Shown here: positions 1 to 64,000 of the stretch, in pieces
How the letters are laid out: each line of letters starts with the position of its first letter
Numbering within the stretch: the first letter of the stretch is position 1
NCBI RefSeq assembly: GCF_009908315.1
Contig: NZ_JAAATW010000001.1
Location: 1,426,001-1,490,000 of the forward strand
Direction of reading: 5' to 3'
Source: Paragemmobacter ruber
Lineage (GTDB): Bacteria > Pseudomonadota > Alphaproteobacteria > Rhodobacterales > Rhodobacteraceae
DNA: 64,000 nucleotides
Notes under the pieces: model-generated
What the model was told of the DNA's origin: nothing
The model's input: only the letters and a program-made list of their open reading frames with translations
Databases searched by the model: none
Translations under genes and position numbers: made by a program

Positions 1-1
1 G

Positions 2-850
2 ATGGCCGATGAGAAGGGGCTGGATTTCGAGGTTCTGGTCTCGACCGGCGCGGATGCGCGGCGGCGGGGCGATCCGTTCCGCGTGCAGCAGATCCTGCAC
101 AACCTCGTATCAAACGCGATCAAGTTCACCGATCACGGCGAGGTGACGGTCGAAGTGTCCGGCCGCCCCGGCAAACCGCTGACGATCGAAGTGCGCGACA
201 CCGGCATCGGCATGTCCGCGCAAGAGATCGAGCGTCTGCATGAAGAGTTCCGGCAGGCCGACAGTTCGGTGACGCGGCGCTTTGGCGGCACGGGCCTTGG
301 GATGGCGATCACCCGCACGCTGGTGCATCGGATGGGGGGCGAGATCGCCGTGAAATCGGCCCCCGGCAAAGGCACCACCGTCCGCGTGAGCCTGCCACTT
401 CAGGTGACGGAGGAAACATCGGAAGCCCCGCGCAGCCAGCCGCAGACGGCCGATGAGGGGCGGCTCGATGGCCTGCGGATCCTTGCCGCGGATGACAACG
501 GCACCAACAGATCCGTTCTGGAACTGATGCTGACGCGCTGCGGCGCAGAAGTGACAACCGTGGATGACGGCCTGAAGGCCGTGAACGCCTGGGCGCCGGG
601 CCGGTTCGATGCGATCCTGCTGGACATCGCCATGCCCGTGATGGACGGGAAGGCCGCGCTGCAGGCCATCCGCGAGATGGAGGAAAGGACCGGCACGCGC
701 CGGGTGCCGATCATCGCGGTGACCGCGAACGCCATGTCACATCAGATCGTCGAATATCTGATGTGGGGGTTTGACAGCTGCGTGTCGAAGCCGCTGACGA
801 TGAGCGATGTCACAAAGGCCATCCGCACCATGGTGCAAGGCGCGGGCTGA
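2..850 (+). CDS. Hybrid histidine kinase, C-terminal part (HATPase + receiver), 5' end outside window
   Basis: The frame is open to the left edge, so this is the C-terminal 282 residues of a larger sensor kinase; the histidine-bearing dimerisation domain and sensor lie outside. Visible are an N-box (around N34/N38), a G1 box (DTGIG, 66-70) and a G2 box (GGTGLGMAI, 95-103) of the ATP-binding domain. After a linker rich in Pro, Ser and Gln comes a receiver domain (about 158-280) with acidic residues in LAADDN, phospho-acceptor D208 in LLDIAMP and the conserved lysine K263 in SKP. A kinase with its own receiver normally hands phosphate to an Hpt protein, and one lies directly downstream on the opposite strand. 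The signal sensed cannot be read from this fragment. The ATG at base 2 is unlikely to be the true start. Confidence 0.9.
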   Translation: MADEKGLDFEVLVSTGADARRRGDPFRVQQILHNLVSNAIKFTDHGEVTVEVSGRPGKPLTIEVRDTGIGMSAQEIERLHEEFRQADSSVTRRFGGTGLGMAITRTLVHRMGGEIAVKSAPGKGTTVRVSLPLQVTEETSEAPRSQPQTADEGRLDGLRILAADDNGTNRSVLELMLTRCGAEVTTVDDGLKAVNAWAPGRFDAILLDIAMPVMDGKAALQAIREMEERTGTRRVPIIAVTANAMSHQIVEYLMWGFDSCVSKPLTMSDVTKAIRTMVQGAG

Positions 851-859
851 AGAAGCGGT

Positions 860-1192
860 CTAATCGTCCAGAAGCTCGGCCAGACCCGCGATCAGCGGGC
901 GCAGGGCGCGCAGGACATCGGATTTCCCGGCCCCTTCGATGGACAGGCGTTCCACCTCGGCCGCCTGATGCCCCAGGCCTGCATGGCCGAGCGAGGCCGC
1001 CGTTCCGGCAATCTTGTGCGCGACATTGCGGATATCTTCCATCGCCTCGCGGATGTTCTGCCCGCTGTCGAGCCGGACCCACGCACTGCTCAGCGTATCC
1101 AGCCGCTCCACCGCCATGGTGCGGAACAGCCGTTCGGCACGGGCCAGCGGATGTTCGGGCTGGTGGCCCGCCCATGTATCCATCGCCGTCAT
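860..1192 (-). CDS. Hpt (histidine phosphotransfer) domain protein
   Basis: This 110-residue, all-helical protein has the Hpt signature AHKIAGTAASLG, with the likely phospho-accepting histidine at residue 59. Hpt proteins shuttle phosphate between hybrid-kinase receivers and terminal response regulators in the cytoplasm. The start codon overlaps the stop of the upstream response regulator by four bases (ATGA, 1189-1192), so the two are co-transcribed and translationally coupled. Its 3' end is 9 bp from the end of the convergent hybrid kinase gene. Together the three genes can form a full phosphorelay: kinase receiver to this Hpt to the regulator. The partner assignment is inferred from position. 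Confidence 0.85.
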   Translation of the reverse strand: MTAMDTWAGHQPEHPLARAERLFRTMAVERLDTLSSAWVRLDSGQNIREAMEDIRNVAHKIAGTAASLGHAGLGHQAAEVERLSIEGAGKSDVLRALRPLIAGLAELLDD

Positions 1193-2142
1193 GCCACCAT
1201 TTGCCCGTTCTTCGACCGCTTCTCGGGCGGGGTATTGGCGGATTGGATCGCGCGTTCAAGGATCCGGGTGGGTTTGGTGGGCGACAGGAAGGCGCTGCGC
1301 GCCGCTTCCCCCACGCGGACCTGCGGCACGGGCAGCCGGTCGGCGGCGTAGATGGTTTCGAAATCCATCAGGCCGATGTTGATGAGGATTTCCAGATCGT
1401 CGGGCGATTGGCCAAGGTCGCGTTCCGTCATGCAGACGAAGGTGCCGCTGCCGGCATAGGCGATCATCACGTCTTCGGTCTTGAGCGCATCCACGATCTG
1501 CGCGCCCACATCGCCCAGCATCTGCACATAGGTGGCACCGGATGCCTTGTTGAAGATGATGGCCGCGTTCTTCACATGGATGGCGAAGGCGGATGTGGAA
1601 TACATCCGCTTCACGCCCAGCGTCAGAAGATAGTTCTCCATCGCCAGAAACTCGATCCCGCGCTCGAAACCCGGGATCAGGATAGGCGTCTCGAACTCGG
1701 CCTTGATTTCGGTCGCGGCGGCGCGCTGGCCCACGAGGCGGGCGAATTCCGCCAGACGGCGGCGTTCGGCCAGCAGGCGATCGACCATGCCGATCCGGGC
1801 GCGCAACTCGATGATGTCGAGCGGTTTGGTGATGTAATCGGTCGCCCCTGCGGCAAAGGCATCATCCACGGTGTTCTTGCCCGACATGGCGGTGATCATC
1901 AGGATGGGCGTCTGGCGATAGGCCGTGCGCTGGCGGATGGCGGCGGTCAGGGCGGCGCCGTTCATGTCGGGCATCTGCATGTCGGACAGGATGCAGTCAT
2001 AGAGCATCCCCGAAAAATCCAGTTCATGCAGCGCGTGTTCACCAGAGGGCATGGTCGTGACCTGACCGTAGCCGATCATCTTGAGCATGCCGGCCAGCAG
2101 TTCGAGAAACACAGGATCGTCGTCGATCGCCAGTATCCTCAT
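1189..2142 (-). CDS. Response regulator with degenerate GGDEF-like C-terminal domain
   Basis: The receiver (residues 1-120) has acidic residues in AIDDDP, phospho-acceptor D54 in LSDMQMPDMNG and K106 in ITKP. After a helical linker (about 120-150) comes a roughly 165-residue domain with no DNA-binding helix-turn-helix. The stretch IAYAGSGTFVCM (about 227-238) sits where a diguanylate cyclase would carry its GG(D/E)EF active site but lacks the catalytic acid, so I read it tentatively as a catalytically dead GGDEF relative. I chose the ATG at 2142, the first codon of the receiver, preceded by AGGACG; a longer in-frame extension to 2199 has no homologous character. It is the first gene of a two-gene operon with the Hpt protein. 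The output function is unknown. Confidence 0.8.
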   Translation of the reverse strand: MRILAIDDDPVFLELLAGMLKMIGYGQVTTMPSGEHALHELDFSGMLYDCILSDMQMPDMNGAALTAAIRQRTAYRQTPILMITAMSGKNTVDDAFAAGATDYITKPLDIIELRARIGMVDRLLAERRRLAEFARLVGQRAAATEIKAEFETPILIPGFERGIEFLAMENYLLTLGVKRMYSTSAFAIHVKNAAIIFNKASGATYVQMLGDVGAQIVDALKTEDVMIAYAGSGTFVCMTERDLGQSPDDLEILINIGLMDFETIYAADRLPVPQVRVGEAARSAFLSPTKPTRILERAIQSANTPPEKRSKNGQMVA

Positions 2143-2344
2143 GATCTTCGTCCTGTACCCTTTTCGCGCCTCCTGCCGACGTCCGGCAGCCCGCGTCAAT
2201 CTACATTAATCCCGAACTCCAAAATGCCCCTGAATAACGGCAGAAATAGGACCGCTTGGCGGTGATGATGGGCCAATCCTTTGTGCTGAAAAACCTTGTC
2301 TGCACAAGGCTTAGGCCATTGATTCCAATTCGTGCAAAGTCACG

Positions 2345-2360
2345 GTCCGGCGCGCCGGAC
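2345..2360. repeat. Perfect 16-bp palindrome, possible operator
   Basis: The sequence GTCCGGCGCGCCGGAC is its own reverse complement. It lies about 70 bp upstream of the candidate takQ -35 box and about 200 bp upstream of the divergent regulator. It could be a dimeric repressor site or a stem. In DNA this GC-rich a 16-bp palindrome can also arise by chance. Confidence 0.35.
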
Positions 2361-2426
2361 AGTGCCGCCCCGAGGTGACGTAAGGGCAGAAATCGCCATC
2401 AGCTGCGCCGTTTCCGACATGCGCCG

Positions 2427-2456
2427 TTGACGCCGGGTGCGGGACCGCCCTACCTA
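2427..2456 (+). promoter_or_regulatory. Candidate sigma-70 promoter of takQM
   Basis: TTGACG (2427-2432) is followed after 18 bp by TACCTA (2451-2456). The -35 is strong and the -10 is weak. Transcription would begin near 2463, about 40 bp before the takQ ATG. Confidence 0.35.
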
Positions 2457-2502
2457 GGGGACGAAGAGAAAGAAGCCGTCTACAACTGACAGGGGGGAAC
2501 GG

Positions 2503-3102
2503 ATGCGGGGCCTTTTAGGACTCTCGTCGATCATTGATCGCGTGAATGAGGTGATCGGGCGCACGATGGGGTGGCTGATCCTGATCGCCGTGCTGGTCAG
2601 CGCGACGAACGCCGTGATCCGCAAGCTGTTTTCCGTCTCGTCCAATGCGTGGCTTGAATTGCAGTGGTACCTGTTTGGCGCCGCGTTCCTGCTGGCTGCG
2701 GCCTATACGCTGCGCGACAACGGGCATGTGCGGATCGACGTCCTGTATGGCCGGGTGAGCGAGCGGACACGCCAATGGATTGATCTGCTGGGGCATCTGT
2801 TCTTTCTGATGCCCTTCTCGGTGCTGATGGTGGTCTACCTCGTTCCCTATACCGTGCAATCCTACACCAGCGGCGAGGTGTCCACCAATTCCGGCGGCCT
2901 GATCATCTGGCCTGCCAAGGCGCTGATGCTGGTGGGATTTGTCCTGCTGACGGTTCAGGGCATCTCGGAGATCATCAAGAAGATCGCGATCATGCAGGGG
3001 ATCATCGAAGATCCCAATCCCTTCCACAACGCCAAGGAACAGGCGGAACTGGAGGCCCAGGCCCTGCTGGAACAGGCGATGAAGGAAGAGGTGCGCAAAT
3101 GA
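2503..3102 (+). CDS. takQ: TRAP transporter small permease subunit (DctQ family)
   Basis: This 199-residue membrane protein has the four-helix arrangement of DctQ subunits: hydrophobic segments near residues 20-40, 55-72, 95-115 and 135-155. The polar C-terminal tail is rich in Glu, Ala and Lys. In TRAP transporters the small subunit pairs with the 12-helix large subunit and helps dock the periplasmic receptor. The ATG follows a purine-rich GGGGGGAACGG. Its stop overlaps the takM start in ATGA (3099-3102). The Tak name rests on the facing takP gene, whose product resembles the Rhodobacter sphaeroides 2-oxo-acid receptor TakP. Confidence 0.9.
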   Translation: MRGLLGLSSIIDRVNEVIGRTMGWLILIAVLVSATNAVIRKLFSVSSNAWLELQWYLFGAAFLLAAAYTLRDNGHVRIDVLYGRVSERTRQWIDLLGHLFFLMPFSVLMVVYLVPYTVQSYTSGEVSTNSGGLIIWPAKALMLVGFVLLTVQGISEIIKKIAIMQGIIEDPNPFHNAKEQAELEAQALLEQAMKEEVRK

Positions 3103-4925
3103 TCGAGTTCATCGCCATCAATCTGGCCCCGATCATGTTTGCCAGCCTCGTGATCTTTCTGATCCTTGGCTATCCGGTGGCCTTCGCGCTGGCCGCGAAC
3201 GGGCTTTTGTTCTTTTTCATCGGGGTGGAGCTTGCCCCCCTGTCGAACGGGTCGATCACGCTGGACTGGCCCCTGCTCAAAACCTTGCCCAACCGCATCT
3301 GGGGGGTGATGTCGAACGAAACGCTGCTGGCCATCCCCTTCTTTACCTTCATGGGGATCGTGCTGGAACGATCCGGCATGGCCGAGGATCTGCTGGATAC
3401 GATCGGGCAACTGTTCGGGCCGATCCGGGGCGGTGTGGCCTATGCGGTCATCCTTGTGGGGGCGCTGCTGGCCGCGACAACCGGGGTTGTCGCCGCCTCT
3501 GTCATCGCGATGGGGCTGATCAGCCTGCCGATCATGCTGCGCTACGGCTATGACCGCCGCGTGGCGGCGGGCACGATCGCGGCCAGCGGCACGCTGGCGC
3601 AGATCGTGCCGCCGTCGCTGGTGCTGATCGTGCTGGCCGATCAGCTGGGCCGTTCGGTGGGCGACATGTACACCGGCGCGATCGTGCCCGCGCTGATCCT
3701 GACGGCGCTGTACATGGTCTATATCTTCCTGCTGTCGATCTTCCGTCCCAATGCCGTGCCGGCCCTGCCGCCCGAGGTGCGCACGCTGGGCCGCGGGGTG
3801 AAATCGCTGATGGTGGCCCTCGCGGCCCTTATGGCCATCGGCTATGGCGCCCATGTCTGGCTTTACCCGACCCAAGGCGCGAACGCGGATATCCTTGGCG
3901 CGGTTGTGGGCGTGCTGGTGATTTATGCCTACACGCTGGCCGACAAGATGCTGGGCCTGAACACCATGTCGCGGCTGGCGCAGCAGGTGATCATGGTGCT
4001 GATCCCGCCGCTGGCGCTTATCTTCCTTGTGCTGGGGACGATCTTCATCGGTCTGGCCACGCCGACCGAGGCCGGCGCCATGGGCGCGGTGGGGGCGCTT
4101 GTGCTGGCGCTCCTCAAGCGGCGGCTGACCCTTGGGGTGGTGACGGGGGCGCTGACCGCCACCACGCGGCTGTCGGCCTTTGTCATGTTCATCCTGATCG
4201 GGGCGCGGGTGTTCTCTCTCACCTTCTATGGCGTGAACGGCCATGTCTGGGTGGAGCATCTGCTGACCTCGGTTCCGGGGGGTGAATACGGGTTCCTATT
4301 CGTGGTGAACCTCGTGCTGTTCGTGCTGGGCTTCTTCCTCGATTTCTTTGAACTGGTGTTCATCATCGTGCCGCTGATCGTGCCGGCGGCCGATGCGATG
4401 GGGATTGATCTGGTCTGGCTGGGGGTAATCCTTGCCATGAACATGCAGACATCCTTCCTGACGCCGCCTTTCGGCTTTGCGCTGTTCTACCTGCGGTCCG
4501 TGGCGCCCAAGTCGCGCTACAAGGATACGGTGACGGGCAAGCTGGAAGATCCGGTCAGGACCGATCAGATCTATGCCGGTTCGATCCCCTTCATCCTGAT
4601 CCAGCTTCTGATGGTGGTGGTGGTGATCGTGTTCCCGCAACTGGTGATGCACTACAAGGGGCCGGTCGTGGACCCATCCACCGTGACGATCGAGATGCCG
4701 ACGCTGCAGCCGCTGGGCGGCGGTCTTGGTGGGGGCTTGGGTGGTGGTCTCGGCGCGCCCGGCGGGTTGGGCGGTGGCCTGGGGCAGCCGCCCGGTCTGG
4801 CGCCCGAAGGCGGTGCCGCGCCTGCCCCCGCTCCGGGCGGGCTGGGCCAGCCGCCCGCGCTGCAACCGGGTGGCGCGCTGGGGCAGCCCCCGGCCGGATT
4901 GCAGGCCCCCGCCCCCAGCAACTGA
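3099..4925 (+). CDS. takM: TRAP transporter large permease subunit (DctM family) with Gly/Pro-rich tail
   Basis: The 608-residue protein starts with the multi-spanning DctM/SiaM fold (about residues 1-530). It includes the family's conserved GALLAATTGVVAAS segment and the GLATPTEAGAMGA segment that helps form the substrate/Na+ site. It should catalyse sodium-coupled import of the substrate delivered by TakP. Residues 533-608 are an unusual low-complexity tail: tandem LGGG units followed by GLGQPP/ALGQPP units. The base family ends near where this tail begins. The gene overlaps takQ by four bases and ends at a bidirectional terminator shared with takP. Confidence 0.92.
   Translation: MIEFIAINLAPIMFASLVIFLILGYPVAFALAANGLLFFFIGVELAPLSNGSITLDWPLLKTLPNRIWGVMSNETLLAIPFFTFMGIVLERSGMAEDLLDTIGQLFGPIRGGVAYAVILVGALLAATTGVVAASVIAMGLISLPIMLRYGYDRRVAAGTIAASGTLAQIVPPSLVLIVLADQLGRSVGDMYTGAIVPALILTALYMVYIFLLSIFRPNAVPALPPEVRTLGRGVKSLMVALAALMAIGYGAHVWLYPTQGANADILGAVVGVLVIYAYTLADKMLGLNTMSRLAQQVIMVLIPPLALIFLVLGTIFIGLATPTEAGAMGAVGALVLALLKRRLTLGVVTGALTATTRLSAFVMFILIGARVFSLTFYGVNGHVWVEHLLTSVPGGEYGFLFVVNLVLFVLGFFLDFFELVFIIVPLIVPAADAMGIDLVWLGVILAMNMQTSFLTPPFGFALFYLRSVAPKSRYKDTVTGKLEDPVRTDQIYAGSIPFILIQLLMVVVVIVFPQLVMHYKGPVVDPSTVTIEMPTLQPLGGGLGGGLGGGLGAPGGLGGGLGQPPGLAPEGGAAPAPAPGGLGQPPALQPGGALGQPPAGLQAPAPSN
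4695..4922 (+). repeat. Low-complexity Gly/Leu/Pro/Gln repeat encoding the TakM C-terminus
   Basis: About 228 bases encode residues 533-608. The first half is GGx-rich (repeated LGGG and GGLG), the second is built on GLGQPP-like units with Ala-Pro spacers. Such tracts expand and contract by slippage. A cytoplasmic or periplasmic tether role would be a guess. Confidence 0.8.
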
Positions 4926-4939
4926 CGGAAGCACAACAA

Positions 4940-4969
4940 AAAACCCCCGGTCCTGCGACCGGGGGTTTT
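4940..4969. terminator. Bidirectional rho-independent terminator between takM and takP
   Basis: A 13-bp perfect stem (4940-4952 with 4957-4969) closes a CTGC loop. The arms are A-rich on the left and T-rich on the right, so the hairpin has a U-tract on either strand. It lies 14 bp after takM and 22 bp after the takP stop. Confidence 0.9.
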
Positions 4970-4991
4970 GCTTTGGCGTGATGCCCTGCGA

Positions 4992-6137
<1,146 letters not shown>

Positions 6138-6280
6138 TTATTTCCGCAACGGGGGCGCGGCGCAAGACTTAATGTCGTGATGAGAGCAGATTTCCTTGCG
6201 GCGGCAAAAAGGTTAACCCTTGGTAAACACGGCCGTTTTATGCGGCATATGCCCATGGAACAGGCGCAGGCAACGGGCGT

Positions 6281-7765
6281 TCAGCCCCCCCTGCGCACAA
6301 TCGCCTCAAGGTCGATGACTTCGGGCTCTTTCTCCGGCGCGGGGGTAGCGGTGGAGGCGGGGTCTTCCACCACCTCAGGCCCGGGTTTGGGGGGGGTCAC
6401 CATCAGTGGCAGCAGTTCTGCCCCCGTCGAGGACGGGCCGCTGCGTTCGGGCGGCTCGCGCCAGGACAGCGTGTCGAACCCGCCGCAATTGTCGCAGATC
6501 GGATCCCAGATCGCATGCACGGCATGGCATTTGTCGCAGCACCATTGCGGGCCGCGCGGGGCGGTCAGCGCACGGGCGAGCCAGCCCCGCACCACCGCGT
6601 CATCGGCCCCTTCGCCGCGTTCGATGGCCGCCATGATCGCCATGGCACGCTGCGTGGGATGGGTCTGGATGATGTCACCCAGCGCGCGGCGCGCCTCGGG
6701 GAAATCCTCGGCGGCGATGTGCAGTTCGGCCATCAGAAGGCGGGTCTCTTCGTGCTGGGGGTGGTTGGCCACCAGCGTGCGGAACCGCTTGAGCCGCTGG
6801 GCAGGCGTTTCGTCCGGTTCGATATCGGCGAAGGCGGCGGCAAGATCGGGGTGCGGCTTGGCATCCCATGCCTTTTTCAGCACCCGCGTGGCCCCTTTCT
6901 TGTCGCCCTTGTCGGCCAGGGCCCGGGCGGCCATGGCGGCGGCGGGGATCAGATCGGGGGATTGGCGGTTCGCCTCGATCGCTGCTTCGCGCGCCTCGAT
7001 GCTGGCGCCTTCGGCCATCACGCCCTGCGCCTGTTGCAGCGCCAGCACCGCATCGCGGCGGCGATAGACATCGCGCGGCAGGGCGCCTGCCTTCAGCTTG
7101 GCCCCGAGGGTGGACCGCGCACCCTTCCAATCACGGCTTTCGGCCTGCAGTTTCAGCAAGATATCCTGCGTCTCCAGATGCCGGGGCTTCAACTCCAGCG
7201 CCTTGGCGGCCAGCTTTTGCGCCGTCTCCGTATCGCCTTCGGCCAGTTTCTGCTTCAACAGCCCCCGGATCGCGACAAAGCGGGTGGTCTCGGACGACAG
7301 GAGTTCCTTGTAGGCCTCTGTCGCGCGGCGGGTGTCGCCCGCCGCCTCGGCCGCCTGCGCGACCAGCAGCGTCGTTAGATGCGGATCGGCAAGGTATTTC
7401 TCGGCCTTGATCGCGCGGTTCAGGGCCAGCCGCCCCTCGCCCGACGCCAGCGCGAGAAATCCTTCGGACAGGGCCTGAAACCCTTTGCGTTCGCGGTTGC
7501 GGTCGAAATAGCGGCTGATCGCGGTTTCATCCCCGTTCAGGAAGCGCAGCACCGCGACGATCAGCCCGACCAGCCGCATCAGAAGCCAGACCAGCACGAT
7601 CATCACCAGAAAGGTGATCAGCGCCTGCAAGGGGCCAAGGGTGAATTCATAACCGGCGGCGGCGATGCGGATCCCGCCCCCGGTATCCAGCAGGATGCCC
7701 GCACCCAGTGTCAGCGCGGCCACGATGACAAGAAAGAGCAAAACCTTGGTGAGCGACCAGATCAT
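6281..7765 (-). CDS. hemY: HemY-like TPR membrane protein (heme biosynthesis associated)
   Basis: The 494-residue protein begins with two membrane helices (about 5-30 and 40-68), as in the HemY N-terminal family, followed by a helical repeat region rich in Ala and Leu (TPR-like, about 80-390). Near 405-430 there are two Cys-x-x-Cys pairs (CDKC and CDNC) that could bind zinc. The C-terminus is Pro/Glu-rich. HemY of this family is found with hemC/hemD but has no proven enzyme activity; it is distinct from the Bacillus oxidase of the same name. I chose the ATG at 7765, where the hydrophobic N-terminus begins, 13 bp after the mic60 stop. It is the last gene of the hemD-mic60-hemY operon. Confidence 0.85.
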   Translation of the reverse strand: MIWSLTKVLLFLVIVAALTLGAGILLDTGGGIRIAAAGYEFTLGPLQALITFLVMIVLVWLLMRLVGLIVAVLRFLNGDETAISRYFDRNRERKGFQALSEGFLALASGEGRLALNRAIKAEKYLADPHLTTLLVAQAAEAAGDTRRATEAYKELLSSETTRFVAIRGLLKQKLAEGDTETAQKLAAKALELKPRHLETQDILLKLQAESRDWKGARSTLGAKLKAGALPRDVYRRRDAVLALQQAQGVMAEGASIEAREAAIEANRQSPDLIPAAAMAARALADKGDKKGATRVLKKAWDAKPHPDLAAAFADIEPDETPAQRLKRFRTLVANHPQHEETRLLMAELHIAAEDFPEARRALGDIIQTHPTQRAMAIMAAIERGEGADDAVVRGWLARALTAPRGPQWCCDKCHAVHAIWDPICDNCGGFDTLSWREPPERSGPSSTGAELLPLMVTPPKPGPEVVEDPASTATPAPEKEPEVIDLEAIVRRGG

Positions 7766-7778
7766 CCCGCGCCCCCCA

Positions 7779-8936
7779 TCAGTTCGCGGCCAGCGTGGCG
7801 ACGGCGGCCTCGGCCTCGGCGCGCAGGCGGGCCTGCGCCAGCCAGTCCGACAGGGCGGGTTTGCCCGCCTCGGGCATCGCGTCCAGTTCGCCGATCGCAT
7901 CGGCCACGCGGCCCTGCGCCAGCGCCGCCTCGGCCCGCGACAGGATCGCATCGGGATCGTTGCCTTCGCGCGGGGTCAGCGACCGCAGGCCGGTCTGGCT
8001 GCGCAGGAAATTCGATACGCGGTCCGTCCAGCTTTCGCCCATATTGGCCCGCAGCGCATCTTCCAGCGCGGCGCGGGCCACTTCGGGGAAGCTGTCGGCC
8101 AGTTCGGCCACGGTCGGCAGGCCGACGGCGGCATTGTCGGCCAGCACCGGCGGCGCATCACCGCCAAGCTCGGCCAAGGCCGAGGCATAGGGGGCGCCAC
8201 TGTCCAGCGCCGCCGTGATCCGCCCGATGGCGGCGTTGCGCCGCGCTGTGGCGGCGGCGGCCTCGGCCTCGGCCGCCAGTGCCGCGGCGCTGGCCTGTGC
8301 CTCTTGCAGCCGCGCCTCGGCAGCCTCGGCTGCTGCGATCACATCGGCCGGAACGCTGCCCCCGGCGCTGAGCGTGGCAACCTGCGCCTTCAGCGCGTCA
8401 AGTTCCGCCACCAGTTCCGGCGCGGGGGCGCCCCCGGCCGAGGGGCGGGATTGCAGATCGGCCAGCGCCGCCTCGACCGCGGCGAGGCGCTCTTCCAGCG
8501 CGGGCGGCACGGGGGCGGTGGGCGCGGGGGCGGCCTCCAGCGCCGCCAGCCGTTCCGCGATCTGCGGATCAGGTGCGGGCCGTGCGGCAAGATCGGCACG
8601 CAGGGCGGCAATCTCTTCGGCCTGCGCGGCGACCGTGGCGGCAAGCTCTCCCTGCCCGCCCATCGGCAGGAGATCAGGCACCGCACGCGCAAGGCCGAAA
8701 CCGGCACCCGCTGCCACCACACCACCCAGCACCATGCCAAAGAAGGCCCCTGCGCCGCTGCCACCCCGCGGGGCGGGGGGCGGCGATGCCGGCGCGTCGG
8801 CCAGTTTCTCCCGGGGTGCGGGTTCGGACGGGGCGTCGGTCACTGCCGCAGCTTGCGGATCGGTCGCGTCCACCACGGCCATCAGATCGGCATCATCCTG
8901 TGGGGGGGCGGGATCCTCGGTCTTGCCTTTGGCCAT
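7779..8936 (-). CDS. Alphaproteobacterial Mic60/mitofilin homologue (COG4223)
   Basis: The 385-residue protein has a Pro/Ala-rich cytoplasmic N-terminus, one membrane helix at about 61-84, a long Ala/Glu-rich coiled coil (about 95-245) and a helical C-terminal mitofilin-like domain (about 250-385). This layout and a position between hemD and hemY are typical of the bacterial relatives of mitochondrial Mic60, which shape envelope junctions and intracytoplasmic membranes. AGGAG precedes the ATG by 7 bp. Overall sequence identity in this family is low, so the call rests on architecture and neighbourhood. Confidence 0.8.
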   Translation of the reverse strand: MAKGKTEDPAPPQDDADLMAVVDATDPQAAAVTDAPSEPAPREKLADAPASPPPAPRGGSGAGAFFGMVLGGVVAAGAGFGLARAVPDLLPMGGQGELAATVAAQAEEIAALRADLAARPAPDPQIAERLAALEAAPAPTAPVPPALEERLAAVEAALADLQSRPSAGGAPAPELVAELDALKAQVATLSAGGSVPADVIAAAEAAEARLQEAQASAAALAAEAEAAAATARRNAAIGRITAALDSGAPYASALAELGGDAPPVLADNAAVGLPTVAELADSFPEVARAALEDALRANMGESWTDRVSNFLRSQTGLRSLTPREGNDPDAILSRAEAALAQGRVADAIGELDAMPEAGKPALSDWLAQARLRAEAEAAVATLAAN

Positions 8937-9004
8937 CGTCGGCTCCTTCTGCGCGCCGGACAGGGCAGCGTCATGCCCACCCTAATGCCCGGACCGTTGC
9001 AGGT

Positions 9005-9736
9005 TCAAGAAGCCGGATCGGAAATGAGCGACTCCACCGCATCCAGCATCGCCGCCGCATCCGGGCGGCCTGCCGTCACCAGACGGGTGGGGGCCAGGGC
9101 ATCGGCCCGCGCGGCGGCGGCAGGGCTGATCGCCGCCACCAGCAGGGGGGCGGCAAAGGGGCCACGCTCTGCCAAGAGCGCCGCCGTGCGCGGCGAAAAG
9201 AGGGGAACGATCACCGCGTCTTGGCCCGCCAGCACGTGGCGGGCCGCATCGGTCAGGGGTTGCGCCTCTTGCGCGTAGACAATCGCCGCATGGGCCGGGC
9301 GGCCCTGCGCGGCAAGGCGGGGGGCGATGTCGCCCCGCGCATCGCGGCCCCGCAGATGCAGGAAGGGGCCAGATTCGCCAGAACCAAGGATATGGGCCAG
9401 CAGCGCCTCGGCATCGCCTTGGGCCGAGGTTGCGGAAAACCCCGCGGCCCGTGCGGCCTGTGCCGTGCGGTCACCCACGCAGATGGCACGGTCAGGCAGC
9501 GCCCGGCCCGCAGCGCGCAAGCGCGCCGCCGCCTCGGCCCCGGTTTCCGACGTCAGGATCAGGGCCGCATAGGGCGCATCGGGCCAATCCGGCGCCAGAA
9601 AGCGCGGCACCATCAGCGGGCTGATCACCGGGCGCAGGCGGTTGCCGAAGCGCGCGGCAAGGTCCTGCGCGAACCGCGCCGCCTGATCGGCGGGCCGTGT
9701 CAGCAAGATGGGAAGGGCGTGGTGTTGCGGGGCCAT
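9005..9736 (-). CDS. hemD: Uroporphyrinogen-III synthase
   Basis: The 243-residue protein opens with LLTRP, the family's typical first strand, and continues with two alternating alpha/beta halves. It contains ALILTSETGAEAAA and VIVPLFSPRTAALLAE, which match the two conserved loops of HemD. The enzyme cyclises hydroxymethylbilane with inversion of ring D to give uroporphyrinogen III, the precursor of heme, siroheme, cobalamin and bacteriochlorophyll. I took the ATG at 9736 because it starts the conserved strand. hemC, often upstream, is replaced by the divergent tsaD 42 bp away. It is the first gene of hemD-mic60-hemY. Confidence 0.88.
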   Translation of the reverse strand: MAPQHHALPILLTRPADQAARFAQDLAARFGNRLRPVISPLMVPRFLAPDWPDAPYAALILTSETGAEAAARLRAAGRALPDRAICVGDRTAQAARAAGFSATSAQGDAEALLAHILGSGESGPFLHLRGRDARGDIAPRLAAQGRPAHAAIVYAQEAQPLTDAARHVLAGQDAVIVPLFSPRTAALLAERGPFAAPLLVAAISPAAAARADALAPTRLVTAGRPDAAAMLDAVESLISDPAS

Positions 9737-9778
9737 GCGCAGGGTGTTACCCCGGGTTGAACCCTGCGGGCAACGGAT

Positions 9779-10873
9779 ATGGCAACGCTCACCTTCCTTG
9801 GCATCGAATCGAGCTGCGACGACAGCGCCGCCGCTGTGGTGCGGCACGGGCCGGACGGAGCGCCGAAGGTGCTGGCCTCTGTCGTTCAGGGGCAGGTGGC
9901 GCTGCATGCCGATTTCGGCGGTGTCGTGCCGGAAATCGCCGCCCGCGCCCATGCCGAGCGGCTGGATCATTGCGTCGAACAGGCCTTGGCCGAGGCGGGG
10001 GTAACGCTGGCCGATCTGGACGGCATCGCTGTGACATCCGGCCCCGGGCTGATCGGCGGGGTGCTGTCGGGCGTGATGCTGGCCAAGGGTCTGGCCGCCG
10101 GATCGGGCAAACCCTTGCTTGGGGTGAACCACCTTGCCGGCCACGCCCTGACACCGCGGCTGACCGATGGCCTGCCCTTTCCCTATCTGATGCTGCTCGT
10201 CTCGGGCGGGCATTGCCAGTTCCTCATCGCGGACGGGGTGGACCGGTTCCACCGCATCGGCGGCACCATCGACGATGCGCCGGGCGAGGCCTTTGACAAG
10301 ACGGCCAAGCTTCTGGGCCTGCCACAGCCGGGCGGCCCGGCGGTGGAGCGTGAGGCCGCGCAGGGCGATCCCGCGCGGTTCGCCTTTCCCCGCCCGCTGC
10401 TGGACAGGCCGGGCTGTGATCTGAGCTTTTCGGGGTTGAAAACCGCGCTGCTGCGGGCGCGGGATGCGCTGGTGGCGGAACAGGGCGGGATCACCGTGCA
10501 GGACCGCCGCGATCTTTGCGCCGGGTTTCAGGCGGCGGTGGCGGATGTGCTGGCGGAAAAGACGCGCCGGGCGCTGCTGGCGTATCTGGCGCTGAACCCT
10601 GCCGCGCCCGCGTTGGCCGTGGCCGGGGGCGTGGCCGCCAATGCGGCCATTCGGGCAGGGTTAGAGACTGTTTCAGCACAGCAGGGCGTGCGGTTCCTTG
10701 CCCCGCCGCTGCGCCTTTGCACCGACAATGCCGCGATGATCGCCTGGGCGGGGATCGAGCGGTTCCGCGCCGGTCTGGGCGGGGATGCGGATCTGGTCGC
10801 GCGCCCGCGCTGGCCGCTGGATGCCAGCGCGGCGCCGATGATCGGATCCGGCAAGAAGGGGGCCAAGGCATGA
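9779..10873 (+). CDS. tsaD: tRNA threonylcarbamoyladenosine transferase TsaD
   Basis: The 364-residue ASKHA-fold protein shows the family signatures GIESSCDDS near the N-terminus, PEIAARAHA, the metal-binding HLAGH and [11 protein letters not shown]. With TsaB and TsaE it transfers threonylcarbamoyl to A37 of tRNAs reading ANN codons. tsaE lies about 11 kb away in this window. tsaD diverges from hemD. Its stop overlaps the gpsA start in ATGA (10870-10873), so the two are coupled. Confidence 0.96.
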
Positions 10874-11832
10874 TCGCCGTGATCGGCGCCGGGGCCTTTG
10901 GCACGGCGCTGGCCGTCGCACTGGCGCGGAACGGGCGTGCGGTCACGCTATGGGCGCGGGATGCGGCGCAGGTGCGCGACATGGGGGCGACGCGGGTGAA
11001 CGGCGCGCGGCTTCCGGGTGTGGTTCTTCCCGAAAACGTCTCTGTTACAGCGGAAATCGCGGATCTTGCGGGGGCGGAAGCGGTGCTGCTGTCGCTGCCG
11101 ATGCAGGCCTTGCGCGGGTTTCTGGCGCAGCAGGGGGCGACGCTGGTCGATGCCCCGCTGGTCGCCTGCTGCAAGGGGATCGACCTCGCCTCGCTGACCG
11201 GGCCGACGGCGGTGATCCAAGAACAGTGCCCGACCGCCACCGTTGCCCTGCTGACCGGCCCCAGCTTTGCCGCCGATATCGCGCGCAGCCTGCCCACGGC
11301 CCTGACGCTGGCCTGCGCCGATGCTGCGGCGGGCGAACGGTTGCAGCATCTGCTGGCAACACCGGTGCTGCGGCTTTATCGCAGCGACGATGTGACGGGG
11401 GCGGAACTGGGCGGCGCGCTGAAGAATGTGGTGGCCATTGCCGCAGGCGTGGTGATCGGCGCAGGTCTGGGTGACAGCGCGCGCGCCGCCCTGATGACGC
11501 GGGGGTATGCCGAAATGCAGCGACTTGCCCTTGCCTTGGGGGCGCGGGCCGAAACGCTGGCAGGCCTGTCGGGCTTTGGCGATCTGGTGCTGACCTGCAC
11601 GTCGGCCCAGTCGCGCAACTTCCGCTTCGGCCATGCGCTGGGGGCAGGGCAGGGCTTTGATCCGACTGTGACGGTAGAGGGGGCTGCGACGGCGAAAGCC
11701 GTCTCTAACCTTGCTGAAAAGCGTGGATTGGATCTGCCCATCACCCGCATGGTCGCCCTGCTGATCGACGGTGCCGTTGACCTGCCCACCGCCATACAAA
11801 GCCTGCTTTCCCGCCCGCTGAAAAAGGAGTGA
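10870..11832 (+). CDS. gpsA: Glycerol-3-phosphate dehydrogenase [NAD(P)+]
   Basis: The 320-residue enzyme begins with the dinucleotide-binding [10 protein letters not shown]. It carries [22 protein letters not shown] and [24 protein letters not shown], the last including the catalytic lysine. It reduces dihydroxyacetone phosphate to sn-glycerol-3-phosphate for phospholipid synthesis. I use the ATG at 10870, overlapping the tsaD stop by four bases; an upstream extension in the same frame lies inside tsaD. It is followed after 3 bp by the YciI-like gene. Confidence 0.96.
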
Positions 11833-11835
11833 CCC

Positions 11836-12108
11836 ATGCGCGTTGCGCTGATCTGCATCGACAAGCCCGGCCATCTGCACATCCGGCAAGAAAACCGCCC
11901 CGCGCATCTGGAGCATATCCAGACCTCCGGCATCGTGGAAATGGCAGGCCCCTTCCTGACAGAGACGGGCGAAATGGCCGGGTCGCTGGTGATCCTGACG
12001 GTCGATACGCTGGATCAGGCGCGGGATTGGGCGGCCAATGACCCCTATGCCCGGGCCGGGCTGTTCCAGTCGGTCGATATCCGGGAGTGGAAGAAGGTCA
12101 TCGGCTGA
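11836..12108 (+). CDS. YciI family protein
   Basis: This 90-residue ferredoxin-like-fold protein has the YCII pattern: RPAHLEHIQ with the conserved histidine, GPFLTETGEMAGSLVILTVDTLDQARDWAANDPYARAGLF, and a final strand with W. YciI proteins are small enzymes or accessory domains of poorly defined role, possibly dehydrochlorinase-like. It begins 3 bp after gpsA with an AAAAAGGAG ribosome site inside the gpsA end. Its stop shares a base with the next ATG (TGATG), so it sits in the tsaD-gpsA-yciI-EVE operon. Confidence 0.88.
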   Translation: MRVALICIDKPGHLHIRQENRPAHLEHIQTSGIVEMAGPFLTETGEMAGSLVILTVDTLDQARDWAANDPYARAGLFQSVDIREWKKVIG

Positions 12109-12527
12109 TGGCGTATTGGCTGTTCAAATCGGAACCGGATGTCTTTGGCTGGTCGCATCAGACGGCCAAGGGAGATGCGGGCGAGGAATGGACCGGCGTG
12201 CGGAACTATCAGGCGCGCAACAACATGCGGGCGATGAAGGTGGGGGATCTGGGGTTCTTCTACCATTCCAACATCGGGAAAGAGATCGTCGGCATCGTAG
12301 AGGTGATCCGCGAAAGCGCGCCCGACAGCACGACCGATGATCCCCGCTGGGATTGCGTGATGGTGCGTGCCGTGAAAGCGCTGCCGAACCCTGTGACGCT
12401 GGAGGAGTGCAAGGTCGAACCGGGGCTGGAGAAGATGGCACTGGTGAACAACACCCGCCTGTCGGTGCAACCGGTGACGGCCGAGGAATGGGCCATCATC
12501 TGCCGGATGGGCGGGTTGCCCGCGTGA
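12108..12527 (+). CDS. EVE domain-containing protein
   Basis: The 139-residue protein consists of a single EVE domain (PUA-like fold): AYWLFKSEPDVFGW at the start, WTGVRNYQARNNMRAMKVGD, and FYHSNIGKEIVGIVEV. EVE domains are read as binders of modified bases in RNA or DNA; the family includes human THYN1. I placed the start at the ATG that overlaps the YciI stop (TGATG), because residues from there match the domain's first strand. It is the last gene of the operon. Confidence 0.9.
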   Translation: MAYWLFKSEPDVFGWSHQTAKGDAGEEWTGVRNYQARNNMRAMKVGDLGFFYHSNIGKEIVGIVEVIRESAPDSTTDDPRWDCVMVRAVKALPNPVTLEECKVEPGLEKMALVNNTRLSVQPVTAEEWAIICRMGGLPA

Positions 12528-12533
12528 AACGAA

Positions 12534-12567
12534 ATGGAGGGCCCCGCACCCCTACGGAACCCTCCAT
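12534..12567 (+). terminator. Possible terminator hairpin after the EVE gene
   Basis: An 8-bp inverted repeat (ATGGAGGG at 12534-12541, CCCTCCAT at 12560-12567) begins 6 bp after the EVE stop. The 18-nt loop is long and no U-tract follows, so intrinsic termination is doubtful. The remaining gap to 12751 holds a second imperfect GC hairpin (about 12704-12734) and nothing else I recognise. Confidence 0.3.
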
Positions 12568-12751
12568 CCACCCCACGCGCTCCCCGTGCACCACGCGTGA
12601 TCTGAAAAAGGGATCCGGACCTACTGCCCTGTTGTCACAGTGGCAGCACGGTCATGATTCGGCAAAGAAGAAGCCCCGGGCATTTTAGTCAAACCAAGAA
12701 TGTCGGGCGCCCGCCCCATCGGCGCGGACGCCCGGCGTCATGGCAAGGCGG

Positions 12752-13093
12752 TCAGCCGTAGACCTTTTCCTTACCGAAATGCTTGACCAGCATGTAATAG
12801 ACAACAGGGCGATACTTGTTCCGTTCCGACCGGCCATAGGTATCAATCACCGCGTTGATCGCTTCCATCAGCTTGGGCGAATCCGGCAGGCCGAGTTTCT
12901 TGATCAGGAAGTTCTTCTTCACCGTCTCAAGCTCGCCCGCATCGGAACCGGCCACGGTTTCACTGTCCGCGCTATAGATGGCGGGGCCACAGCCGATCGT
13001 TACCTTCTCAAGAAGCGCCATGTCCGGCACCATCTTGCACTTGGTCTTCAGATCCTCGGCATATTTCGCAATAAGTTCGGCTCGCTTGCTCAT
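12752..13093 (-). CDS. DUF2853 family protein
   Basis: The 113-residue cytoplasmic protein is highly charged and helical, with KRAELIAKYAEDLKTKC at the start, AIYSADSETVAGSDAGELETVKKNFL in the middle and YRPVVYYMLVKHFGKE at the end. I recognise it as the small DUF2853 family common in Rhodobacterales; no function is known. I took the ATG at 13093 since the in-frame upstream extension is Arg-rich and lacks family character. It follows ahcY on the same strand but is separated from it by a terminator, so it probably has its own promoter. Confidence 0.8.
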   Translation of the reverse strand: MSKRAELIAKYAEDLKTKCKMVPDMALLEKVTIGCGPAIYSADSETVAGSDAGELETVKKNFLIKKLGLPDSPKLMEAINAVIDTYGRSERNKYRPVVYYMLVKHFGKEKVYG

Positions 13094-13215
13094 GGTCTTC
13101 AATCGCTCCCTGAATTCGGCGCAGTCCTGCCGCCGCCGACCATGGTTAAGGACGAAAGACCGTGCTGCAACAGGTTTCCGCCTCGGCCATGGACAAATCC
13201 GGGACGATCCCAGCA

Positions 13216-13251
13216 AAAACCCCCGTCGGCACGGGGCCAGACGGGGGTTTT
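13216..13251 (-). terminator. Rho-independent terminator downstream of ahcY
   Basis: A 12-bp perfect stem (13216-13227 with 13240-13251) closes a 12-nt loop. Read on the minus strand it starts 28 bp after the ahcY stop and runs into a T-tract. It can also act on the plus strand. Confidence 0.88.
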
Positions 13252-13279
13252 CCGGGTGCAGTTCCGGCCAGACGGCCGA

Positions 13280-14668
<1,389 letters not shown>

Positions 14669-14777
14669 GTGCCGTTGCTCCTTGAACCTTTGTTTGGGGC
14701 GCGAGATAGCATGTGAAGCCGTCTACGACAATGGAACGGTGGTTAACCTTGGTATGACAGGAAGGGGACAAAGGTCG

Positions 14778-15386
14778 ATGAAACAGCCCCGCGCCTGGCA
14801 AAGGATGCTGTCCGGCCGCAGGCTGGATCTGCTGGATCCGACGCCGATGGATATCGAGATCGAGGATATCGCCCACGGACTTGCCTTCGTGGCGCGTTGG
14901 AACGGGCAGACACGCGGGGATTGGCCCTATTCCGTGGCCGAACATTCGCTGCTGGTGGAACAGATCTTTTCCCGCGCCCATCCGGGCATCGGCGTGCGGT
15001 GGCAATTGGCCGCACTGCTGCATGACGCGCCGGAATACGTGATCGGCGACATGATCAGCCCGGTGAAAGCGGCGGTCGGCCCCGGCTATGGGGCGCTGGA
15101 TGAACGTCTGACGGCGGCGGTGCATCTGCGCTTTGGCCTGCCCACCGTGCTGCCCGCGCCGATCAAGAAGGCGATCAAGGCGGCAGACAAGGTTTCCGCC
15201 TGGCTGGAGGCGGTGCAGATTGCCGGATTTTCGACGGAAGAGGCGGATCGTTTCTTCGGCAAACCCGATGCGCTGATCCTGCGCGGTCTGGAAATCAGAT
15301 TGCGTCCGCCCGCGGTGGTGCGGGCGGATTACGTGTCACGACATTCCGAACTGCTGGCAGCCTGCACGGTTCAACCACCCAGCTGA
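14778..15386 (+). CDS. HD-domain phosphohydrolase (5'-nucleotidase-like)
   Basis: The 202-residue protein is a single HD domain with an N-terminal histidine in VAEHSLL, the HD pair in ALLHDAPEYVIGDMISPVK, and a later Asp in IKAADKVSAWLEA. This pattern resembles YfbR-type 5'-deoxynucleotidases and related metal-dependent phosphohydrolases. The exact substrate is not evident. I chose the ATG at 14778 (preceded by AAGG); an alternative at 14754 adds eight residues. Its last 16 bp overlap the 3' end of a convergent small ORF. Confidence 0.8.
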   Translation: MKQPRAWQRMLSGRRLDLLDPTPMDIEIEDIAHGLAFVARWNGQTRGDWPYSVAEHSLLVEQIFSRAHPGIGVRWQLAALLHDAPEYVIGDMISPVKAAVGPGYGALDERLTAAVHLRFGLPTVLPAPIKKAIKAADKVSAWLEAVQIAGFSTEEADRFFGKPDALILRGLEIRLRPPAVVRADYVSRHSELLAACTVQPPS

Positions 15387-15523
15387 TTGGGGGGCGTGTA
15401 GGGGCCGGGGCGTTCGGCACCGCGCGTGCCATCCTGCGGGGCGGGCTGACGCTTGTCGCGGCGGGGCTGGTCCGGCCGCTGGCCCGTGGCCAGAAGCAGG
15501 GCTTCGGCAAAGATCTGTAACAT
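15371..15523 (-). CDS. Candidate 50-residue small protein, function unknown
   Basis: A 51-codon ORF begins with ATG preceded by AGGAAAGGAA at good spacing. The product has a hydrophobic start (MLQIFAEALLLATG) and a strongly basic, Pro/Arg/Gln-rich remainder ending YTPPNQLGG. It converges on and overlaps the HD gene end by 16 bp, and diverges from the LysR gene across 98 bp. Small size and odd composition mean this could be spurious, but the ribosome site and position next to a LysR regulator favour a real gene. Confidence 0.5.
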   Translation of the reverse strand: MLQIFAEALLLATGQRPDQPRRDKRQPAPQDGTRGAERPGPYTPPNQLGG

Positions 15524-15591
15524 TTTCTGTTCCTTTCCTGACTGAGGATGCGCTTGAAATACAGCGTGCAGGTGATATCTCCGAGTCAGAA

Positions 15592-15602
15592 ATCTTTCAG
15601 AT
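15592..15602. promoter_or_regulatory. Possible LysR-type operator (T-N11-A-like inverted repeat)
   Basis: ATCT-TTC-AGAT is an interrupted palindrome 19 bp before the LysR start, inside the short divergent region. LysR regulators usually bind such sites between themselves and a divergent target. The link to the neighbouring 50-residue ORF is inferred. Confidence 0.35.
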
Positions 15603-15621
15603 ATGTAATCTCAACTTTCAT

Positions 15622-16497
15622 ATGACCATCGACTGGCGCGATCTTCCCCCGCTTTCCGCGCTCCGCGCCTTTACTGCGGTGGCGGAACTTGGCGGCTTTT
15701 CGCAGGCGGCGCGCGCGCTGAATGTGACGCATGCCGCCGTGGCCCAGCAGGTGCGCGCACTGGAAGGGATGCTGGATACCCCGCTTGTCGCCCGTGACGG
15801 GCGCGGGATGGCGCTGACAGCCGAAGGGCAGCAACTGGCCCAATCTCTGGGCGATGGTTTCGGCACCATTGCCGCCGGTGTCGCCGCGCTGAAGGCCGGG
15901 GGGTCGGATCGCCCGGTGCGGATCACCCTGACAGCCAGTTTCGCCACACAATGGCTGATGCCCCGGCTCAAGGATTTCTGGGACCAGCATCCCGACATCG
16001 CCCTGTCGCTGCATCCCGATCCCCGGGTGTCGGATCTGAAGCGGGACGGCATGGATCTTGGCATCCGCTACGGCAATGGCGACTGGCCGGGGGTGACGTC
16101 GCGCTTTCTCGCCCCGGCGCGGATGGCCGTCGCCGCGGCGCCCGCGCTGCTGGAGGGGCAGCCCACGCTGACCCTGCCCGAGATGCAGGAAATGGACTGG
16201 ATCCTTGCCCGCGACTGGCCGGAGCAGGAGAATTACCTTGCCAGCCTCGGCCTCGATCCGGCCCGGTTAAGCCGGACGGATTTCGTGAATGAGGAATTGT
16301 CGCTGGCGGCGGCGCGGCAGGGGCTGGGGCTGGTGGTGGAAAGCCTTGCCCTGATGGAGGATGATCTGGAAGAGGGGCGGCTGATCCTGCTGCATGACAG
16401 CAAGGATCACCTGCCCGCCTATTTCATCGTCACCGCGCCGGGGCCGCAGCGGGCCGCGACGCGGGCTTTCGTGAAATGGTTGCAGGCAGCCGCCTGA
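15622..16497 (+). CDS. LysR-family transcriptional regulator (GcvA-like)
   Basis: The 291-residue protein has an N-terminal winged helix-turn-helix (SALRAFTAVAELGGFSQAARALNVTHAAVAQQVRALE, about 13-49) and a periplasmic-binding-protein-like effector domain (about 95-290) with FATQWLMPRL and DLGIRYGNGDWPG, the pattern of GcvA/AmpR-type members. The ATG has only a weak ribosome site. It is divergent from the 50-residue ORF, the most likely direct target by position. The effector cannot be deduced. Confidence 0.88.
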   Translation: MTIDWRDLPPLSALRAFTAVAELGGFSQAARALNVTHAAVAQQVRALEGMLDTPLVARDGRGMALTAEGQQLAQSLGDGFGTIAAGVAALKAGGSDRPVRITLTASFATQWLMPRLKDFWDQHPDIALSLHPDPRVSDLKRDGMDLGIRYGNGDWPGVTSRFLAPARMAVAAAPALLEGQPTLTLPEMQEMDWILARDWPEQENYLASLGLDPARLSRTDFVNEELSLAAARQGLGLVVESLALMEDDLEEGRLILLHDSKDHLPAYFIVTAPGPQRAATRAFVKWLQAAA

Positions 16498-16812
16498 TCA
16501 GATCGCCAGATCTTCGGGCTTGCGCCCTGCGGCCAGCGCCTCGGCGAACCAGCGCGGCTTGCGACCACGGCCCGACCATGTATCCGCCGGATTGGCGGGA
16601 TTGGCAAAGCGCGCCGTTGCCGGGGCGCGCTTGCGCGGCGCGGTGGCGCCGGTCAATTCTGCCAGCGAAAAGCCTAGTTCGCGCGCCTTTTCTTCCAGCT
16701 CGGCAAGGGCCGCCTTCTTCTTACGATCCTCGAAATTCGCGATCGCCTTTGCCACCTGTCCCTGAAGTTCCTTCAATTCTTTCAAGGACATTGCATTCAG
16801 ATCGACGTTCAT
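16498..16812 (-). CDS. H-NS family nucleoid/regulatory protein (HvrA-like)
   Basis: The 104-residue protein has an N-terminal helical oligomerisation region (about 8-50) and the C-terminal H-NS DNA-binding motif DTWSGRGRKPRWF (about 81-93), where GRGRKP contacts the AT-rich minor groove. Rhodobacter HvrA/Spb proteins of this type modulate photosynthesis and nitrogen genes, and here the gene sits just downstream of regA on the same strand. A 70-bp gap containing an inverted repeat separates them, so it may be transcribed alone. Its 3' end abuts the convergent LysR gene. Confidence 0.9.
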   Translation of the reverse strand: MNVDLNAMSLKELKELQGQVAKAIANFEDRKKKAALAELEEKARELGFSLAELTGATAPRKRAPATARFANPANPADTWSGRGRKPRWFAEALAAGRKPEDLAI

Positions 16813-16822
16813 TCCGATACAC

Positions 16823-16854
16823 TCCGTAAATGGATATTTGCGCCCTTTTACGGA
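16823..16854. repeat. Inverted repeat between regA and the H-NS-like gene
   Basis: TCCGTAAA (16823-16830) and TTTACGGA (16847-16854) form a perfect 8-bp inverted repeat with a 16-bp spacer, 11 bp upstream of the H-NS-like start. It could be an operator or autoregulatory site, or a stem at the end of the regA transcript. The surrounding DNA is more AT-rich than the neighbouring genes. Confidence 0.45.
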
Positions 16855-16881
16855 ATTAAAATCCGGAATTCAACAAATCCG

Positions 16882-17436
16882 TTATTTCGGGCTGCGCTTT
16901 GCCAAAATCCGCTGCAATGTCCGCCGATGCATGCTAAGGCGCCTTGCCGTTTCCGATACGTTGCGATCGCACATTTCATAGACGCGCTGGATGTGTTCCC
17001 AGCGCACGCGGTCTGCCGACATCGGGTTTTCCGGCGGGGCGGGCAGGGCCTCGGTCCGCGACAAAAGGGCGTTCATCACATCATTGGCATCCGCGGGTTT
17101 CGACAGGTAATCCGTGGCCCCGATCTTGACCGCGGCCACCGCCGTGGCAATGGCGCCATATCCCGTCAGCACCACGATCCGGCAATCGGGCCGCCGTTCG
17201 CGCAGCGTTTCCACCACGTCCAGCCCGTTGCCATCCTCAAGCCGCAGGTCCACCACCGCATAGGCAGGCGGGCGTGATACGGCAATGGCACGCCCGGCCG
17301 CCACGCTTTCGGCGGTTTCCGGAATGAAACCCCGCTTTTCCATCGCCTTGGCCAGACGTTTCACGAAGGGTTCGTCATCATCGACAAGCAGCAAGGTCCG
17401 ATCCGGCCCGAGATCGGCAATCAGGTCTTCAGCCAT
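16882..17436 (-). CDS. regA: Redox response regulator RegA/PrrA/ActR
   Basis: The 184-residue protein matches RegA length and layout: a receiver with phospho-acceptor D63 (VVDLRLEDGNG) and K113 (LSKP), a short Pro-rich hinge (about 128-137), and a C-terminal Fis-type helix-turn-helix (NVSETARRLSMHRRTLQRILAK, about 156-177). Phosphorylated by RegB, it controls photosynthesis, carbon and nitrogen fixation, hydrogenase and terminal oxidase genes in response to redox state. It lies downstream of senC on the same strand, with regB divergent beyond, the classic arrangement in Rhodobacter. Confidence 0.97.
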   Translation of the reverse strand: MAEDLIADLGPDRTLLLVDDDEPFVKRLAKAMEKRGFIPETAESVAAGRAIAVSRPPAYAVVDLRLEDGNGLDVVETLRERRPDCRIVVLTGYGAIATAVAAVKIGATDYLSKPADANDVMNALLSRTEALPAPPENPMSADRVRWEHIQRVYEMCDRNVSETARRLSMHRRTLQRILAKRSPK

Positions 17437-17507
17437 CGGTCACCCCTATTCTCTTGCTCCGCCCAACAAGTAGGCGGCTTTGGGGGTGTGGTCAAACGCA
17501 AGCCTCC

Positions 17508-18119
17508 CTACTGCGACAAGAAGCACGCCGTCCTTTCGGCCATCTGATCGGCGGTTTCCTCGCGGCGGAAGAAATCCACAAATCCGGTTTCCGGCAAAAC
17601 GAGATAGGTGAACGTAGAATGATCAACCAGATAATAATCGGGATCATCCGCATCCTGTTTGCGGTAATAGGTGCGATAAGCCTGTGATGCGGCTTTCACC
17701 TGTTCTTCGGTGCCGGTCAGGCCGATCATATTGGGATGCAGGTTCGAGGCAAAATCACCCACCACCTCGGGCGTGTCGCGCGCGGGATCAATACTGATAA
17801 AGACCGGCGTCACGTCAAATCCGCGCTCTTCCAGAATATCCACGGCTTCGGCATTGCGGGCCATGTCCAATGGGCAGACATCGGGGCAGAAGGTGTAGCC
17901 AAAATAGACAAGGCTCGGTTTCGTGATCACGTCCTTGTCGGTCACCGTGCGGCCATCAGAGGCCTGCAGGGTGAAGGGCCCGCCAATATCGCCGCCCACG
18001 GTTCCCGCCCGGCACTGGGCGAAGGCGTCCTCAGGATCGGCAAGCTGGGCATAGGCGAACAGCCCGCCCACCATTCCGACAACCGCCGCCGCGGCCAGAC
18101 CTGCGTAAAGCTTGCTCAT
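17508..18119 (-). CDS. senC: SCO1/SenC/PrrC copper chaperone protein
   Basis: The 203-residue protein has an N-terminal membrane anchor (about 5-25) and a periplasmic thioredoxin-like domain. The SCO copper site is present: C78 and C82 in FCPDVCP, and H167 in VDHSTF. SCO proteins deliver copper to cytochrome oxidase; in Rhodobacter the SenC/PrrC version also influences signalling through RegB/PrrB. It lies between regA and the divergent regB, 92 bp from the chosen regB start. Confidence 0.95.
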   Translation of the reverse strand: MSKLYAGLAAAAVVGMVGGLFAYAQLADPEDAFAQCRAGTVGGDIGGPFTLQASDGRTVTDKDVITKPSLVYFGYTFCPDVCPLDMARNAEAVDILEERGFDVTPVFISIDPARDTPEVVGDFASNLHPNMIGLTGTEEQVKAASQAYRTYYRKQDADDPDYYLVDHSTFTYLVLPETGFVDFFRREETADQMAERTACFLSQ

Positions 18120-18211
18120 GGTGAAAACCCCCTAGATCGTGGCGCCATTGATCGCGAAACATGCGCCGCTTAACAATGCGAAACTTGGTCACGCAGGAGG
18201 CCGTTCACAGG

Positions 18212-19600
18212 ATGATGAACCCAAGCTTCGGCCTGCTGTCACGCGATACGCGCAGCGACTGGGTCCGTCTGCGCACGCTGATCCTGCTGCGCTGGATGGC
18301 GATCGCCGGGCAGCTTGCCGCCATCACCGTGGCCGACCGCATCTATGGCATCCAGCTGCCGCTTGGCCTGTGCTACCTGGCGGTGGGCGCCTCCATCATC
18401 GCCAATCTGATCTCGATCTTCGTCTATCCCGAAAACAAGCGCCTGTCCGAGTTCGAGGCGATGCTGACGCTGCTGTTCGATCTGTCGCAGCTGTCCTTCC
18501 TGCTTTACCTGACAGGCGGGCTGACCAATCCCTTCGCGCTGCTGATCCTTGCCCCGGTCACGATCTCGGCCTCGGCGCTGGAATTGCGCACGACGATCAT
18601 CCTCGGCGTGCTGGCGATCCTGTTCACATCGATCATCGCGCTGGTCAATGTGCCGCTCTTCCTTGCGGATGGGCAAAGGCTGACCGTGCCGCTGGTGTTC
18701 GAATTCGGCTATTGGCTTGCCATCGTCATCGGGATCGTGTTCCTCGGGCTGTATTCGCGCCGCATCGCAACCGAAATCCGGTCGATGTCCGATGCGCTTT
18801 TGGCCACGCAGATGGCACTGGCGCGCGAACAGAAGCTGACGGATCTGGGGGGCGTGGTGGCGGCGGCGGCGCATGAGCTTGGCACCCCGCTCGCGACGAT
18901 CAAGCTGGTCAGCGCCGAGATGATGGAAGAGCTGCAGGATCGGCCCCACCTTCTGGAAGACGCGCGGCTGATCCGGGAACAGGCCGACCGCTGCCGCGAC
19001 ATCCTGCGCAGCATGGGGCGGGCGGGCAAGGACGACCTGCATCTGCGGCAGGCGCCCCTTGGATCTGTCCTGCGCGAGGCGGCAGAGCCGCATATGGGCC
19101 GGGGCAAGCAGGTGGAGTTCGCCCTCTATCCCGGCCCCGGCGGCAGCGAACGCCAGCCGATGATCCTGCGCCGCCCCGAGGTGATCCACGGGCTGCGCAA
19201 CCTGATCCAGAACGCGGTGGATTTCGCGCGCGGCACGGTGTGGATTGATGGCGAATGGACGGATCGAAGCATCACCGTCCGCATCGTGGATGATGGCGAA
19301 GGCTATCCGCCACAGGTGCTGGGCCGGATCGGTGATCCCTTCGTGCGGTCACGCCGGTCGGCGCAGGATCTGGGCAAACGGCCGGAATACGAAGGCATGG
19401 GTCTGGGCCTGTTCATTGCCAAGACGCTGCTGGAGCGGACGGGGGCGGAACTGTCCTTTGCCAATGCCTCTGACCCGTTCCTCGCACCCGAAGAGCGGAC
19501 AGAGCGTTGCGGCGCCATCGTGGAACTGGTCTGGAAGGCGCCCGATCTTGTGGCGCCGGACGCTGCACCGCTTGGCGAAAACCGGCCGTTCGAAGTGTAG
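18212..19600 (+). CDS. regB: Redox sensor histidine kinase RegB/PrrB
   Basis: The membrane region (about residues 20-185) holds six helices and the quinone-site motif GGLTNPF. The kinase domain has the H-box AAAHELGTPLATIK with phospho-histidine H221 and an ATP domain with NLIQNAVDFA, DDGEGYPP and GMGLGLFIAK. The redox-active cysteine known in RegB is conserved (C261 in ADRCRDIL). I chose the ATG at 18212, preceded by AGGAGG; it gives 462 residues, close to characterised RegB. The first in-frame ATG at 18161 lacks a ribosome site. RegB is active in reducing conditions and phosphorylates RegA. Confidence 0.97.
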   Translation: MMNPSFGLLSRDTRSDWVRLRTLILLRWMAIAGQLAAITVADRIYGIQLPLGLCYLAVGASIIANLISIFVYPENKRLSEFEAMLTLLFDLSQLSFLLYLTGGLTNPFALLILAPVTISASALELRTTIILGVLAILFTSIIALVNVPLFLADGQRLTVPLVFEFGYWLAIVIGIVFLGLYSRRIATEIRSMSDALLATQMALAREQKLTDLGGVVAAAAHELGTPLATIKLVSAEMMEELQDRPHLLEDARLIREQADRCRDILRSMGRAGKDDLHLRQAPLGSVLREAAEPHMGRGKQVEFALYPGPGGSERQPMILRRPEVIHGLRNLIQNAVDFARGTVWIDGEWTDRSITVRIVDDGEGYPPQVLGRIGDPFVRSRRSAQDLGKRPEYEGMGLGLFIAKTLLERTGAELSFANASDPFLAPEERTERCGAIVELVWKAPDLVAPDAAPLGENRPFEV

Positions 19601-19767
19601 CGCCCCGCAGGGGCGGATACCCCCCTCCGGCCCCCTCAACCCTCCGGCGCGCATCTGGGGTGCGTGCAGCAGGCAGTCGGGTTTTACCCCCATGAATTGA
19701 CCATCTGCTATTAACCATTTGTTAAGGTTACTCGCGCATGGGTTGAGAAATCCTGTTGCGCGGTGTG

Positions 19768-20904
19768 ATGTTGTCCTTCTGGCTTTGGTTCGAATTCCTG
19801 ACGATTGCCGCCTTGGGCGCGGCGCTCAGCTTGCTGATCCTGACCTTCGTCCCGCAACCGGCGGCGCATGGGGCGGACCCTGCCATCGTCGCACTGGCGG
19901 AACGCCTGCCCCTTGCCCTCTGGCGGCTGGACCCGGAGGGCAAGGTGATCTGGTCGAACGACGCCTACAGGGCGCTGGCCCCGGCGGCGGGCGATCCGCC
20001 CGGCGGCCTTGCCGAAGGACGCATCTCCCTGCCCATCGGGGGCGAGGCGCGGTGGTTCGAGGTGACGGTGCAAGACGGGATCGGGATGGCCCGGCCCCTC
20101 GATGATCTGGTGCGCGCCGAGGCGCATCTGCGCGACATGGTGCAGGCCATGGCCAAGACCTTCGCCCAACTTTCCACGGGCTTGGCCGTGTTCGATCACA
20201 CCCGGCACCTGCAAAGTTTCAACCCGGCCTTGGCCGATCTCACAGGCCTTTCGCCCGAATTCCTGTCGCGCCGACCATCGCTGGTTGCCATGCTGGATGT
20301 CATGCGCGACCGCAACATGGTGCCGGAACCCAAGGATTGGAAGCACTGGCGCCAGCAGATCGCCGATATGGAGCGCGCCGCCGCCAGCGGGCAGTTCGAG
20401 GATACCTGGGCCCTGCCCGGCGGCCAGACCTACCGCGTCAGCGGACGGCGTCACCCGGATGGCGGCCTTGCGCTGATGATCGACGACATATCCTCCGAAA
20501 TCATCCGCAGCCGCCGTTACCGCGCCGATCTGGAACTGTCGCAGCGCGTCGTCGATACGCTGGAAGAGGGCATCACCGTCTTTGCCCCGACCGGGCAGCT
20601 GGTGATGTCGAACCGGGCCTATGCCCTGCTCTGGGGCCATGATCCGGGCGAGCGGCTGGCCACCGTCAGCTTTTCCCAGCTTGCCGCGCATTGGCGATCC
20701 GTGTCGGCGCCCACCACGCTCTGGGCTGAGGCCGAGGAATTCGCTGCGCGCCTTGACGATCGTGCGGCATGGCAGGCCGAGGCGCGGCTTCTGGATGGTC
20801 GGCTGGTGCTGTGCCGGTTTGCGCCGCTGTCGGATGGCGCCACGCTGGCGGGTTTTCGTCTGGTGCAGGCCGATGCCGCACCCCGCGCGCTGATTGCCTC
20901 CTGA
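19768..20904 (+). CDS. Membrane-anchored PAS-domain protein lacking a kinase domain
   Basis: The protein has an N-terminal membrane helix (SFWLWFEFLTIAALGAALSLLIL), then PAS-like regions: one with WRLDPEGKVIWSNDAYRALA, one with GLAVFDHTRHLQSFNPALADLTGLSPEFLSRRP, and one with GITVFAPTGQLVMSNRAYALLWG. Short helical linkers resemble those that usually lead into a histidine kinase, but the gene ends before any H-box or ATP domain. The start is uncertain: ATG at 19768, GTG at 19765 or TTG at 19756. It is followed by tsaE in the same direction. Signal and partner are unknown. Confidence 0.75.
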   Translation: MLSFWLWFEFLTIAALGAALSLLILTFVPQPAAHGADPAIVALAERLPLALWRLDPEGKVIWSNDAYRALAPAAGDPPGGLAEGRISLPIGGEARWFEVTVQDGIGMARPLDDLVRAEAHLRDMVQAMAKTFAQLSTGLAVFDHTRHLQSFNPALADLTGLSPEFLSRRPSLVAMLDVMRDRNMVPEPKDWKHWRQQIADMERAAASGQFEDTWALPGGQTYRVSGRRHPDGGLALMIDDISSEIIRSRRYRADLELSQRVVDTLEEGITVFAPTGQLVMSNRAYALLWGHDPGERLATVSFSQLAAHWRSVSAPTTLWAEAEEFAARLDDRAAWQAEARLLDGRLVLCRFAPLSDGATLAGFRLVQADAAPRALIAS

Positions 20905-20962
20905 TCCCCCGGCGTCGCGCGATCTGCTTGCGATGCCCGAAGGGCAGGGTAAGACTGCCGCC

Positions 20963-21439
20963 ATGCGCCCCGACGATCCGCCCGAAACAACGATCCCCCT
21001 GCCCGATGCGGATGCCACCGCCGCCCTTGGGGAACGCCTTGCCGCGTGGCTGCGCCCCGGCGACAGCGTGCTTCTGGAAGGGCCGATCGGGGCGGGAAAA
21101 TCCCACCTCGCCCGGGCGTTGATCCGGGCCCGGCTGGGCCGGATGGAGGATGTGCCATCGCCCACCTTCACCCTTGTGCAAACCTATGATGCCGACGGGA
21201 TAGAGATCTGGCATGCCGATCTCTATCGCCTGACCCACCCGGATGAGGTGCTGGAACTTGGCCTTGATGAGGCTTTCTTGACGGCGATCTGCCTGATCGA
21301 ATGGCCCGATCGGCTGGGCGCGCATGTGCCAGCGGGCGCGCTGCGCCTGCGGCTGGCCGCGCAGGGCGAAGGGCGGGTCGCCCATCTGTCCGGGGGCCGG
21401 GTCGATCTGCGCGCCGCGCTGGCCGGGGATGGCGCATGA
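20963..21439 (+). CDS. tsaE: tRNA threonylcarbamoyladenosine biosynthesis ATPase TsaE
   Basis: The product is a small P-loop ATPase with Walker A LEGPIGAGKSHLARAL, the family motif SPTFTLVQTYD, WHADLYRL and LIEWPDRLG. It powers turnover of the TsaBD complex in t6A tRNA modification. I chose the ATG at 20963 (158 residues, the usual length, AGGGCAGGG upstream); an in-frame ATG at 20933 is the alternative. Its stop overlaps the amgK start in ATGA (21436-21439). Confidence 0.92.
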   Translation: MRPDDPPETTIPLPDADATAALGERLAAWLRPGDSVLLEGPIGAGKSHLARALIRARLGRMEDVPSPTFTLVQTYDADGIEIWHADLYRLTHPDEVLELGLDEAFLTAICLIEWPDRLGAHVPAGALRLRLAAQGEGRVAHLSGGRVDLRAALAGDGA

Positions 21440-22452
21440 CCGACCGTCGCGCCCTGTCCACCGATTTCGTCGCCCGCGCCGGATGGGGCGCGGCCGCGCG
21501 GCGGCCGCTTGCAGGTGATGCGTCGGACCGCAGCTATGATCGGCTGTTCGCGGCGCAGGGGACGGCGGTGCTGATGGATGCCCCGCCCGACCGGGGCGAC
21601 GACACCGCCACTTTCGCGGCCATCGCCCGGCATCTGGCCGCCATCGGCCTGTCGCCACCCGCCCTGCTGGCCGAAGACCACACCCATGGCTTCCTGCTGA
21701 TCGAGGATCTGGGGGATGGGCTGTTCGCCCGCCTGATCGCGGGCGATCCGGCGCTAGAAATGCCGCTCTATGCGGCGGCGACGGATGTGCTGGTCCACCT
21801 GCACCGCCACCCGGCCCCGCCGGGCCTGCCCGATCTTTCGGCGCGCGACTGGGCCGTGGCGGCGGCCTTCGCGCTGGACTGGTATGCCTTTGCCGCCACG
21901 GGGCAGGCGCCCGATGACGCCGCCTTCGTGGATGTGCTGTCGGCCCTGCTGTCACGCCATGCCGATGGGCCAAGGGTGATGATCCTGCGCGACTATCATG
22001 CCGAAAACCTGCTCTGGTTGCCGGAACGGGCGGGCGTGGCGCAGGTGGGGCTTCTGGACTTTCAGCTCGCCCAGATGGGGCAGCCGGGATATGATCTCGT
22101 GTCGCTGTTGCAGGATGCCCGGCGCGATGTGGACCCCACAACCGAAGCCGCGATGATCGCCCGTTTCTGCAAGGCCACCGGGGCAGCAGCGGATGCTTTC
22201 GCCGCCGCCTATGCCGCGCTGGGCGCCCAGCGCGCGCTGCGCATCCTAGGCGTCTTTGCGCGGCTCTGCCTCAAGGCGGGAAAGCCGGGCTATCTGGCGC
22301 TGCTGCCCCGCGTCTGGGGGCAGTTGCAGCGCAACCTCTGTCATCCGGCGCTGGCCCCGCTGGCCGCGATTTGCCACGATCTGCTGCCCGAACCCACAGC
22401 CGACACGATCGAAAGGATCCGCGCGCAATGCGGCCTCTACCCCCACCGCTGA
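21436..22452 (+). CDS. amgK: N-acetylmuramate/N-acetylglucosamine anomeric kinase (AmgK-like, APH fold)
   Basis: The 338-residue protein has the aminoglycoside-phosphotransferase fold: an N-terminal ATP region with PLAGDASDRSYDRL, catalytic loop RDYHAENLLW, and metal-binding LLDFQLAQMGQPGYDL. AmgK phosphorylates MurNAc or GlcNAc at C1 in cell-wall recycling that bypasses de novo synthesis, giving fosfomycin tolerance in Pseudomonas. The next gene is a MurU-like nucleotidyltransferase, the partner of AmgK, which strongly supports the call. Both ends overlap neighbours. Confidence 0.88.
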   Translation: MTDRRALSTDFVARAGWGAAARRPLAGDASDRSYDRLFAAQGTAVLMDAPPDRGDDTATFAAIARHLAAIGLSPPALLAEDHTHGFLLIEDLGDGLFARLIAGDPALEMPLYAAATDVLVHLHRHPAPPGLPDLSARDWAVAAAFALDWYAFAATGQAPDDAAFVDVLSALLSRHADGPRVMILRDYHAENLLWLPERAGVAQVGLLDFQLAQMGQPGYDLVSLLQDARRDVDPTTEAAMIARFCKATGAAADAFAAAYAALGAQRALRILGVFARLCLKAGKPGYLALLPRVWGQLQRNLCHPALAPLAAICHDLLPEPTADTIERIRAQCGLYPHR

Positions 22453-23126
22453 TGCTCTTTGCCGCAGGGTTTGGCACGCGCATGGGCGCGCTGACGGCGC
22501 AGCGCCCGAAACCGCTGATCCCGGTCGCGGGCAGGCCGCTGATCGACCACGCGCTTGCCATCGCCGATGCGGCAGGGGTAGGGCGGATCGTGGCGAACAC
22601 CCATTATCTGGCCGATCAGATCGCCGCCCACCTCGCCCCGCGCGGCATCGCCCTGTCGGCCGAGCGGGAGCGCATCCTCGAAACCGGGGGCGGGCTGAAG
22701 GCGGCGCTGCCGCTTTTGGGCGAAAGCCCGGTGCTGACGCTGAACACCGATGCCGTCTGGACCGGGCGCAACCCCCTGTCGCAGCTGATGGCGGCGTGGG
22801 ATGGAGCGCGGATGGATGGCCTTCTTCTGCTGCTGCCCGCCGCGCAGGCGCGGGGGCATCACGGGACGGGCGATTTCCTTGTGGATGACGAAGGGCGGCT
22901 TACCCGCGCGATGGGCGCCCCTGCGCCGGTCTATCTGGGCGCGCAGATGCTGCGCACCGAAGGGCTGGCCGGGATCGGCGAGACGGTGTTTTCCCTGAAC
23001 CTGCTGTGGGACCGCATGATCGCGGCTGGCCGCCTGTTCGGCGTGATCCATGACGGCGGCTGGTGCGATGTGGGCCGCCCCGAAGGCATCGCCGAGGCCG
23101 AGGCGATGCTGCAGGGGGCGGCATGA
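22428..23126 (+). CDS. murU: MurU-like N-acetylmuramate-1-phosphate uridylyltransferase
   Basis: The 232-residue nucleotidyltransferase has the signature AAGFGTRMGALTAQRPKPLIPVAGRPLI, ETGGGLKAALPLLG, and LNTDAVW with the metal-binding aspartate. Acting after AmgK it makes UDP-MurNAc from the C1-phosphate. The start at 22428 overlaps the end of amgK by 25 bp and follows AAGGA; an ATG at 22452 sharing the amgK stop is an alternative but would cut into the first strand. Its stop overlaps the addB start (ATGA). Confidence 0.88.
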   Translation: MRPLPPPLMLFAAGFGTRMGALTAQRPKPLIPVAGRPLIDHALAIADAAGVGRIVANTHYLADQIAAHLAPRGIALSAERERILETGGGLKAALPLLGESPVLTLNTDAVWTGRNPLSQLMAAWDGARMDGLLLLLPAAQARGHHGTGDFLVDDEGRLTRAMGAPAPVYLGAQMLRTEGLAGIGETVFSLNLLWDRMIAAGRLFGVIHDGGWCDVGRPEGIAEAEAMLQGAA

Positions 23127-26083
23127 TCCTGCCCGAACCCGCCCCGCGCGTCTTTGCCCTGCCGCCCGGCGTTGATTTCGCCGCCGCTCTGGTGGCCGGT
23201 CTGCGCCACCGCATGGCAGGCCAACCGCCCGAGGCGATGGCAGGCGTGACGCTCTACCTCAACACCAACCGGATGCGCGCACGGGTGCGCGATGCCTTTG
23301 CCGCCACTGGCCCCGGCTTCCTGCCCCGGCTGCATGTGCTTACCGATCTGGCCGAGGGAGTGGCGCTGCCGGGCCTGCCTGCCGCCGTATCGCCCCTGCG
23401 GCGGCGGCTGGAACTGTCGCAACTGATCGCAGGCCTGCTTGATGCACAGCCCGACCTTGCGCCGCGCGCCGCGCTTTACGATCTGGCCGACAGTCTGGCC
23501 ACGCTGATGGACGAGATGCAGGATGAAGCCGTGGATCCCGCAACCGTGGCCGCGCTGGATGTGTCGGATCATTCGGCCCATTGGGCGCGGACCGGGGCCT
23601 TTCTTGGGATCGTGTCGCAATTCTTCACTGGCAGCACAGCGCCGGACAAACAGGCGCGCCAGCGCCTTTTCGTTGATCGCCTTGCCGCCCGGTGGCACAG
23701 CGATCCCCCGCCCGGCCCGGTGATCGTGGCCGGTTCCACCGGATCGCGCGGCACCACGGCGGCGCTGATGCAGGCCGTGGCCGCGCTGCCGCAGGGCGCG
23801 CTGGTCCTGCCGGGGTTCGATCCCCACATGCCGGGCTGGGTGTGGGATCGGCTGACCGATGCGATGACGGGCGAGGATCACCCCCAGTTCCGCTTCCGCC
23901 GCCTGATGGAACGGCTCGACATCCGCCACACCGACATCCGCCCCTGGACCAAAGACACCCCCCCGGCCCCGGCGCGGAACCGGCTGATCTCGCTCTCCCT
24001 CCGCCCGGCCCCCGTCACCGATCAATGGCTGACCGAGGGCGCCGCCCTGCCCGACCTGCGCGAAGCGACCCGCGACATCACCCTGATCGAGGCGCAAACC
24101 CCAAGGTCCGAGGCGCTGGCCATCGCACTGATCCTGCGGCAGGCGGCGGAAGACGGCACCTCCGCCGCGCTGATCACGCCCGACCGGATGCTGTCGCGGC
24201 AGGTCACCGCCGCGCTGGATCGCTGGGGCATCATGCCCGATGACAGCGCCGGTCGTCCCCTGTCGCTGTCGGCACCCGGGCGGCTGCTGCGCCATGTGGC
24301 GGCGCTGATGGGCCGCAAGCTGACATCGGATATGCTGCTCACGCTGCTCAAGCATCCCCTCGCCTTCACGGGCGGGGGCCGGGGGAACCATCTGCTGTTC
24401 ACCCGGCGTCTGGAACTGGACCTGCGCCGCAAGGGCCCTGCCTTCCCCACCGGCCCCGCGCTGATCGCCTGGGCCAAGGCGCAGAAGGGCGACGGCATCC
24501 TTCCTTGGGCAACCGCCATCGCCAGCCTGATCGACATCGCCACCACTGCCGGCACGGCAAGCCTGACCGACCACGTCGCCACGCATGTCGCGCTAACCGA
24601 GGCATGGGCGCGCGGCACCGCCGCCGAAGGCGCAGGCACCCTATGGGACAAGGAAGCCGGGGCAGAGGCGATCAAGCTGATCTCCGCCCTGCAGGCCGAT
24701 GCGGATGCCGGGGGCATCCTGTCCCCCGCCGAATACCGCGATCTGTTCGAGGCGCTGGTCGCCCGCGAAGTGGTGCGCGAATCCACCTCGCCCCATCCCC
24801 ACCTTCTGATCCTTGGCCCGCGCGAGGCGCGCGAACAGGGGACGGAACTGGTCATCCTTGGTGGGCTGAATGATGGCGCATGGCCGCGCCTGCCGGAACC
24901 TGACCCGTGGCTGAACCGCCAGATGCGCAAGACGGCGGGGCTTCTGCTGCCCGAACGGCAGGTGGGCCTTTCGGCGCATGACTACCAGATCGCCATGGCC
25001 GCGCCGCGCGTGGTGCTGACCCGCGCCCTGCGCGACGCCGAGGCGGAAACTGTGCCGTCGCGATGGATCAACCGGCTGATGAATCTGATGGAGGGCTTGC
25101 CCGCCCAGCATGGCCCGGCCGCGCTGGCCGCCATGCGCGACCGTGGCCGCCACTGGCTGGCGCTGTCCGCCGCGCTGGAACTGCCCACGCCCGCGATGCA
25201 GGCCGATCCGCGCCTGCGCCCCGCGCGCCGCCCGTCGCCGCGCCCCCCGGTGACCGCACGCCCGAAAGAGCTTTCGCTGACCCGGATCAGCCTGCTGATC
25301 CGCGATCCTTACGCGATCTACTGCCGCTATGTCCTGCGTCTGAAACGCCTCGATCCGCTGCGCCATGAACCCGATGCCGCCCTGCGCGGGCAGATCCTGC
25401 ACCTGATCCTTGAAGATTTCGTCAAGAACCGCCCCACGGGCGAAACGCTGCCTGCCGCCCGCGCCCGCCTGATGGATACCGCCGCCCGCATCCTTGACGA
25501 TCAGGTGCCATGGCCTGCCGCGCGTGCGCTGTGGCTGGCGCGGCTGAACCGTGCGGCGGATTTCTTCCTTGCCATCGACGGGCGCGATCAGGGCACGCCC
25601 GTCGCACTGGAAGGCAAGGGCGGGGTGGACCTGACCCCGCTCAACTTCCGCTTGACCGGCACGCCCGACCGGATCGACCGGCTGCCCGATGGGCGGCTGC
25701 ACATCATCGACTACAAGACCGGCACCCCGCCGACCGCCGCGATGCAAAAGGCCTTTGACAAACAACTCCTGCTGGCCGCCGCCATGGCGGAACGCGATGC
25801 CTTCAAGGGGCTGGAGGCATCCGAGGTGGCACGGATCACCTATGTCGGCCTTGGCACAAACCCGAAGGTCGAAGAAACCGAGATCACCCCCGCCATCACC
25901 GCCGAAGCCTGGGCAGGCCTGCACGCGCTGATCGCGCATTACAGCCATCACGGCGCGGGTTACACCGCCCGCCGCGCGGTGCAGAAGGAACGGTTCGAAG
26001 GCGATTACGATCACCTGTCGCGCCACGGCGAATGGGACACGACCGATCATCCCCACCCCGAAGCTGTGGGAGAGGCGCCATGA
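23123..26083 (+). CDS. addB: Double-strand break repair protein AddB
   Basis: The 986-residue protein is the alphaproteobacterial AddB: an inactivated helicase-like N-terminal portion (about 1-700), then a C-terminal PD-(D/E)XK nuclease (about 720-960). The nuclease core IIDYKTG with its supporting GQILHLILEDF is visible. With AddA it resects broken ends and loads RecA. The start at 23123 overlaps murU and the stop at 26083 overlaps addA, each by four bases. Placement with tsaE-amgK-murU appears to be a conserved operon in the group. Confidence 0.95.
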   Translation: MILPEPAPRVFALPPGVDFAAALVAGLRHRMAGQPPEAMAGVTLYLNTNRMRARVRDAFAATGPGFLPRLHVLTDLAEGVALPGLPAAVSPLRRRLELSQLIAGLLDAQPDLAPRAALYDLADSLATLMDEMQDEAVDPATVAALDVSDHSAHWARTGAFLGIVSQFFTGSTAPDKQARQRLFVDRLAARWHSDPPPGPVIVAGSTGSRGTTAALMQAVAALPQGALVLPGFDPHMPGWVWDRLTDAMTGEDHPQFRFRRLMERLDIRHTDIRPWTKDTPPAPARNRLISLSLRPAPVTDQWLTEGAALPDLREATRDITLIEAQTPRSEALAIALILRQAAEDGTSAALITPDRMLSRQVTAALDRWGIMPDDSAGRPLSLSAPGRLLRHVAALMGRKLTSDMLLTLLKHPLAFTGGGRGNHLLFTRRLELDLRRKGPAFPTGPALIAWAKAQKGDGILPWATAIASLIDIATTAGTASLTDHVATHVALTEAWARGTAAEGAGTLWDKEAGAEAIKLISALQADADAGGILSPAEYRDLFEALVAREVVRESTSPHPHLLILGPREAREQGTELVILGGLNDGAWPRLPEPDPWLNRQMRKTAGLLLPERQVGLSAHDYQIAMAAPRVVLTRALRDAEAETVPSRWINRLMNLMEGLPAQHGPAALAAMRDRGRHWLALSAALELPTPAMQADPRLRPARRPSPRPPVTARPKELSLTRISLLIRDPYAIYCRYVLRLKRLDPLRHEPDAALRGQILHLILEDFVKNRPTGETLPAARARLMDTAARILDDQVPWPAARALWLARLNRAADFFLAIDGRDQGTPVALEGKGGVDLTPLNFRLTGTPDRIDRLPDGRLHIIDYKTGTPPTAAMQKAFDKQLLLAAAMAERDAFKGLEASEVARITYVGLGTNPKVEETEITPAITAEAWAGLHALIAHYSHHGAGYTARRAVQKERFEGDYDHLSRHGEWDTTDHPHPEAVGEAP

Positions 26084-29000
26084 CCGACGCCGCCTCGGAA
26101 CGGCAGGTTCAGGCCGCGCATCCAACGGCCTCCACCTGGCTGTCGGCCAATGCCGGATCGGGCAAGACCAGCGTCTTGACCGACCGGGTGGCGCGGCTTC
26201 TCTTGGGCGGGGTAGAGCCGCAGCACATCCTCTGCCTGACCTATACCAAGGCCGCCGCAACCGAGATGCAGAACCGGCTGTTCAAGCGGCTGGGGGCATG
26301 GGCGATGAAGCCCGATGCCGATCTGCGCGGCGAATTGGCCAAGCTGGGCGCGGGCGCCCGTCTGGATGCCGACACGCTGGCGCAGGCGCGGCGCCTGTTC
26401 GCGCGCGCCATCGAAACGCCGGGCGGCCTGCGCATTCAGACCATCCATTCCTTCTGCGCCAGCCTCCTGCGCCGCTTCCCGCTCGAGGCCGGGGTATCCC
26501 CGCAATTCGTGGAACTGGATGACCGCACCGCCCGCCGCCTGCGCGACGAGATCATCGAAGAACTGGCCCAATCGCTGGCCCCCGATGTGATCGCCGACGT
26601 CGCCCGCGCCTGGACGGGCGAGGATTTCGGCACGCTGGTGCAACAGATCACCGGCCACCGCAGCCGCTTTGCCACGCCGCTGGATGCCGACGCCGCCCGC
26701 CGCCTGTTCGGCCTGCAGCCGGGCGACAGCGTGGCCGCGTTGCTGTCAGGCGTGTTTCTGGGCGATGAGGCGGGATGGATGCCCGACGTCATCCACGCGA
26801 TGGAAAACGGCAGCGCCACCGATGTGAAGAACGCGGCAAAGCTGCGGACCTTGACGCTTGCCCAGCCCGACCTTGCCACCCTGACGGGGCTTGAGGATGT
26901 CTTCCTCACCGGTGCGGCGGCCAAGGAACCCTTCACCGCCAAACTGGGCAGCTTTCCCACCAAGGACACGCGCAAGGCCATCGCCACCCTCTTGGACCGG
27001 CTGGAAAACCTGATGCGCCGGGTGGAAGCCGCCCGCGCGACGCGGATCGCGCTCAACGCGATGGACCGCGCCCTGACGCTGCACCGTTTCGCGGCGGCCT
27101 TCCTTCCCGTCTACGAACAGCGCAAGGCAGAAAGCGGCTGGCTCGATTTCGATGACCTGATCACCCGGGCCTCTGCCCTGCTCACCGATCCGGCGGTGGC
27201 GGCGTGGGTCCTGTTCCGGCTGGATGGCGGGATCGACCATATCCTCGTGGACGAGGCGCAGGATACCAGCCCCGAACAGTGGCGCGTGATCGAATCCCTC
27301 GCCGCCGAATTCACCGCAGGGTCGGGCGCGCGCGACATTGACCGCACCCTTTTCGTAGTGGGCGACAAGAAGCAATCCATCTACTCCTTCCAAGGGGCCG
27401 ACGTGGCCGCTTTCGGGGAAAAGCAGGCCGCCTTCCGCGCCCGGTTCGAAGCGGTGCAGCGCGCCTTCCAGTCGCTGGAACTGGAACATTCCTTTCGCTC
27501 CTCGCCCGCCATCCTGCGGGTGGTGGATGAAACCTTCGGCGACCGCTTTCCCGCCGCGCTTGGCGGCCATTCCGGCCATATCGCCTATTGGGATGCCATG
27601 CCGGGGCGCGTGGACCTGTGGCCCCTGGTGGAAAAGGCCTCCGCCAGCGATGCGGATGACTGGACCAATCCCGTTGACCTGATCACCGAAGAACATCACA
27701 CCGCCCGCCTTGCCCGCCAGATCGCGGAAGAGATCGCCGCCATGATCCGCGACGGCGTGTCGATCCCGGTAAAGGGCGCGGCGCGGCCCGTCCATGCGGG
27801 GGATTTCCTGATCCTCGTGCAGCGCCGGTCGGACCTGTTTCAGGAAATCATCCGCGCCTGCAAGAAATGCAACCTTCCCATCGCCGGTGCGGATCGCCTG
27901 AAACTTGGGGCGGAACTGGCGGTCAAGGATATCACGGCGCTCTTGTCCTTCCTCGCCACGCCCGAGGATGACCTGTCGCTCGCCACCGTGCTGCGCTCCC
28001 CCCTCTGCGGCTGGATGGAGGACGAGCTTTACGCCCTCGCCCAGCCCCGCCCCGGCTATCTGTGGGAAGCGCTGCGCGACCGCGCGGCCGAATTTTCGAC
28101 CACCCATTCGCTTTTGTCCGATCTGCGCGACAGCGCCGATTTCCTGCGCCCCTACGATCTGATCGAACGGCTCCTCACCCGCCACGATGGCCGCCGCCGC
28201 CTGCTGCAACGGCTTGGCCCCGAGGCCGAGGATGGCATTGACGAACTTCTGTCGCAGGCGCTGGCCTATGAACGCACCGATGTGCCCAGCCTGACCGGCT
28301 TCCTCGTCTGGCTGTCGTCGGACGAGGTAGAGGTGAAGCGCCAGATGGATAGCGAAGGCCACCGCATCCGCGTGATGACGGTGCATGGCGCCAAGGGGCT
28401 GGAGGCGCCGATCGTCATCCTGCCCGATACCGGCGACATCCGTCCGCAGGAACGCGACGAGGTGATCGAGGTGGACGCCACCCCCGTCTGGCGCACGCCC
28501 GCCGATGAAAGCCCCGCCCCCATCGCCGCCGCCCGCGCCCGCCGCAAGGAACGCGACGCCGAGGAACGGCTGCGCCTTCTCTATGTCGCGCTGACCCGCG
28601 CCCGCTGCTGGCTGATCGTCTGCGGCGCGGGCGAAGCGAAGCAGGATCAGTGCTGGTACAATCTTGTGGCCGCGGGCCTGCAGGCGGCAGGGGCAGAGGC
28701 GTTGCCTGCCGGACGGCTGCGCCACGCCTTTGGCCAATGGCCGGATCCCGAACCCCGCCCGACGCTGGCCGTTGCGCTGCCCGCGCTGCCCGACTGGGCC
28801 GCGCGCCCCGCCGCGACGGTCGCCCGCCCGCCACAACCCCGCTCGCCCTCTGATCTTGGGGGCGCCAAGGCGCTGCCCGGTGACGGGCTGGACGAAGACA
28901 GCGCCAAGGCGCGCGGCACGGCGCTGCATCTGCTCTTGGAACACCTGCCCGGTGTCCCTGCACCCGACCGCGCCGCCCTTGCCGCGGCGCTGATCCCCGA

Positions 29001-29385
29001 CCCCGCGCTCTGCGCCGAACTTCTGGCCGAGGTTTCTGCCGTGATCACGGCGCTGCCCGCCCTCTTCGCCCGCCCGGCGCTGACCGAGGTGACGCTGACC
29101 GCCGATCTGCAAGGCCAGGTCCTGATCGGCACGCTGGACCGGCTGATCGTGGAACCCGGCCGCGTGCTGGCCATCGACTACAAGTCGAACCGCGTCGTCC
29201 CGCCCGGCCCGGCACAGGTGCCCGAAGGCATCCTGCGCCAGATGGGGGCCTATGCCCACGCCTTGGCGCAGATCTACCCCGATCGGCAGATCGAAACCGC
29301 CATCCTGTGGACATCCACGGCAAGCCTCATGCCGCTTCATCCCGATATCGTGAGGGATGCGCTGGCCCGCACCACGATCCCTTGA
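26080..29385 (+). CDS. addA: Double-strand break repair helicase-nuclease AddA
   Basis: The 1101-residue UvrD-like helicase has Walker A SANAGSGKTSVL, motif Ia CLTYTKAAATEM, Walker B VDEAQDTSPEQW, motif III GDKKQSIYSFQGAD, motif V RVMTVHGAKGLEAPIV and motif VI YVALTRAR. The C-terminal nuclease domain has AIDYKSNR. It unwinds and degrades double-strand break ends together with AddB. The ATG at 26080 overlaps the addB stop. A promoter-like sequence for trxA straddles its last bases. Confidence 0.97.
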   Translation: MTDAASERQVQAAHPTASTWLSANAGSGKTSVLTDRVARLLLGGVEPQHILCLTYTKAAATEMQNRLFKRLGAWAMKPDADLRGELAKLGAGARLDADTLAQARRLFARAIETPGGLRIQTIHSFCASLLRRFPLEAGVSPQFVELDDRTARRLRDEIIEELAQSLAPDVIADVARAWTGEDFGTLVQQITGHRSRFATPLDADAARRLFGLQPGDSVAALLSGVFLGDEAGWMPDVIHAMENGSATDVKNAAKLRTLTLAQPDLATLTGLEDVFLTGAAAKEPFTAKLGSFPTKDTRKAIATLLDRLENLMRRVEAARATRIALNAMDRALTLHRFAAAFLPVYEQRKAESGWLDFDDLITRASALLTDPAVAAWVLFRLDGGIDHILVDEAQDTSPEQWRVIESLAAEFTAGSGARDIDRTLFVVGDKKQSIYSFQGADVAAFGEKQAAFRARFEAVQRAFQSLELEHSFRSSPAILRVVDETFGDRFPAALGGHSGHIAYWDAMPGRVDLWPLVEKASASDADDWTNPVDLITEEHHTARLARQIAEEIAAMIRDGVSIPVKGAARPVHAGDFLILVQRRSDLFQEIIRACKKCNLPIAGADRLKLGAELAVKDITALLSFLATPEDDLSLATVLRSPLCGWMEDELYALAQPRPGYLWEALRDRAAEFSTTHSLLSDLRDSADFLRPYDLIERLLTRHDGRRRLLQRLGPEAEDGIDELLSQALAYERTDVPSLTGFLVWLSSDEVEVKRQMDSEGHRIRVMTVHGAKGLEAPIVILPDTGDIRPQERDEVIEVDATPVWRTPADESPAPIAAARARRKERDAEERLRLLYVALTRARCWLIVCGAGEAKQDQCWYNLVAAGLQAAGAEALPAGRLRHAFGQWPDPEPRPTLAVALPALPDWAARPAATVARPPQPRSPSDLGGAKALPGDGLDEDSAKARGTALHLLLEHLPGVPAPDRAALAAALIPDPALCAELLAEVSAVITALPALFARPALTEVTLTADLQGQVLIGTLDRLIVEPGRVLAIDYKSNRVVPPGPAQVPEGILRQMGAYAHALAQIYPDRQIETAILWTSTASLMPLHPDIVRDALARTTIP

Positions 29386-29409
29386 CGATTCCGCGGCGGG
29401 TTCTTAGCT
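29382..29409 (+). promoter_or_regulatory. Candidate trxA promoter
   Basis: TTGACG (29382-29387) and TTAGCT (29404-29409) are 16 bp apart; the -35 overlaps the addA stop codon. Transcription would start about 30 bp before the trxA ATG. Confidence 0.4.
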
Positions 29410-29444
29410 TCGATCCCTGACATTCCATTCAGGAGATATGTGAG

Positions 29445-29771
29445 ATGGGCGCTGCAACTGTCGCCGTCACCGATGCCACCTTCGACGCCGAGGTCCGCAA
29501 ATCGGACGTGCCGGTTGTCGTGGATTTCTGGGCCGAATGGTGCGGCCCGTGCCGCCAGATCGGACCCGCGCTGGAAGAGCTTGCCGCCGAATACGCAGGC
29601 AAAGTCAAGATCGTGAAGGTCAACGTCGACGAAAACCCCGACAGCCCGGCCCAATTGGGCGTGCGCGGCATCCCCGCGCTGTTCCTGTTCAAGGACGGTC
29701 AGGTCGTTTCCAACAAGATCGGCGCGGCACCCAAGGCGGCGCTGGCCAACTGGATCCAGTCGGCGATCTGA
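29445..29771 (+). CDS. trxA: Thioredoxin
   Basis: The 108-residue protein is a canonical thioredoxin with active site WCGPC (C33 and C36), the buried aspartate in VVDFWAEW, cis-proline in RGIPALFLF and a C-terminal helix. It is a general cytoplasmic disulfide reductase, supplying ribonucleotide reductase, PAPS reductase and methionine sulfoxide reductases (an exported MsrA lies at 57 kb). AGGAG lies 9 bp before the ATG and a terminator follows 26 bp after the stop. In some Rhodobacter trxA is likewise near addA. Confidence 0.97.
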
Positions 29772-29796
29772 GCGATCCCGATCATGGGACGAATGA

Positions 29797-29826
29797 AATG
29801 GGCCCCCTCGGGGCCCATTCTCGTTT
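29797..29826 (+). terminator. Rho-independent terminator of trxA
   Basis: A 10-bp perfect stem (29797-29806 with 29810-29819) closes a CTC loop, followed by CTCGTTT. It lies between trxA and the convergent RTX gene, whose stop is 22 bp further on. Confidence 0.8.
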
Positions 29827-29847
29827 GGATCCCGGCGCGCCGGCGTG

Positions 29848-31665
29848 TCAGATGAAGAGGAAGTCCTCCGCGCTCAGCGTCGTCACCCCCCGCAATTCGA
29901 CAAGGTTGACGCGCGCGCGTGCGCCGACGCCGTCGGGATCGAAACTCAGCATCCCGGTGGCCGTGTTGAAGAAAAAGCCGAAAGCCGCCGGATCAACTTC
30001 TGCGCCAGAGGTGACGGTGGCCGGCAGAAAGCTTGTCAACGGGGTGCGAAGCTTGTCCCCTTCGGCGCGCGAGAAATCGGTGATCACATCCACCCCTTCC
30101 AAGGAAGAGTTGAACAGGAACACATCCGCCCCACCGCCGCCCGTCAGCGTATCGCGCCCGGTGCCACCCAAAAGGAAATCGCGCCCGGCACCGCCGTTCA
30201 ACTGATCATTTCCCGCGCCACCGCGCAGGATATCCGTGCCATCACCGCCGAACAGACGATCATTGCTGTCATCACCGAAAAGCTGATCCGTTCCGGCGCC
30301 CCCTTCCAGCCGGTCCCGGCCCCGACCGCCGATCAGAACATCCTGCCCGCCCGCACCGCGTAAAAGATCATTTCCGCCCGCGCCATCCAATCGGTCATCC
30401 AGTGCGCCGCCATCAATCGTGCTGTTGGTGTTGCGCCCCGTCACGACGCGGCCAAGACTTCCGTCGCCGTCAAACAGTTGCCCATCCAGCTGCTGGATCG
30501 TGCTGCTGCCCCGGGTGCCCAGCGCATAGGCCAGAAGGTCATCGCCCTGCGCCACCACCCCGATCAGCAGCCCCAGCGCGTTGAACCCGTCCACAGTATC
30601 AAGAAGCGGGAAGGGATTGGACAACACCTCGCCTTCGTCATCGAATATCTGCCCGAAGGACAGGCCCAGCGTCGTATCCGAAAACGCGACCGCGAAATTG
30701 CCGTTGCCCAAGGCTACGATGTCAAAGGCCATGAAGGCCTGATTGCCCGTGGTCGTCAGCGAAAAGGTCTCGCCGATCGGGGTGCCGGATCCGCTCAGGA
30801 TCTGGCCACGATAGCCACCTGTCAGGCTGTCAAACCAGGTCGCAACCATGCGGCCGCCCTCCAGCACGATCAACTCGGGCAGGATGGATCCCGACGTCAG
30901 CGACGTAGGTCCCGCGATCTGCACCGGGCTACCGACGGCCGTTCCGGCAGGTGTCAGAACCTGAAACTTGATCGCGGCCGCGCCCGACGGTGTGGATTCC
31001 TTGTACAACAGCCCGATATTGCCGTTCCGCATCAGCACGGCCGAAGGATATTCCGGGTTCGTCTCCAGCCCCAGAATGGTGTTGATCACCGATTCGCCGA
31101 TCACCTGCACCGGGTTGCCCACCAAGGCGCCGTTCGCGCCGAAGGTGGCCATCCGAATTCCGTTGGAAAGATTGGCACCAAACTGGCCGACCCCGGGTTC
31201 GGTGAAGAACGTCAGCGTCCGGCCATTGCCCAGAACGACCGACGAAAAGTTGTCAGTCGTGTTCTCGCCCGGGGCATCGGGGTTCACGGGGCGCGGCGCG
31301 CCGCGCGGCGCGGCACCATCATAGCGCTGCGTCGCCAGCGCAAAGTTCCCATCATTGTTGATATTCGCGTTAAACCAATGGGTTGTGATCACCGCATCGT
31401 CACCGCGCGCAGCATCTATTTCGATCCGCCGAAGCGTTGATGCAAACCCGCCGGTCCGCGCGATCACCTGCGTCGAGATTGCGCCCAGCGTATCGCCCGC
31501 CGTGTCCAGAAGGGCCGTGTAGATCACCGCGCTCTGCCCGCTTGCGCCGCCAAAGGCAACCAGAACGCCGCCATTCGCCAGAGCGGTTACATCCGCTGTC
31601 CGCATGTCCAGCCTGGCCGAATTCGTGAACCAGGTCCGAACGCCTTCAAGTGCATTTGCCATCAT
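29848..31665 (-). CDS. Secreted RTX-type calcium-binding repeat protein
   Basis: The 605-residue protein has no N-terminal signal peptide. Residues 1-410 are beta-rich, with recurring strand patterns such as GNGRTLTFFTE, RNGNIGLLYKE and GNGNFAVAFSD suggesting propeller-like repeats. About residues 425-540 contain roughly ten GGxGxDxLx nonapeptides that bind Ca2+, followed by a C-terminal segment (ADVFLF and DVITDFSRAEGD) like that of type I secreted proteins. Export by a type I system is inferred; no transporter genes are in the window. The start is ATG at 31665, or the adjacent ATG at 31662. It lies against the strand of its core-gene neighbours. Confidence 0.85.
   Translation of the reverse strand: MMANALEGVRTWFTNSARLDMRTADVTALANGGVLVAFGGASGQSAVIYTALLDTAGDTLGAISTQVIARTGGFASTLRRIEIDAARGDDAVITTHWFNANINNDGNFALATQRYDGAAPRGAPRPVNPDAPGENTTDNFSSVVLGNGRTLTFFTEPGVGQFGANLSNGIRMATFGANGALVGNPVQVIGESVINTILGLETNPEYPSAVLMRNGNIGLLYKESTPSGAAAIKFQVLTPAGTAVGSPVQIAGPTSLTSGSILPELIVLEGGRMVATWFDSLTGGYRGQILSGSGTPIGETFSLTTTGNQAFMAFDIVALGNGNFAVAFSDTTLGLSFGQIFDDEGEVLSNPFPLLDTVDGFNALGLLIGVVAQGDDLLAYALGTRGSSTIQQLDGQLFDGDGSLGRVVTGRNTNSTIDGGALDDRLDGAGGNDLLRGAGGQDVLIGGRGRDRLEGGAGTDQLFGDDSNDRLFGGDGTDILRGGAGNDQLNGGAGRDFLLGGTGRDTLTGGGGADVFLFNSSLEGVDVITDFSRAEGDKLRTPLTSFLPATVTSGAEVDPAAFGFFFNTATGMLSFDPDGVGARARVNLVELRGVTTLSAEDFLFI
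30120..30400 (-). repeat. RTX nonapeptide-encoding tandem repeat
   Basis: About 280 bases encode successive nine-residue GGxGxDxLx units in the C-terminal third of the RTX protein, with variants such as GDDSNDRLF. They fold as a calcium-bound parallel beta-roll. Confidence 0.85.
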
Positions 31666-31833
31666 TACCACCAACAATTTACCAGCTAACGCGCTAAGTA
31701 TGTCGCACCGCGGCCCTGCATGACAACAGGTCTGTTGCAGGCATGGCCCCGCGCGGCTTCGGCCCGCATTTCCGGCATTGTGTCCCCCCGTGGGTCTTCC
31801 CATATTGCGCATGGGATTGAAGGGGTTTGACAC

Positions 31834-32391
31834 ATGACCAGCGAAGGCAGCCCCGGCTGGCACGGGACAACGATACTCGCCATACGCAAGGGGGGGGAGG
31901 TCGTGGTGGCGGGCGACGGGCAGGTGAGCCTTGGCAACACTGTCATCAAGGGAACCGCCCGCAAGGTGCGCCGCCTGTCGCCGGGCGGGCGCGACGTGGT
32001 CTGCGGCTTTGCGGGGTCCACGGCGGATGCCTTCACCCTTCTCGAACGGCTGGAGAAAAAGCTGGAATCCCTGCCGGGGCAACTGGCCCGCGCCTGCGTC
32101 GAACTGGCCAAGGACTGGCGGATGGACAAATACCTCCGCAATCTCGAAGCGATGCTGATCGTGACCGACGGGCGCGATCTGTTTGTCATCACCGGCGCGG
32201 GCGATGTGCTGGAACCCGAACATGACGTCGCCGCCATCGGATCGGGCGGAAACTTCGCGCTGGCCGCTGCGCGCGGGCTGATGCACGCCGATCTTCCGGC
32301 CGAAGAGATCGCCCGCAAGGCCATGGCGATTGCGGCGGATATCTGCGTCTACACCAACGGCAACCTGACCGTCGAAACGATCAAGGGCTGA
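31834..32391 (+). CDS. hslV: ATP-dependent protease proteolytic subunit HslV
   Basis: The 185-residue subunit has a proteasome-beta-like fold. A short propeptide is removed before the catalytic threonine T12 (in [11 protein letters not shown]). [21 protein letters not shown] and the [14 protein letters not shown] loop are characteristic. HslV forms a double hexameric ring capped by HslU to degrade misfolded or regulatory proteins after heat shock. hslU follows after 3 bp. The gene diverges from the RTX gene; the 168-bp gap should hold both promoters but I could not identify a convincing heat-shock promoter. Confidence 0.97.
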
Positions 32392-32394
32392 TCC

Positions 32395-33693
<1,299 letters not shown>

Positions 33694-33764
33694 CGTGGTG
33701 CGAAGGCTTGACCGGCGGATCGGCACGGCGGATCACTGACCCAGCGTTTCTAAGGATCCCTGCA

Positions 33765-34865
33765 TTGCGCCCGATTCGTTTCCTCGTCCTCGCGCTCTGC
33801 CTTGCTGCCTGCACCCCGCGGGGAACGATGGTCGTGGTGCCGCCGGAAACCGTGGAAGGCACGATCAACCGGGTCTTCGTCGGCTCCACCCGCGGGCTGG
33901 AAAGCACCGGGGTCTTCGGGGGTGGTCGGTCGGAAGAGATGCGCTTTGCCCGCTATGATGTGGCCGTCCCCCCGGATCGTGCGCCGGGCGAAATCAAATA
34001 TGCCCGCCCCCGCAGCGCCAATGTCACCACGGATTTCGTGACCACGGGGCAACGCATCTATTCCGCTGATGCAGATTTCCGTTCCGACCTGCGCGAGGCG
34101 CTGGCCCAGAACGGGCGCGAGGCGATCATCTTCGTCCATGGCTTCAACACCACCTTCACCGAAGGGCTGTATCGCATCGCCCAGCTCAAGCACGATCTCG
34201 AGGTGCCGGGTGTGGCGCTGCACTATTCCTGGCCTTCGGCGGCAGAGCCGCTGGGCTATGTCTATGACCGCGATTCCGTGATGTTCGCCCGCGACGGCCT
34301 GCAATCCCTGATGCGCGAAGCGATCGCCGCCGGGGCAACCCGGGTGACGCTGGTCGCCCATTCCATGGGCAGCTTCCTGACGATGGAGGTGTTGCGCGAC
34401 GTGGCCCTGCGCGATGGCGCGATCATGCCGCAACTGCGCGGTGTGGTCCTGATCTCGCCCGACATCGACGTCGAGGTGTTCCGCTCGCAGGCAAAGGATA
34501 TCGGCACACTGCCGCAGCCCTTCCTGATCTTCGGATCCGACCGTGACCGCGTGCTGCGCCTGTCGGCGCTGATCACCGGGCAGCGCGGGCGGCTTGGATC
34601 GCTGGACAATGTCGATCAGCTTTCCGATCTCGAGGTGACCTATCTCGATGTAGGGGCCTTCTCGCAGGGGTCCGGCCATTTTGTTCCCGGCACCTCGCCG
34701 GGTCTGATCCGCCTGCTCAGCCGGATCAGCGATGTGGACACCGCTTTCGGCAATGATGCGGCCGGGCGTCCCGGCCTGTTGCCCGGCGTGATCCTGACCG
34801 CGCGCAGCGCCACGCGGATCATCCTGACGCCGGTCGCCGAAATCACGGGCGACGCGCTGAACTGA
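33765..34865 (+). CDS. DUF900-type alpha/beta hydrolase, putative lipoprotein (TTG start)
   Basis: I place the start at TTG 33765, preceded by AAGGA at 8 bp. The N-terminus is then a lipoprotein signal (MRPIRFLVLALCLAAC) with lipobox LAAC and acylated C16. The mature part is an alpha/beta hydrolase with HGFNTTF (oxyanion side), nucleophile elbow VAHSMGSF and a C-terminal histidine region around GSGHFVPGTS. This corresponds to the DUF900 family of unknown substrate. It lies 71 bp after hslU in the same direction and could be read through from it. Confidence 0.82.
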   Translation: MRPIRFLVLALCLAACTPRGTMVVVPPETVEGTINRVFVGSTRGLESTGVFGGGRSEEMRFARYDVAVPPDRAPGEIKYARPRSANVTTDFVTTGQRIYSADADFRSDLREALAQNGREAIIFVHGFNTTFTEGLYRIAQLKHDLEVPGVALHYSWPSAAEPLGYVYDRDSVMFARDGLQSLMREAIAAGATRVTLVAHSMGSFLTMEVLRDVALRDGAIMPQLRGVVLISPDIDVEVFRSQAKDIGTLPQPFLIFGSDRDRVLRLSALITGQRGRLGSLDNVDQLSDLEVTYLDVGAFSQGSGHFVPGTSPGLIRLLSRISDVDTAFGNDAAGRPGLLPGVILTARSATRIILTPVAEITGDALN

Positions 34866-34886
34866 CATTTCCGCGCGCGGGCGCGG

Positions 34887-35501
34887 CTATCGCCGCCGCA
34901 GATAAACGTAATAGGCCCCCGCGCCGCCATGCTTCAGATGCGCCTCGCTCACCTGCAGCACGACTGGGCCAAGCGGTGGCATGCGCAGCCATTGCGGCAC
35001 CTGATGGCGCAACGCACCCATGCGCTGCGGGATCGGCCCCCAATCCTCGGCCCGCTTGCCCTTGCCGGTGATGACCAGAACCAGCCGCAACCCCGCCGCC
35101 TGCGCGTTCAGGACAAAGCGGATCAATTCGGGATGCGCCTCGGCCAGCGTCATCCCGTGCAGGTCGATCCGCGCCTCGGGGGCCAGCTTGCCGCGGATCA
35201 TCCGGCCATGCTGCTTGGCATCCATCTGCACCGGGGCCGCCCGCAGCGCATCGCCCAAGGACGGTGCAAGGTCATGCCCCCGCGCCACCCGCGCCTTCTG
35301 GCCCAGACGGAACGGCTCCAGCCACGCCTTGGGGATTTCCGTTTCCGCAGGCTTCGCCTCGGGTGCCAGCGGATGGGGATGCACGGCCCCCTCCACCCGG
35401 TTCTGCGCTGCCTTGCTGCGCGGGTGCATCGGGCGCGCCGTCCGCGCGACGGATTGCCAAAGTTCCTCTTCCTCGGGGCGCAGGGTGCGGCGGCGCGTCA
35501 T
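34887..35501 (-). CDS. Smr/MutS2-C domain protein
   Basis: The 204-residue protein has a basic, Pro-rich N-terminal half and a C-terminal Smr domain (about 112-204) with DLHGMTLAEAH, LVLVITGKGKR and the final GGAGAYYVYLRR. Smr domains are nicking or RNA-cleaving endonucleases and can act in ribosome rescue or recombination; which applies here is unknown. The ATG at 35501 overlaps the mltA stop; a GTG one codon earlier is possible. It is the last gene of tim44-like-mltA-smr. Confidence 0.9.
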   Translation of the reverse strand: MTRRRTLRPEEEELWQSVARTARPMHPRSKAAQNRVEGAVHPHPLAPEAKPAETEIPKAWLEPFRLGQKARVARGHDLAPSLGDALRAAPVQMDAKQHGRMIRGKLAPEARIDLHGMTLAEAHPELIRFVLNAQAAGLRLVLVITGKGKRAEDWGPIPQRMGALRHQVPQWLRMPPLGPVVLQVSEAHLKHGGAGAYYVYLRRR

Positions 35502-36520
35502 CACAGACCATCCGGCAGCATTGCATAGGCCCGGTCGATGGGCAGCAGCACCACCATGCGCCCGCCATCCTTGACCGTCCCCGCCGCATCGCCTGCCGCA
35601 CGGCCCGTGCCATAGAAGATATCCGCCCGCTGCGCGCCCTTGATCGCACCACCGGTATCCTGCGCCACCATCAGGCTGCGGATCGGTTCGGCCCCGTCCT
35701 TCTCCACCCAGACCGGCGCGCCGAGTGGCGTGAAATCAGGATCAATCGCCACCGACCGAAAGGCTGTGATCGACCGCCCCATCGCCCCGATCGGCCCCTT
35801 TTCGGGCGGCACCTCATCCACGGTGCGGAAGAACACGTAAGACGGGTTGATGTTCAACAGTTCCGTCCCCGCCTGATTGCGCACATGGGCGGCGATCTCC
35901 TGCGCCGAAACCTGATCCAGCGTATGCGTGCCGCGCCGCACCATTTCCTGCCCGACAGAGCGGTAGGCATGACCGTTCCGCCCGGCATAGCCCACCCGCA
36001 TCACCCGCCCGTCGGGCATCCGTATCCGGCCTGACCCCTGCACCTGCAGGAAATACACATCCACCGGATCATCCAGCCATGCCAGTTCCAGCCCGCGCCC
36101 GCGCAGCACGCCCCGCTCGATCTCGGCCCGGGTGTGATAGACTTGGCCCTCGCGCAGTTCCGGCGGGCGGCGATAGATCGGCCAGGCGAAGCGCGGGGTG
36201 CGTACCGGGGATCCTTCCAGTTCCGGCTCGTAATACCCGGTGAACAGCGCGGGCGGCGTGCCGATCACCACCGGGCGGAAGAACAGTTCAAAGAACTGCC
36301 GCGCCCCAGCGGCGCTGTCGCCCGCATCCTCGGCCAGCCGGCACAGCGGCACCCAATCCGCATCCTCCAGCAAGCCGCAGGTTTCCCGAAATGAGGAAAG
36401 GGCGGCCCGATGATCATCGGCCGCCCAACCGTCAAGTTCGGCAAAAGTCAGGATTTCGGCATGGCTGGGCGCGGTCGTCATCACGACCGCCAGCATAGCC
36501 GCTGCCAGCGCCGCGCGCAT
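35501..36520 (-). CDS. mltA: Membrane-bound lytic murein transglycosylase A
   Basis: The 339-residue protein has a cleavable signal (first 21 residues, ending APSHA), then the MltA domain with TGYYEPELEGS and VYFLQVQGSGRI, and the 3D domain with catalytic aspartate in AQDTGGAIKGAQRADIFYGTG. It cleaves peptidoglycan glycan strands to anhydromuropeptides, which may feed the AmgK/MurU recycling enzymes encoded at 21-23 kb. There is no lipobox cysteine at the signal end, so it is probably soluble periplasmic. It shares one base with each neighbouring operon gene. Confidence 0.93.
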   Translation of the reverse strand: MRAALAAAMLAVVMTTAPSHAEILTFAELDGWAADDHRAALSSFRETCGLLEDADWVPLCRLAEDAGDSAAGARQFFELFFRPVVIGTPPALFTGYYEPELEGSPVRTPRFAWPIYRRPPELREGQVYHTRAEIERGVLRGRGLELAWLDDPVDVYFLQVQGSGRIRMPDGRVMRVGYAGRNGHAYRSVGQEMVRRGTHTLDQVSAQEIAAHVRNQAGTELLNINPSYVFFRTVDEVPPEKGPIGAMGRSITAFRSVAIDPDFTPLGAPVWVEKDGAEPIRSLMVAQDTGGAIKGAQRADIFYGTGRAAGDAAGTVKDGGRMVVLLPIDRAYAMLPDGL

Positions 36521-37185
36521 CAGTCTCCGGTGGCGACAAGTTGCCAGTTGGGATCGTCCGATCCCATCGTGCGGGCAAAGGTCCAGACATCCCGCTGACG
36601 CTTGATCTCGGTCGGGCTGCCCTCGACGATCTGGCCATTGGCATCCTTCACGACCGATGTCAGCTCGCCCACGAAGCGCACCGAAACCTCGGCCTCGCGC
36701 GAGCTGCGGTCAAAGGTCGCGTCATGCAGCGCCAATTCGCGCAAGCCCACGAAATTCGCCTCAACCGTCAGGCCCTGCGCTTCACGCGCGCGGATCGCCT
36801 CGTCGAACGTATCGGCCACCTCGGGCGAAAGGAAGGCGCGGACCTTGTCCACCTCGCCCTTCTCATAGGCCATCAGGATCATCTCATAGGCACCGCGCGC
36901 ACCCGACAGGAACTGCGAAACGTTGAAGCCCGGCTCCGCCAGCTTCATCGCGCCCAGCGCCTTGGCCGCGTCCGATCCTTCGGGGGCGTGGTCGATGATG
37001 TCCCGGTCCGGCCCGCCCTCGATCACCTCAAAGTCGCGGCGCGGTTTGGCGGCCGCGCGCACCTCATCCAGCGGGATGGGCGGTTTCTCAAACCCCTCGC
37101 GAGAGCCCAGAACGGAACGCAGCTTGAGAATCAGGAAAACGGCGATCCCGGCCAGAACCAGCAGCTGGATCAGGGAAGAACTCAT
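36520..37185 (-). CDS. Tim44-like domain protein
   Basis: The 221-residue protein has an N-terminal membrane helix (IQLLVLAGIAVFLILKL, about 5-21) and a C-terminal Tim44-like domain (about 85-220) with GFNVSQFLSGARGAYEMILMAYEKGEVDKVRAFLS. Bacterial relatives (TimA) are thought to act at the inner membrane; the mitochondrial version tethers Hsp70 to the import pore. I chose ATG 37185 because the membrane helix follows directly. It is the first gene of an operon with mltA and smr, and lies near secB. Confidence 0.9.
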   Translation of the reverse strand: MSSSLIQLLVLAGIAVFLILKLRSVLGSREGFEKPPIPLDEVRAAAKPRRDFEVIEGGPDRDIIDHAPEGSDAAKALGAMKLAEPGFNVSQFLSGARGAYEMILMAYEKGEVDKVRAFLSPEVADTFDEAIRAREAQGLTVEANFVGLRELALHDATFDRSSREAEVSVRFVGELTSVVKDANGQIVEGSPTEIKRQRDVWTFARTMGSDDPNWQLVATGD

Positions 37186-37314
37186 CGGAACCTCGGTCTT
37201 GCGATGCCGCGTGTCGGCTTGGGGTTGGTAACTGTCTTGCTTGGCCCCTATGTAGGGTTCATGGTCGCGCCTGTCTATGGCGCGCCCCCCGTTTTGGCCC
37301 TGAGGACCATTCCG

Positions 37315-37812
37315 ATGCCCGTTTTCGCCCTGCTTCTGGCCTGGCCCCTGATCGAAATCGCCCTTTTCGTTACCATCGGTGGCGCAATCGGCCTGTGGCT
37401 GACCCTGCTTGTGGTCATCGGCACGGGCGTGCTGGGTGTGGCCCTGCTGCGGCGGCAGGGCCTGCGCAGCGCCGAACGCCTGCGCCAACAGATGGGCGAG
37501 ATGCGCGATCCCCTTGGTGCGGCCGGGGATGGCGCACTGCGCGCGCTGGCGGCCTTGCTGTTGATCCTGCCCGGTTTTCTGACAGATGCCCTCGGTGCGC
37601 TGCTGTTGGTGCCGCCGCTCCGCGCCGCCCTGATTACACAGATCGCGCGGCGCGTCAGCGTGGTGTCGATGCGGTCGGACCAGCCCGCCCGGCGGGCTGA
37701 CGGCATTGTGATCGACGGCGAATTCGTCGAGGTGGACCCCGACCCGACCCAAACCCCACCGCGCACCCCGCTGGGCACCCCCCAGCGCCCCTCCGGCTGG
37801 ACGAGGCATTGA
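37315..37812 (+). CDS. fxsA: FxsA family membrane protein
   Basis: The 165-residue inner-membrane protein has the FxsA pattern: FALLLAWPLIEIALFVTIGGAIG, GLWLTLLVVIGTGVLGVALLRRQG, and the hallmark AALLLILPGFLTDALGALLLVPPLR, then a polar C-terminal tail. E. coli FxsA suppresses exclusion of phage T7 by the F plasmid when overproduced; its normal role is unclear. GAGGA precedes the ATG at 37315. The reading frame extends far upstream antisense to the Tim44-like gene, but only this part has coding character. Confidence 0.9.
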   Translation: MPVFALLLAWPLIEIALFVTIGGAIGLWLTLLVVIGTGVLGVALLRRQGLRSAERLRQQMGEMRDPLGAAGDGALRALAALLLILPGFLTDALGALLLVPPLRAALITQIARRVSVVSMRSDQPARRADGIVIDGEFVEVDPDPTQTPPRTPLGTPQRPSGWTRH

Positions 37813-37872
37813 GGCAGCGCCACCTTCCTGCTAGGAACACGCTCGACCAAGGAACGTCGAGGAGAAGCCGCC

Positions 37873-38397
37873 ATGGCCGATGAAACCCCCGCTGCCGGCA
37901 CCGACGGCGCGCAACCCGCCCCCCAGCAGCTTCGCATGCAGGTGCTTGCCCAGTTCATCCGCGACATGTCTTTCGAAAACATGGTCGCGAAAAAGGGCAT
38001 CAGCGGCGCCGATGTGCAGCCCGACATTCAGGTTGCTGTCAGCCTGGACGCGCGCAAGCGCCCCGTCGATCATCAATATGACATCGTGTCGAAGTACCGC
38101 TGCACGTCGAAGAACAAGGCGAACGGGGAAACGCTGTTCCTGCTCGAGGTGGAGTATGGCGCGATCTTTCATGTCGAGGGCGTGCCGGAAGAACAACTGC
38201 ACCCCTTCCTGCTGATCGAATGTCCGCGCCTGGTCTTCCCCTTCGTGCGGCGCATCATCTCGGACGTGACGCGCGACGGTGGCTTCCCGCCGCTGAACAT
38301 CGACACTGTGGATTTCGTGGCGCTCTACCGCCAAGAACTGGCCCGCCGGGCGCAGGCGGCGCAATCCGCACCCGCGGCGACAGCACCGATCAACTGA
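37873..38397 (+). CDS. secB: Protein-export chaperone SecB
   Basis: The 174-residue protein has SecB signatures: LAQFIRDMSFEN, VAVSLDARK, LLEVEYGAIFHVEGVPEEQLHPFLLIECPRLVFPFVRRIISDVTRDGGFPPLNI and FVALYRQEL, with a variable Ala/Pro/Gln C-terminus. The tetramer holds precursors unfolded and delivers them to SecA. AGGAG lies 8 bp before the ATG. The secB-dnaQ-coaE-aroE-maf arrangement is common in alphaproteobacteria near the chromosome origin. Confidence 0.97.
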   Translation: MADETPAAGTDGAQPAPQQLRMQVLAQFIRDMSFENMVAKKGISGADVQPDIQVAVSLDARKRPVDHQYDIVSKYRCTSKNKANGETLFLLEVEYGAIFHVEGVPEEQLHPFLLIECPRLVFPFVRRIISDVTRDGGFPPLNIDTVDFVALYRQELARRAQAAQSAPAATAPIN

Positions 38398-38434
38398 TCC
38401 GGGTCATCTTGGGCAATAGGGCAGGGCGCGCCGG

Positions 38435-39136
38435 TCAGGCGCGCTTTTTCCATATGGCGGCATCGCCAAGCTTTGCGACAAAGGCCTCATGCGCGGCGGC
38501 CTCCTCCGCGCTGATCCGGGGCGGCAGGGGGGCGGGGCGCCGGCGCGGGCGCCAGACATCGCCCGTCTCGCGCTGGCGCGATGCCGATTGCGGGCTTCCC
38601 GCCGTCGCCAGCCCGAAATCAGGCTGACGTCCGCCCACCAGTTCCAGATAGACCTCTGCCAGAATTTCGCTGTCGAGAAGCGCGCCGTGCTTTTCCCGGG
38701 CCGAGTTATCCACGCCGAACCGTCGACACAGCGCATCGAGAGAGGCCGGCGATCCCGGAAACCGCTGCCGCGCAATCGCCAGCGTATCAACAGCCCGCTC
38801 CCACGGCAGGCCGGGCAGGCCTGCCCATTGCAGTTCGGCATTCAGGAATTTCATGTCGAAGGCGGCGTTGTGGATGACCAGCTTCGCATCGCCGATGAAC
38901 TCCAGAAAGGCCTGCCCGATGGCCTTGAACACAGGCTTGTCGCGCAGGAAATCGTCGCCCAGCCCATGCACCTCGAACGCCTCCTTGGGCATGGCGCGTT
39001 CGGGGTTGATGTATTGGTGATAGGTGCGCCCCGTTGGCAGGTGGTTCAGCAGTTCCACCGCCCCGATCTCCACGATGCGATGGCCTTCGGTTGGTTCAAA
39101 GCCGGTGGTTTCGGTATCCAGAACGATTTCACGCAT
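38435..39136 (-). CDS. dnaQ: DNA polymerase III epsilon subunit (3'-5' proofreading exonuclease)
   Basis: The DEDDh exonuclease motifs are all present: Exo[11 protein letters not shown], Exo[16 protein letters not shown], and Exo[20 protein letters not shown]. The C-terminal extension of about 55 residues is Pro/Arg-rich and would contact the polymerase alpha subunit. I use ATG 39136 (233 residues), which overlaps the coaE stop by eight bases; a TTG one codon upstream is possible. It is the last gene of maf-aroE-coaE-dnaQ. Confidence 0.96.
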
Positions 39137-39722
39137 CAAGGGTTGTCCGTATATAGCCGATCAGCGCCCGCACAGCGGCGCGGGCGGCGTCCAGTTCCAG
39201 GGTTTCGATGATATGGGTCGCGCGCCCACGTTTTTCGCTGTCAGGCATCTGCCGGGCAAGGATGGCGGAGAACTGCGCCTCGGTCATCCCCGGGCGCGCC
39301 AGCACACGCGCGCGCTGCAGGGCTGGGGGCGCGGTGACCAGAAGGGTGGCATCCATCTCGGCCTCATATCCTTTTTCGAACAAGAGCGGGATATCCAGAA
39401 CCACGATATCCGCAGCGACGGCCTGCAAAAAGGCGTGCCGGTCCGCTGCCACCAGCGGATGCACGATCGCCTCGATCCGCCCCAGCGCCGCAGGATCGCG
39501 CGCGATCCATGCCTTCAGCGCCGCCCGGTCGATCCCGCCCTCGCTCTGCGCGGCGGGGTGGATCGCGGCCAAGGGCGCAACCGCCGCCCCACCCGGTGCA
39601 TAAAGCCGGTGCACCGCCGCATCTGCATCCCATACCGGCAGGCCTTCGGCGGCGAACATCGCCGCAGTGGTCGATTTTCCCATCCCGATCGAACCGGTCA
39701 GGCCAAGGCGAAAGGCCGTCAT
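39129..39722 (-). CDS. coaE: Dephospho-CoA kinase
   Basis: The 197-residue P-loop kinase has Walker [14 protein letters not shown], the dephospho-CoA contact [14 protein letters not shown] and [12 protein letters not shown]. It catalyses the last step of coenzyme A synthesis. ATG overlaps the aroE stop in ATGA (39719-39722). Length is typical. Confidence 0.96.
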
Positions 39723-40558
39723 GCCGACAGGACCGCCGCGCGCGTGGCATCATCCACTTCGGGCCGCAGGCCGAACCAGCGTTCAAAGCCGGGCGCGGCC
39801 TGATGCAGCAGCATCCCCAGGCCATCCACCACAGTGGCGCCCCGCTCTTCCGCCTCGATCAGGAATTGGGTCTTGAGGGGGGTATAGACAAGATCAGTGA
39901 CCAGCGCATGGGATGACAACGACCCGAGCGGCAACACAAGATCGGGCTTCCCGGTCATCCCCAGCGATGTAGTGTTCACGACCGTGGCCGCGCCGTCGAT
40001 CATCGCATCGGCCTGCACCCATTCATGCACATGAACCTTGGCCCCGAAATCCGACCGCAGCGCATCGGCGCGCGCCCGCGTCCGGTTGGCAAGGCGGATC
40101 TCCGGCACGCCCACCTCGATCAGCGCGGCGATCACAGCGCGCGCGGCACCCCCGGCGCCAAACACCGCCGCCGGGCCGGCCGACGGCACCCAATGCGGGG
40201 CCTTCTGCCGCAGATTGGCGATGAAGCCCGCCCCGTCGGTGTTGTCGGCCTGTATCTTGCCATCCTTGCGGAAGATCAGCGTGTTCGCCGCCCCGATCAG
40301 CGCGGCCCGGTCCGAGATGACATCGGCAATCTGCAGGATCGCCTCTTTGTGCGGGATGGTCACGTTCGCCCCCACGAACCCCATCTTGGGCATCGTGCGC
40401 AGCACCGTGGCCAGATCCGCCTGCGCCACATCCATGGGAATGTAAAATCCCTTGATCCCGTAACGTTTCAGCCAATAGCCATGCAGGATGGGCGACCGGC
40501 TATGGGCGATGGGCGATCCGATGACGGCCGCAAGCGGGATGCGTGGAAGTTCGGTCAT
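39719..40558 (-). CDS. aroE: Shikimate dehydrogenase (NADP+)
   Basis: The 279-residue enzyme has the substrate motif [16 protein letters not shown], catalytic lysine in NVTIPHKE, aspartate in ADNTDGAGF, the NADP site GAGGAARAV with NRT, and C-terminal [16 protein letters not shown]. It reduces 3-dehydroshikimate in aromatic amino acid synthesis. Its start overlaps the maf stop in ATGA (40555-40558). Confidence 0.97.
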
Positions 40559-41151
40559 GCCGGGATGAACCCCCGTTGGCCGAGATAGGTCAAGAGCGGG
40601 ACAAGCGGCAATCCCAGCACGGAGAAGAAATCGCCCTCCACCCGCGCCATCAGGCGAACCCCTTCCCCTTCCAGCTGATAGCCCCCGACGCAGTGGCGGA
40701 TCTCATCCCAGTTGCGTGCCAGATACTCATCAAGGTAATCGTCCGTAAACGGGCGCATCGTCAGCCGCACCTCCCCCACATGCCGCCAGACAGGCTTTTC
40801 GCGTTCATATAGCACGACCGCAGAGATGAGCTTGTGCTCCTTGCCACGAAGGCGGCGCAACTGTGCCCGTGCTGCATCAGGGCTGTCCGCCTTTCCCCAG
40901 ACCTCTCCTTCAAACTCCAGCACCTGATCGCAGCCGATCACCACCGCATCCCCGTGCCGTTCGGCCAGTTTGCGCGCCTTCATCTCGGCCAGAGTATCCG
41001 CCACATCCCGCGGTTTCGCCCCTTCGGCCTCCAAGGCGGCGCGGATCTGCTCTTCATCCACCCGCGCGGCCATCGCCTCTACCGCGATCCCGGCGCGCCG
41101 CAGCAAGTCGTGCCGGATCGTCGAAGCCGAGGCGAGGATGAGGCGGGTCAT
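40555..41151 (-). CDS. maf: Maf family nucleoside triphosphate pyrophosphatase
   Basis: The 198-residue protein has the Maf signature [38 protein letters not shown] with catalytic aspartate, and [28 protein letters not shown]. Maf proteins hydrolyse non-canonical or modified NTPs and can affect septation. I take ATG 41151, at the start of the conserved first strand; a frame extension upstream runs into the origin-like gap. It heads the leftward operon away from the candidate oriC. Confidence 0.94.
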
Positions 41152-41580
41152 GGGCGGCGCTCCGTCTTGGGGGTGAAGCTGTGGAAAGGCTCGTTTTGTT
41201 CCTGCGCCCAGACTGTGCCCGGATCCCGGGCAGGCCGCGCCGGGCGGGCCGGAAGGGGATAAATCGACCAGCCGGGGCAATTTGTCCACCTGTGGGTTCG
41301 CAATTGGGAACGATGGGGACAGGGGCGGCGCGAGCCTCTTTACTGTTGCCGGTCTGTGGACAATTTCTGGCGCAAGAAGAGTGTAACACATTGATAGTAA
41401 TACAGTGTTTTTCTGACCGGACTGCAGGGGACGGGTTATCCCGAAACGATCCACAGGTCATTTGCTGTGGATCAAACGCGGGATGATCCCCGGAATTCCG
41501 TTTTGCACAGGGCCAGCATCATCATTCTCTCTTCTCTTCTATATTGATAAGAAGAAAGAGGCAGAGACAAAGGATCGGGC
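41152..41580. other. Candidate chromosomal replication origin (oriC) between maf and hemJ
   Basis: This 429-bp gap is the longest non-coding stretch in the window and lies between divergent genes. It contains DnaA-box-like 9-mers: TGTGGACAA (41355-41363) and TGTGGATCA (41466-41474) each differ from TGTGGATAA at one base. TGTGGAAAG (41180-41188), TTGTCCACC (41282-41290), TTATCCCGA (41436-41444) and CGATCCACA (41447-41455) differ at two. Two AT-rich patches (about 41381-41412 and 41520-41562) could unwind. The right flank (rho-mnmE-mnmG-rsmG-parAB with parS-like sites) is the usual alphaproteobacterial origin neighbourhood. I see no GANTC methylation site. Promoters of maf and hemJ must also lie here. 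Confidence 0.55.
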
Positions 41581-42030
41581 ATGGGTGACTTTCTGGCGAA
41601 CTGGTATCCGTGGACGAAAGCGCTGCATGTGGTGTCCGTGATCGCGTGGATGGCAGGTCTGTTCTATCTGCCACGCCTCTTTGTCTATCACGTCGAAGTG
41701 GTGGCAGCCGGAACCCCGACGGATGACCTGTTCCAGACGATGGAACGGCGCCTTTTGCGGGCGATCATGAACCCGGCGATGGTGGCGACCTGGGTGTTCG
41801 GGCTGGCCTTGGTGTTCACACCGGGCGTCGTGCCTTGGTCCGAGGTGTGGCCCTGGCTGAAAGCGGCCTCCGTGCTGGGGATGACATGGTTCCACCACTG
41901 GCTGGGCCTGCGCCGCAAGGATTTCGTGGCCGGGCAGAATGCGGTGACCGGCCGCCAGTACCGCATGATGAACGAAGTGCCGACGCTGCTGATGCTGGTG
42001 ATCGTCTTTTCAGTTATCGTGAAGTTCTGA
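41581..42030 (+). CDS. hemJ: Protoporphyrinogen IX oxidase HemJ
   Basis: The 149-residue membrane protein has four helices and the HemJ motifs LHVVSVIAWMAGLFYLPRLFVYH (with conserved H16) and MTWFHHWLGLRRKDFVAG, ending LLMLVIVFSVIVKF. It oxidises protoporphyrinogen IX to protoporphyrin IX in heme and bacteriochlorophyll synthesis. AAGGA lies 6 bp before the ATG. It is the first gene rightward of the candidate origin. Confidence 0.95.
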   Translation: MGDFLANWYPWTKALHVVSVIAWMAGLFYLPRLFVYHVEVVAAGTPTDDLFQTMERRLLRAIMNPAMVATWVFGLALVFTPGVVPWSEVWPWLKAASVLGMTWFHHWLGLRRKDFVAGQNAVTGRQYRMMNEVPTLLMLVIVFSVIVKF

Positions 42031-42197
42031 TGCGCGCGCAGTCGCGGCCGGGCGACAGCCGCGAAAGCGCGGCAAGATTGACTTTGCCCACCGCGCCGCG
42101 TATCTGCTGCCGGGCAGGGCCGTCCGGCCCACGGCATTTCCCGCTTCCATACTGGTGAACCTGCGCCTTTGCGCGGCACCCTAGGACCATTCCGCAC

Positions 42198-43469
42198 ATG
42201 ACCACCGAACGCCTGAACCTTTCCGACCTGAAGGCCAAGACACCTGCCGATCTTCTGGCAATGGCTGAGGAATGGGAGATCGAAAACGCCCCGTCGATGC
42301 GCAAGGGCGAGATGATGTTCCAGATTCTGAAGGAACATGCCGAGGAAGGGTTCGAGATCGGCGGCGACGGCGTGCTTGAGGTTCTGCAGGACGGCTTTGG
42401 TTTCCTGCGCAGCCCCGAGGCGAACTATCTGCCCGGTCCCGATGACATCTATGTCAGCCCCGAGATGATCCGTCAGTTTTCCCTTCGCACGGGCGATTCC
42501 ATCGAAGGCGTTATCCAGGCCCCGCGCGAGAACGAGCGGTATTTCAGCCTGGTGAAGGCGACGAAGATCAACTTCGACGATCCCGAACGCGCCCGCCACA
42601 AGGTGCATTTCGACAACCTCACGCCGCTTTATCCGGATGAGCGACTGAAGATGGAGATCGAGGATCCGACGATCAAGGATCGCTCTGCCCGTATCATTGA
42701 TCTGGTCTGTCCGATTGGCAAAGGCCAGCGCGCCCTGATCGTGGCGCCGCCGCGGACGGGTAAGACCGTTCTGTTGCAGAACATCGCCCATTCCATCGCG
42801 ACCAATCACCCGGAATGCTACTTGATCGTTCTTCTGATCGACGAACGCCCCGAAGAAGTGACCGACATGCAGCGGTCCGTGAAGGGCGAGGTTGTGTCAT
42901 CCACCTTTGACGAACCGGCGACCCGTCACGTGGCCGTAGCCGAGATGGTGATCGAAAAGGCCAAGCGTCTGGTGGAACACAAGCGCGACGTGGTGATCCT
43001 TCTCGATTCGATCACCCGTCTGGGCCGGGCCTTCAACACCGTGGTCCCGTCCTCCGGCAAGGTGCTGACCGGCGGTGTCGATGCCAATGCCCTGCAACGC
43101 CCGAAGCGGTTCTTCGGGGCGGCCCGCAACATCGAAGAGGGCGGATCGCTCACCATCATCGCGACCGCACTGATCGACACGGGCAGCCGCATGGACGAGG
43201 TGATCTTCGAAGAATTCAAGGGCACCGGCAACAGCGAGATCGTGCTGGATCGCAAGGTCGCCGACAAGCGCGTCTTCCCGGCCATCGACATCCTCAAGTC
43301 TGGCACCCGGAAAGAGGATCTGCTGGTGGACAAGGTCGATCTGCAAAAGACTTATGTCTTGCGCCGCATCTTGAACCCGATGGGCACGACAGATGCGATC
43401 GAGTTCCTGCTGTCGAAACTGAAACAGACCAAGACCAATTCCGAATTCTTCGATTCCATGAACACATAA
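42198..43469 (+). CDS. rho: Transcription termination factor Rho
   Basis: The 423-residue hexameric RNA helicase has the N-terminal RNA-binding cold-shock-like domain ([32 protein letters not shown]), Walker [14 protein letters not shown], Walker [17 protein letters not shown] and RRIFPAID-like [18 protein letters not shown]. It terminates untranslated transcripts. AGGA lies before the ATG. The 167-bp leader contains no gene I can identify; rho leaders are often attenuated by Rho itself. Confidence 0.98.
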
Positions 43470-43497
43470 GTGTTCTGAATCAAGGGGTTGCAGGAAA

Positions 43498-44772
43498 ATG
43501 GATACGATCTATGCCTTGGCCAGCGCGCGCGGCAAGGCCGGGGTGGCGGTATTGCGCTTGTCCGGCCCGGCGTCACATGCGGCGGTCCGTGCGTTGTGCG
43601 GTGATGTGCCGGAACCCCGTCGCGCCAGCCTGCGGCGCCTCAGCCATGACGGGGTAGAGCTTGATCAGGCGCTGGTCTTGATCTTTGCCGACCGCGAAAG
43701 CTTTACGGGCGAGGCTGCGGCCGAACTTCATCTGCACGGCTCGTTGGCCGTAGTGCAGGCCGTGATGCAGGCCCTGTCGCAGCAACCGGGGCTGCGTCTG
43801 GCGGAACCGGGAGAGTTCACCCGGCGTGCGCTGGAGAACGGAAAGCTTGATCTGGCGCAGGTCGAAGGTCTGGCAGACCTGATCGAGGCCGAGACCGAGG
43901 CACAGCGTCGCCAGGCGCTGCGCGTGCTGTCCGGGGCGATCGGACGACGGGCCGAAGCGTGGCGCAAGGATCTGATCCGTGCGGCGGCGCTGATCGAGGC
44001 GACGATCGACTTTGCCGATGAGGATGTCCCGGTCGATGTGCGGCCAGAGGTTCTGGCCCTGATTGACGTGGTCCTGACGGACCTGCGCCGCGAGGAAGCG
44101 GGCGCGACAGCGGCCGAACGGATCCGGGACGGGTTCGAAGTGGCCATCGTCGGGGCGCCGAATGCCGGCAAGTCCACGCTGCTCAACGCCCTGGCCGGAC
44201 GGGATGCCGCGATCACCTCTGACCTTGCGGGAACGACGCGGGATGTGATCGAAGTCAGGATGGATATTGGCGGTCTTCCTGTCACGCTGCTCGATACGGC
44301 GGGCCTGCGCGAAACCGAGGATCGGATCGAACAGATCGGCATCGACCGCGCCTTGGAACGGGCGCGAATGGCGGATCTTCGCGTATTTCTGGACAGCGGC
44401 GATCAGGTTATCGGCTTATCGCCAGCCGAGGATGACATCATCATCTCCGGCAAGGCAGATCTGACGGGCCGGGGCGTTTCGGGCAAGACGGGGCAGGGCA
44501 TCGCCGAGCTGATCTCAATGATCCAGGAACGGCTGCAACCGCGCAGTGCGCGGGCCGGTTTGGTTATCCGCGAACGGCATCGTCTTGCGCTGGTCCGGGC
44601 GATCGGGGCTATGGAATCAGCGCGCCATGAGGTAGAGAAGGGCGCAGAAAGAGCAGAGCTGGCAGCGGCAGATCTCCGCATCGCCATCCGGGCGCTGGAG
44701 GCGTTGGTCGGGCGGGTGGATGTCGAAAACCTTCTGGACGAGATCTTCGCCAGCTTCTGCATCGGAAAGTAA
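43498..44772 (+). CDS. mnmE: tRNA uridine-5-carboxymethylaminomethyl modification GTPase MnmE
   Basis: The 424-residue protein has an N-terminal tetrahydrofolate-binding domain ([21 protein letters not shown]), a helical middle, a G domain with [17 protein letters not shown] and [10 protein letters not shown], and the C-terminal FCIGK that carries the catalytic cysteine. With MnmG it modifies the wobble uridine of several tRNAs. The gene stops 11 bp before mnmG and the interval contains part of a parS site. Confidence 0.97.
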
Positions 44773-44775
44773 GGA

Positions 44776-44791
44776 CGTTTCACGTGAAACA
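44776..44791. promoter_or_regulatory. parS: parS site overlapping the mnmG start
   Basis: CGTTTCACGTGAAACA matches the conserved ParB-binding palindrome TGTTTCACGTGAAACA at 15 of 16 positions, with the 14-bp core perfect. It lies 3.3 kb upstream of parB. The chosen mnmG GTG start codon is inside the site. Confidence 0.93.
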
Positions 44792-46649
44792 ATTCGATGT
44801 CATCGTCATCGGCGGGGGTCACGCCGGGTCTGAAGCCGCCGCTGCCGCCGCCCGGATGGGCGCCAGGACGGCGCTGGTCACGTTGCGGGCCGAAGCCATC
44901 GGCGTGATGTCCTGCAATCCGGCGATCGGCGGGCTGGGCAAGGGCCACCTGGTGCGTGAGATCGACGCCCTTGATGGCGTCATGGGCCGCGCCGCCGATG
45001 CCGCCGGTATCCAGTTTCGCCTGCTCAACCGTCGGAAGGGGCCTGCTGTGCAGGGCCCCCGCGCACAGGCCGACCGTAAACTGTATCGGCAAGCGATGCA
45101 GCGCCTTCTGGCCGCGGAACCCTGCCTGACGATCATCGAGGGTGAGGTTGCGGATCTCGTCGAAGACGCGGGTCAGGTGCGCGGTGTGGTTCTGGCGGAT
45201 GGCAGCCGCATCGACGCCGCAGCCGTCATCCTGACGGCAGGCACATTCCTGAACGGCCTGATCCATATCGGCGACAGCAACCATCCGGGCGGTCGCATGG
45301 GCGATCGGCCATCTGTTGCATTGGCACAGCGGCTTGCCGCGCTGGACCTTCCGCGTGGGCGGCTCAAGACCGGGACGCCACCGCGCCTATCCGGCCGTAC
45401 GATCCGTTGGGATCTGTTGGAAATGCAGCCCGGGGATGAAGACCCGGTCCTGTTTTCGTTCCTCAACACAAGGCCGCAGGCCCGCCAGATTGACTGTGGC
45501 ATAACCCACACCAACGAACGGACGCATGACATTGTGCGCGCCAATCTTGGCCGCTCCGCCATGTATGGGGGCCATATCGAAGGCGTTGGTCCCCGCTATT
45601 GCCCGTCGATCGAAGACAAAATCGTTCGCTTTGCCGACAAGACCTCTCATCAGGTTTTTCTGGAACCAGAGGGGCTTGAGGATGACACCGTCTATCCCAA
45701 CGGCATCTCGACATCGCTTCCCGCCGACGTGCAAGAGGCCTATGTCCGCTCCATCCACGGGCTGGAGGATGTGGTTATCCTGCAGCCGGGCTATGCCATC
45801 GAATATGATTACTTCGATCCCCGCTGCCTTCGCCCGACACTCGAGGTGCGGGATCGGCCTGGCCTCTACTTCGCCGGGCAGATCAATGGCACGACCGGCT
45901 ATGAAGAAGCAGCAGCGCAAGGTCTCTTGGCCGGGCTGAATGCCGCCGCCGCCGCGCTCGGGCGGGATCCTGTCACCTTCAGCCGCGCCGAAAGCTATAT
46001 CGGCGTGATGGTGGATGATCTTATCACGCGCGGTGTCACCGAACCCTATCGCATGTTCACCTCACGCGCCGAGTTTCGGCTTGCCTTGCGTGCCGACAAC
46101 GCCGACCAACGCCTCACGCCGCTGGGCATTCAGATCGGCTGCGTCCGCGATGATCGCCGACACGCCTTTGAGTCAAAGGCCGAACTGCTCCAGCAGGCCC
46201 GAAAAACGCTTGAGGGGCGCCGCTTGTCGGCCAAGGATATCGACGGGACGGGTCTCGTCGTCAGCCAGGATGGCGCGCGGCGCAACGGTTTTGATCTTCT
46301 CGCCTTTGGCGAAGACGCGCGCCCCGTGGTGGAAGGCCTCTTTCCGGATTTCGCAGAACTGCCCGATCCGATCCGGGAGCAGACGGCAATTGACGCGCTG
46401 TACGCGCAGTATCTGCACCGGCAGGAACAAGACGCACGCCTTCTTCAGCGCGAAGAGGATACGGTAATCCCGGATGATCTGGATTTTCGGGCCATGGCGG
46501 GGCTGTCCAACGAGCTTGCCCTGAAACTGACCCGGCATCGCCCGTCTACGCTGGCACAGGCCGGCCGGATCGAAGGGATGACACCGGCGGCACTTACCCT
46601 GATCCTCGCTCATCTGCGCAAGGCACAGCGGACAAAGGCCAGCGCATGA
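44784..46649 (+). CDS. mnmG: tRNA uridine-5-carboxymethylaminomethyl modification enzyme MnmG
   Basis: The 621-residue FAD protein has the dinucleotide motif [66 protein letters not shown] and the C-terminal MnmE-binding helical region (about 560-615). It joins MnmE in wobble-uridine modification. The start is GTG 44784, preceded by AAGGA. The parS palindrome reads TTTCACGTG in this frame, and homologues I recall begin MFHVK; here the codon where that ATG would sit (44775-44777) is ACG, so the protein probably begins at the GTG. The stop overlaps rsmG. Confidence 0.97.
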
Positions 46650-47260
46650 CGGTGGCATCCCTGCCGGAGGGTGTTTCACGTGAAACGCTGGACCGATTGC
46701 AACGGTTGACCGAACTCCTCGCAAAGTGGAACCCGGCCATAAATCTGGTCTCCCGGTCCACGGTTGATCAGGCATGGGATCGGCACATCCTTGATTCCGC
46801 GCAGATTTTCGGCCTCGCCCCGCCGGTGGCCACGTCATGGGTGGACATGGGCAGCGGCGGCGGTTTCCCCGGCCTCGTCATTGCCTGCCTCGCCGCCGAA
46901 CTGCGCCCCCAGATGACCGTCACCTTGATCGAATCGGATCAGCGCAAGGCCACCTTCCTTCGGCAAGCCGCGCATGACCTTGGCCTGACCATCCAGATCT
47001 ATGCGCAGCGCATCGAAACATGCGAACCTCAGAATGCCAGCGTCCTGTCCGCCCGCGCCCTTGCGGCGCTGCCTCTGCTGCTGGGCTTTACCCGCCGCCA
47101 CCTGTCAACAGACGGCATCGCGCTATTCCCCAAAGGCGCATCCTGGCGCGCAGAGGTTGAACAGGCGCGCAAAGACTGGCAGTTCACGCTCACATCCCAT
47201 CCCAGCGCGACCGATCCTCAAGGCGCCATCCTTGCCGTGAAAGCCGTCTCTCATGTCTGA
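46646..47260 (+). CDS. rsmG: 16S rRNA (guanine527-N7)-methyltransferase RsmG
   Basis: The 204-residue SAM-dependent methyltransferase has [24 protein letters not shown], the SAM motif [31 protein letters not shown] and SARALAALP. It methylates G527 of 16S rRNA. Residues 10-14, VSRET, are encoded by a parS site, so DNA-level selection fixes part of the protein. It overlaps mnmG by four bases and parA by eight. Confidence 0.96.
46673..46688. promoter_or_regulatory. parS: parS site inside rsmG
   Basis: TGTTTCACGTGAAACG matches the consensus at 15 of 16 positions with a perfect 14-bp core. It lies in codons 10-15 of rsmG, 1.4 kb upstream of parB and 1.9 kb from the first site. Confidence 0.93.
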
Positions 47261-48074
47261 CCCGAGCCGCCCCAAACAACCACGGATCATCGCGATCGCC
47301 AACCAGAAGGGCGGGGTGGGCAAGACCACCACCGCCATAAACCTCGCCGCGGCGCTGGCAGAGATTGGCGCGCGGGTCCTGCTTGTCGATCTCGATCCGC
47401 AAGGAAACGCGTCCACCGGGCTCGGCATCGAACCGGCGGATCGAAAGGTCACAACCTACGATCTGCTGCTGGAAGATGCGCCGCTTGACTCGGTCATCCA
47501 GCCCACCCGCATCCCGGGTCTGTTCATCTGCCCGGCCAATGCCGACCTGTCATCAGCGGATATTGAACTCGTCGCCAATGAAAAGCGCAGCTTTCTCTTG
47601 CACGATGCGCTGCGCCAGCCGGCGATTGATCGCTATGCCCTTGATTTCGTGCTGATAGATTGCCCACCGTCGCTCAGCCTGCTCACCGTCAACGCCATGA
47701 TCGCCTGCCATTCGGTGCTGGTGCCGCTGCAATCCGAATTCTTCGCGCTGGAAGGTCTGTCGCAGCTGATGCTGACGGTGCGAGAGGTACGGCAAACGGC
47801 CAATCCGAACCTGCGGATCGAAGGTGTAGTGCTTACCATGTATGATAGCCGCAATAGGTTGAGCCAGCAGGTCGAAACAGACGCGCGCGAAAATCTGGGT
47901 GATCTCGTGTTCCGCACGATCATCCCGCGCAATGTCCGCCTGTCCGAGGCGCCAAGTTTCGCCATGCCGGTCCTGACCTATGATCCGGCCTCCAAGGGAA
48001 GCGAGGCTTATCGCGCCCTTGCAACGGAATTGACGGCCCGCCACCCGTTCGACCGCACAGAGGAACCCGCCTGA
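47253..48074 (+). CDS. parA: Chromosome partitioning ATPase ParA
   Basis: The 273-residue protein has the deviant Walker A NQKGGVGKTTTAINL, LVDLDPQGNASTGLGI and LIDCPPSLSLLTVNAM, and binds DNA non-specifically through C-terminal basic residues. ATP-bound ParA on the nucleoid drags ParB-parS complexes and so segregates origins. It shares one base with parB (TGATG), and the two parS sites lie just upstream. Confidence 0.97.
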   Translation: MSDPSRPKQPRIIAIANQKGGVGKTTTAINLAAALAEIGARVLLVDLDPQGNASTGLGIEPADRKVTTYDLLLEDAPLDSVIQPTRIPGLFICPANADLSSADIELVANEKRSFLLHDALRQPAIDRYALDFVLIDCPPSLSLLTVNAMIACHSVLVPLQSEFFALEGLSQLMLTVREVRQTANPNLRIEGVVLTMYDSRNRLSQQVETDARENLGDLVFRTIIPRNVRLSEAPSFAMPVLTYDPASKGSEAYRALATELTARHPFDRTEEPA

Positions 48075-48982
48075 TGGACAAGAAACCCGAACGTCGCAGC
48101 CTTGGCCGTGGTCTTTCTGCGCTCATGGCCGATGTGGCCGTGGACAGTGATCCGCAGACGCCGGATCGGCCGCGCCGCCCCGATCTGTTGATCCCGGTTG
48201 AAAAGCTCGTTCCCAATCCCAACCAGCCGCGCCGTGATTTCCAGCCCGAGGCGCTGCAGGAACTGGCGGCGTCCATCCGGGTGAAAGGCGTCATCCAGCC
48301 CCTGATCGTGCGCGCCATGGGCAATGGCAGCTATGAAATCGTGGCGGGCGAACGGCGCTGGCGGGCCGCGCAGCTGGCGCAGTTGCATGAACTGCCCGCG
48401 ATCGTGCGCGATTTCACGGATTCCGAGGTGATCGAGGTCGCGATCATCGAAAACATCCAGCGGGCCGATCTGAACGCGATCGAAGAGGCGCTCGCCTTCC
48501 GTCAACTGATGGATCGTTTCGGCCATACGCAGGAAAAACTCGCCGAAGCCCTGTCCAAAAGCCGCAGCCACATCGCAAACCTGCTGCGCCTTCTGAACCT
48601 GCCCGAAGACGTGCAGGCCCATGTCCGCGACGGCAAGCTTAGCGCCGGTCACGCAAGGGCGCTGATCACCGCTCCCAACGCGTCGGAACTCGCCCGGCAG
48701 GTCATCACCCGCAATCTTTCGGTGCGCGAGACGGAAAATCTGACCCGAAACTCGGATCAGAAGGGCAGGGGAAAGACCAGCGGCCCCCGCCCCAAGTCTG
48801 ACAAGGACGCCGATACCCGCGCGCTGGAAAACGATCTTTCCGCCAATCTCAACATGCGCGTGACGATTGATCATGGCGGGGCAGGGGATGGCGGCACGCT
48901 GTCCATCCGCTATCGCGATCTGGATGATCTCGATTTGCTTTGCCGCGTGCTCTCGGCCATTCCCCGCGACGTGCCGGTTTAG
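48074..48982 (+). CDS. parB: Chromosome partitioning protein ParB (CTPase clamp)
   Basis: The 302-residue protein has an N-terminal ParA-contact region (RRSLGRGLSALMAD), a CTP-binding/ParB-N domain with PNPNQPRRDFQPEAL, GVIQPLIVR and VAGERRWRAAQLA, ENIQRADLNAIEEA, a helix-turn-helix (TQEKLAEALSKSRSHIANLLRLLNLP) and a C-terminal dimerisation domain. It loads at parS and slides as a clamp, recruiting SMC and ParA. Confidence 0.97.
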   Translation: MDKKPERRSLGRGLSALMADVAVDSDPQTPDRPRRPDLLIPVEKLVPNPNQPRRDFQPEALQELAASIRVKGVIQPLIVRAMGNGSYEIVAGERRWRAAQLAQLHELPAIVRDFTDSEVIEVAIIENIQRADLNAIEEALAFRQLMDRFGHTQEKLAEALSKSRSHIANLLRLLNLPEDVQAHVRDGKLSAGHARALITAPNASELARQVITRNLSVRETENLTRNSDQKGRGKTSGPRPKSDKDADTRALENDLSANLNMRVTIDHGGAGDGGTLSIRYRDLDDLDLLCRVLSAIPRDVPV

Positions 48983-49002
48983 GGGCGCCCGCGCGCCGGG
49001 CC

Positions 49003-50157
49003 TTACGCCAACAACGCCCGCAGCACGCCGTTCAACACGGCGCGCCCCGCGTCGCTCGCCCGCAAGCGTCCGTCATACCGTGCCACAAGGCCCATCTCTT
49101 CCAACTCCACCACCTTGGCCTCGTCCAGCGGCACCCCTGCCAGCGCCGCGTGTCGCCGCAGATCCACGCCCTCGCGCAGGCGCAGGCCCATCAGAAGATG
49201 CTCCGTCGCCTGCTCCTCGGCGGTCACGGCCTCGCGCGGCTCTTCCCCGCTGCGGCCCGCCTCGACCATCTCCAGCCAGGCCCCCGGCGCCCTTGGCGCC
49301 ACCGTCGCCCAGCGCGTCCCAGCCAGCGTCAGCCGCCCATGCGCCCCCGGCCCGATCCCGATGTAATCCCCCATCCGCCAGTAGATCAGGTTATGCCGGC
49401 TTTCCGCCCCCGGCCGCGCGTGATTTGACACCTCATAGGCCGGCATCCCATGTGCGGCGCAAACCTCCTGCGTCACGGCATACATGTCGGCCTGAACGTC
49501 CTCGTCCGGCAGCCCCCTCAAACCGCCGCGGGCAAACCGGTCGGCAAAGGCCGTGCCCTCCTCGATGGTCAGCTGGTACATCGACAGATGATCCACCGCC
49601 ATCGACAGCGCCTCCGTCAGTTCCGCCCGCCACGCGGCAAGCGTCTGCTCCTGCCGCGCATAGATCAGGTCAAAACTCACCCTGTCAAAGCAATCTCGCG
49701 CAATATCAAAGGCTTGCCGTGCCTCTGCCACGGAATGAAGCCGCCCCAACCGCCGAAGATCGGCATCGTTCAGCGCCTGCACCCCCATGGAAACCCGCGT
49801 CACGCCCGCATCCCGAAACCCACGGAACCGCCCCGCCTCCACCGATCCGGGATTGGCCTCCAGCGTTATTTCGGGATCGTTGACCATCGGCCATGTCGCA
49901 CGAACGGCCGCCAGCACATCCGCCACCACCTCCGGCTCCATCAGCGATGGGGTGCCACCGCCAAAGAACACTGTCTCCAGCACGCGCCCAGGCGTCTCTG
50001 CGCCCACCCGGGCGATCTCTCGCAAATAGGCGTCGCGCCAGCGGCGCTGGTCAATCCGCGCCGCGACATGGCTGTTGAAATCGCAATAGGGACATTTCGA
50101 CTGGCAGAAAGGCCAGTGGATATACAGCCCAAACCCCCCGGCCCGCCAATCTTCCAT
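49003..50157 (-). CDS. hemW: Radical SAM heme chaperone HemW
   Basis: The 384-residue protein has the radical-SAM cluster C18-x3-C22-x2-C25 in PFCQSKCPYCDFNSH, FFGGGTPSLM, LEANPGSVE, RVSMGVQ, and the HemW-specific HNxxYW motif (SRHNLIYWRMGDYIGIGPGAH). It is a heme-trafficking protein related to, but not equal to, coproporphyrinogen dehydrogenase HemN. It starts 3 bp after ridA on the same strand, so rph-rdgB-ridA-hemW is probably one operon. Its end faces parB across 20 bp. Confidence 0.95.
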   Translation of the reverse strand: MEDWRAGGFGLYIHWPFCQSKCPYCDFNSHVAARIDQRRWRDAYLREIARVGAETPGRVLETVFFGGGTPSLMEPEVVADVLAAVRATWPMVNDPEITLEANPGSVEAGRFRGFRDAGVTRVSMGVQALNDADLRRLGRLHSVAEARQAFDIARDCFDRVSFDLIYARQEQTLAAWRAELTEALSMAVDHLSMYQLTIEEGTAFADRFARGGLRGLPDEDVQADMYAVTQEVCAAHGMPAYEVSNHARPGAESRHNLIYWRMGDYIGIGPGAHGRLTLAGTRWATVAPRAPGAWLEMVEAGRSGEEPREAVTAEEQATEHLLMGLRLREGVDLRRHAALAGVPLDEAKVVELEEMGLVARYDGRLRASDAGRAVLNGVLRALLA

Positions 50158-50160
50158 GGG

Positions 50161-50535
50161 TTATCCCTTGAAGGCCGTCACCTCGATCTCGACCTTCATC
50201 TCGGGTCGGATCAGCCCGGCGATCACCATCGTCGCAGCGGGCCGGATTTCGCCCAAGGCTTCGCCCAGCGCGGGAACCAGCGGATCCACCAATGCCGCAT
50301 CCGTCACCGTGTACTGGACCCGCACGATATCTTCCATCGTGAAGCCACCCTGTTCCAGCACGCCCTTGATCGTGCGAAAACAGTTGCGCGCCTGATCTGC
50401 TACATCCTCGGGCATGGTCATCGTGGCGTAATCATACCCCGTCACGCCCGAAACAAAGCACCACCCGCCCTTCACCACGGCGCGCGAATAGCCCATCGTC
50501 GCCTCGAACGGCGATCCTGTCGAAATGCGCTTCAT
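50161..50535 (-). CDS. RidA family (YjgF/YER057c/UK114) protein
   Basis: The 124-residue protein has the RidA trimer fold with SRAVVKGGWCFVSGVTGYDYATMTMPEDVADQARNCFRTIKGVLEQGG and a C-terminal VEIEVTAF strand. RidA enzymes hydrolyse reactive enamine/imine products of PLP enzymes, including those of threonine dehydratase (ilvA at 61.6 kb). I chose ATG 50535, which overlaps the rdgB stop in ATGA, with GGAGG 10 bp upstream; the ATG at 50544 would lie right on that ribosome site. The typical RidA Arg is not obvious, so it may be a Rid-like subgroup. Confidence 0.88.
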   Translation of the reverse strand: MKRISTGSPFEATMGYSRAVVKGGWCFVSGVTGYDYATMTMPEDVADQARNCFRTIKGVLEQGGFTMEDIVRVQYTVTDAALVDPLVPALGEALGEIRPAATMVIAGLIRPEMKVEIEVTAFKG

Positions 50536-50543
50536 GTGAAACA
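50528..50543. promoter_or_regulatory. Degenerate parS-like palindrome at the rdgB/ridA junction
   Basis: CGCTTCATGTGAAACA matches the parS consensus at 13 of 16 positions (two core mismatches). It lies 2.5 kb beyond parB. It may be a decayed or weak ParB site; the similar MFHMKR reading over it echoes starts seen at true parS sites. Confidence 0.35.
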
Positions 50544-51140
50544 TCCCTCCACCAGCTTGCGGAACGCGTCGGCGCGGTGGCTGATGCGGTTCTTTTCCCA
50601 ACGATCCATCTCGCCAAAGGTCACGTCAAACCCCTCGGGCTGGAAGATCGGGTCATATCCATGCCCCTGATCCCCCCGCATGGGCCAGACCACCTGCCCT
50701 GGCATCACACCTTCGAACACCTCGTCATGCCCATCCGGCCAAGCCAGCACCAGCGTGCAGCGGAATTGCGCGGTGCGGGGGTAGGGGGCCTGTGCCGCTT
50801 CCAACTCGGCCCAGGTCCGCGTCATCGCCATCACAAAATCCCGCCCGGTCGGCGTTTCCGCCCAGTCGGCGGTGTATACGCCCGGCGCGCCGCCCAATCC
50901 GTCCACCGTGATCCCCGAATCATCGGCCAGGGCGGGCAGGCCCGATGCCTTGGCCGCGAAATGCGCCTTGATCCGCGCATTGCCGACAAAGGTCGTCTCG
51001 GTCTCGGCAGGCTCTGGCAACCCCAAGGCGCCCGCGCTGACCACGGCCACAGAAAACGGCTCTAACAAGGCCGAAATCTCTTCAAGCTTGCCCTTGTTAT
51101 GCGTCGCCACCACCAGCCGATCGCCCGCGAACCTGCGCAT
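50532..51140 (-). CDS. rdgB: dITP/XTP pyrophosphatase (Ham1/RdgB family)
   Basis: The 202-residue protein has the family motifs VVATHNKGKLEEI, ETTFVGNARIKAHFAAKASGLPALADDSGI with the catalytic aspartate pair, GVYTADWAE, GYDPIFQPEG and KNRISHRADAFRKL. It removes deaminated purine nucleotides from the pool. I chose ATG 51140, overlapping the rph stop; an upstream extension lies within rph. It is coupled to ridA by ATGA. Confidence 0.96.
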   Translation of the reverse strand: MRRFAGDRLVVATHNKGKLEEISALLEPFSVAVVSAGALGLPEPAETETTFVGNARIKAHFAAKASGLPALADDSGITVDGLGGAPGVYTADWAETPTGRDFVMAMTRTWAELEAAQAPYPRTAQFRCTLVLAWPDGHDEVFEGVMPGQVVWPMRGDQGHGYDPIFQPEGFDVTFGEMDRWEKNRISHRADAFRKLVEGCFT

Positions 51141-51856
51141 CACAACCCCAGCGCTGCTTTCTGCGCCGCCACCAAGGCCCCGCACCCCGCCTCCGCTAGG
51201 TCCAGAAGCTGCCCCATCTCATCGCGCGAAAACGTCGCCCCCTCCGCGCTCATCTGCACCTCGATCAGCCGCCCGCGCCCGGTCAGGATGAAATTCCCAT
51301 CCGTGCCGGCGGTCGAATCCTCGGCATAATCCAGATCCAGCACCGCCTGCCCGGCATAGATGCCGCAGGACACGGCGGCGACATGGTCGATCATCGGATC
51401 GCTGACGATGACACCCGCCTTCAGCAGCTTGTCCACCGCCATCTTCAGCGCGACCCACCCCCCGGTGATCGACGCGCAGCGTGTCCCGCCATCCGCCTGG
51501 ATCACGTCGCAGTCGATGACGATCTGCCGCTCGCCCAGCGCCGATCGGTCCACGCCCGCGCGCAGCGCCCGCCCGATCAGGCGCTGGATCTCCTGCGTCC
51601 GCCCTGATTGCTTGCCCGCCGCCGCCTCGCGCCGTGTCCGGCTGTTGGTGGCGCGCGGCAGCATCCCGTATTCCGCCGTCACCCAGCCCAGCCCCGTATT
51701 CTTCAGAAACGGCGGCGCCTTGTCCTCGATCGTCGCCGAACACAGGACATGCGTCTCGCCCATCTTGATCAGGCACGATCCTTCTGCATGTTTCATCACA
51801 CCGACTTCGATTGAAACCGGCCGCATTTCGCTTAGTTGTCGGGCAGAGGGGCGCAT
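51140..51856 (-). CDS. rph: Ribonuclease PH
   Basis: The 238-residue phosphorolytic exonuclease has [83 protein letters not shown] and [19 protein letters not shown]. It trims tRNA 3' ends and degrades structured RNA. AAGGATG lies before ATG 51856. It heads the leftward rph-rdgB-ridA-hemW operon and diverges from hrcA. Confidence 0.97.
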
Positions 51857-51917
51857 CAGATCATCCTTTTTGGGTTGGGGCCAGATATCCACCCCCATCC
51901 CCCGGATGCAACCCCGA

Positions 51918-51946
51918 TTGACGCCCCGACGCCCGCGCCGATAATG
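51918..51946 (+). promoter_or_regulatory. Strong promoter of hrcA-grpE
   Basis: TTGACG (51918-51923) is followed after 17 bp by ATAATG (51941-51946; the shifted hexamer GATAAT differs from TATAAT at one base). This is the best sigma-70-like promoter in the window, about 22 bp before the hrcA ATG. No CIRCE inverted repeat (TTAGCACTC-N9-GAGTGCTAA) is present, so HrcA probably does not repress its own gene here. Confidence 0.7.
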
Positions 51947-51968
51947 GCAAACCGGCAAGGATCGACAG

Positions 51969-53030
51969 ATGACAGACGGCTCGAAAATTCTGTCCGAAAT
52001 GAATGACCGCTCGCGCGAGGTGTTCCGCCGCGTCGTCGAAGGCTACCTCGCCTCCGGCGATCCGGTGGGGTCGCGCACCCTAACGCGGTCCATGTCGGAA
52101 AAGCTGTCCGCCGCCACCATCCGCAACGTGATGCAGGATCTCGAATTCCTTGGCCTGCTCGACAGCCCGCATATCTCGGCCGGGCGCATCCCCACACAGC
52201 TTGGCCTGCGGATGTTCGTCGATAGCCTGCTCGAAGTCGGCACCGTCGCGGAAGAGGATCGCGAACGCATCGACGCCACGCTTGGCAGCAACGATCAGGA
52301 CGTGAACTCGCTCCTCGATCACATCGGCGCGGCGCTGTCCGGCATCACCCGTGGCGCTTCCCTCGTGCTGGCGCCCAAGGTCGAGGCGCCGATCCGCCAC
52401 ATCGAATTCGTCTCATTGTCACAGGACCGCGCGCTGGTGGTGCTGGTCTTCGCCAATGGCCATGTCGAAAACCGCATCTTCACCCCGCCACCGGGACAGA
52501 CGCCCTCTTCGATGCGCGAGGCTGCGAATTTCCTGAACGCGCTCGCCGAAGGCAAGACGCTGACCGAACTCCGCCGCTCCATGACGGCCGAGATCGCCAA
52601 ACGGCGGCAAGAGATCGATTCCCTCGCCCGCGATCTGGTGGAATCCGGCCTCGCCGTCTGGGAGAACCCCGGCGAGACCTCAGAACGCCTGATCGTGCGC
52701 GGCCGCGCCAACCTGCTCGAGGAAGAATCGACCGATCTCGAACGCATCCGCACCCTGTTCGACGACCTCGAAAGGAAACGCGATATCGCCGATTTCCTCG
52801 AACTCGCCGAAACGGGCGAGGGCGTGCGCATCTTTATCGGGTCCGAGAACAAACTCTTCTCACTTTCCGGTTCAAGTCTCGTCGTTTCTCCCTATATGAA
52901 CGCGGACCGAAAGATCATCGGCGCCGTCGGCGTCATCGGTCCGACCCGGCTGAATTACGGCCGCATCGTCCCGATCGTCGATTACACGGCGCAGCTCGTC
53001 GGGCGGCTGGTGTCCGAACGGGGCAAGTGA
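51969..53030 (+). CDS. hrcA: Heat-inducible transcription repressor HrcA
   Basis: The 353-residue protein has the N-terminal winged helix ([61 protein letters not shown], about 15-74) and C-terminal [43 protein letters not shown]. It represses groESL (and elsewhere dnaK) at CIRCE elements until titrated by stress. It pairs with grpE 16 bp downstream, the usual order. Confidence 0.96.
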
Positions 53031-53046
53031 AGAAGGCAGTAGGAAA

Positions 53047-53583
53047 ATGGCAGACGACAAATCGGTTCCGGAAGATTTCGCCATCGAGGAAGGTCTCGAA
53101 GATCTCGCCGCGCTGGACGAGGTCGAGGCGCTGCGTGCCGAACGGGATGAGCTGCGCGATCGTTTCATGCGCGCTTTGGCTGACGCCGAAAATGCCCGCA
53201 AGCGCGGCGAACGCGACCGGCGCGAGGCGGAACAGTATGGCAGCACCCGCCTTGCCCGCGATCTGCTCCCGGTGTTCGACAACCTCAACCGCGCGCTGAA
53301 CGCCGCCACCGACGAACAGAAGGCCGCCGCCTCGGCCCTATTCGAAGGCGTGCAGCTCACCCTGCGCGAACTCACCAACGTGATGACGCGCCATGGCGTG
53401 AAACCGATCACGCCCAAAGTCGGCGACATGTTCGATCCGCAGAACCACGAAGCCATGTTCGAAGCGCCGGTTCCCGGCACCAAGGCCGGCCAGATCATTC
53501 AGGTCATGACCGAAGGTTTCATGCTGCACGATCGTCTGCTGCGCCCTGCGCAGGTGGGCGTTTCGTCCAACACGGGCGCCTGA
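53047..53583 (+). CDS. grpE: Nucleotide exchange factor GrpE
   Basis: The 178-residue protein has an N-terminal coiled coil (about 25-75, EVEALRAERDELRDRFMRALADAENARKR) and the C-terminal beta domain with RHGVKPITPKVGDMFDPQNHEAMFEAPVPGTKAGQIIQVMTEGFMLHDRLLRPAQVGVS. It releases ADP from DnaK. dnaK itself is outside this window. It ends at a region with nested inverted repeats shared with convergent mutS. Confidence 0.96.
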   Translation: MADDKSVPEDFAIEEGLEDLAALDEVEALRAERDELRDRFMRALADAENARKRGERDRREAEQYGSTRLARDLLPVFDNLNRALNAATDEQKAAASALFEGVQLTLRELTNVMTRHGVKPITPKVGDMFDPQNHEAMFEAPVPGTKAGQIIQVMTEGFMLHDRLLRPAQVGVSSNTGA

Positions 53584-53615
53584 CTGCCACCGTCGACCGG
53601 GGGTTTCACACCCCG

Positions 53616-53657
53616 TCAGCCATCGGTTCTCGAACCGATGGCGCACTCGATGGCTGA
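53616..53657. repeat. Nested inverted repeats between grpE and mutS
   Basis: An inner near-perfect stem (53619-53629 with 53632-53642, 11 bp, minimal loop) is overlapped by an outer pair TCAGCCATCG (53616-53625) and CGATGGCTGA (53648-53657). The left arm can thus pair with either right arm, giving alternative hairpins. There is no T-tract, but position between convergent genes suggests a bidirectional transcript end. Confidence 0.6.
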
Positions 53658-53690
53658 CCCCCGTGGGATATTTGACCAACGGAGAAGGGG

Positions 53691-56336
53691 CTAGGGCTTC
53701 AGCAAGTCCTTCAGTTCATAGACAAAGCGCAGCGCCTCCATCGGCGTCATCTCATCGGGATGCGCGTCCTTCAACCGCGCCTCCACCACGGATTCCTTCG
53801 CCACCACACGCGGGGCAGGGGGCGCGGCCGGGGCGACGGAAAACAACGGCAGATCGTCGATCAACGCCTTTGGCCGCGCGCCGCCCTGCCGTTCGCCGGA
53901 TTCCAGCGCCTCCAGCACCACCTTGGCGCGGTCCACCACCGCCGCAGGCAGGCCCGCCAGCCGCGCCACCTGCACGCCATAGGACCGATCCGCCGCCCCT
54001 TTCCGCACCTCGTGCAGGAAGATGACCTCGCCTTCCCATTCCTTGACGCGGACGGTGGCGTTCTCCACCCCGTCCAGCTTCCCCGCCAGCGCCGTCATCT
54101 CATGGTAATGCGTGGCAAACAGCGCGCGGCAGCGGTTCACCCCATGCAGATGTTCCATCGTGGCCCAGGCGATGGACAGCCCGTCATAGGTTGCCGTCCC
54201 CCGCCCGATCTCATCCAAGATCACCAGCGCCCGGTCATCCGCCTGATTCAGGATCGCCGCCGTCTCCACCATCTCCACCATGAAGGTGGACCGCCCCCGC
54301 GCCAGATCATCCGCCGCGCCCACGCGGCTGAACAACTGGCTGACGATACCGATATGCGCCCGCGACGCCGGCACGAAACTCCCCGCCTGCGCCAACAGCG
54401 CGATCAGCGCATTCTGCCGCAGAAAGGTGGACTTACCCGCCATGTTCGGCCCGGTCAGCAGCCAGATCGCGGGCGTCTCCCCCTCGGTCAGCGCGCAATC
54501 ATTGGCCACGAAGGGCCCCGCCCCCTGCCGCCGCAGCGCGCGCTCCACCACCGGATGCCGTCCCCCCTCGACCACGAAGGCGCGGCTTTCATCCACCACA
54601 GGCTCCGCCCAACCCTCCTCTGCCGCCAGATCGGCAAAGGCCGCCGCCAGATCCACCTCGGACAAGGCCCGCGCCGCCGCGCCCACCGGGCCGCTTGCCG
54701 CCAGCACCGCCGCGCGCAACGCCTCGAAATGCCGCTTCTCGATCTCCAGCGCGTGGTTCCCGGCATTCAGGATGCGCGTCTCCATCTCCGACAGTTCCAC
54801 GGTGGTAAACCGCACCTGCCCCGCTGTCGTCTGCCGATGGATGAACGTCTCTGACAGGGGCGGCGACAGCATCCGCTCCGCATGGGTGGATGTCGTCTCG
54901 ATGAAATAGCCCAGCACGTTGTTATGCTTGATCTTCAGGCTCTGGATGCCGGTTGCCGCGATGAAATCCGCCTGCATCGCGGCGATCACCCCGCGCCCCT
55001 CGTCCCGCAAGCGCCGCGCCTGATCCAGCTCCGCGTCATATCCCGGCGCGATGAAGCCCCCATCCCGCGCCAACAGCGGCGGTTCCGCCACCAGCGCCTG
55101 ATCCAGCAGGTCCACCAGCGCCTCATGCCCCACCAGCGCCCGCGCTGCATCGGCCAGCAGCACCGGCGCCCCCTCCAGCCGCGCCGCCACCGCCACCGCC
55201 TGCGTCAGCCCAGCCCGGATCGCGGACAGGTCGCGCGGCCCGCCCCGATCCAGCGCCAGCCGTGACAGCGCGCGGTCCATATCCGGCACCCGCCGCAGCG
55301 CATCGCGCAATTCGGCGCGCAACAGGCTCTGTTCCAGCAGAAAACGCACCGATTCGAGCCGCGCATGGATTACTGACAGGTCGCGCGACGGCGACGATAT
55401 CCGCCGTTCCAGCAGCCGCGCCCCCGGCGCTGTCACCGTCCGATCCACCGCTGCCAGCAGCGATCCATCCCGCCCGCCGCTCAGGGCCTGCGTCAGTTCC
55501 AGATTGCGCCGGGTCGCGGCGTCGATCTGCATCGCGCCCCCCGCCGCCTCCTTCACCGGCGGGCGCAGCAAGGGCAGCTTTCCCCGCTGCGTCAGATCCA
55601 GATAATCGACCAGCGCCCCCATCGCCGACAGTTCCGCCCGGTCAAACCGCCCGAACCCCTCAAGCGTCCCCACATCGAACAGCGCGCACAGCCGCTTTTC
55701 GGCAGAGACAGAATCGAATGATCCCCGCGCCAGCCGCGTCAGCGACGCGCCGGATTCCGTCACTATTCCGGCCCAATCCGCCTCTCGTGCCTCGGAAATC
55801 AGCACCTCGCGCGGGGCCAGCCGCGCCAGTTCCGGCCCCAGCCGCGCGGGCGCACAGGGCATCACCCGCAACTCGCCCGTAGAAATATCCGCCCAGGCCA
55901 GCGCCGCCTCGTCCCGCACCTCGCTGAACGCACAGAGGAAGTTATGCCGCCGCGCCTCCAGCAGCGCGTCCTCGGTCAGCGTGCCGGGCGTCACCAGCCG
56001 CACCACATCGCGCCGCACCACGGCCTTCGATCCGCGCTTCTTCGCCTCGGCCGGGTCCTCCAGCTGTTCCGCGATCGCCACGCGAAACCCCTTGCGGATC
56101 AGCGTCAGCAGATACCCTTCCGCCGAATGAACAGGCACCCCGCACATCGCGATGGGCTCACCCAGATGAAACCCCCGCTTCGTCAGCGCGATATCCAGCG
56201 CCTCTGCCGCCGCAACGGCATCGTCAAAGAACATCTCGTAGAAATCGCCCATCCGATAGAACAGCAGCGCGCCGGGGTTCTGCGCCTTGATCTCCAGATA
56301 TTGCGCCATCATCGGCGTCACGCTGTCGTCGCTCAT
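53691..56336 (-). CDS. mutS: DNA mismatch repair protein MutS
   Basis: The 881-residue ATPase has the mismatch-recognition domain with [15 protein letters not shown] (the Phe-x-Glu wedge lies a few residues later, at DFYEMF), connector, clamp and lever regions, Walker [20 protein letters not shown], Walker [23 protein letters not shown] and ATHYHEM. It starts mismatch repair with MutL. Length and order are standard. Confidence 0.97.
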
Positions 56337-56398
56337 CGGTCCCCCACTTGCCGGGGAAACCCTACAAAAGCGCCAAGTCCCGCGAAAGGCCCCGCCCG

Positions 56399-57046
56399 CT
56401 ATTTCGCAAAGGCCGCCTGATCGCCCCAGACCGCCCGCACCCGATCATCCCGGCCACAGGCATTGCGATAGAAGGTATAGGCGTTCCGCTTCTGCTTCGG
56501 CCCGGCCCGCGTCAGGATGATATCCCGGCTCTTGTAGTAATCCTGATGGTAGGCCTCGGCCTCGTAGAAAGGCCCTGCCGCCAGAACGGGCGTTACCACA
56601 GCCGCGCCCAGCGCCTGCGATGCCTCTGCCACTGCCGCCTCCGCACTGGCCCTTTCAGCCGCGTTAGAGACGAAAATTGCCGTCCGATAGCTATCGCCCC
56701 GGTCACAGAACTGCCCGCCCGCATCCAACGGATCGACAGACCGCAGGAACAGGCGCACCACCTGATCATAGCTGATGCGGGTCGTGTCGAAGGTGATCTC
56801 CACCGCCTCGTAATGCCCGGTTCCGCCCGCCGTCACCTGCTTGTAGGTCGGGTTCGCCACCGTGCCGCCGGTATAGCCTGACACCACCGACAAAACCCCC
56901 GGAACCCCCTCGAAATCCGCCTCCACGCACCAGAAGCAGCCCCCCGCCACGACGGCCTTGCCCGTGGCGGCATGGCTCGCCGCGCCGAGAACGGCCGAAA
57001 GGAACAGCGTCACGCCAACGGCAACGATGGTGAACAGGCGATGCAT
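56399..57046 (-). CDS. msrA: Exported peptide methionine sulfoxide reductase MsrA
   Basis: The 215-residue protein has a cleavable signal (about 1-27, [17 protein letters not shown]) and the MsrA domain with the catalytic [25 protein letters not shown] and [17 protein letters not shown]. Further cysteines, in QFCDRGDSY and NACGRDD, may act in recycling. It reduces methionine-S-sulfoxide, here in the periplasm. GAGGAGG lies before ATG 57046. Most MsrA proteins are cytoplasmic, so an exported one is notable. Confidence 0.93.
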
Positions 57047-57188
57047 GGGTGGCCTCCTCGTTTTGGGCAACCTCACCCGCCGCGCGCTAGGCGGCAACTC
57101 ACCCTGCCGTGACATCACGCTAAGGTGACGGCCCCCCTTCCCCTTCCGCCAGCCCCCCACTACCCTCGCCCCAACAGCAGAGGGCCCC

Positions 57189-58115
57189 ATGACCAACCCC
57201 GTGACCAACCCCACGACCGACCACGTCTCCACCCACGCCGCGGAAGAGGATATCCGCAACGAAAGCATCCTCATCTACGTCAACGGCCGCATCGTCCCGA
57301 AGGCACAGGCGCTGATCTCGGTCTACGATTCGGGCTTCATGCTGGGCGATGGCGTCTGGGAAGGCATCCGCCTTTACGATGGCAAATGGGCCTTCATCAC
57401 CGAACACATGGACAGGTTGTATGAGGCGGCAAAGGCCATCGACCTCGACATCGGCATGACACCGGATCAGATGATTTCCGCCGTGTCAGAGACGCAAAAG
57501 GCCAACGACATGCACTCTGATGCGCATTGCCGCCTGATGGTGACGCGCGGGGTAAAGACCCGCCCCTTTCAGAACCCGCGCCTGTCGCAGCAGGGGCCGA
57601 CCGTCGCCATCATCATGGAGCACAGCCGCCCCAAACTCCCGCGCCCCATCACGCTGGCCACCGTGCCCCACCTGCGCGGCCTGCCCATGACGCAGGACCC
57701 CAAGCTGAACAGCCATTCCAAGCTGAACTGCATCCTCGCCTGCATCGCCGCCCAAAAGGCCGGCGCGGATGAGGCGCTGATGCTCGATGTCCATGGTTTC
57801 GTGAACACCACCAATGCCTGCAACTTCTTCATCGTCCGCAAGGGCGAGGTGTGGACCAGCACGGGCGACTACTGCATGAACGGCATCACCCGGCAAAAGG
57901 TCATCGACCTTTGCCGCGAAAACGGCATCCCCGTCTTTGAACGCAACTTCTCCCTCGTCGATACCTACGGCGCGGATGAGGCGTTTCTCACCGGCACCTT
58001 CGGCGCGCAAACGCCCGTCGGCATGATCGACGGGCGGCAGATCGGCACCGGCCAGATGGGGCCGATGACCGAACGGCTGCGCGGCCTTTACAAGGCGTTG
58101 ATCGCCCGTTCGTAG
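57189..58115 (+). CDS. Class IV (fold-type IV) aminotransferase-like PLP enzyme with altered PLP site
   Basis: The 308-residue protein matches branched-chain/D-amino-acid aminotransferases: [57 protein letters not shown], the PLP lysine K178 in LNSHSKLNC, and [30 protein letters not shown]. The glutamate that normally contacts the PLP ring nitrogen (as in YVTEGAGFNVFVV of BCATs) is replaced by threonine in [10 protein letters not shown]. It may be a non-BCAT relative with other chemistry. AGAGGG precedes the ATG. It is the first of three genes running together. Confidence 0.82.
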
Positions 58116-58159
58116 CGTATGCACGCTTTGCTGCACCACTTTCTGCACAGGGAAATGCC

Positions 58160-58876
58160 ATGAAGATCGCCATGTGGTCCGGCCCCCGGAACCTCTCCAC
58201 CGCCATGATGTATGCCTTCGCGTCGCGCGGTGATTGCGCGGTGATTGATGAGCCGTTCTATGGCGCCTATCTCGCCCGTACCGGCATCCAGCACCCGATG
58301 CGTGATGCGGTGATTGCCGCACAGCCCGGTGATCCGGCACAGGTGGCGGCAGATCTTCTCGGCCCGATCCCCGATGGAAAACCGCTGCACTACCAGAAAC
58401 ACATGACGCTCCACATGATCCCCGGCTTCGACCGGGGCTTCATGCGCGACCTCACCAACGTCTTCCTGATCCGTCACCCCGCCCGCGTTGTGGCCAGCTA
58501 CAGCCAGAAACGCGAAGCGCCGACCCTCGCCGATATCGGCTTTGTCCAGCAGGCCGAACTCTTCGACGAGGTGGCGCAATGGATGGGCCGCGCCCCCATC
58601 GTGATCGACAGCGCCGATATCCGCGCCAACCCGCGGGAATCGCTGGAAAAACTCTGCGCCGCGCTGGGTATCCCCTTCACCGAGAACATGCTGCACTGGC
58701 CCGCCGGCCCCAAACCCCATGATGGCGTCTGGGCCCCCCATTGGTACAACGCCGTCCACGCTTCCACCGGTTTTGGCGATCCCGAAGGCCCCCTTCCCAC
58801 CCTTCCCGCCGACTACGCCCCCCTCGTGGAACAGGCTCTCCCGCATTATCAAAGGCTTGCGCGGTTCAAACTCTGA
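58160..58876 (+). CDS. Sulfotransferase-like P-loop protein
   Basis: The 238-residue protein begins KIAMWSGPRNLSTAMMYAFASRG, a PAPS-binding 5'-loop typical of sulfotransferase-family P-loop folds, and later has FLIRHPARVVASYSQKR like the 3'-phosphate-binding segment. The family is often labelled HAD or branched-chain aminotransferase-like because a similar domain is, as I recall, fused to a class IV aminotransferase in plants. Direct sulfotransferase activity is unproven. It lies 44 bp after the PLP enzyme and 69 bp before the dioxygenase, all in one direction. Confidence 0.75.
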   Translation: MKIAMWSGPRNLSTAMMYAFASRGDCAVIDEPFYGAYLARTGIQHPMRDAVIAAQPGDPAQVAADLLGPIPDGKPLHYQKHMTLHMIPGFDRGFMRDLTNVFLIRHPARVVASYSQKREAPTLADIGFVQQAELFDEVAQWMGRAPIVIDSADIRANPRESLEKLCAALGIPFTENMLHWPAGPKPHDGVWAPHWYNAVHASTGFGDPEGPLPTLPADYAPLVEQALPHYQRLARFKL

Positions 58877-58945
58877 CGCGCGCCCCGCTTGCCCCGGGCC
58901 GCGCGGCAAAGCACACTCCCCCCAACCAGCATCGGGGAGGATGCC

Positions 58946-60139
58946 ATGCTCAACCATTCCACCGCCGCCGCCCGCACCGCGCGCGTCTACCTCAGGGCCG
59001 AGGATTGCAGGTTGGAAGACCTCGCAACCCTCTGCTCCCAAGCTGTATCCCTGGCGGATTACCCCTTCGCAGCGGATGTGCAGAAGAATGTCCTGATCTA
59101 CGATTGCCCCGCCCTCCTGCCCGCGCTGTCAAGCCCCGATGACCGCCGCGCCCTGATGGCCGAATGGGCCGAAGCGATGCTGACAGGCCCCGGTGTTGTG
59201 GTGCTCAAGGGCGCCGAACCCGACCTCGCCATGATCGACGAGGCCAGCGCCATCTTCTGGCGACTGATTGCAGAGCAGAACCGTGCAGGCACCGGCGGCG
59301 GCGACCATTTCGCCAAGCCGGGCGCGAATGACCGGCTTTGGAATTCCTTGGAAAAACATTGCCTTGCGGACCCTGCCAACTTCGCCCGCTACTACGCCAA
59401 CCCATTTCTGGCGGCGATATCCGAGGCATGGCTCGGCCCCCATTACCAGATCACCGCGCAACTCAACGTGGTCAACCCCGGCGGCGCGGCGCAGTCACCG
59501 CATCGCGACTATCACCTCGGCTTTCAATCTGCGGCGCAGATCGAAAGCTATCCCCGCCATGTCCAACTGCTGTCGCCCGTCCTCACGCTTCAGGGTGCCA
59601 TCGCCCATGTCGATGCCACCATCGAAACCGGGCCGACCCAGCTCCTGCCCTTTTCACAGGCCTATGATGCGGGATATCTGGCGATGAACCGCCCCGACTT
59701 CCGCGCCTTCTTCGTTGAAAACCATGTGCAATTGCCGCTCTCCAAGGGCGACATGCTGTTCTTCTCGCCCGCCCTTCTGCATGCCGCAGGCACCAACCGC
59801 AGCGCCGATATCCGCCGCATGGTGAACCTGTTCCAGGTCTCCTCCGCCTATGGCCGCGCGATGGAAACGGTGGATCGCAACCGCATGACCAAGGCGCTCT
59901 ATCCCACCCTCCGCGCCGCGAAACGGGATGGCAGCCTGACCCCCGGCCAGATCGCCCACGCTATCGCCGCCAGTGCCGAAGGCTACAGCTTCCCCACCAA
60001 CCTGGACCGCGACCCGCCCCTCGGCGGCATGGCCCCCAAGACACAGGCCGCGCTGGTGGCCGAGGCACTGGCGGCGGACTGGAACCCGGAAGAACTGAAC
60101 CACGCGCTGGATGAACAGGCCGCAAAAAAGCGCAGTTGA
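58946..60139 (+). CDS. Phytanoyl-CoA dioxygenase (PhyH) family Fe(II)/2-oxoglutarate enzyme
   Basis: The 397-residue protein has the PhyH iron triad: H186-x-D188 in SPHRDYHLGF and distal H279 in LLHAAGTNRS, with a nearby arginine (R285/R290) to hold 2-oxoglutarate. SDxxG-like features are absent. GGGGAGG lies 5 bp before ATG 58946; the preceding ATG at 58941 is out of frame. PhyH enzymes hydroxylate unactivated carbons, often in specialised metabolism (for example ectoine or viridicatin-type pathways). The substrate is not evident. It completes the trio with the PLP enzyme and sulfotransferase-like gene. Confidence 0.85.
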   Translation: MLNHSTAAARTARVYLRAEDCRLEDLATLCSQAVSLADYPFAADVQKNVLIYDCPALLPALSSPDDRRALMAEWAEAMLTGPGVVVLKGAEPDLAMIDEASAIFWRLIAEQNRAGTGGGDHFAKPGANDRLWNSLEKHCLADPANFARYYANPFLAAISEAWLGPHYQITAQLNVVNPGGAAQSPHRDYHLGFQSAAQIESYPRHVQLLSPVLTLQGAIAHVDATIETGPTQLLPFSQAYDAGYLAMNRPDFRAFFVENHVQLPLSKGDMLFFSPALLHAAGTNRSADIRRMVNLFQVSSAYGRAMETVDRNRMTKALYPTLRAAKRDGSLTPGQIAHAIAASAEGYSFPTNLDRDPPLGGMAPKTQAALVAEALAADWNPEELNHALDEQAAKKRS

Positions 60140-60146
60140 AACGAAA

Positions 60147-60168
60147 AGGGCGGGCAAATGCCCGCCCT
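60147..60168 (-). terminator. Terminator between the dioxygenase and argG
   Basis: A 10-bp stem (60147-60156 with 60159-60168) with a minimal AA loop. Read on the minus strand it is followed by TTTTCGTTT, giving a U-rich tract 24 bp after the argG stop. It probably serves argG and may also block read-through from the dioxygenase. Confidence 0.75.
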
Positions 60169-60191
60169 ATCCCAAAGCGTAAAGCGAGGGA

Positions 60192-61415
60192 TCACTTCAC
60201 CCGCGCATTCCGCGTGGCGATCAGCTTCAACCGCAGCGCGTTCAGACGGATGAAGCCTTCGGCATCCTTCTGGTCATAGGCGCCGGCGTCTTCCTCGAAG
60301 GTCACGTGCTTCTCGGAATACAGCGAATGATCCGACCACCGCGCCACCGTCCGGGCCGATCCCTTGTACAGCTTCACCCGTACCGTCCCGGTCACATGTT
60401 CCTGCGTCTTGTCGATCAACGCCTGCAGCGCCTCGCGCTCGGGGCTGAACCAGAAGCCGTTATAGATCAGCTCCGCATAGCGCGGCATGATCGAATCCTT
60501 CAGATGGCCCGATCCGCTGTCCAGCGTGATCTGCTCGATCCCGCGATGCGCCTCCAGCAGGATCGTCCCGCCGGGGGTTTCGTACAGGCCGCGCGACTTC
60601 ATGCCCACGAACCGATTTTCCACCAGATCCAGCAGGCCAACGCCATGCCGCCCGCCCATCTCGTTCAGCCGGGTCAGGATCGTGGCCGGCGACAGCGCCT
60701 CGCCATTGATCGCCACGGCATCGCCGCGCTCAAAGGAAATCTCGACAAACTCTGCCTGATCCGGCGCCTTCTCCACCGGGACCACGCGCTGATACACGAA
60801 CTCCGGCGCTTCCTCGGCGGGGTTCTCCAGCACCTTCCCCTCGGACGACGTATGCAGCAGGTTCGCATCGACCGAGAACGGCGCCTCGCCCCGCTTGTCC
60901 TTGGCGATCGGGATCTGGTTGGCTTCCGCGAATTCCAACAGCTTCGTCCGCGAAGTCAGATCCCACAGCCGCCACGGCGCGATCACCTTGATCGACGGGT
61001 CCAGCGCCGCCACGCCCAGTTCGAACCGCACCTGATCGTTGCCCTTGCCCGTCGCGCCATGCGCCACGGCATCGGCCCCGGTTTCCTGCGCGATCCGCAC
61101 CAGTTCCTTGGAAATCAGCGGCCGCGCGATGGATGTGCCCAGCAGATACAGCCCCTCATACACCGCATTGGCCCGGAACATCGGGAAGACGAAATCGCGC
61201 ACGAACTCCTCGCGCACATCCACGATGTGGATGTTCTCGGCCTTGATCCCCATCAGCAGCGCCTTCTGCCGCGCGGGTTCCAGTTCCTCGCCCTGTCCCA
61301 GATCGGCGGTAAAGGTCACTACCTCGCAGCCATATTCCGTCTGCAGCCATTTCAGGATGATCGACGTGTCCAGACCGCCCGAATAGGCAAGGACAACTTT
61401 CTTCGGCTTGAACAT
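60192..61415 (-). CDS. argG: Argininosuccinate synthase
   Basis: The 407-residue enzyme has the PP-loop [16 protein letters not shown], the citrulline/aspartate region [15 protein letters not shown] and [12 protein letters not shown], and the C-terminal GNARVK-like ending. It joins citrulline and aspartate with ATP in arginine synthesis. It diverges from ilvA across 195 bp in which I see no other gene. Confidence 0.98.
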
Positions 61416-61610
61416 GGCGGCCCCATCTTACCCAAGGTTCATCGGCGCGCGGTGTAACGGGTAATCCCCTTGCGGGCAAGGGCGGCCCGGTCCATCAGGG
61501 GCGGGCTCCCTGCAGGCCCCGGCATCAGGATGGCACCTTGGCGAAAGCTCGCATAGGCTGCCGCACCACAGGGCCGAAACCAGGGGCCGGAACAAGAGGA
61601 TTGCCATCGC

Positions 61611-62858
61611 ATGTCGGATTTCACGTCCAGCGCCCGGTCCAACGCCGATGCCCTGCGCGCCCTCTTTCCAGAAACGCCCCTGCAGCGCAATGATCACCTG
61701 TCGCAGCGCTATGATGCCGACATCTGGCTGAAACGCGAAGACCTGACCCCCGTGCGCAGCTACAAGCTGCGCGGTGCCTTCACCGCCATGCGCAAGGTGC
61801 TCGACACCACGCCCGACCGGCGCCATTTCGTCTGCGCCAGCGCGGGCAACCATGCGCAGGGGGTGGCCTTTGCCTGCCGCCATTTCGGCGTGCAGGGCAC
61901 CATCTTCATGCCTGTCACCACCCCGCAGCAAAAGATCGACAAGACCCGCACCTTTGGGGGCGATCATGTCCAGATCGTGCTGACCGGCGACTATTTCGAT
62001 CAGACGCTGGCCGCCGCGCAGGCCTTCTGCGCCGAACAGCAGGCCCATTTCCTGTCGCCCTTCGATGATGCCGACGTGATCCTTGGTCAGGCCAGCGTGG
62101 GGGTGGAAATCCTCGATCAGCTGGGCCGCGCGCCCGATCTGGTGATCCTGCCCGTGGGGGGCGGCGGCCTGTCTTCCGGCGTGACCGCCTATCTGCGCGC
62201 CATGTCGCCCGATACCGACTACCGCTTTGTCGAACCGCTGGGCGGGGCAAGCCTGCTTGCCGCCCTGCGCGATGGCACGCCGGTCAAGCTGCCGCGCGTC
62301 AACAGCTTTGTCGACGGGGCCGCCGTGGCGCGGGTGGGCGACCGCACGTTTGCGCACCTCAACTGGGTGCCGGTGGAAAACGTGCTGCTTGCCCCCGAAG
62401 ACCGCATCTGCGTGACCATGCTAGAGATGCTGAATGTCGAAGGCATCGTTCTGGAACCGGCGGGCGCGCTCTCTGTCGATGTGTTGCCCGAACTCGCCGA
62501 TCAAATTCGGGGCAAGACCGTGGTCTGCGTCACCTCTGGCGGGAATTTCGATTTCGAACGCCTGCCCGAGGTGAAGGAACGCGCCCAGCGCTATTCGGGC
62601 GTGAAGAAATACTTCATCCTGCGGATGCCCCAACGCCCCGGCGCGCTGCGCGAATTCCTGGCGATGCTCGGCCCGGATGATGACATCGCCCGCTTCGAAT
62701 ACCTCAAGAAATCCGCGCGCAACTTCGGGTCCGTCCTGATCGGGATCGAAACCCGCAAGCCCGAGAATTTCCGCGATCTTTTCCGCAAACTGGACGATGC
62801 CGCCTTCACCTATCGCGACATCACCAATGATGAAATCCTCGCCGAATTCCTGATCTAG
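61611..62858 (+). CDS. ilvA: Threonine dehydratase (threonine ammonia-lyase)
   Basis: The 415-residue PLP enzyme has SYKLRGAFTAM with the PLP lysine, CASAGNHAQGVAFAC, GQASVGVEILDQLG, PVGGGGLSSGVTAYL, and one C-terminal ACT-like regulatory domain (about 325-415). It deaminates threonine to 2-oxobutyrate for isoleucine synthesis; its enamine product is the classic RidA substrate (a RidA-family gene is at 50.2 kb). Its stop overlaps the convergent Hpt gene stop by four bases. Confidence 0.93.
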   Translation: MSDFTSSARSNADALRALFPETPLQRNDHLSQRYDADIWLKREDLTPVRSYKLRGAFTAMRKVLDTTPDRRHFVCASAGNHAQGVAFACRHFGVQGTIFMPVTTPQQKIDKTRTFGGDHVQIVLTGDYFDQTLAAAQAFCAEQQAHFLSPFDDADVILGQASVGVEILDQLGRAPDLVILPVGGGGLSSGVTAYLRAMSPDTDYRFVEPLGGASLLAALRDGTPVKLPRVNSFVDGAAVARVGDRTFAHLNWVPVENVLLAPEDRICVTMLEMLNVEGIVLEPAGALSVDVLPELADQIRGKTVVCVTSGGNFDFERLPEVKERAQRYSGVKKYFILRMPQRPGALREFLAMLGPDDDIARFEYLKKSARNFGSVLIGIETRKPENFRDLFRKLDDAAFTYRDITNDEILAEFLI

Positions 62859-63169
62859 GCCACGGCCAGCGCATCGCGGCTGCGCAGCCACAACTGCTGC
62901 AGATCCCCCGGCGCGACGGCGGCCCCCGCTTCCGACCGACGGCACAGATCGGCCAGATCATCAAAACCCAGCGTTAGCGCGCTCCCTTTCAGAAAGTGCA
63001 TATCCGCATCCGACAGCCTTCCCTCCTTCTGCGCAGACAGCCGTGCCACCACCTCTTCGCTTTCGCGCAGGAACAACTGCAGCAACTCTTCAAACCCGTC
63101 CTCGCCGATCTCGCCCCGCAGCGCGGCGAGGCGCTCCTTGTTCACCAGCATCACATCACCCACTTCCAC
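62855..63169 (-). CDS. Hpt domain protein (second copy)
   Basis: The 104-residue protein is an Hpt domain with MHFLKGSALTLGFDDLADLCR; the phospho-histidine is the one in MHFLKGSA. It diverges from the receiver-phosphatase gene at the right edge, which is its likely partner. The start is GTG 63169; ATG 63151 is an alternative. Its 3' end overlaps the convergent ilvA end by four bases. Confidence 0.8.
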   Translation of the reverse strand: MEVGDVMLVNKERLAALRGEIGEDGFEELLQLFLRESEEVVARLSAQKEGRLSDADMHFLKGSALTLGFDDLADLCRRSEAGAAVAPGDLQQLWLRSRDALAVA

Positions 63170-63311
63170 AACGCCCCCGCCCTGTCAGATCGCGAAAAAC
63201 GGTCAAGCAAAGGTGAATCCGCCCGGGTTCAGTAGCTAGAATTTTCCGCATTACCGGGATCTTAAGCGTTCTGCGCCACGGTGGGCGGAATGTGTCTGGG
63301 ATGGGGTTTCC

Positions 63312-64000
63312 GTGCAGCGACCGATCACACAGCCGCCATCGGCCCGGCGCGTGCTCGTCACCGATGACAGTGCCGCGCAACGCCAGATGCTGGCGATGCA
63401 GCTTTCCCGCTGGGGCTATGATGTGGCACAGGCCGCCTCCGGGCCGCAGGCGCTCGCCCTCGCGCGGGATGCGCGCTTTGACATCGTCCTCAGCGATTGG
63501 GTGATGCCCGGCATGTCGGGGCCCGACCTCTGCCGCGCCTTCCGGGCGCTTCCGCAGGATTCCTACAGCTATTTCATCCTCATCTCGGCCAAATCCGGCA
63601 CGGCGGCGGTGGCCGATGGTCTTGCAAGCGGGGCGGATGATTTCCTGACCAAACCCATCGACCCGGCCGAATTGCAGGCCCGCCTTCATGCGGGGGAACG
63701 CATCCTGCGGATGGAGTCGGAACTGCGCCACCGCAACCGCGATCTGCAACGCCTCTATGATGCCCTGCAACGCGATCTGGCCGAAGCGCGGCGCCTGCAA
63801 CTGTCGCTGATCCCCGATCCCGTGATCCCGCTGGACGGGGGCGAGGCGGTGTTCCTCATGCAGCCATCCGGCCATGTGGGCGGCGATCTGGTGGGCTGGT
63901 TCCCGCTGGAGGACGGGCGCATCGCCCTCTTCTCGATCGACGTGGCGGGGCATGGCGTCGCTTCCGCGCTGATGGCGGCGCGGCTGGCGGGCCTGCTGTC
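63312..64000 (+). CDS. Receiver domain-PP2C phosphatase (RsbU-like), 3' end outside window
   Basis: The frame is open from GTG 63312 to the window edge (229 codons). It has a receiver (about 1-125) with acidic VTDDS, phospho-acceptor D in LSDWVMPGMSG and K in LTKP, a coiled linker (about 130-165), then the start of a PP2C-type phosphatase domain with PSGHVGGDLVGWF and ALFSIDVAGHGVASALMAARL. Such proteins dephosphorylate anti-sigma-factor antagonists. A purine-rich GGGATGGGG precedes the GTG. It diverges from the Hpt gene. Confidence 0.85.
   Translation, partial: MQRPITQPPSARRVLVTDDSAAQRQMLAMQLSRWGYDVAQAASGPQALALARDARFDIVLSDWVMPGMSGPDLCRAFRALPQDSYSYFILISAKSGTAAVADGLASGADDFLTKPIDPAELQARLHAGERILRMESELRHRNRDLQRLYDALQRDLAEARRLQLSLIPDPVIPLDGGEAVFLMQPSGHVGGDLVGWFPLEDGRIALFSIDVAGHGVASALMAARLAGLL

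Follow-up and report, generated by a model that had tools for sequence, protein, structure and literature searches.

The window, a stretch of 64,000 nucleotides from Paragemmobacter ruber (Rhodobacteraceae, Alphaproteobacteria), carries the gene order mnmE-mnmG-rsmG-parA-parB, with every gene on the forward strand according to open reading frame calls and family profile matches (Table 1). The identity of RsmG, the 16S rRNA guanine-527 N7-methyltransferase, is supported by a score above the curated TIGR00138 cut-off, and the match starts at residue 19, that is, C-terminal to the VSRET stretch discussed below. The name parA is based on the place of the gene and its KGGVGKTT motif, the best family matches lying below their cut-offs. 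The dnaA gene is found about 88-90 kb away on the same contig.

Table 1. Genes and sequence features of the mnmE-parB region, in window coordinates.
Feature	Position	Strand	Basis or remark
mnmE	43498..44772	+	ORF; NF003661 and TIGR00450 above cut-off
Shine-Dalgarno-like AAGGA of mnmG	44771..44775	+	Overlaps mnmE stop codon; 1 base before parS core
parS core 1, GTTTCACGTGAAAC	44777..44790	.	GTG start (44784-44786) and codon 2 of mnmG; 16-bp site 44776-44791
mnmG (gidA)	44784..46649	+	ORF; TIGR00136 790.1 bits, cut-off 524.85; GTG start within parS 1
rsmG (gidB)	46646..47260	+	ORF; TIGR00138 121.8 bits, cut-off 99.5
parS core 2, GTTTCACGTGAAAC	46673..46686	.	rsmG codons 10-14 (V S R E T); 16-bp site 46672-46687
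parA	47253..48074	+	ORF; ParA-type ATPase families match, best ones under cut-off; KGGVGKTT motif
parB	48074..48982	+	ORF; TIGR00180 194.7 bits, cut-off 58.45; GERRWRA and ENIQR motifs
Degenerate parS-like site, 2 mismatches	50529..50542	-	Over ATG start of Rid-family gene beyond parB

The first-pass annotation had proposed two near-perfect parS sites within the coding region of mnmG and rsmG, just upstream of parAB, and both are indeed present. The chromosomal parS consensus has been quoted as the 16-bp palindrome TGTTNCACGTGAAACA (PMC4409726). At each of the two sites the 14-bp core is exact and 15 of the 16 bases of the consensus TGTTTCACGTGAAACA are matched, with a single outer-base difference in each (CGTTTCACGTGAAACA and TGTTTCACGTGAAACG), and parA and parB lie adjacent to one another immediately downstream. 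As had been claimed, the first core lies over the mnmG start, covering most of the Shine-Dalgarno-to-start spacer, the GTG start and the second codon. The second core does fall in rsmG codons, read as GTT TCA CGT GAA AC, with the correction that it spans codons 10-14 and not 10-15. The core GTTTCACGTGAAAC occurs exactly only twice in the whole 3.96-Mb assembly. When up to three mismatches are allowed, the window contains 3 matches, a number reached by 13 of 100 shuffles and thus no excess; the case therefore rests on the exactness of the cores, their uniqueness in the genome, their position and their conservation.

At least one exact core was found in 142 of 150 genomes of the family, compared to none of the 150 for a reversed-pattern control, and by row count 113 of the 150 have exactly two. 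Tabrizicola sp. TH137, the closest named relative found in a genome scan by protein, has exact cores at both places, and two Planctomycetota loci from the same scan show no cores at up to two mismatches. For the alignment of rsmG genes, a first set combined 100 genomes, fetched from the 147 family genomes with an rsmG match, with 60 genomes of other families of the class, taken from the better-scoring matches listed among 363 matching genomes. Because the family part includes by design all 13 genomes with zero or one exact core plus an rsmG match, its 89 exact cores in 101 genes understate the family rate. In this set, with the gene of the window included, 143 of 161 rsmG genes carry the exact core at the homologous codons (88 in the family, 54 in the class part and L058, whose rsmG is frameshifted), 9 have a variant in place and 9 lack the site. 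L045 is counted here as an in-place variant, although the rsmG-tree alignment shifted its site to absent, and L058 is counted as an exact site while being excluded from the codon alignment. The frameshift in L058 (G398) splits rsmG into two overlapping tblastn pieces with the parS codons still exact, and could be a sequencing error or the mark of a decaying gene.

A second set of 40 genomes, 39 of them from other families, was drawn from the listed matches of a model that starts after the site; it contains 22 exact, 2 variant and 16 absent rsmG sites. The family groups f11 and f52, which supply 13 of these 40 genomes, account for 13 of the 16 absences (8 of the 8 and 5 of the 5 members fetched, respectively), and their parS-like sites sit elsewhere in the region. 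The arrangement is thus widespread, not universal: a centromere built into these genes, as the first-pass annotation had described it, applies to this genome and is frequent across the class, and the fetched f11 and f52 members are without the rsmG site. On the rsmG tree, 18 changes were counted for the 18 non-exact rows, a figure that is approximate given the poor resolution of the tree, in which 85 of 157 inner branches are open. Outside the class, neither a core (up to one mismatch, in 3.5 kb around rsmG) nor VSRET was seen in 30 loci with the best TIGR00138 matches. A Ser or Thr followed by an acidic residue occupies about the same place of RsmG in 15 of these 30 loci.

A site lies within 30 nt of the aligned mnmG start in 97 of 101 family genes, and 89 of these sites are exact. 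In all 97, the frame makes the central GTG an mnmG codon, and in 80 the core is preceded, at a distance of 1-3 nt, by the end of a Shine-Dalgarno-like motif, so that the start falls on this GTG. The start is ATG in the four family genes with a GTTTCACATGAAAC core. This change from GTG to ATG is the commonest deviation of the mnmG site (4 of 8 deviating sites: L046, L050, L051 and L054) and may reflect competition of a better start codon with the parS sequence. The four family genes without a site at mnmG are L048, L049, L055 and L059; two of them, L049 and L055, come from short contigs, and in L059 an exact core is found farther upstream. Class genomes that have an upstream site carry it before mnmG or elsewhere and never on its start; among the genomes compared, the overlap with the start codon was seen in the window's family alone. 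Members of the family group f151 (L220-L222, L226, L230, L232 and L245) have one to three GATTCACGTGAAAC or GACTCACGTGAAAC variants upstream of mnmG, several of them about 35-50 bases apart and alongside an exact core.

The codons of rsmG allow the DNA site to be separated from the protein that it encodes. All 166 of the 201 rsmG genes that read VSRET at this place write it in parS codons, 165 of them with the exact core; the remaining one, L118, uses a variant that recurs at each of the five sites found in its genome with no more than one mismatch. None of the 25 rsmG genes without the DNA site reads VSRET. In the 160 aligned genes, in which the five residues are conserved to 96% (V), 95% (S), 94% (R), 95% (E) and 94% (T), codons 10-14 have a mean codon entropy of 0.22 bits; the 46 other codons with a residue conservation of 80% or more average 1.68 bits, and the lowest among them has 0.88 bits. 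Pooled codon use elsewhere in rsmG (GTT for 0.24 of Val, TCA for 0.11 of Ser, CGT for 0.16 of Arg, GAA for 0.52 of Glu) leads one to expect only about 0.2% of unconstrained VSRET stretches in these codons. Among the conserved codons of the family set, frozen synonymous positions are confined to codons 10-14; when the class set is taken by itself, codons 170-171 are likewise unusually fixed. Agreement with the 16-bp consensus extends to the bases on either side of the 14-mer: a T precedes it in all 88 exact sites of the family and in 47 of the 54 of the class, and an A follows it in 82 of the 88 and 44 of the 54. The conservation of synonymous positions, which had been put forward as a check, is thus strongly borne out, and the sequence pattern indicates that it is the DNA site, not the enzyme, that decides the residues at this place of RsmG.

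Within a gene, the palindrome can be read as VSRET or FHVK only, since the third frame contains TGA. Accordingly, the 164 exact cores within matched gene spans encode VSRET (157) or FHVK (7), with no exceptions. Extra cores recur at similar places, namely around rsmG codons 103-110 in seven loci, at rsmG codon 54 in three, at mnmG codons 461-462 in two and at mnmG codon 512 in two. L051 and L056, which have lost the site at codon 10, have cores at rsmG codon 54 and parA codon 81. In AlphaFold2 models of four RsmG sequences (mean pLDDT 86.5), the first predicted helix spans residues 12-32, with Ser11 immediately before it; we infer from these models that VSRET may be tolerated because it makes an acceptable helix start, with Ser11 as a putative cap.

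The rsmG site is altered in nine genomes of the first set. In seven of these, at least one of its substitutions recurs at another site of the region when the sites are compared in folded half-site coordinates. When sites were permuted among genomes, which does not control for relatedness, the mean was 0.25 and seven was reached in none of 10,000 permutations. The protein is altered in six of the seven concerted genomes, where RsmG reads VPRGT (two genomes), VPRET, VSHET, VSCET or ASREA, and only in G209 (L118) is the change silent. G209 has five GTTTCACGGGAAAC-type sites, no standard core genome-wide and one unrelated-looking site with two mismatches; its variant equals the parSc probe of Thermus thermophilus that ParB bound in a gel shift (PMC4409726). 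Three genomes of one genus (G136, G026 and G217) have GTTCCACGTGAAAC twice each and no standard core genome-wide. G101, also without a standard core genome-wide, has GTTCCACGTGGAAC at at least eight places among the matches listed (12 of 13 places); since the reversed control likewise gives 13 matches at up to two mismatches, only the repetition of the variant was counted. More generally, this control is as high or nearly as high in G101, G411, G439 and G487, where matches with two mismatches are thus mostly due to chance, and the evidence on variants was confined to identical repeated variants or operon sites with one mismatch.

By eye, no relationship is seen between the flanks of the paired variant sites, which argues that these sites changed separately and were not duplicated; an origin of the concerted variants in a shared insertion or gene conversion was rejected on this ground. 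Single sites can nevertheless deviate: the rsmG site differs from otherwise exact sites in L023 and L150 of the first set, and L225 and L229 of the second set read VSHET next to standard sites, the latter two telling against strict concert. Of the 142 genes whose rsmG site is exact, 17 have at least one variant site elsewhere in the region, and in 6 of these 17 all the other sites are variants. In a small sample, the asymmetric variants in L118 (G209), L121 (G136) and L050 (G487) keep one orientation at all regional sites, which a symmetric ParB dimer would not require, and L046 shows opposite orientations.

At the four positions that determine specificity in Caulobacter ParB (173, 179, 184 and 201, mapped from PMC7383237), no consistent change is seen in the variant genomes; Asp at the equivalent of position 184 is found in L118 and L163, yet L106 and L156, with their standard core, have it too. 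An explanation of the variants by these specificity residues thus finds no support at the four positions. In G439, a genome without sites, no ParB match and no core were found, and the rsmG codons at this place give LSPVT. It is the only clean case without ParB, as G503 has only a fragment at a contig edge, G476 has ParB, and G448 lacks both ParB and an rsmG match.

Two further features of the region were observed. One of the two mismatches of the degenerate site beyond parB turns the central GTG into ATG; the Rid-family gene that it overlaps scores 49.5 bits against TIGR00004, below the cut-off of 106.25. The same place carries an exact core in L007, L026, L057 and L090 and a core with one mismatch in L017 and, near by, in L064. 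The other feature is a TTGAC at rsmG codons 171-172 or so in 43 of the 60 class genomes outside the family (L105-L164), as GAATTGAC in 41, followed about 21 bases later by a fixed TGGA, the whole lying around codons 170-181. The motif is present in only 9 of 100 family genomes, and 37 of 41 located TTGAC sites are 94-196 bases before the aligned parA start. The TTGAC/TGGA pair is likely a parA promoter frozen within rsmG codons.

Several readings compete to explain the conserved palindromes. If VSRET were a protein-level motif needed by RsmG, the identity of the DNA would follow from shared ancestry or from codon bias near the gene start, and the high residue conservation and the plausible helix cap at Ser11 speak for this reading. 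However, these codons are the only conserved ones in the family set with frozen synonymous positions, VSRET is missing from every gene without the DNA site as well as from the 30 loci outside the class, and the residues change in step with other parS sites. The reading, extremely improbable in our view, was rejected. Conservation of the palindrome as an mRNA hairpin (5-bp stem, ACGU loop) controlling the translation of mnmG and rsmG is very improbable. The isolated 14-mer does fold (-2.3 kcal/mol) and the start codon would be covered in mnmG, but both start regions fold no better than shuffles in their context (z of -0.94 and -0.21), the ACGT loop and the stem are about equally fixed, and some exact cores lie between mnmE and mnmG, outside the matched gene spans. 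Moreover, GTTCCACGTGAAAC breaks one stem pair and is yet kept at both sites in three genomes of the same genus. The hairpin was rejected.

Regulation by ParB bears on the same sites. Their location within the cluster that encodes ParA and ParB, with one of them on the mnmG start, would suit candidate operators that are centromeres as well, at which ParB represses or tunes an mnmG-rsmG-parAB operon; outside the family, however, the upstream site, where present, precedes mnmG and spares its start, and a role as operators seems unlikely. Rather unlikely, too, is the bolder view that the centromere is also regulatory, with ParB at the mnmG start and in rsmG tuning tRNA- and rRNA-modification genes and so coupling modification of the translation machinery to segregation, while parS drift would rewrite enzyme residues and the mnmG start (GTG or ATG) class-wide. 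Taken together, codon freezing, the loss of VSRET without the site and the concerted variants support the earlier proposal that VSRET is dictated by a DNA site, and point to selection on the DNA and not on the encoded protein. The palindromes are thus very probably functional parS sites of the downstream chromosomal ParABS system, with selection for ParB binding acting on the DNA and the overlapping genes having adapted.

Placement of parS inside genes is known from other systems. In Bacillus subtilis, a chromosomal parS lies inside spo0J, a coding gene of the par operon, which differs from the present case in host gene and phylum. The closest parallel is parSc of T. thermophilus HB27, which is likewise inside gidB (rsmG) immediately upstream of parA, is bound by ParB in vitro and is needed for ParB foci in Escherichia coli (PMC4409726). 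Unlike here, it concerns one species and one site, of sequence TGTTTCCCGTGAAACA, and the parts of that report consulted do not discuss codons or consequences for the protein (PMC4409726). In Pseudomonas aeruginosa, 9 of 10 predicted parS sites are similarly within coding sequences, and the intragenic sites were mutated without altering the protein; cross-species codon locking or residues following the motif are not reported in the portions consulted (PMC4368675). The repABC replicons of Rhodobacterales also have parS in open reading frames downstream of repC, hypothesised by the authors to be positively selected even within coding sequences, but they use a different ParB/parS family (GTTNNCNGCNGNNAAC) and are chromids and megaplasmids, not chromosomal mnmG/rsmG loci (PMC9040568). 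The terms gidB, gidA, rsmG, coding and intergenic are absent from the main text of a Caulobacter ParB paper (PMC5815017). Thus, parS inside genes and even inside gidB is already published, and in the titles and beginnings of abstracts of the open-access papers searched, no report of codon locking or of concerted rewriting of RsmG was found. The survey of parS distribution by Livny et al. in 2007 may include the gidB placement in alphaproteobacteria.

In functional terms, the system is an ordinary ParABS with an unusually well documented dual-coding centromere. For ParABS systems, it is established that ParB loads at parS as a CTP-dependent clamp and spreads and that ParA drives the movement of the complex; in this organism, ParB would presumably load at both sites and spread, and ParA would move the complex. 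Selection for ParB binding would act on the DNA, to which mnmG and rsmG would adapt. In RsmG, the V-S-R-E-T residues could be accommodated because they lie where the first helix begins, Ser11 acting as its N-cap, a place where the RsmG of many other bacteria also has Ser or Thr and then an acidic residue. The spacer between the Shine-Dalgarno motif and the start of mnmG is occupied by the left half of parS, and the central GTG of the site serves as start codon. As the parS preferred by a lineage drifts, its sites would usually drift together and the residues of RsmG would follow.

The locus appears to be a clean natural case in which a structural DNA site dictates protein sequence throughout much of a bacterial class. 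A single 14-bp motif appears to fix five residues of an enzyme that modifies rRNA and, for one family, the mnmG start codon as well, and in lineages where the motif has changed, the enzyme has mostly changed too. It would offer a test bed for dual coding, in which synonymous recoding separates DNA function from protein function, as well as a marker for the drift of the parS motif. It is also a warning that conserved residues of RsmG need not be evidence of enzymatic importance.
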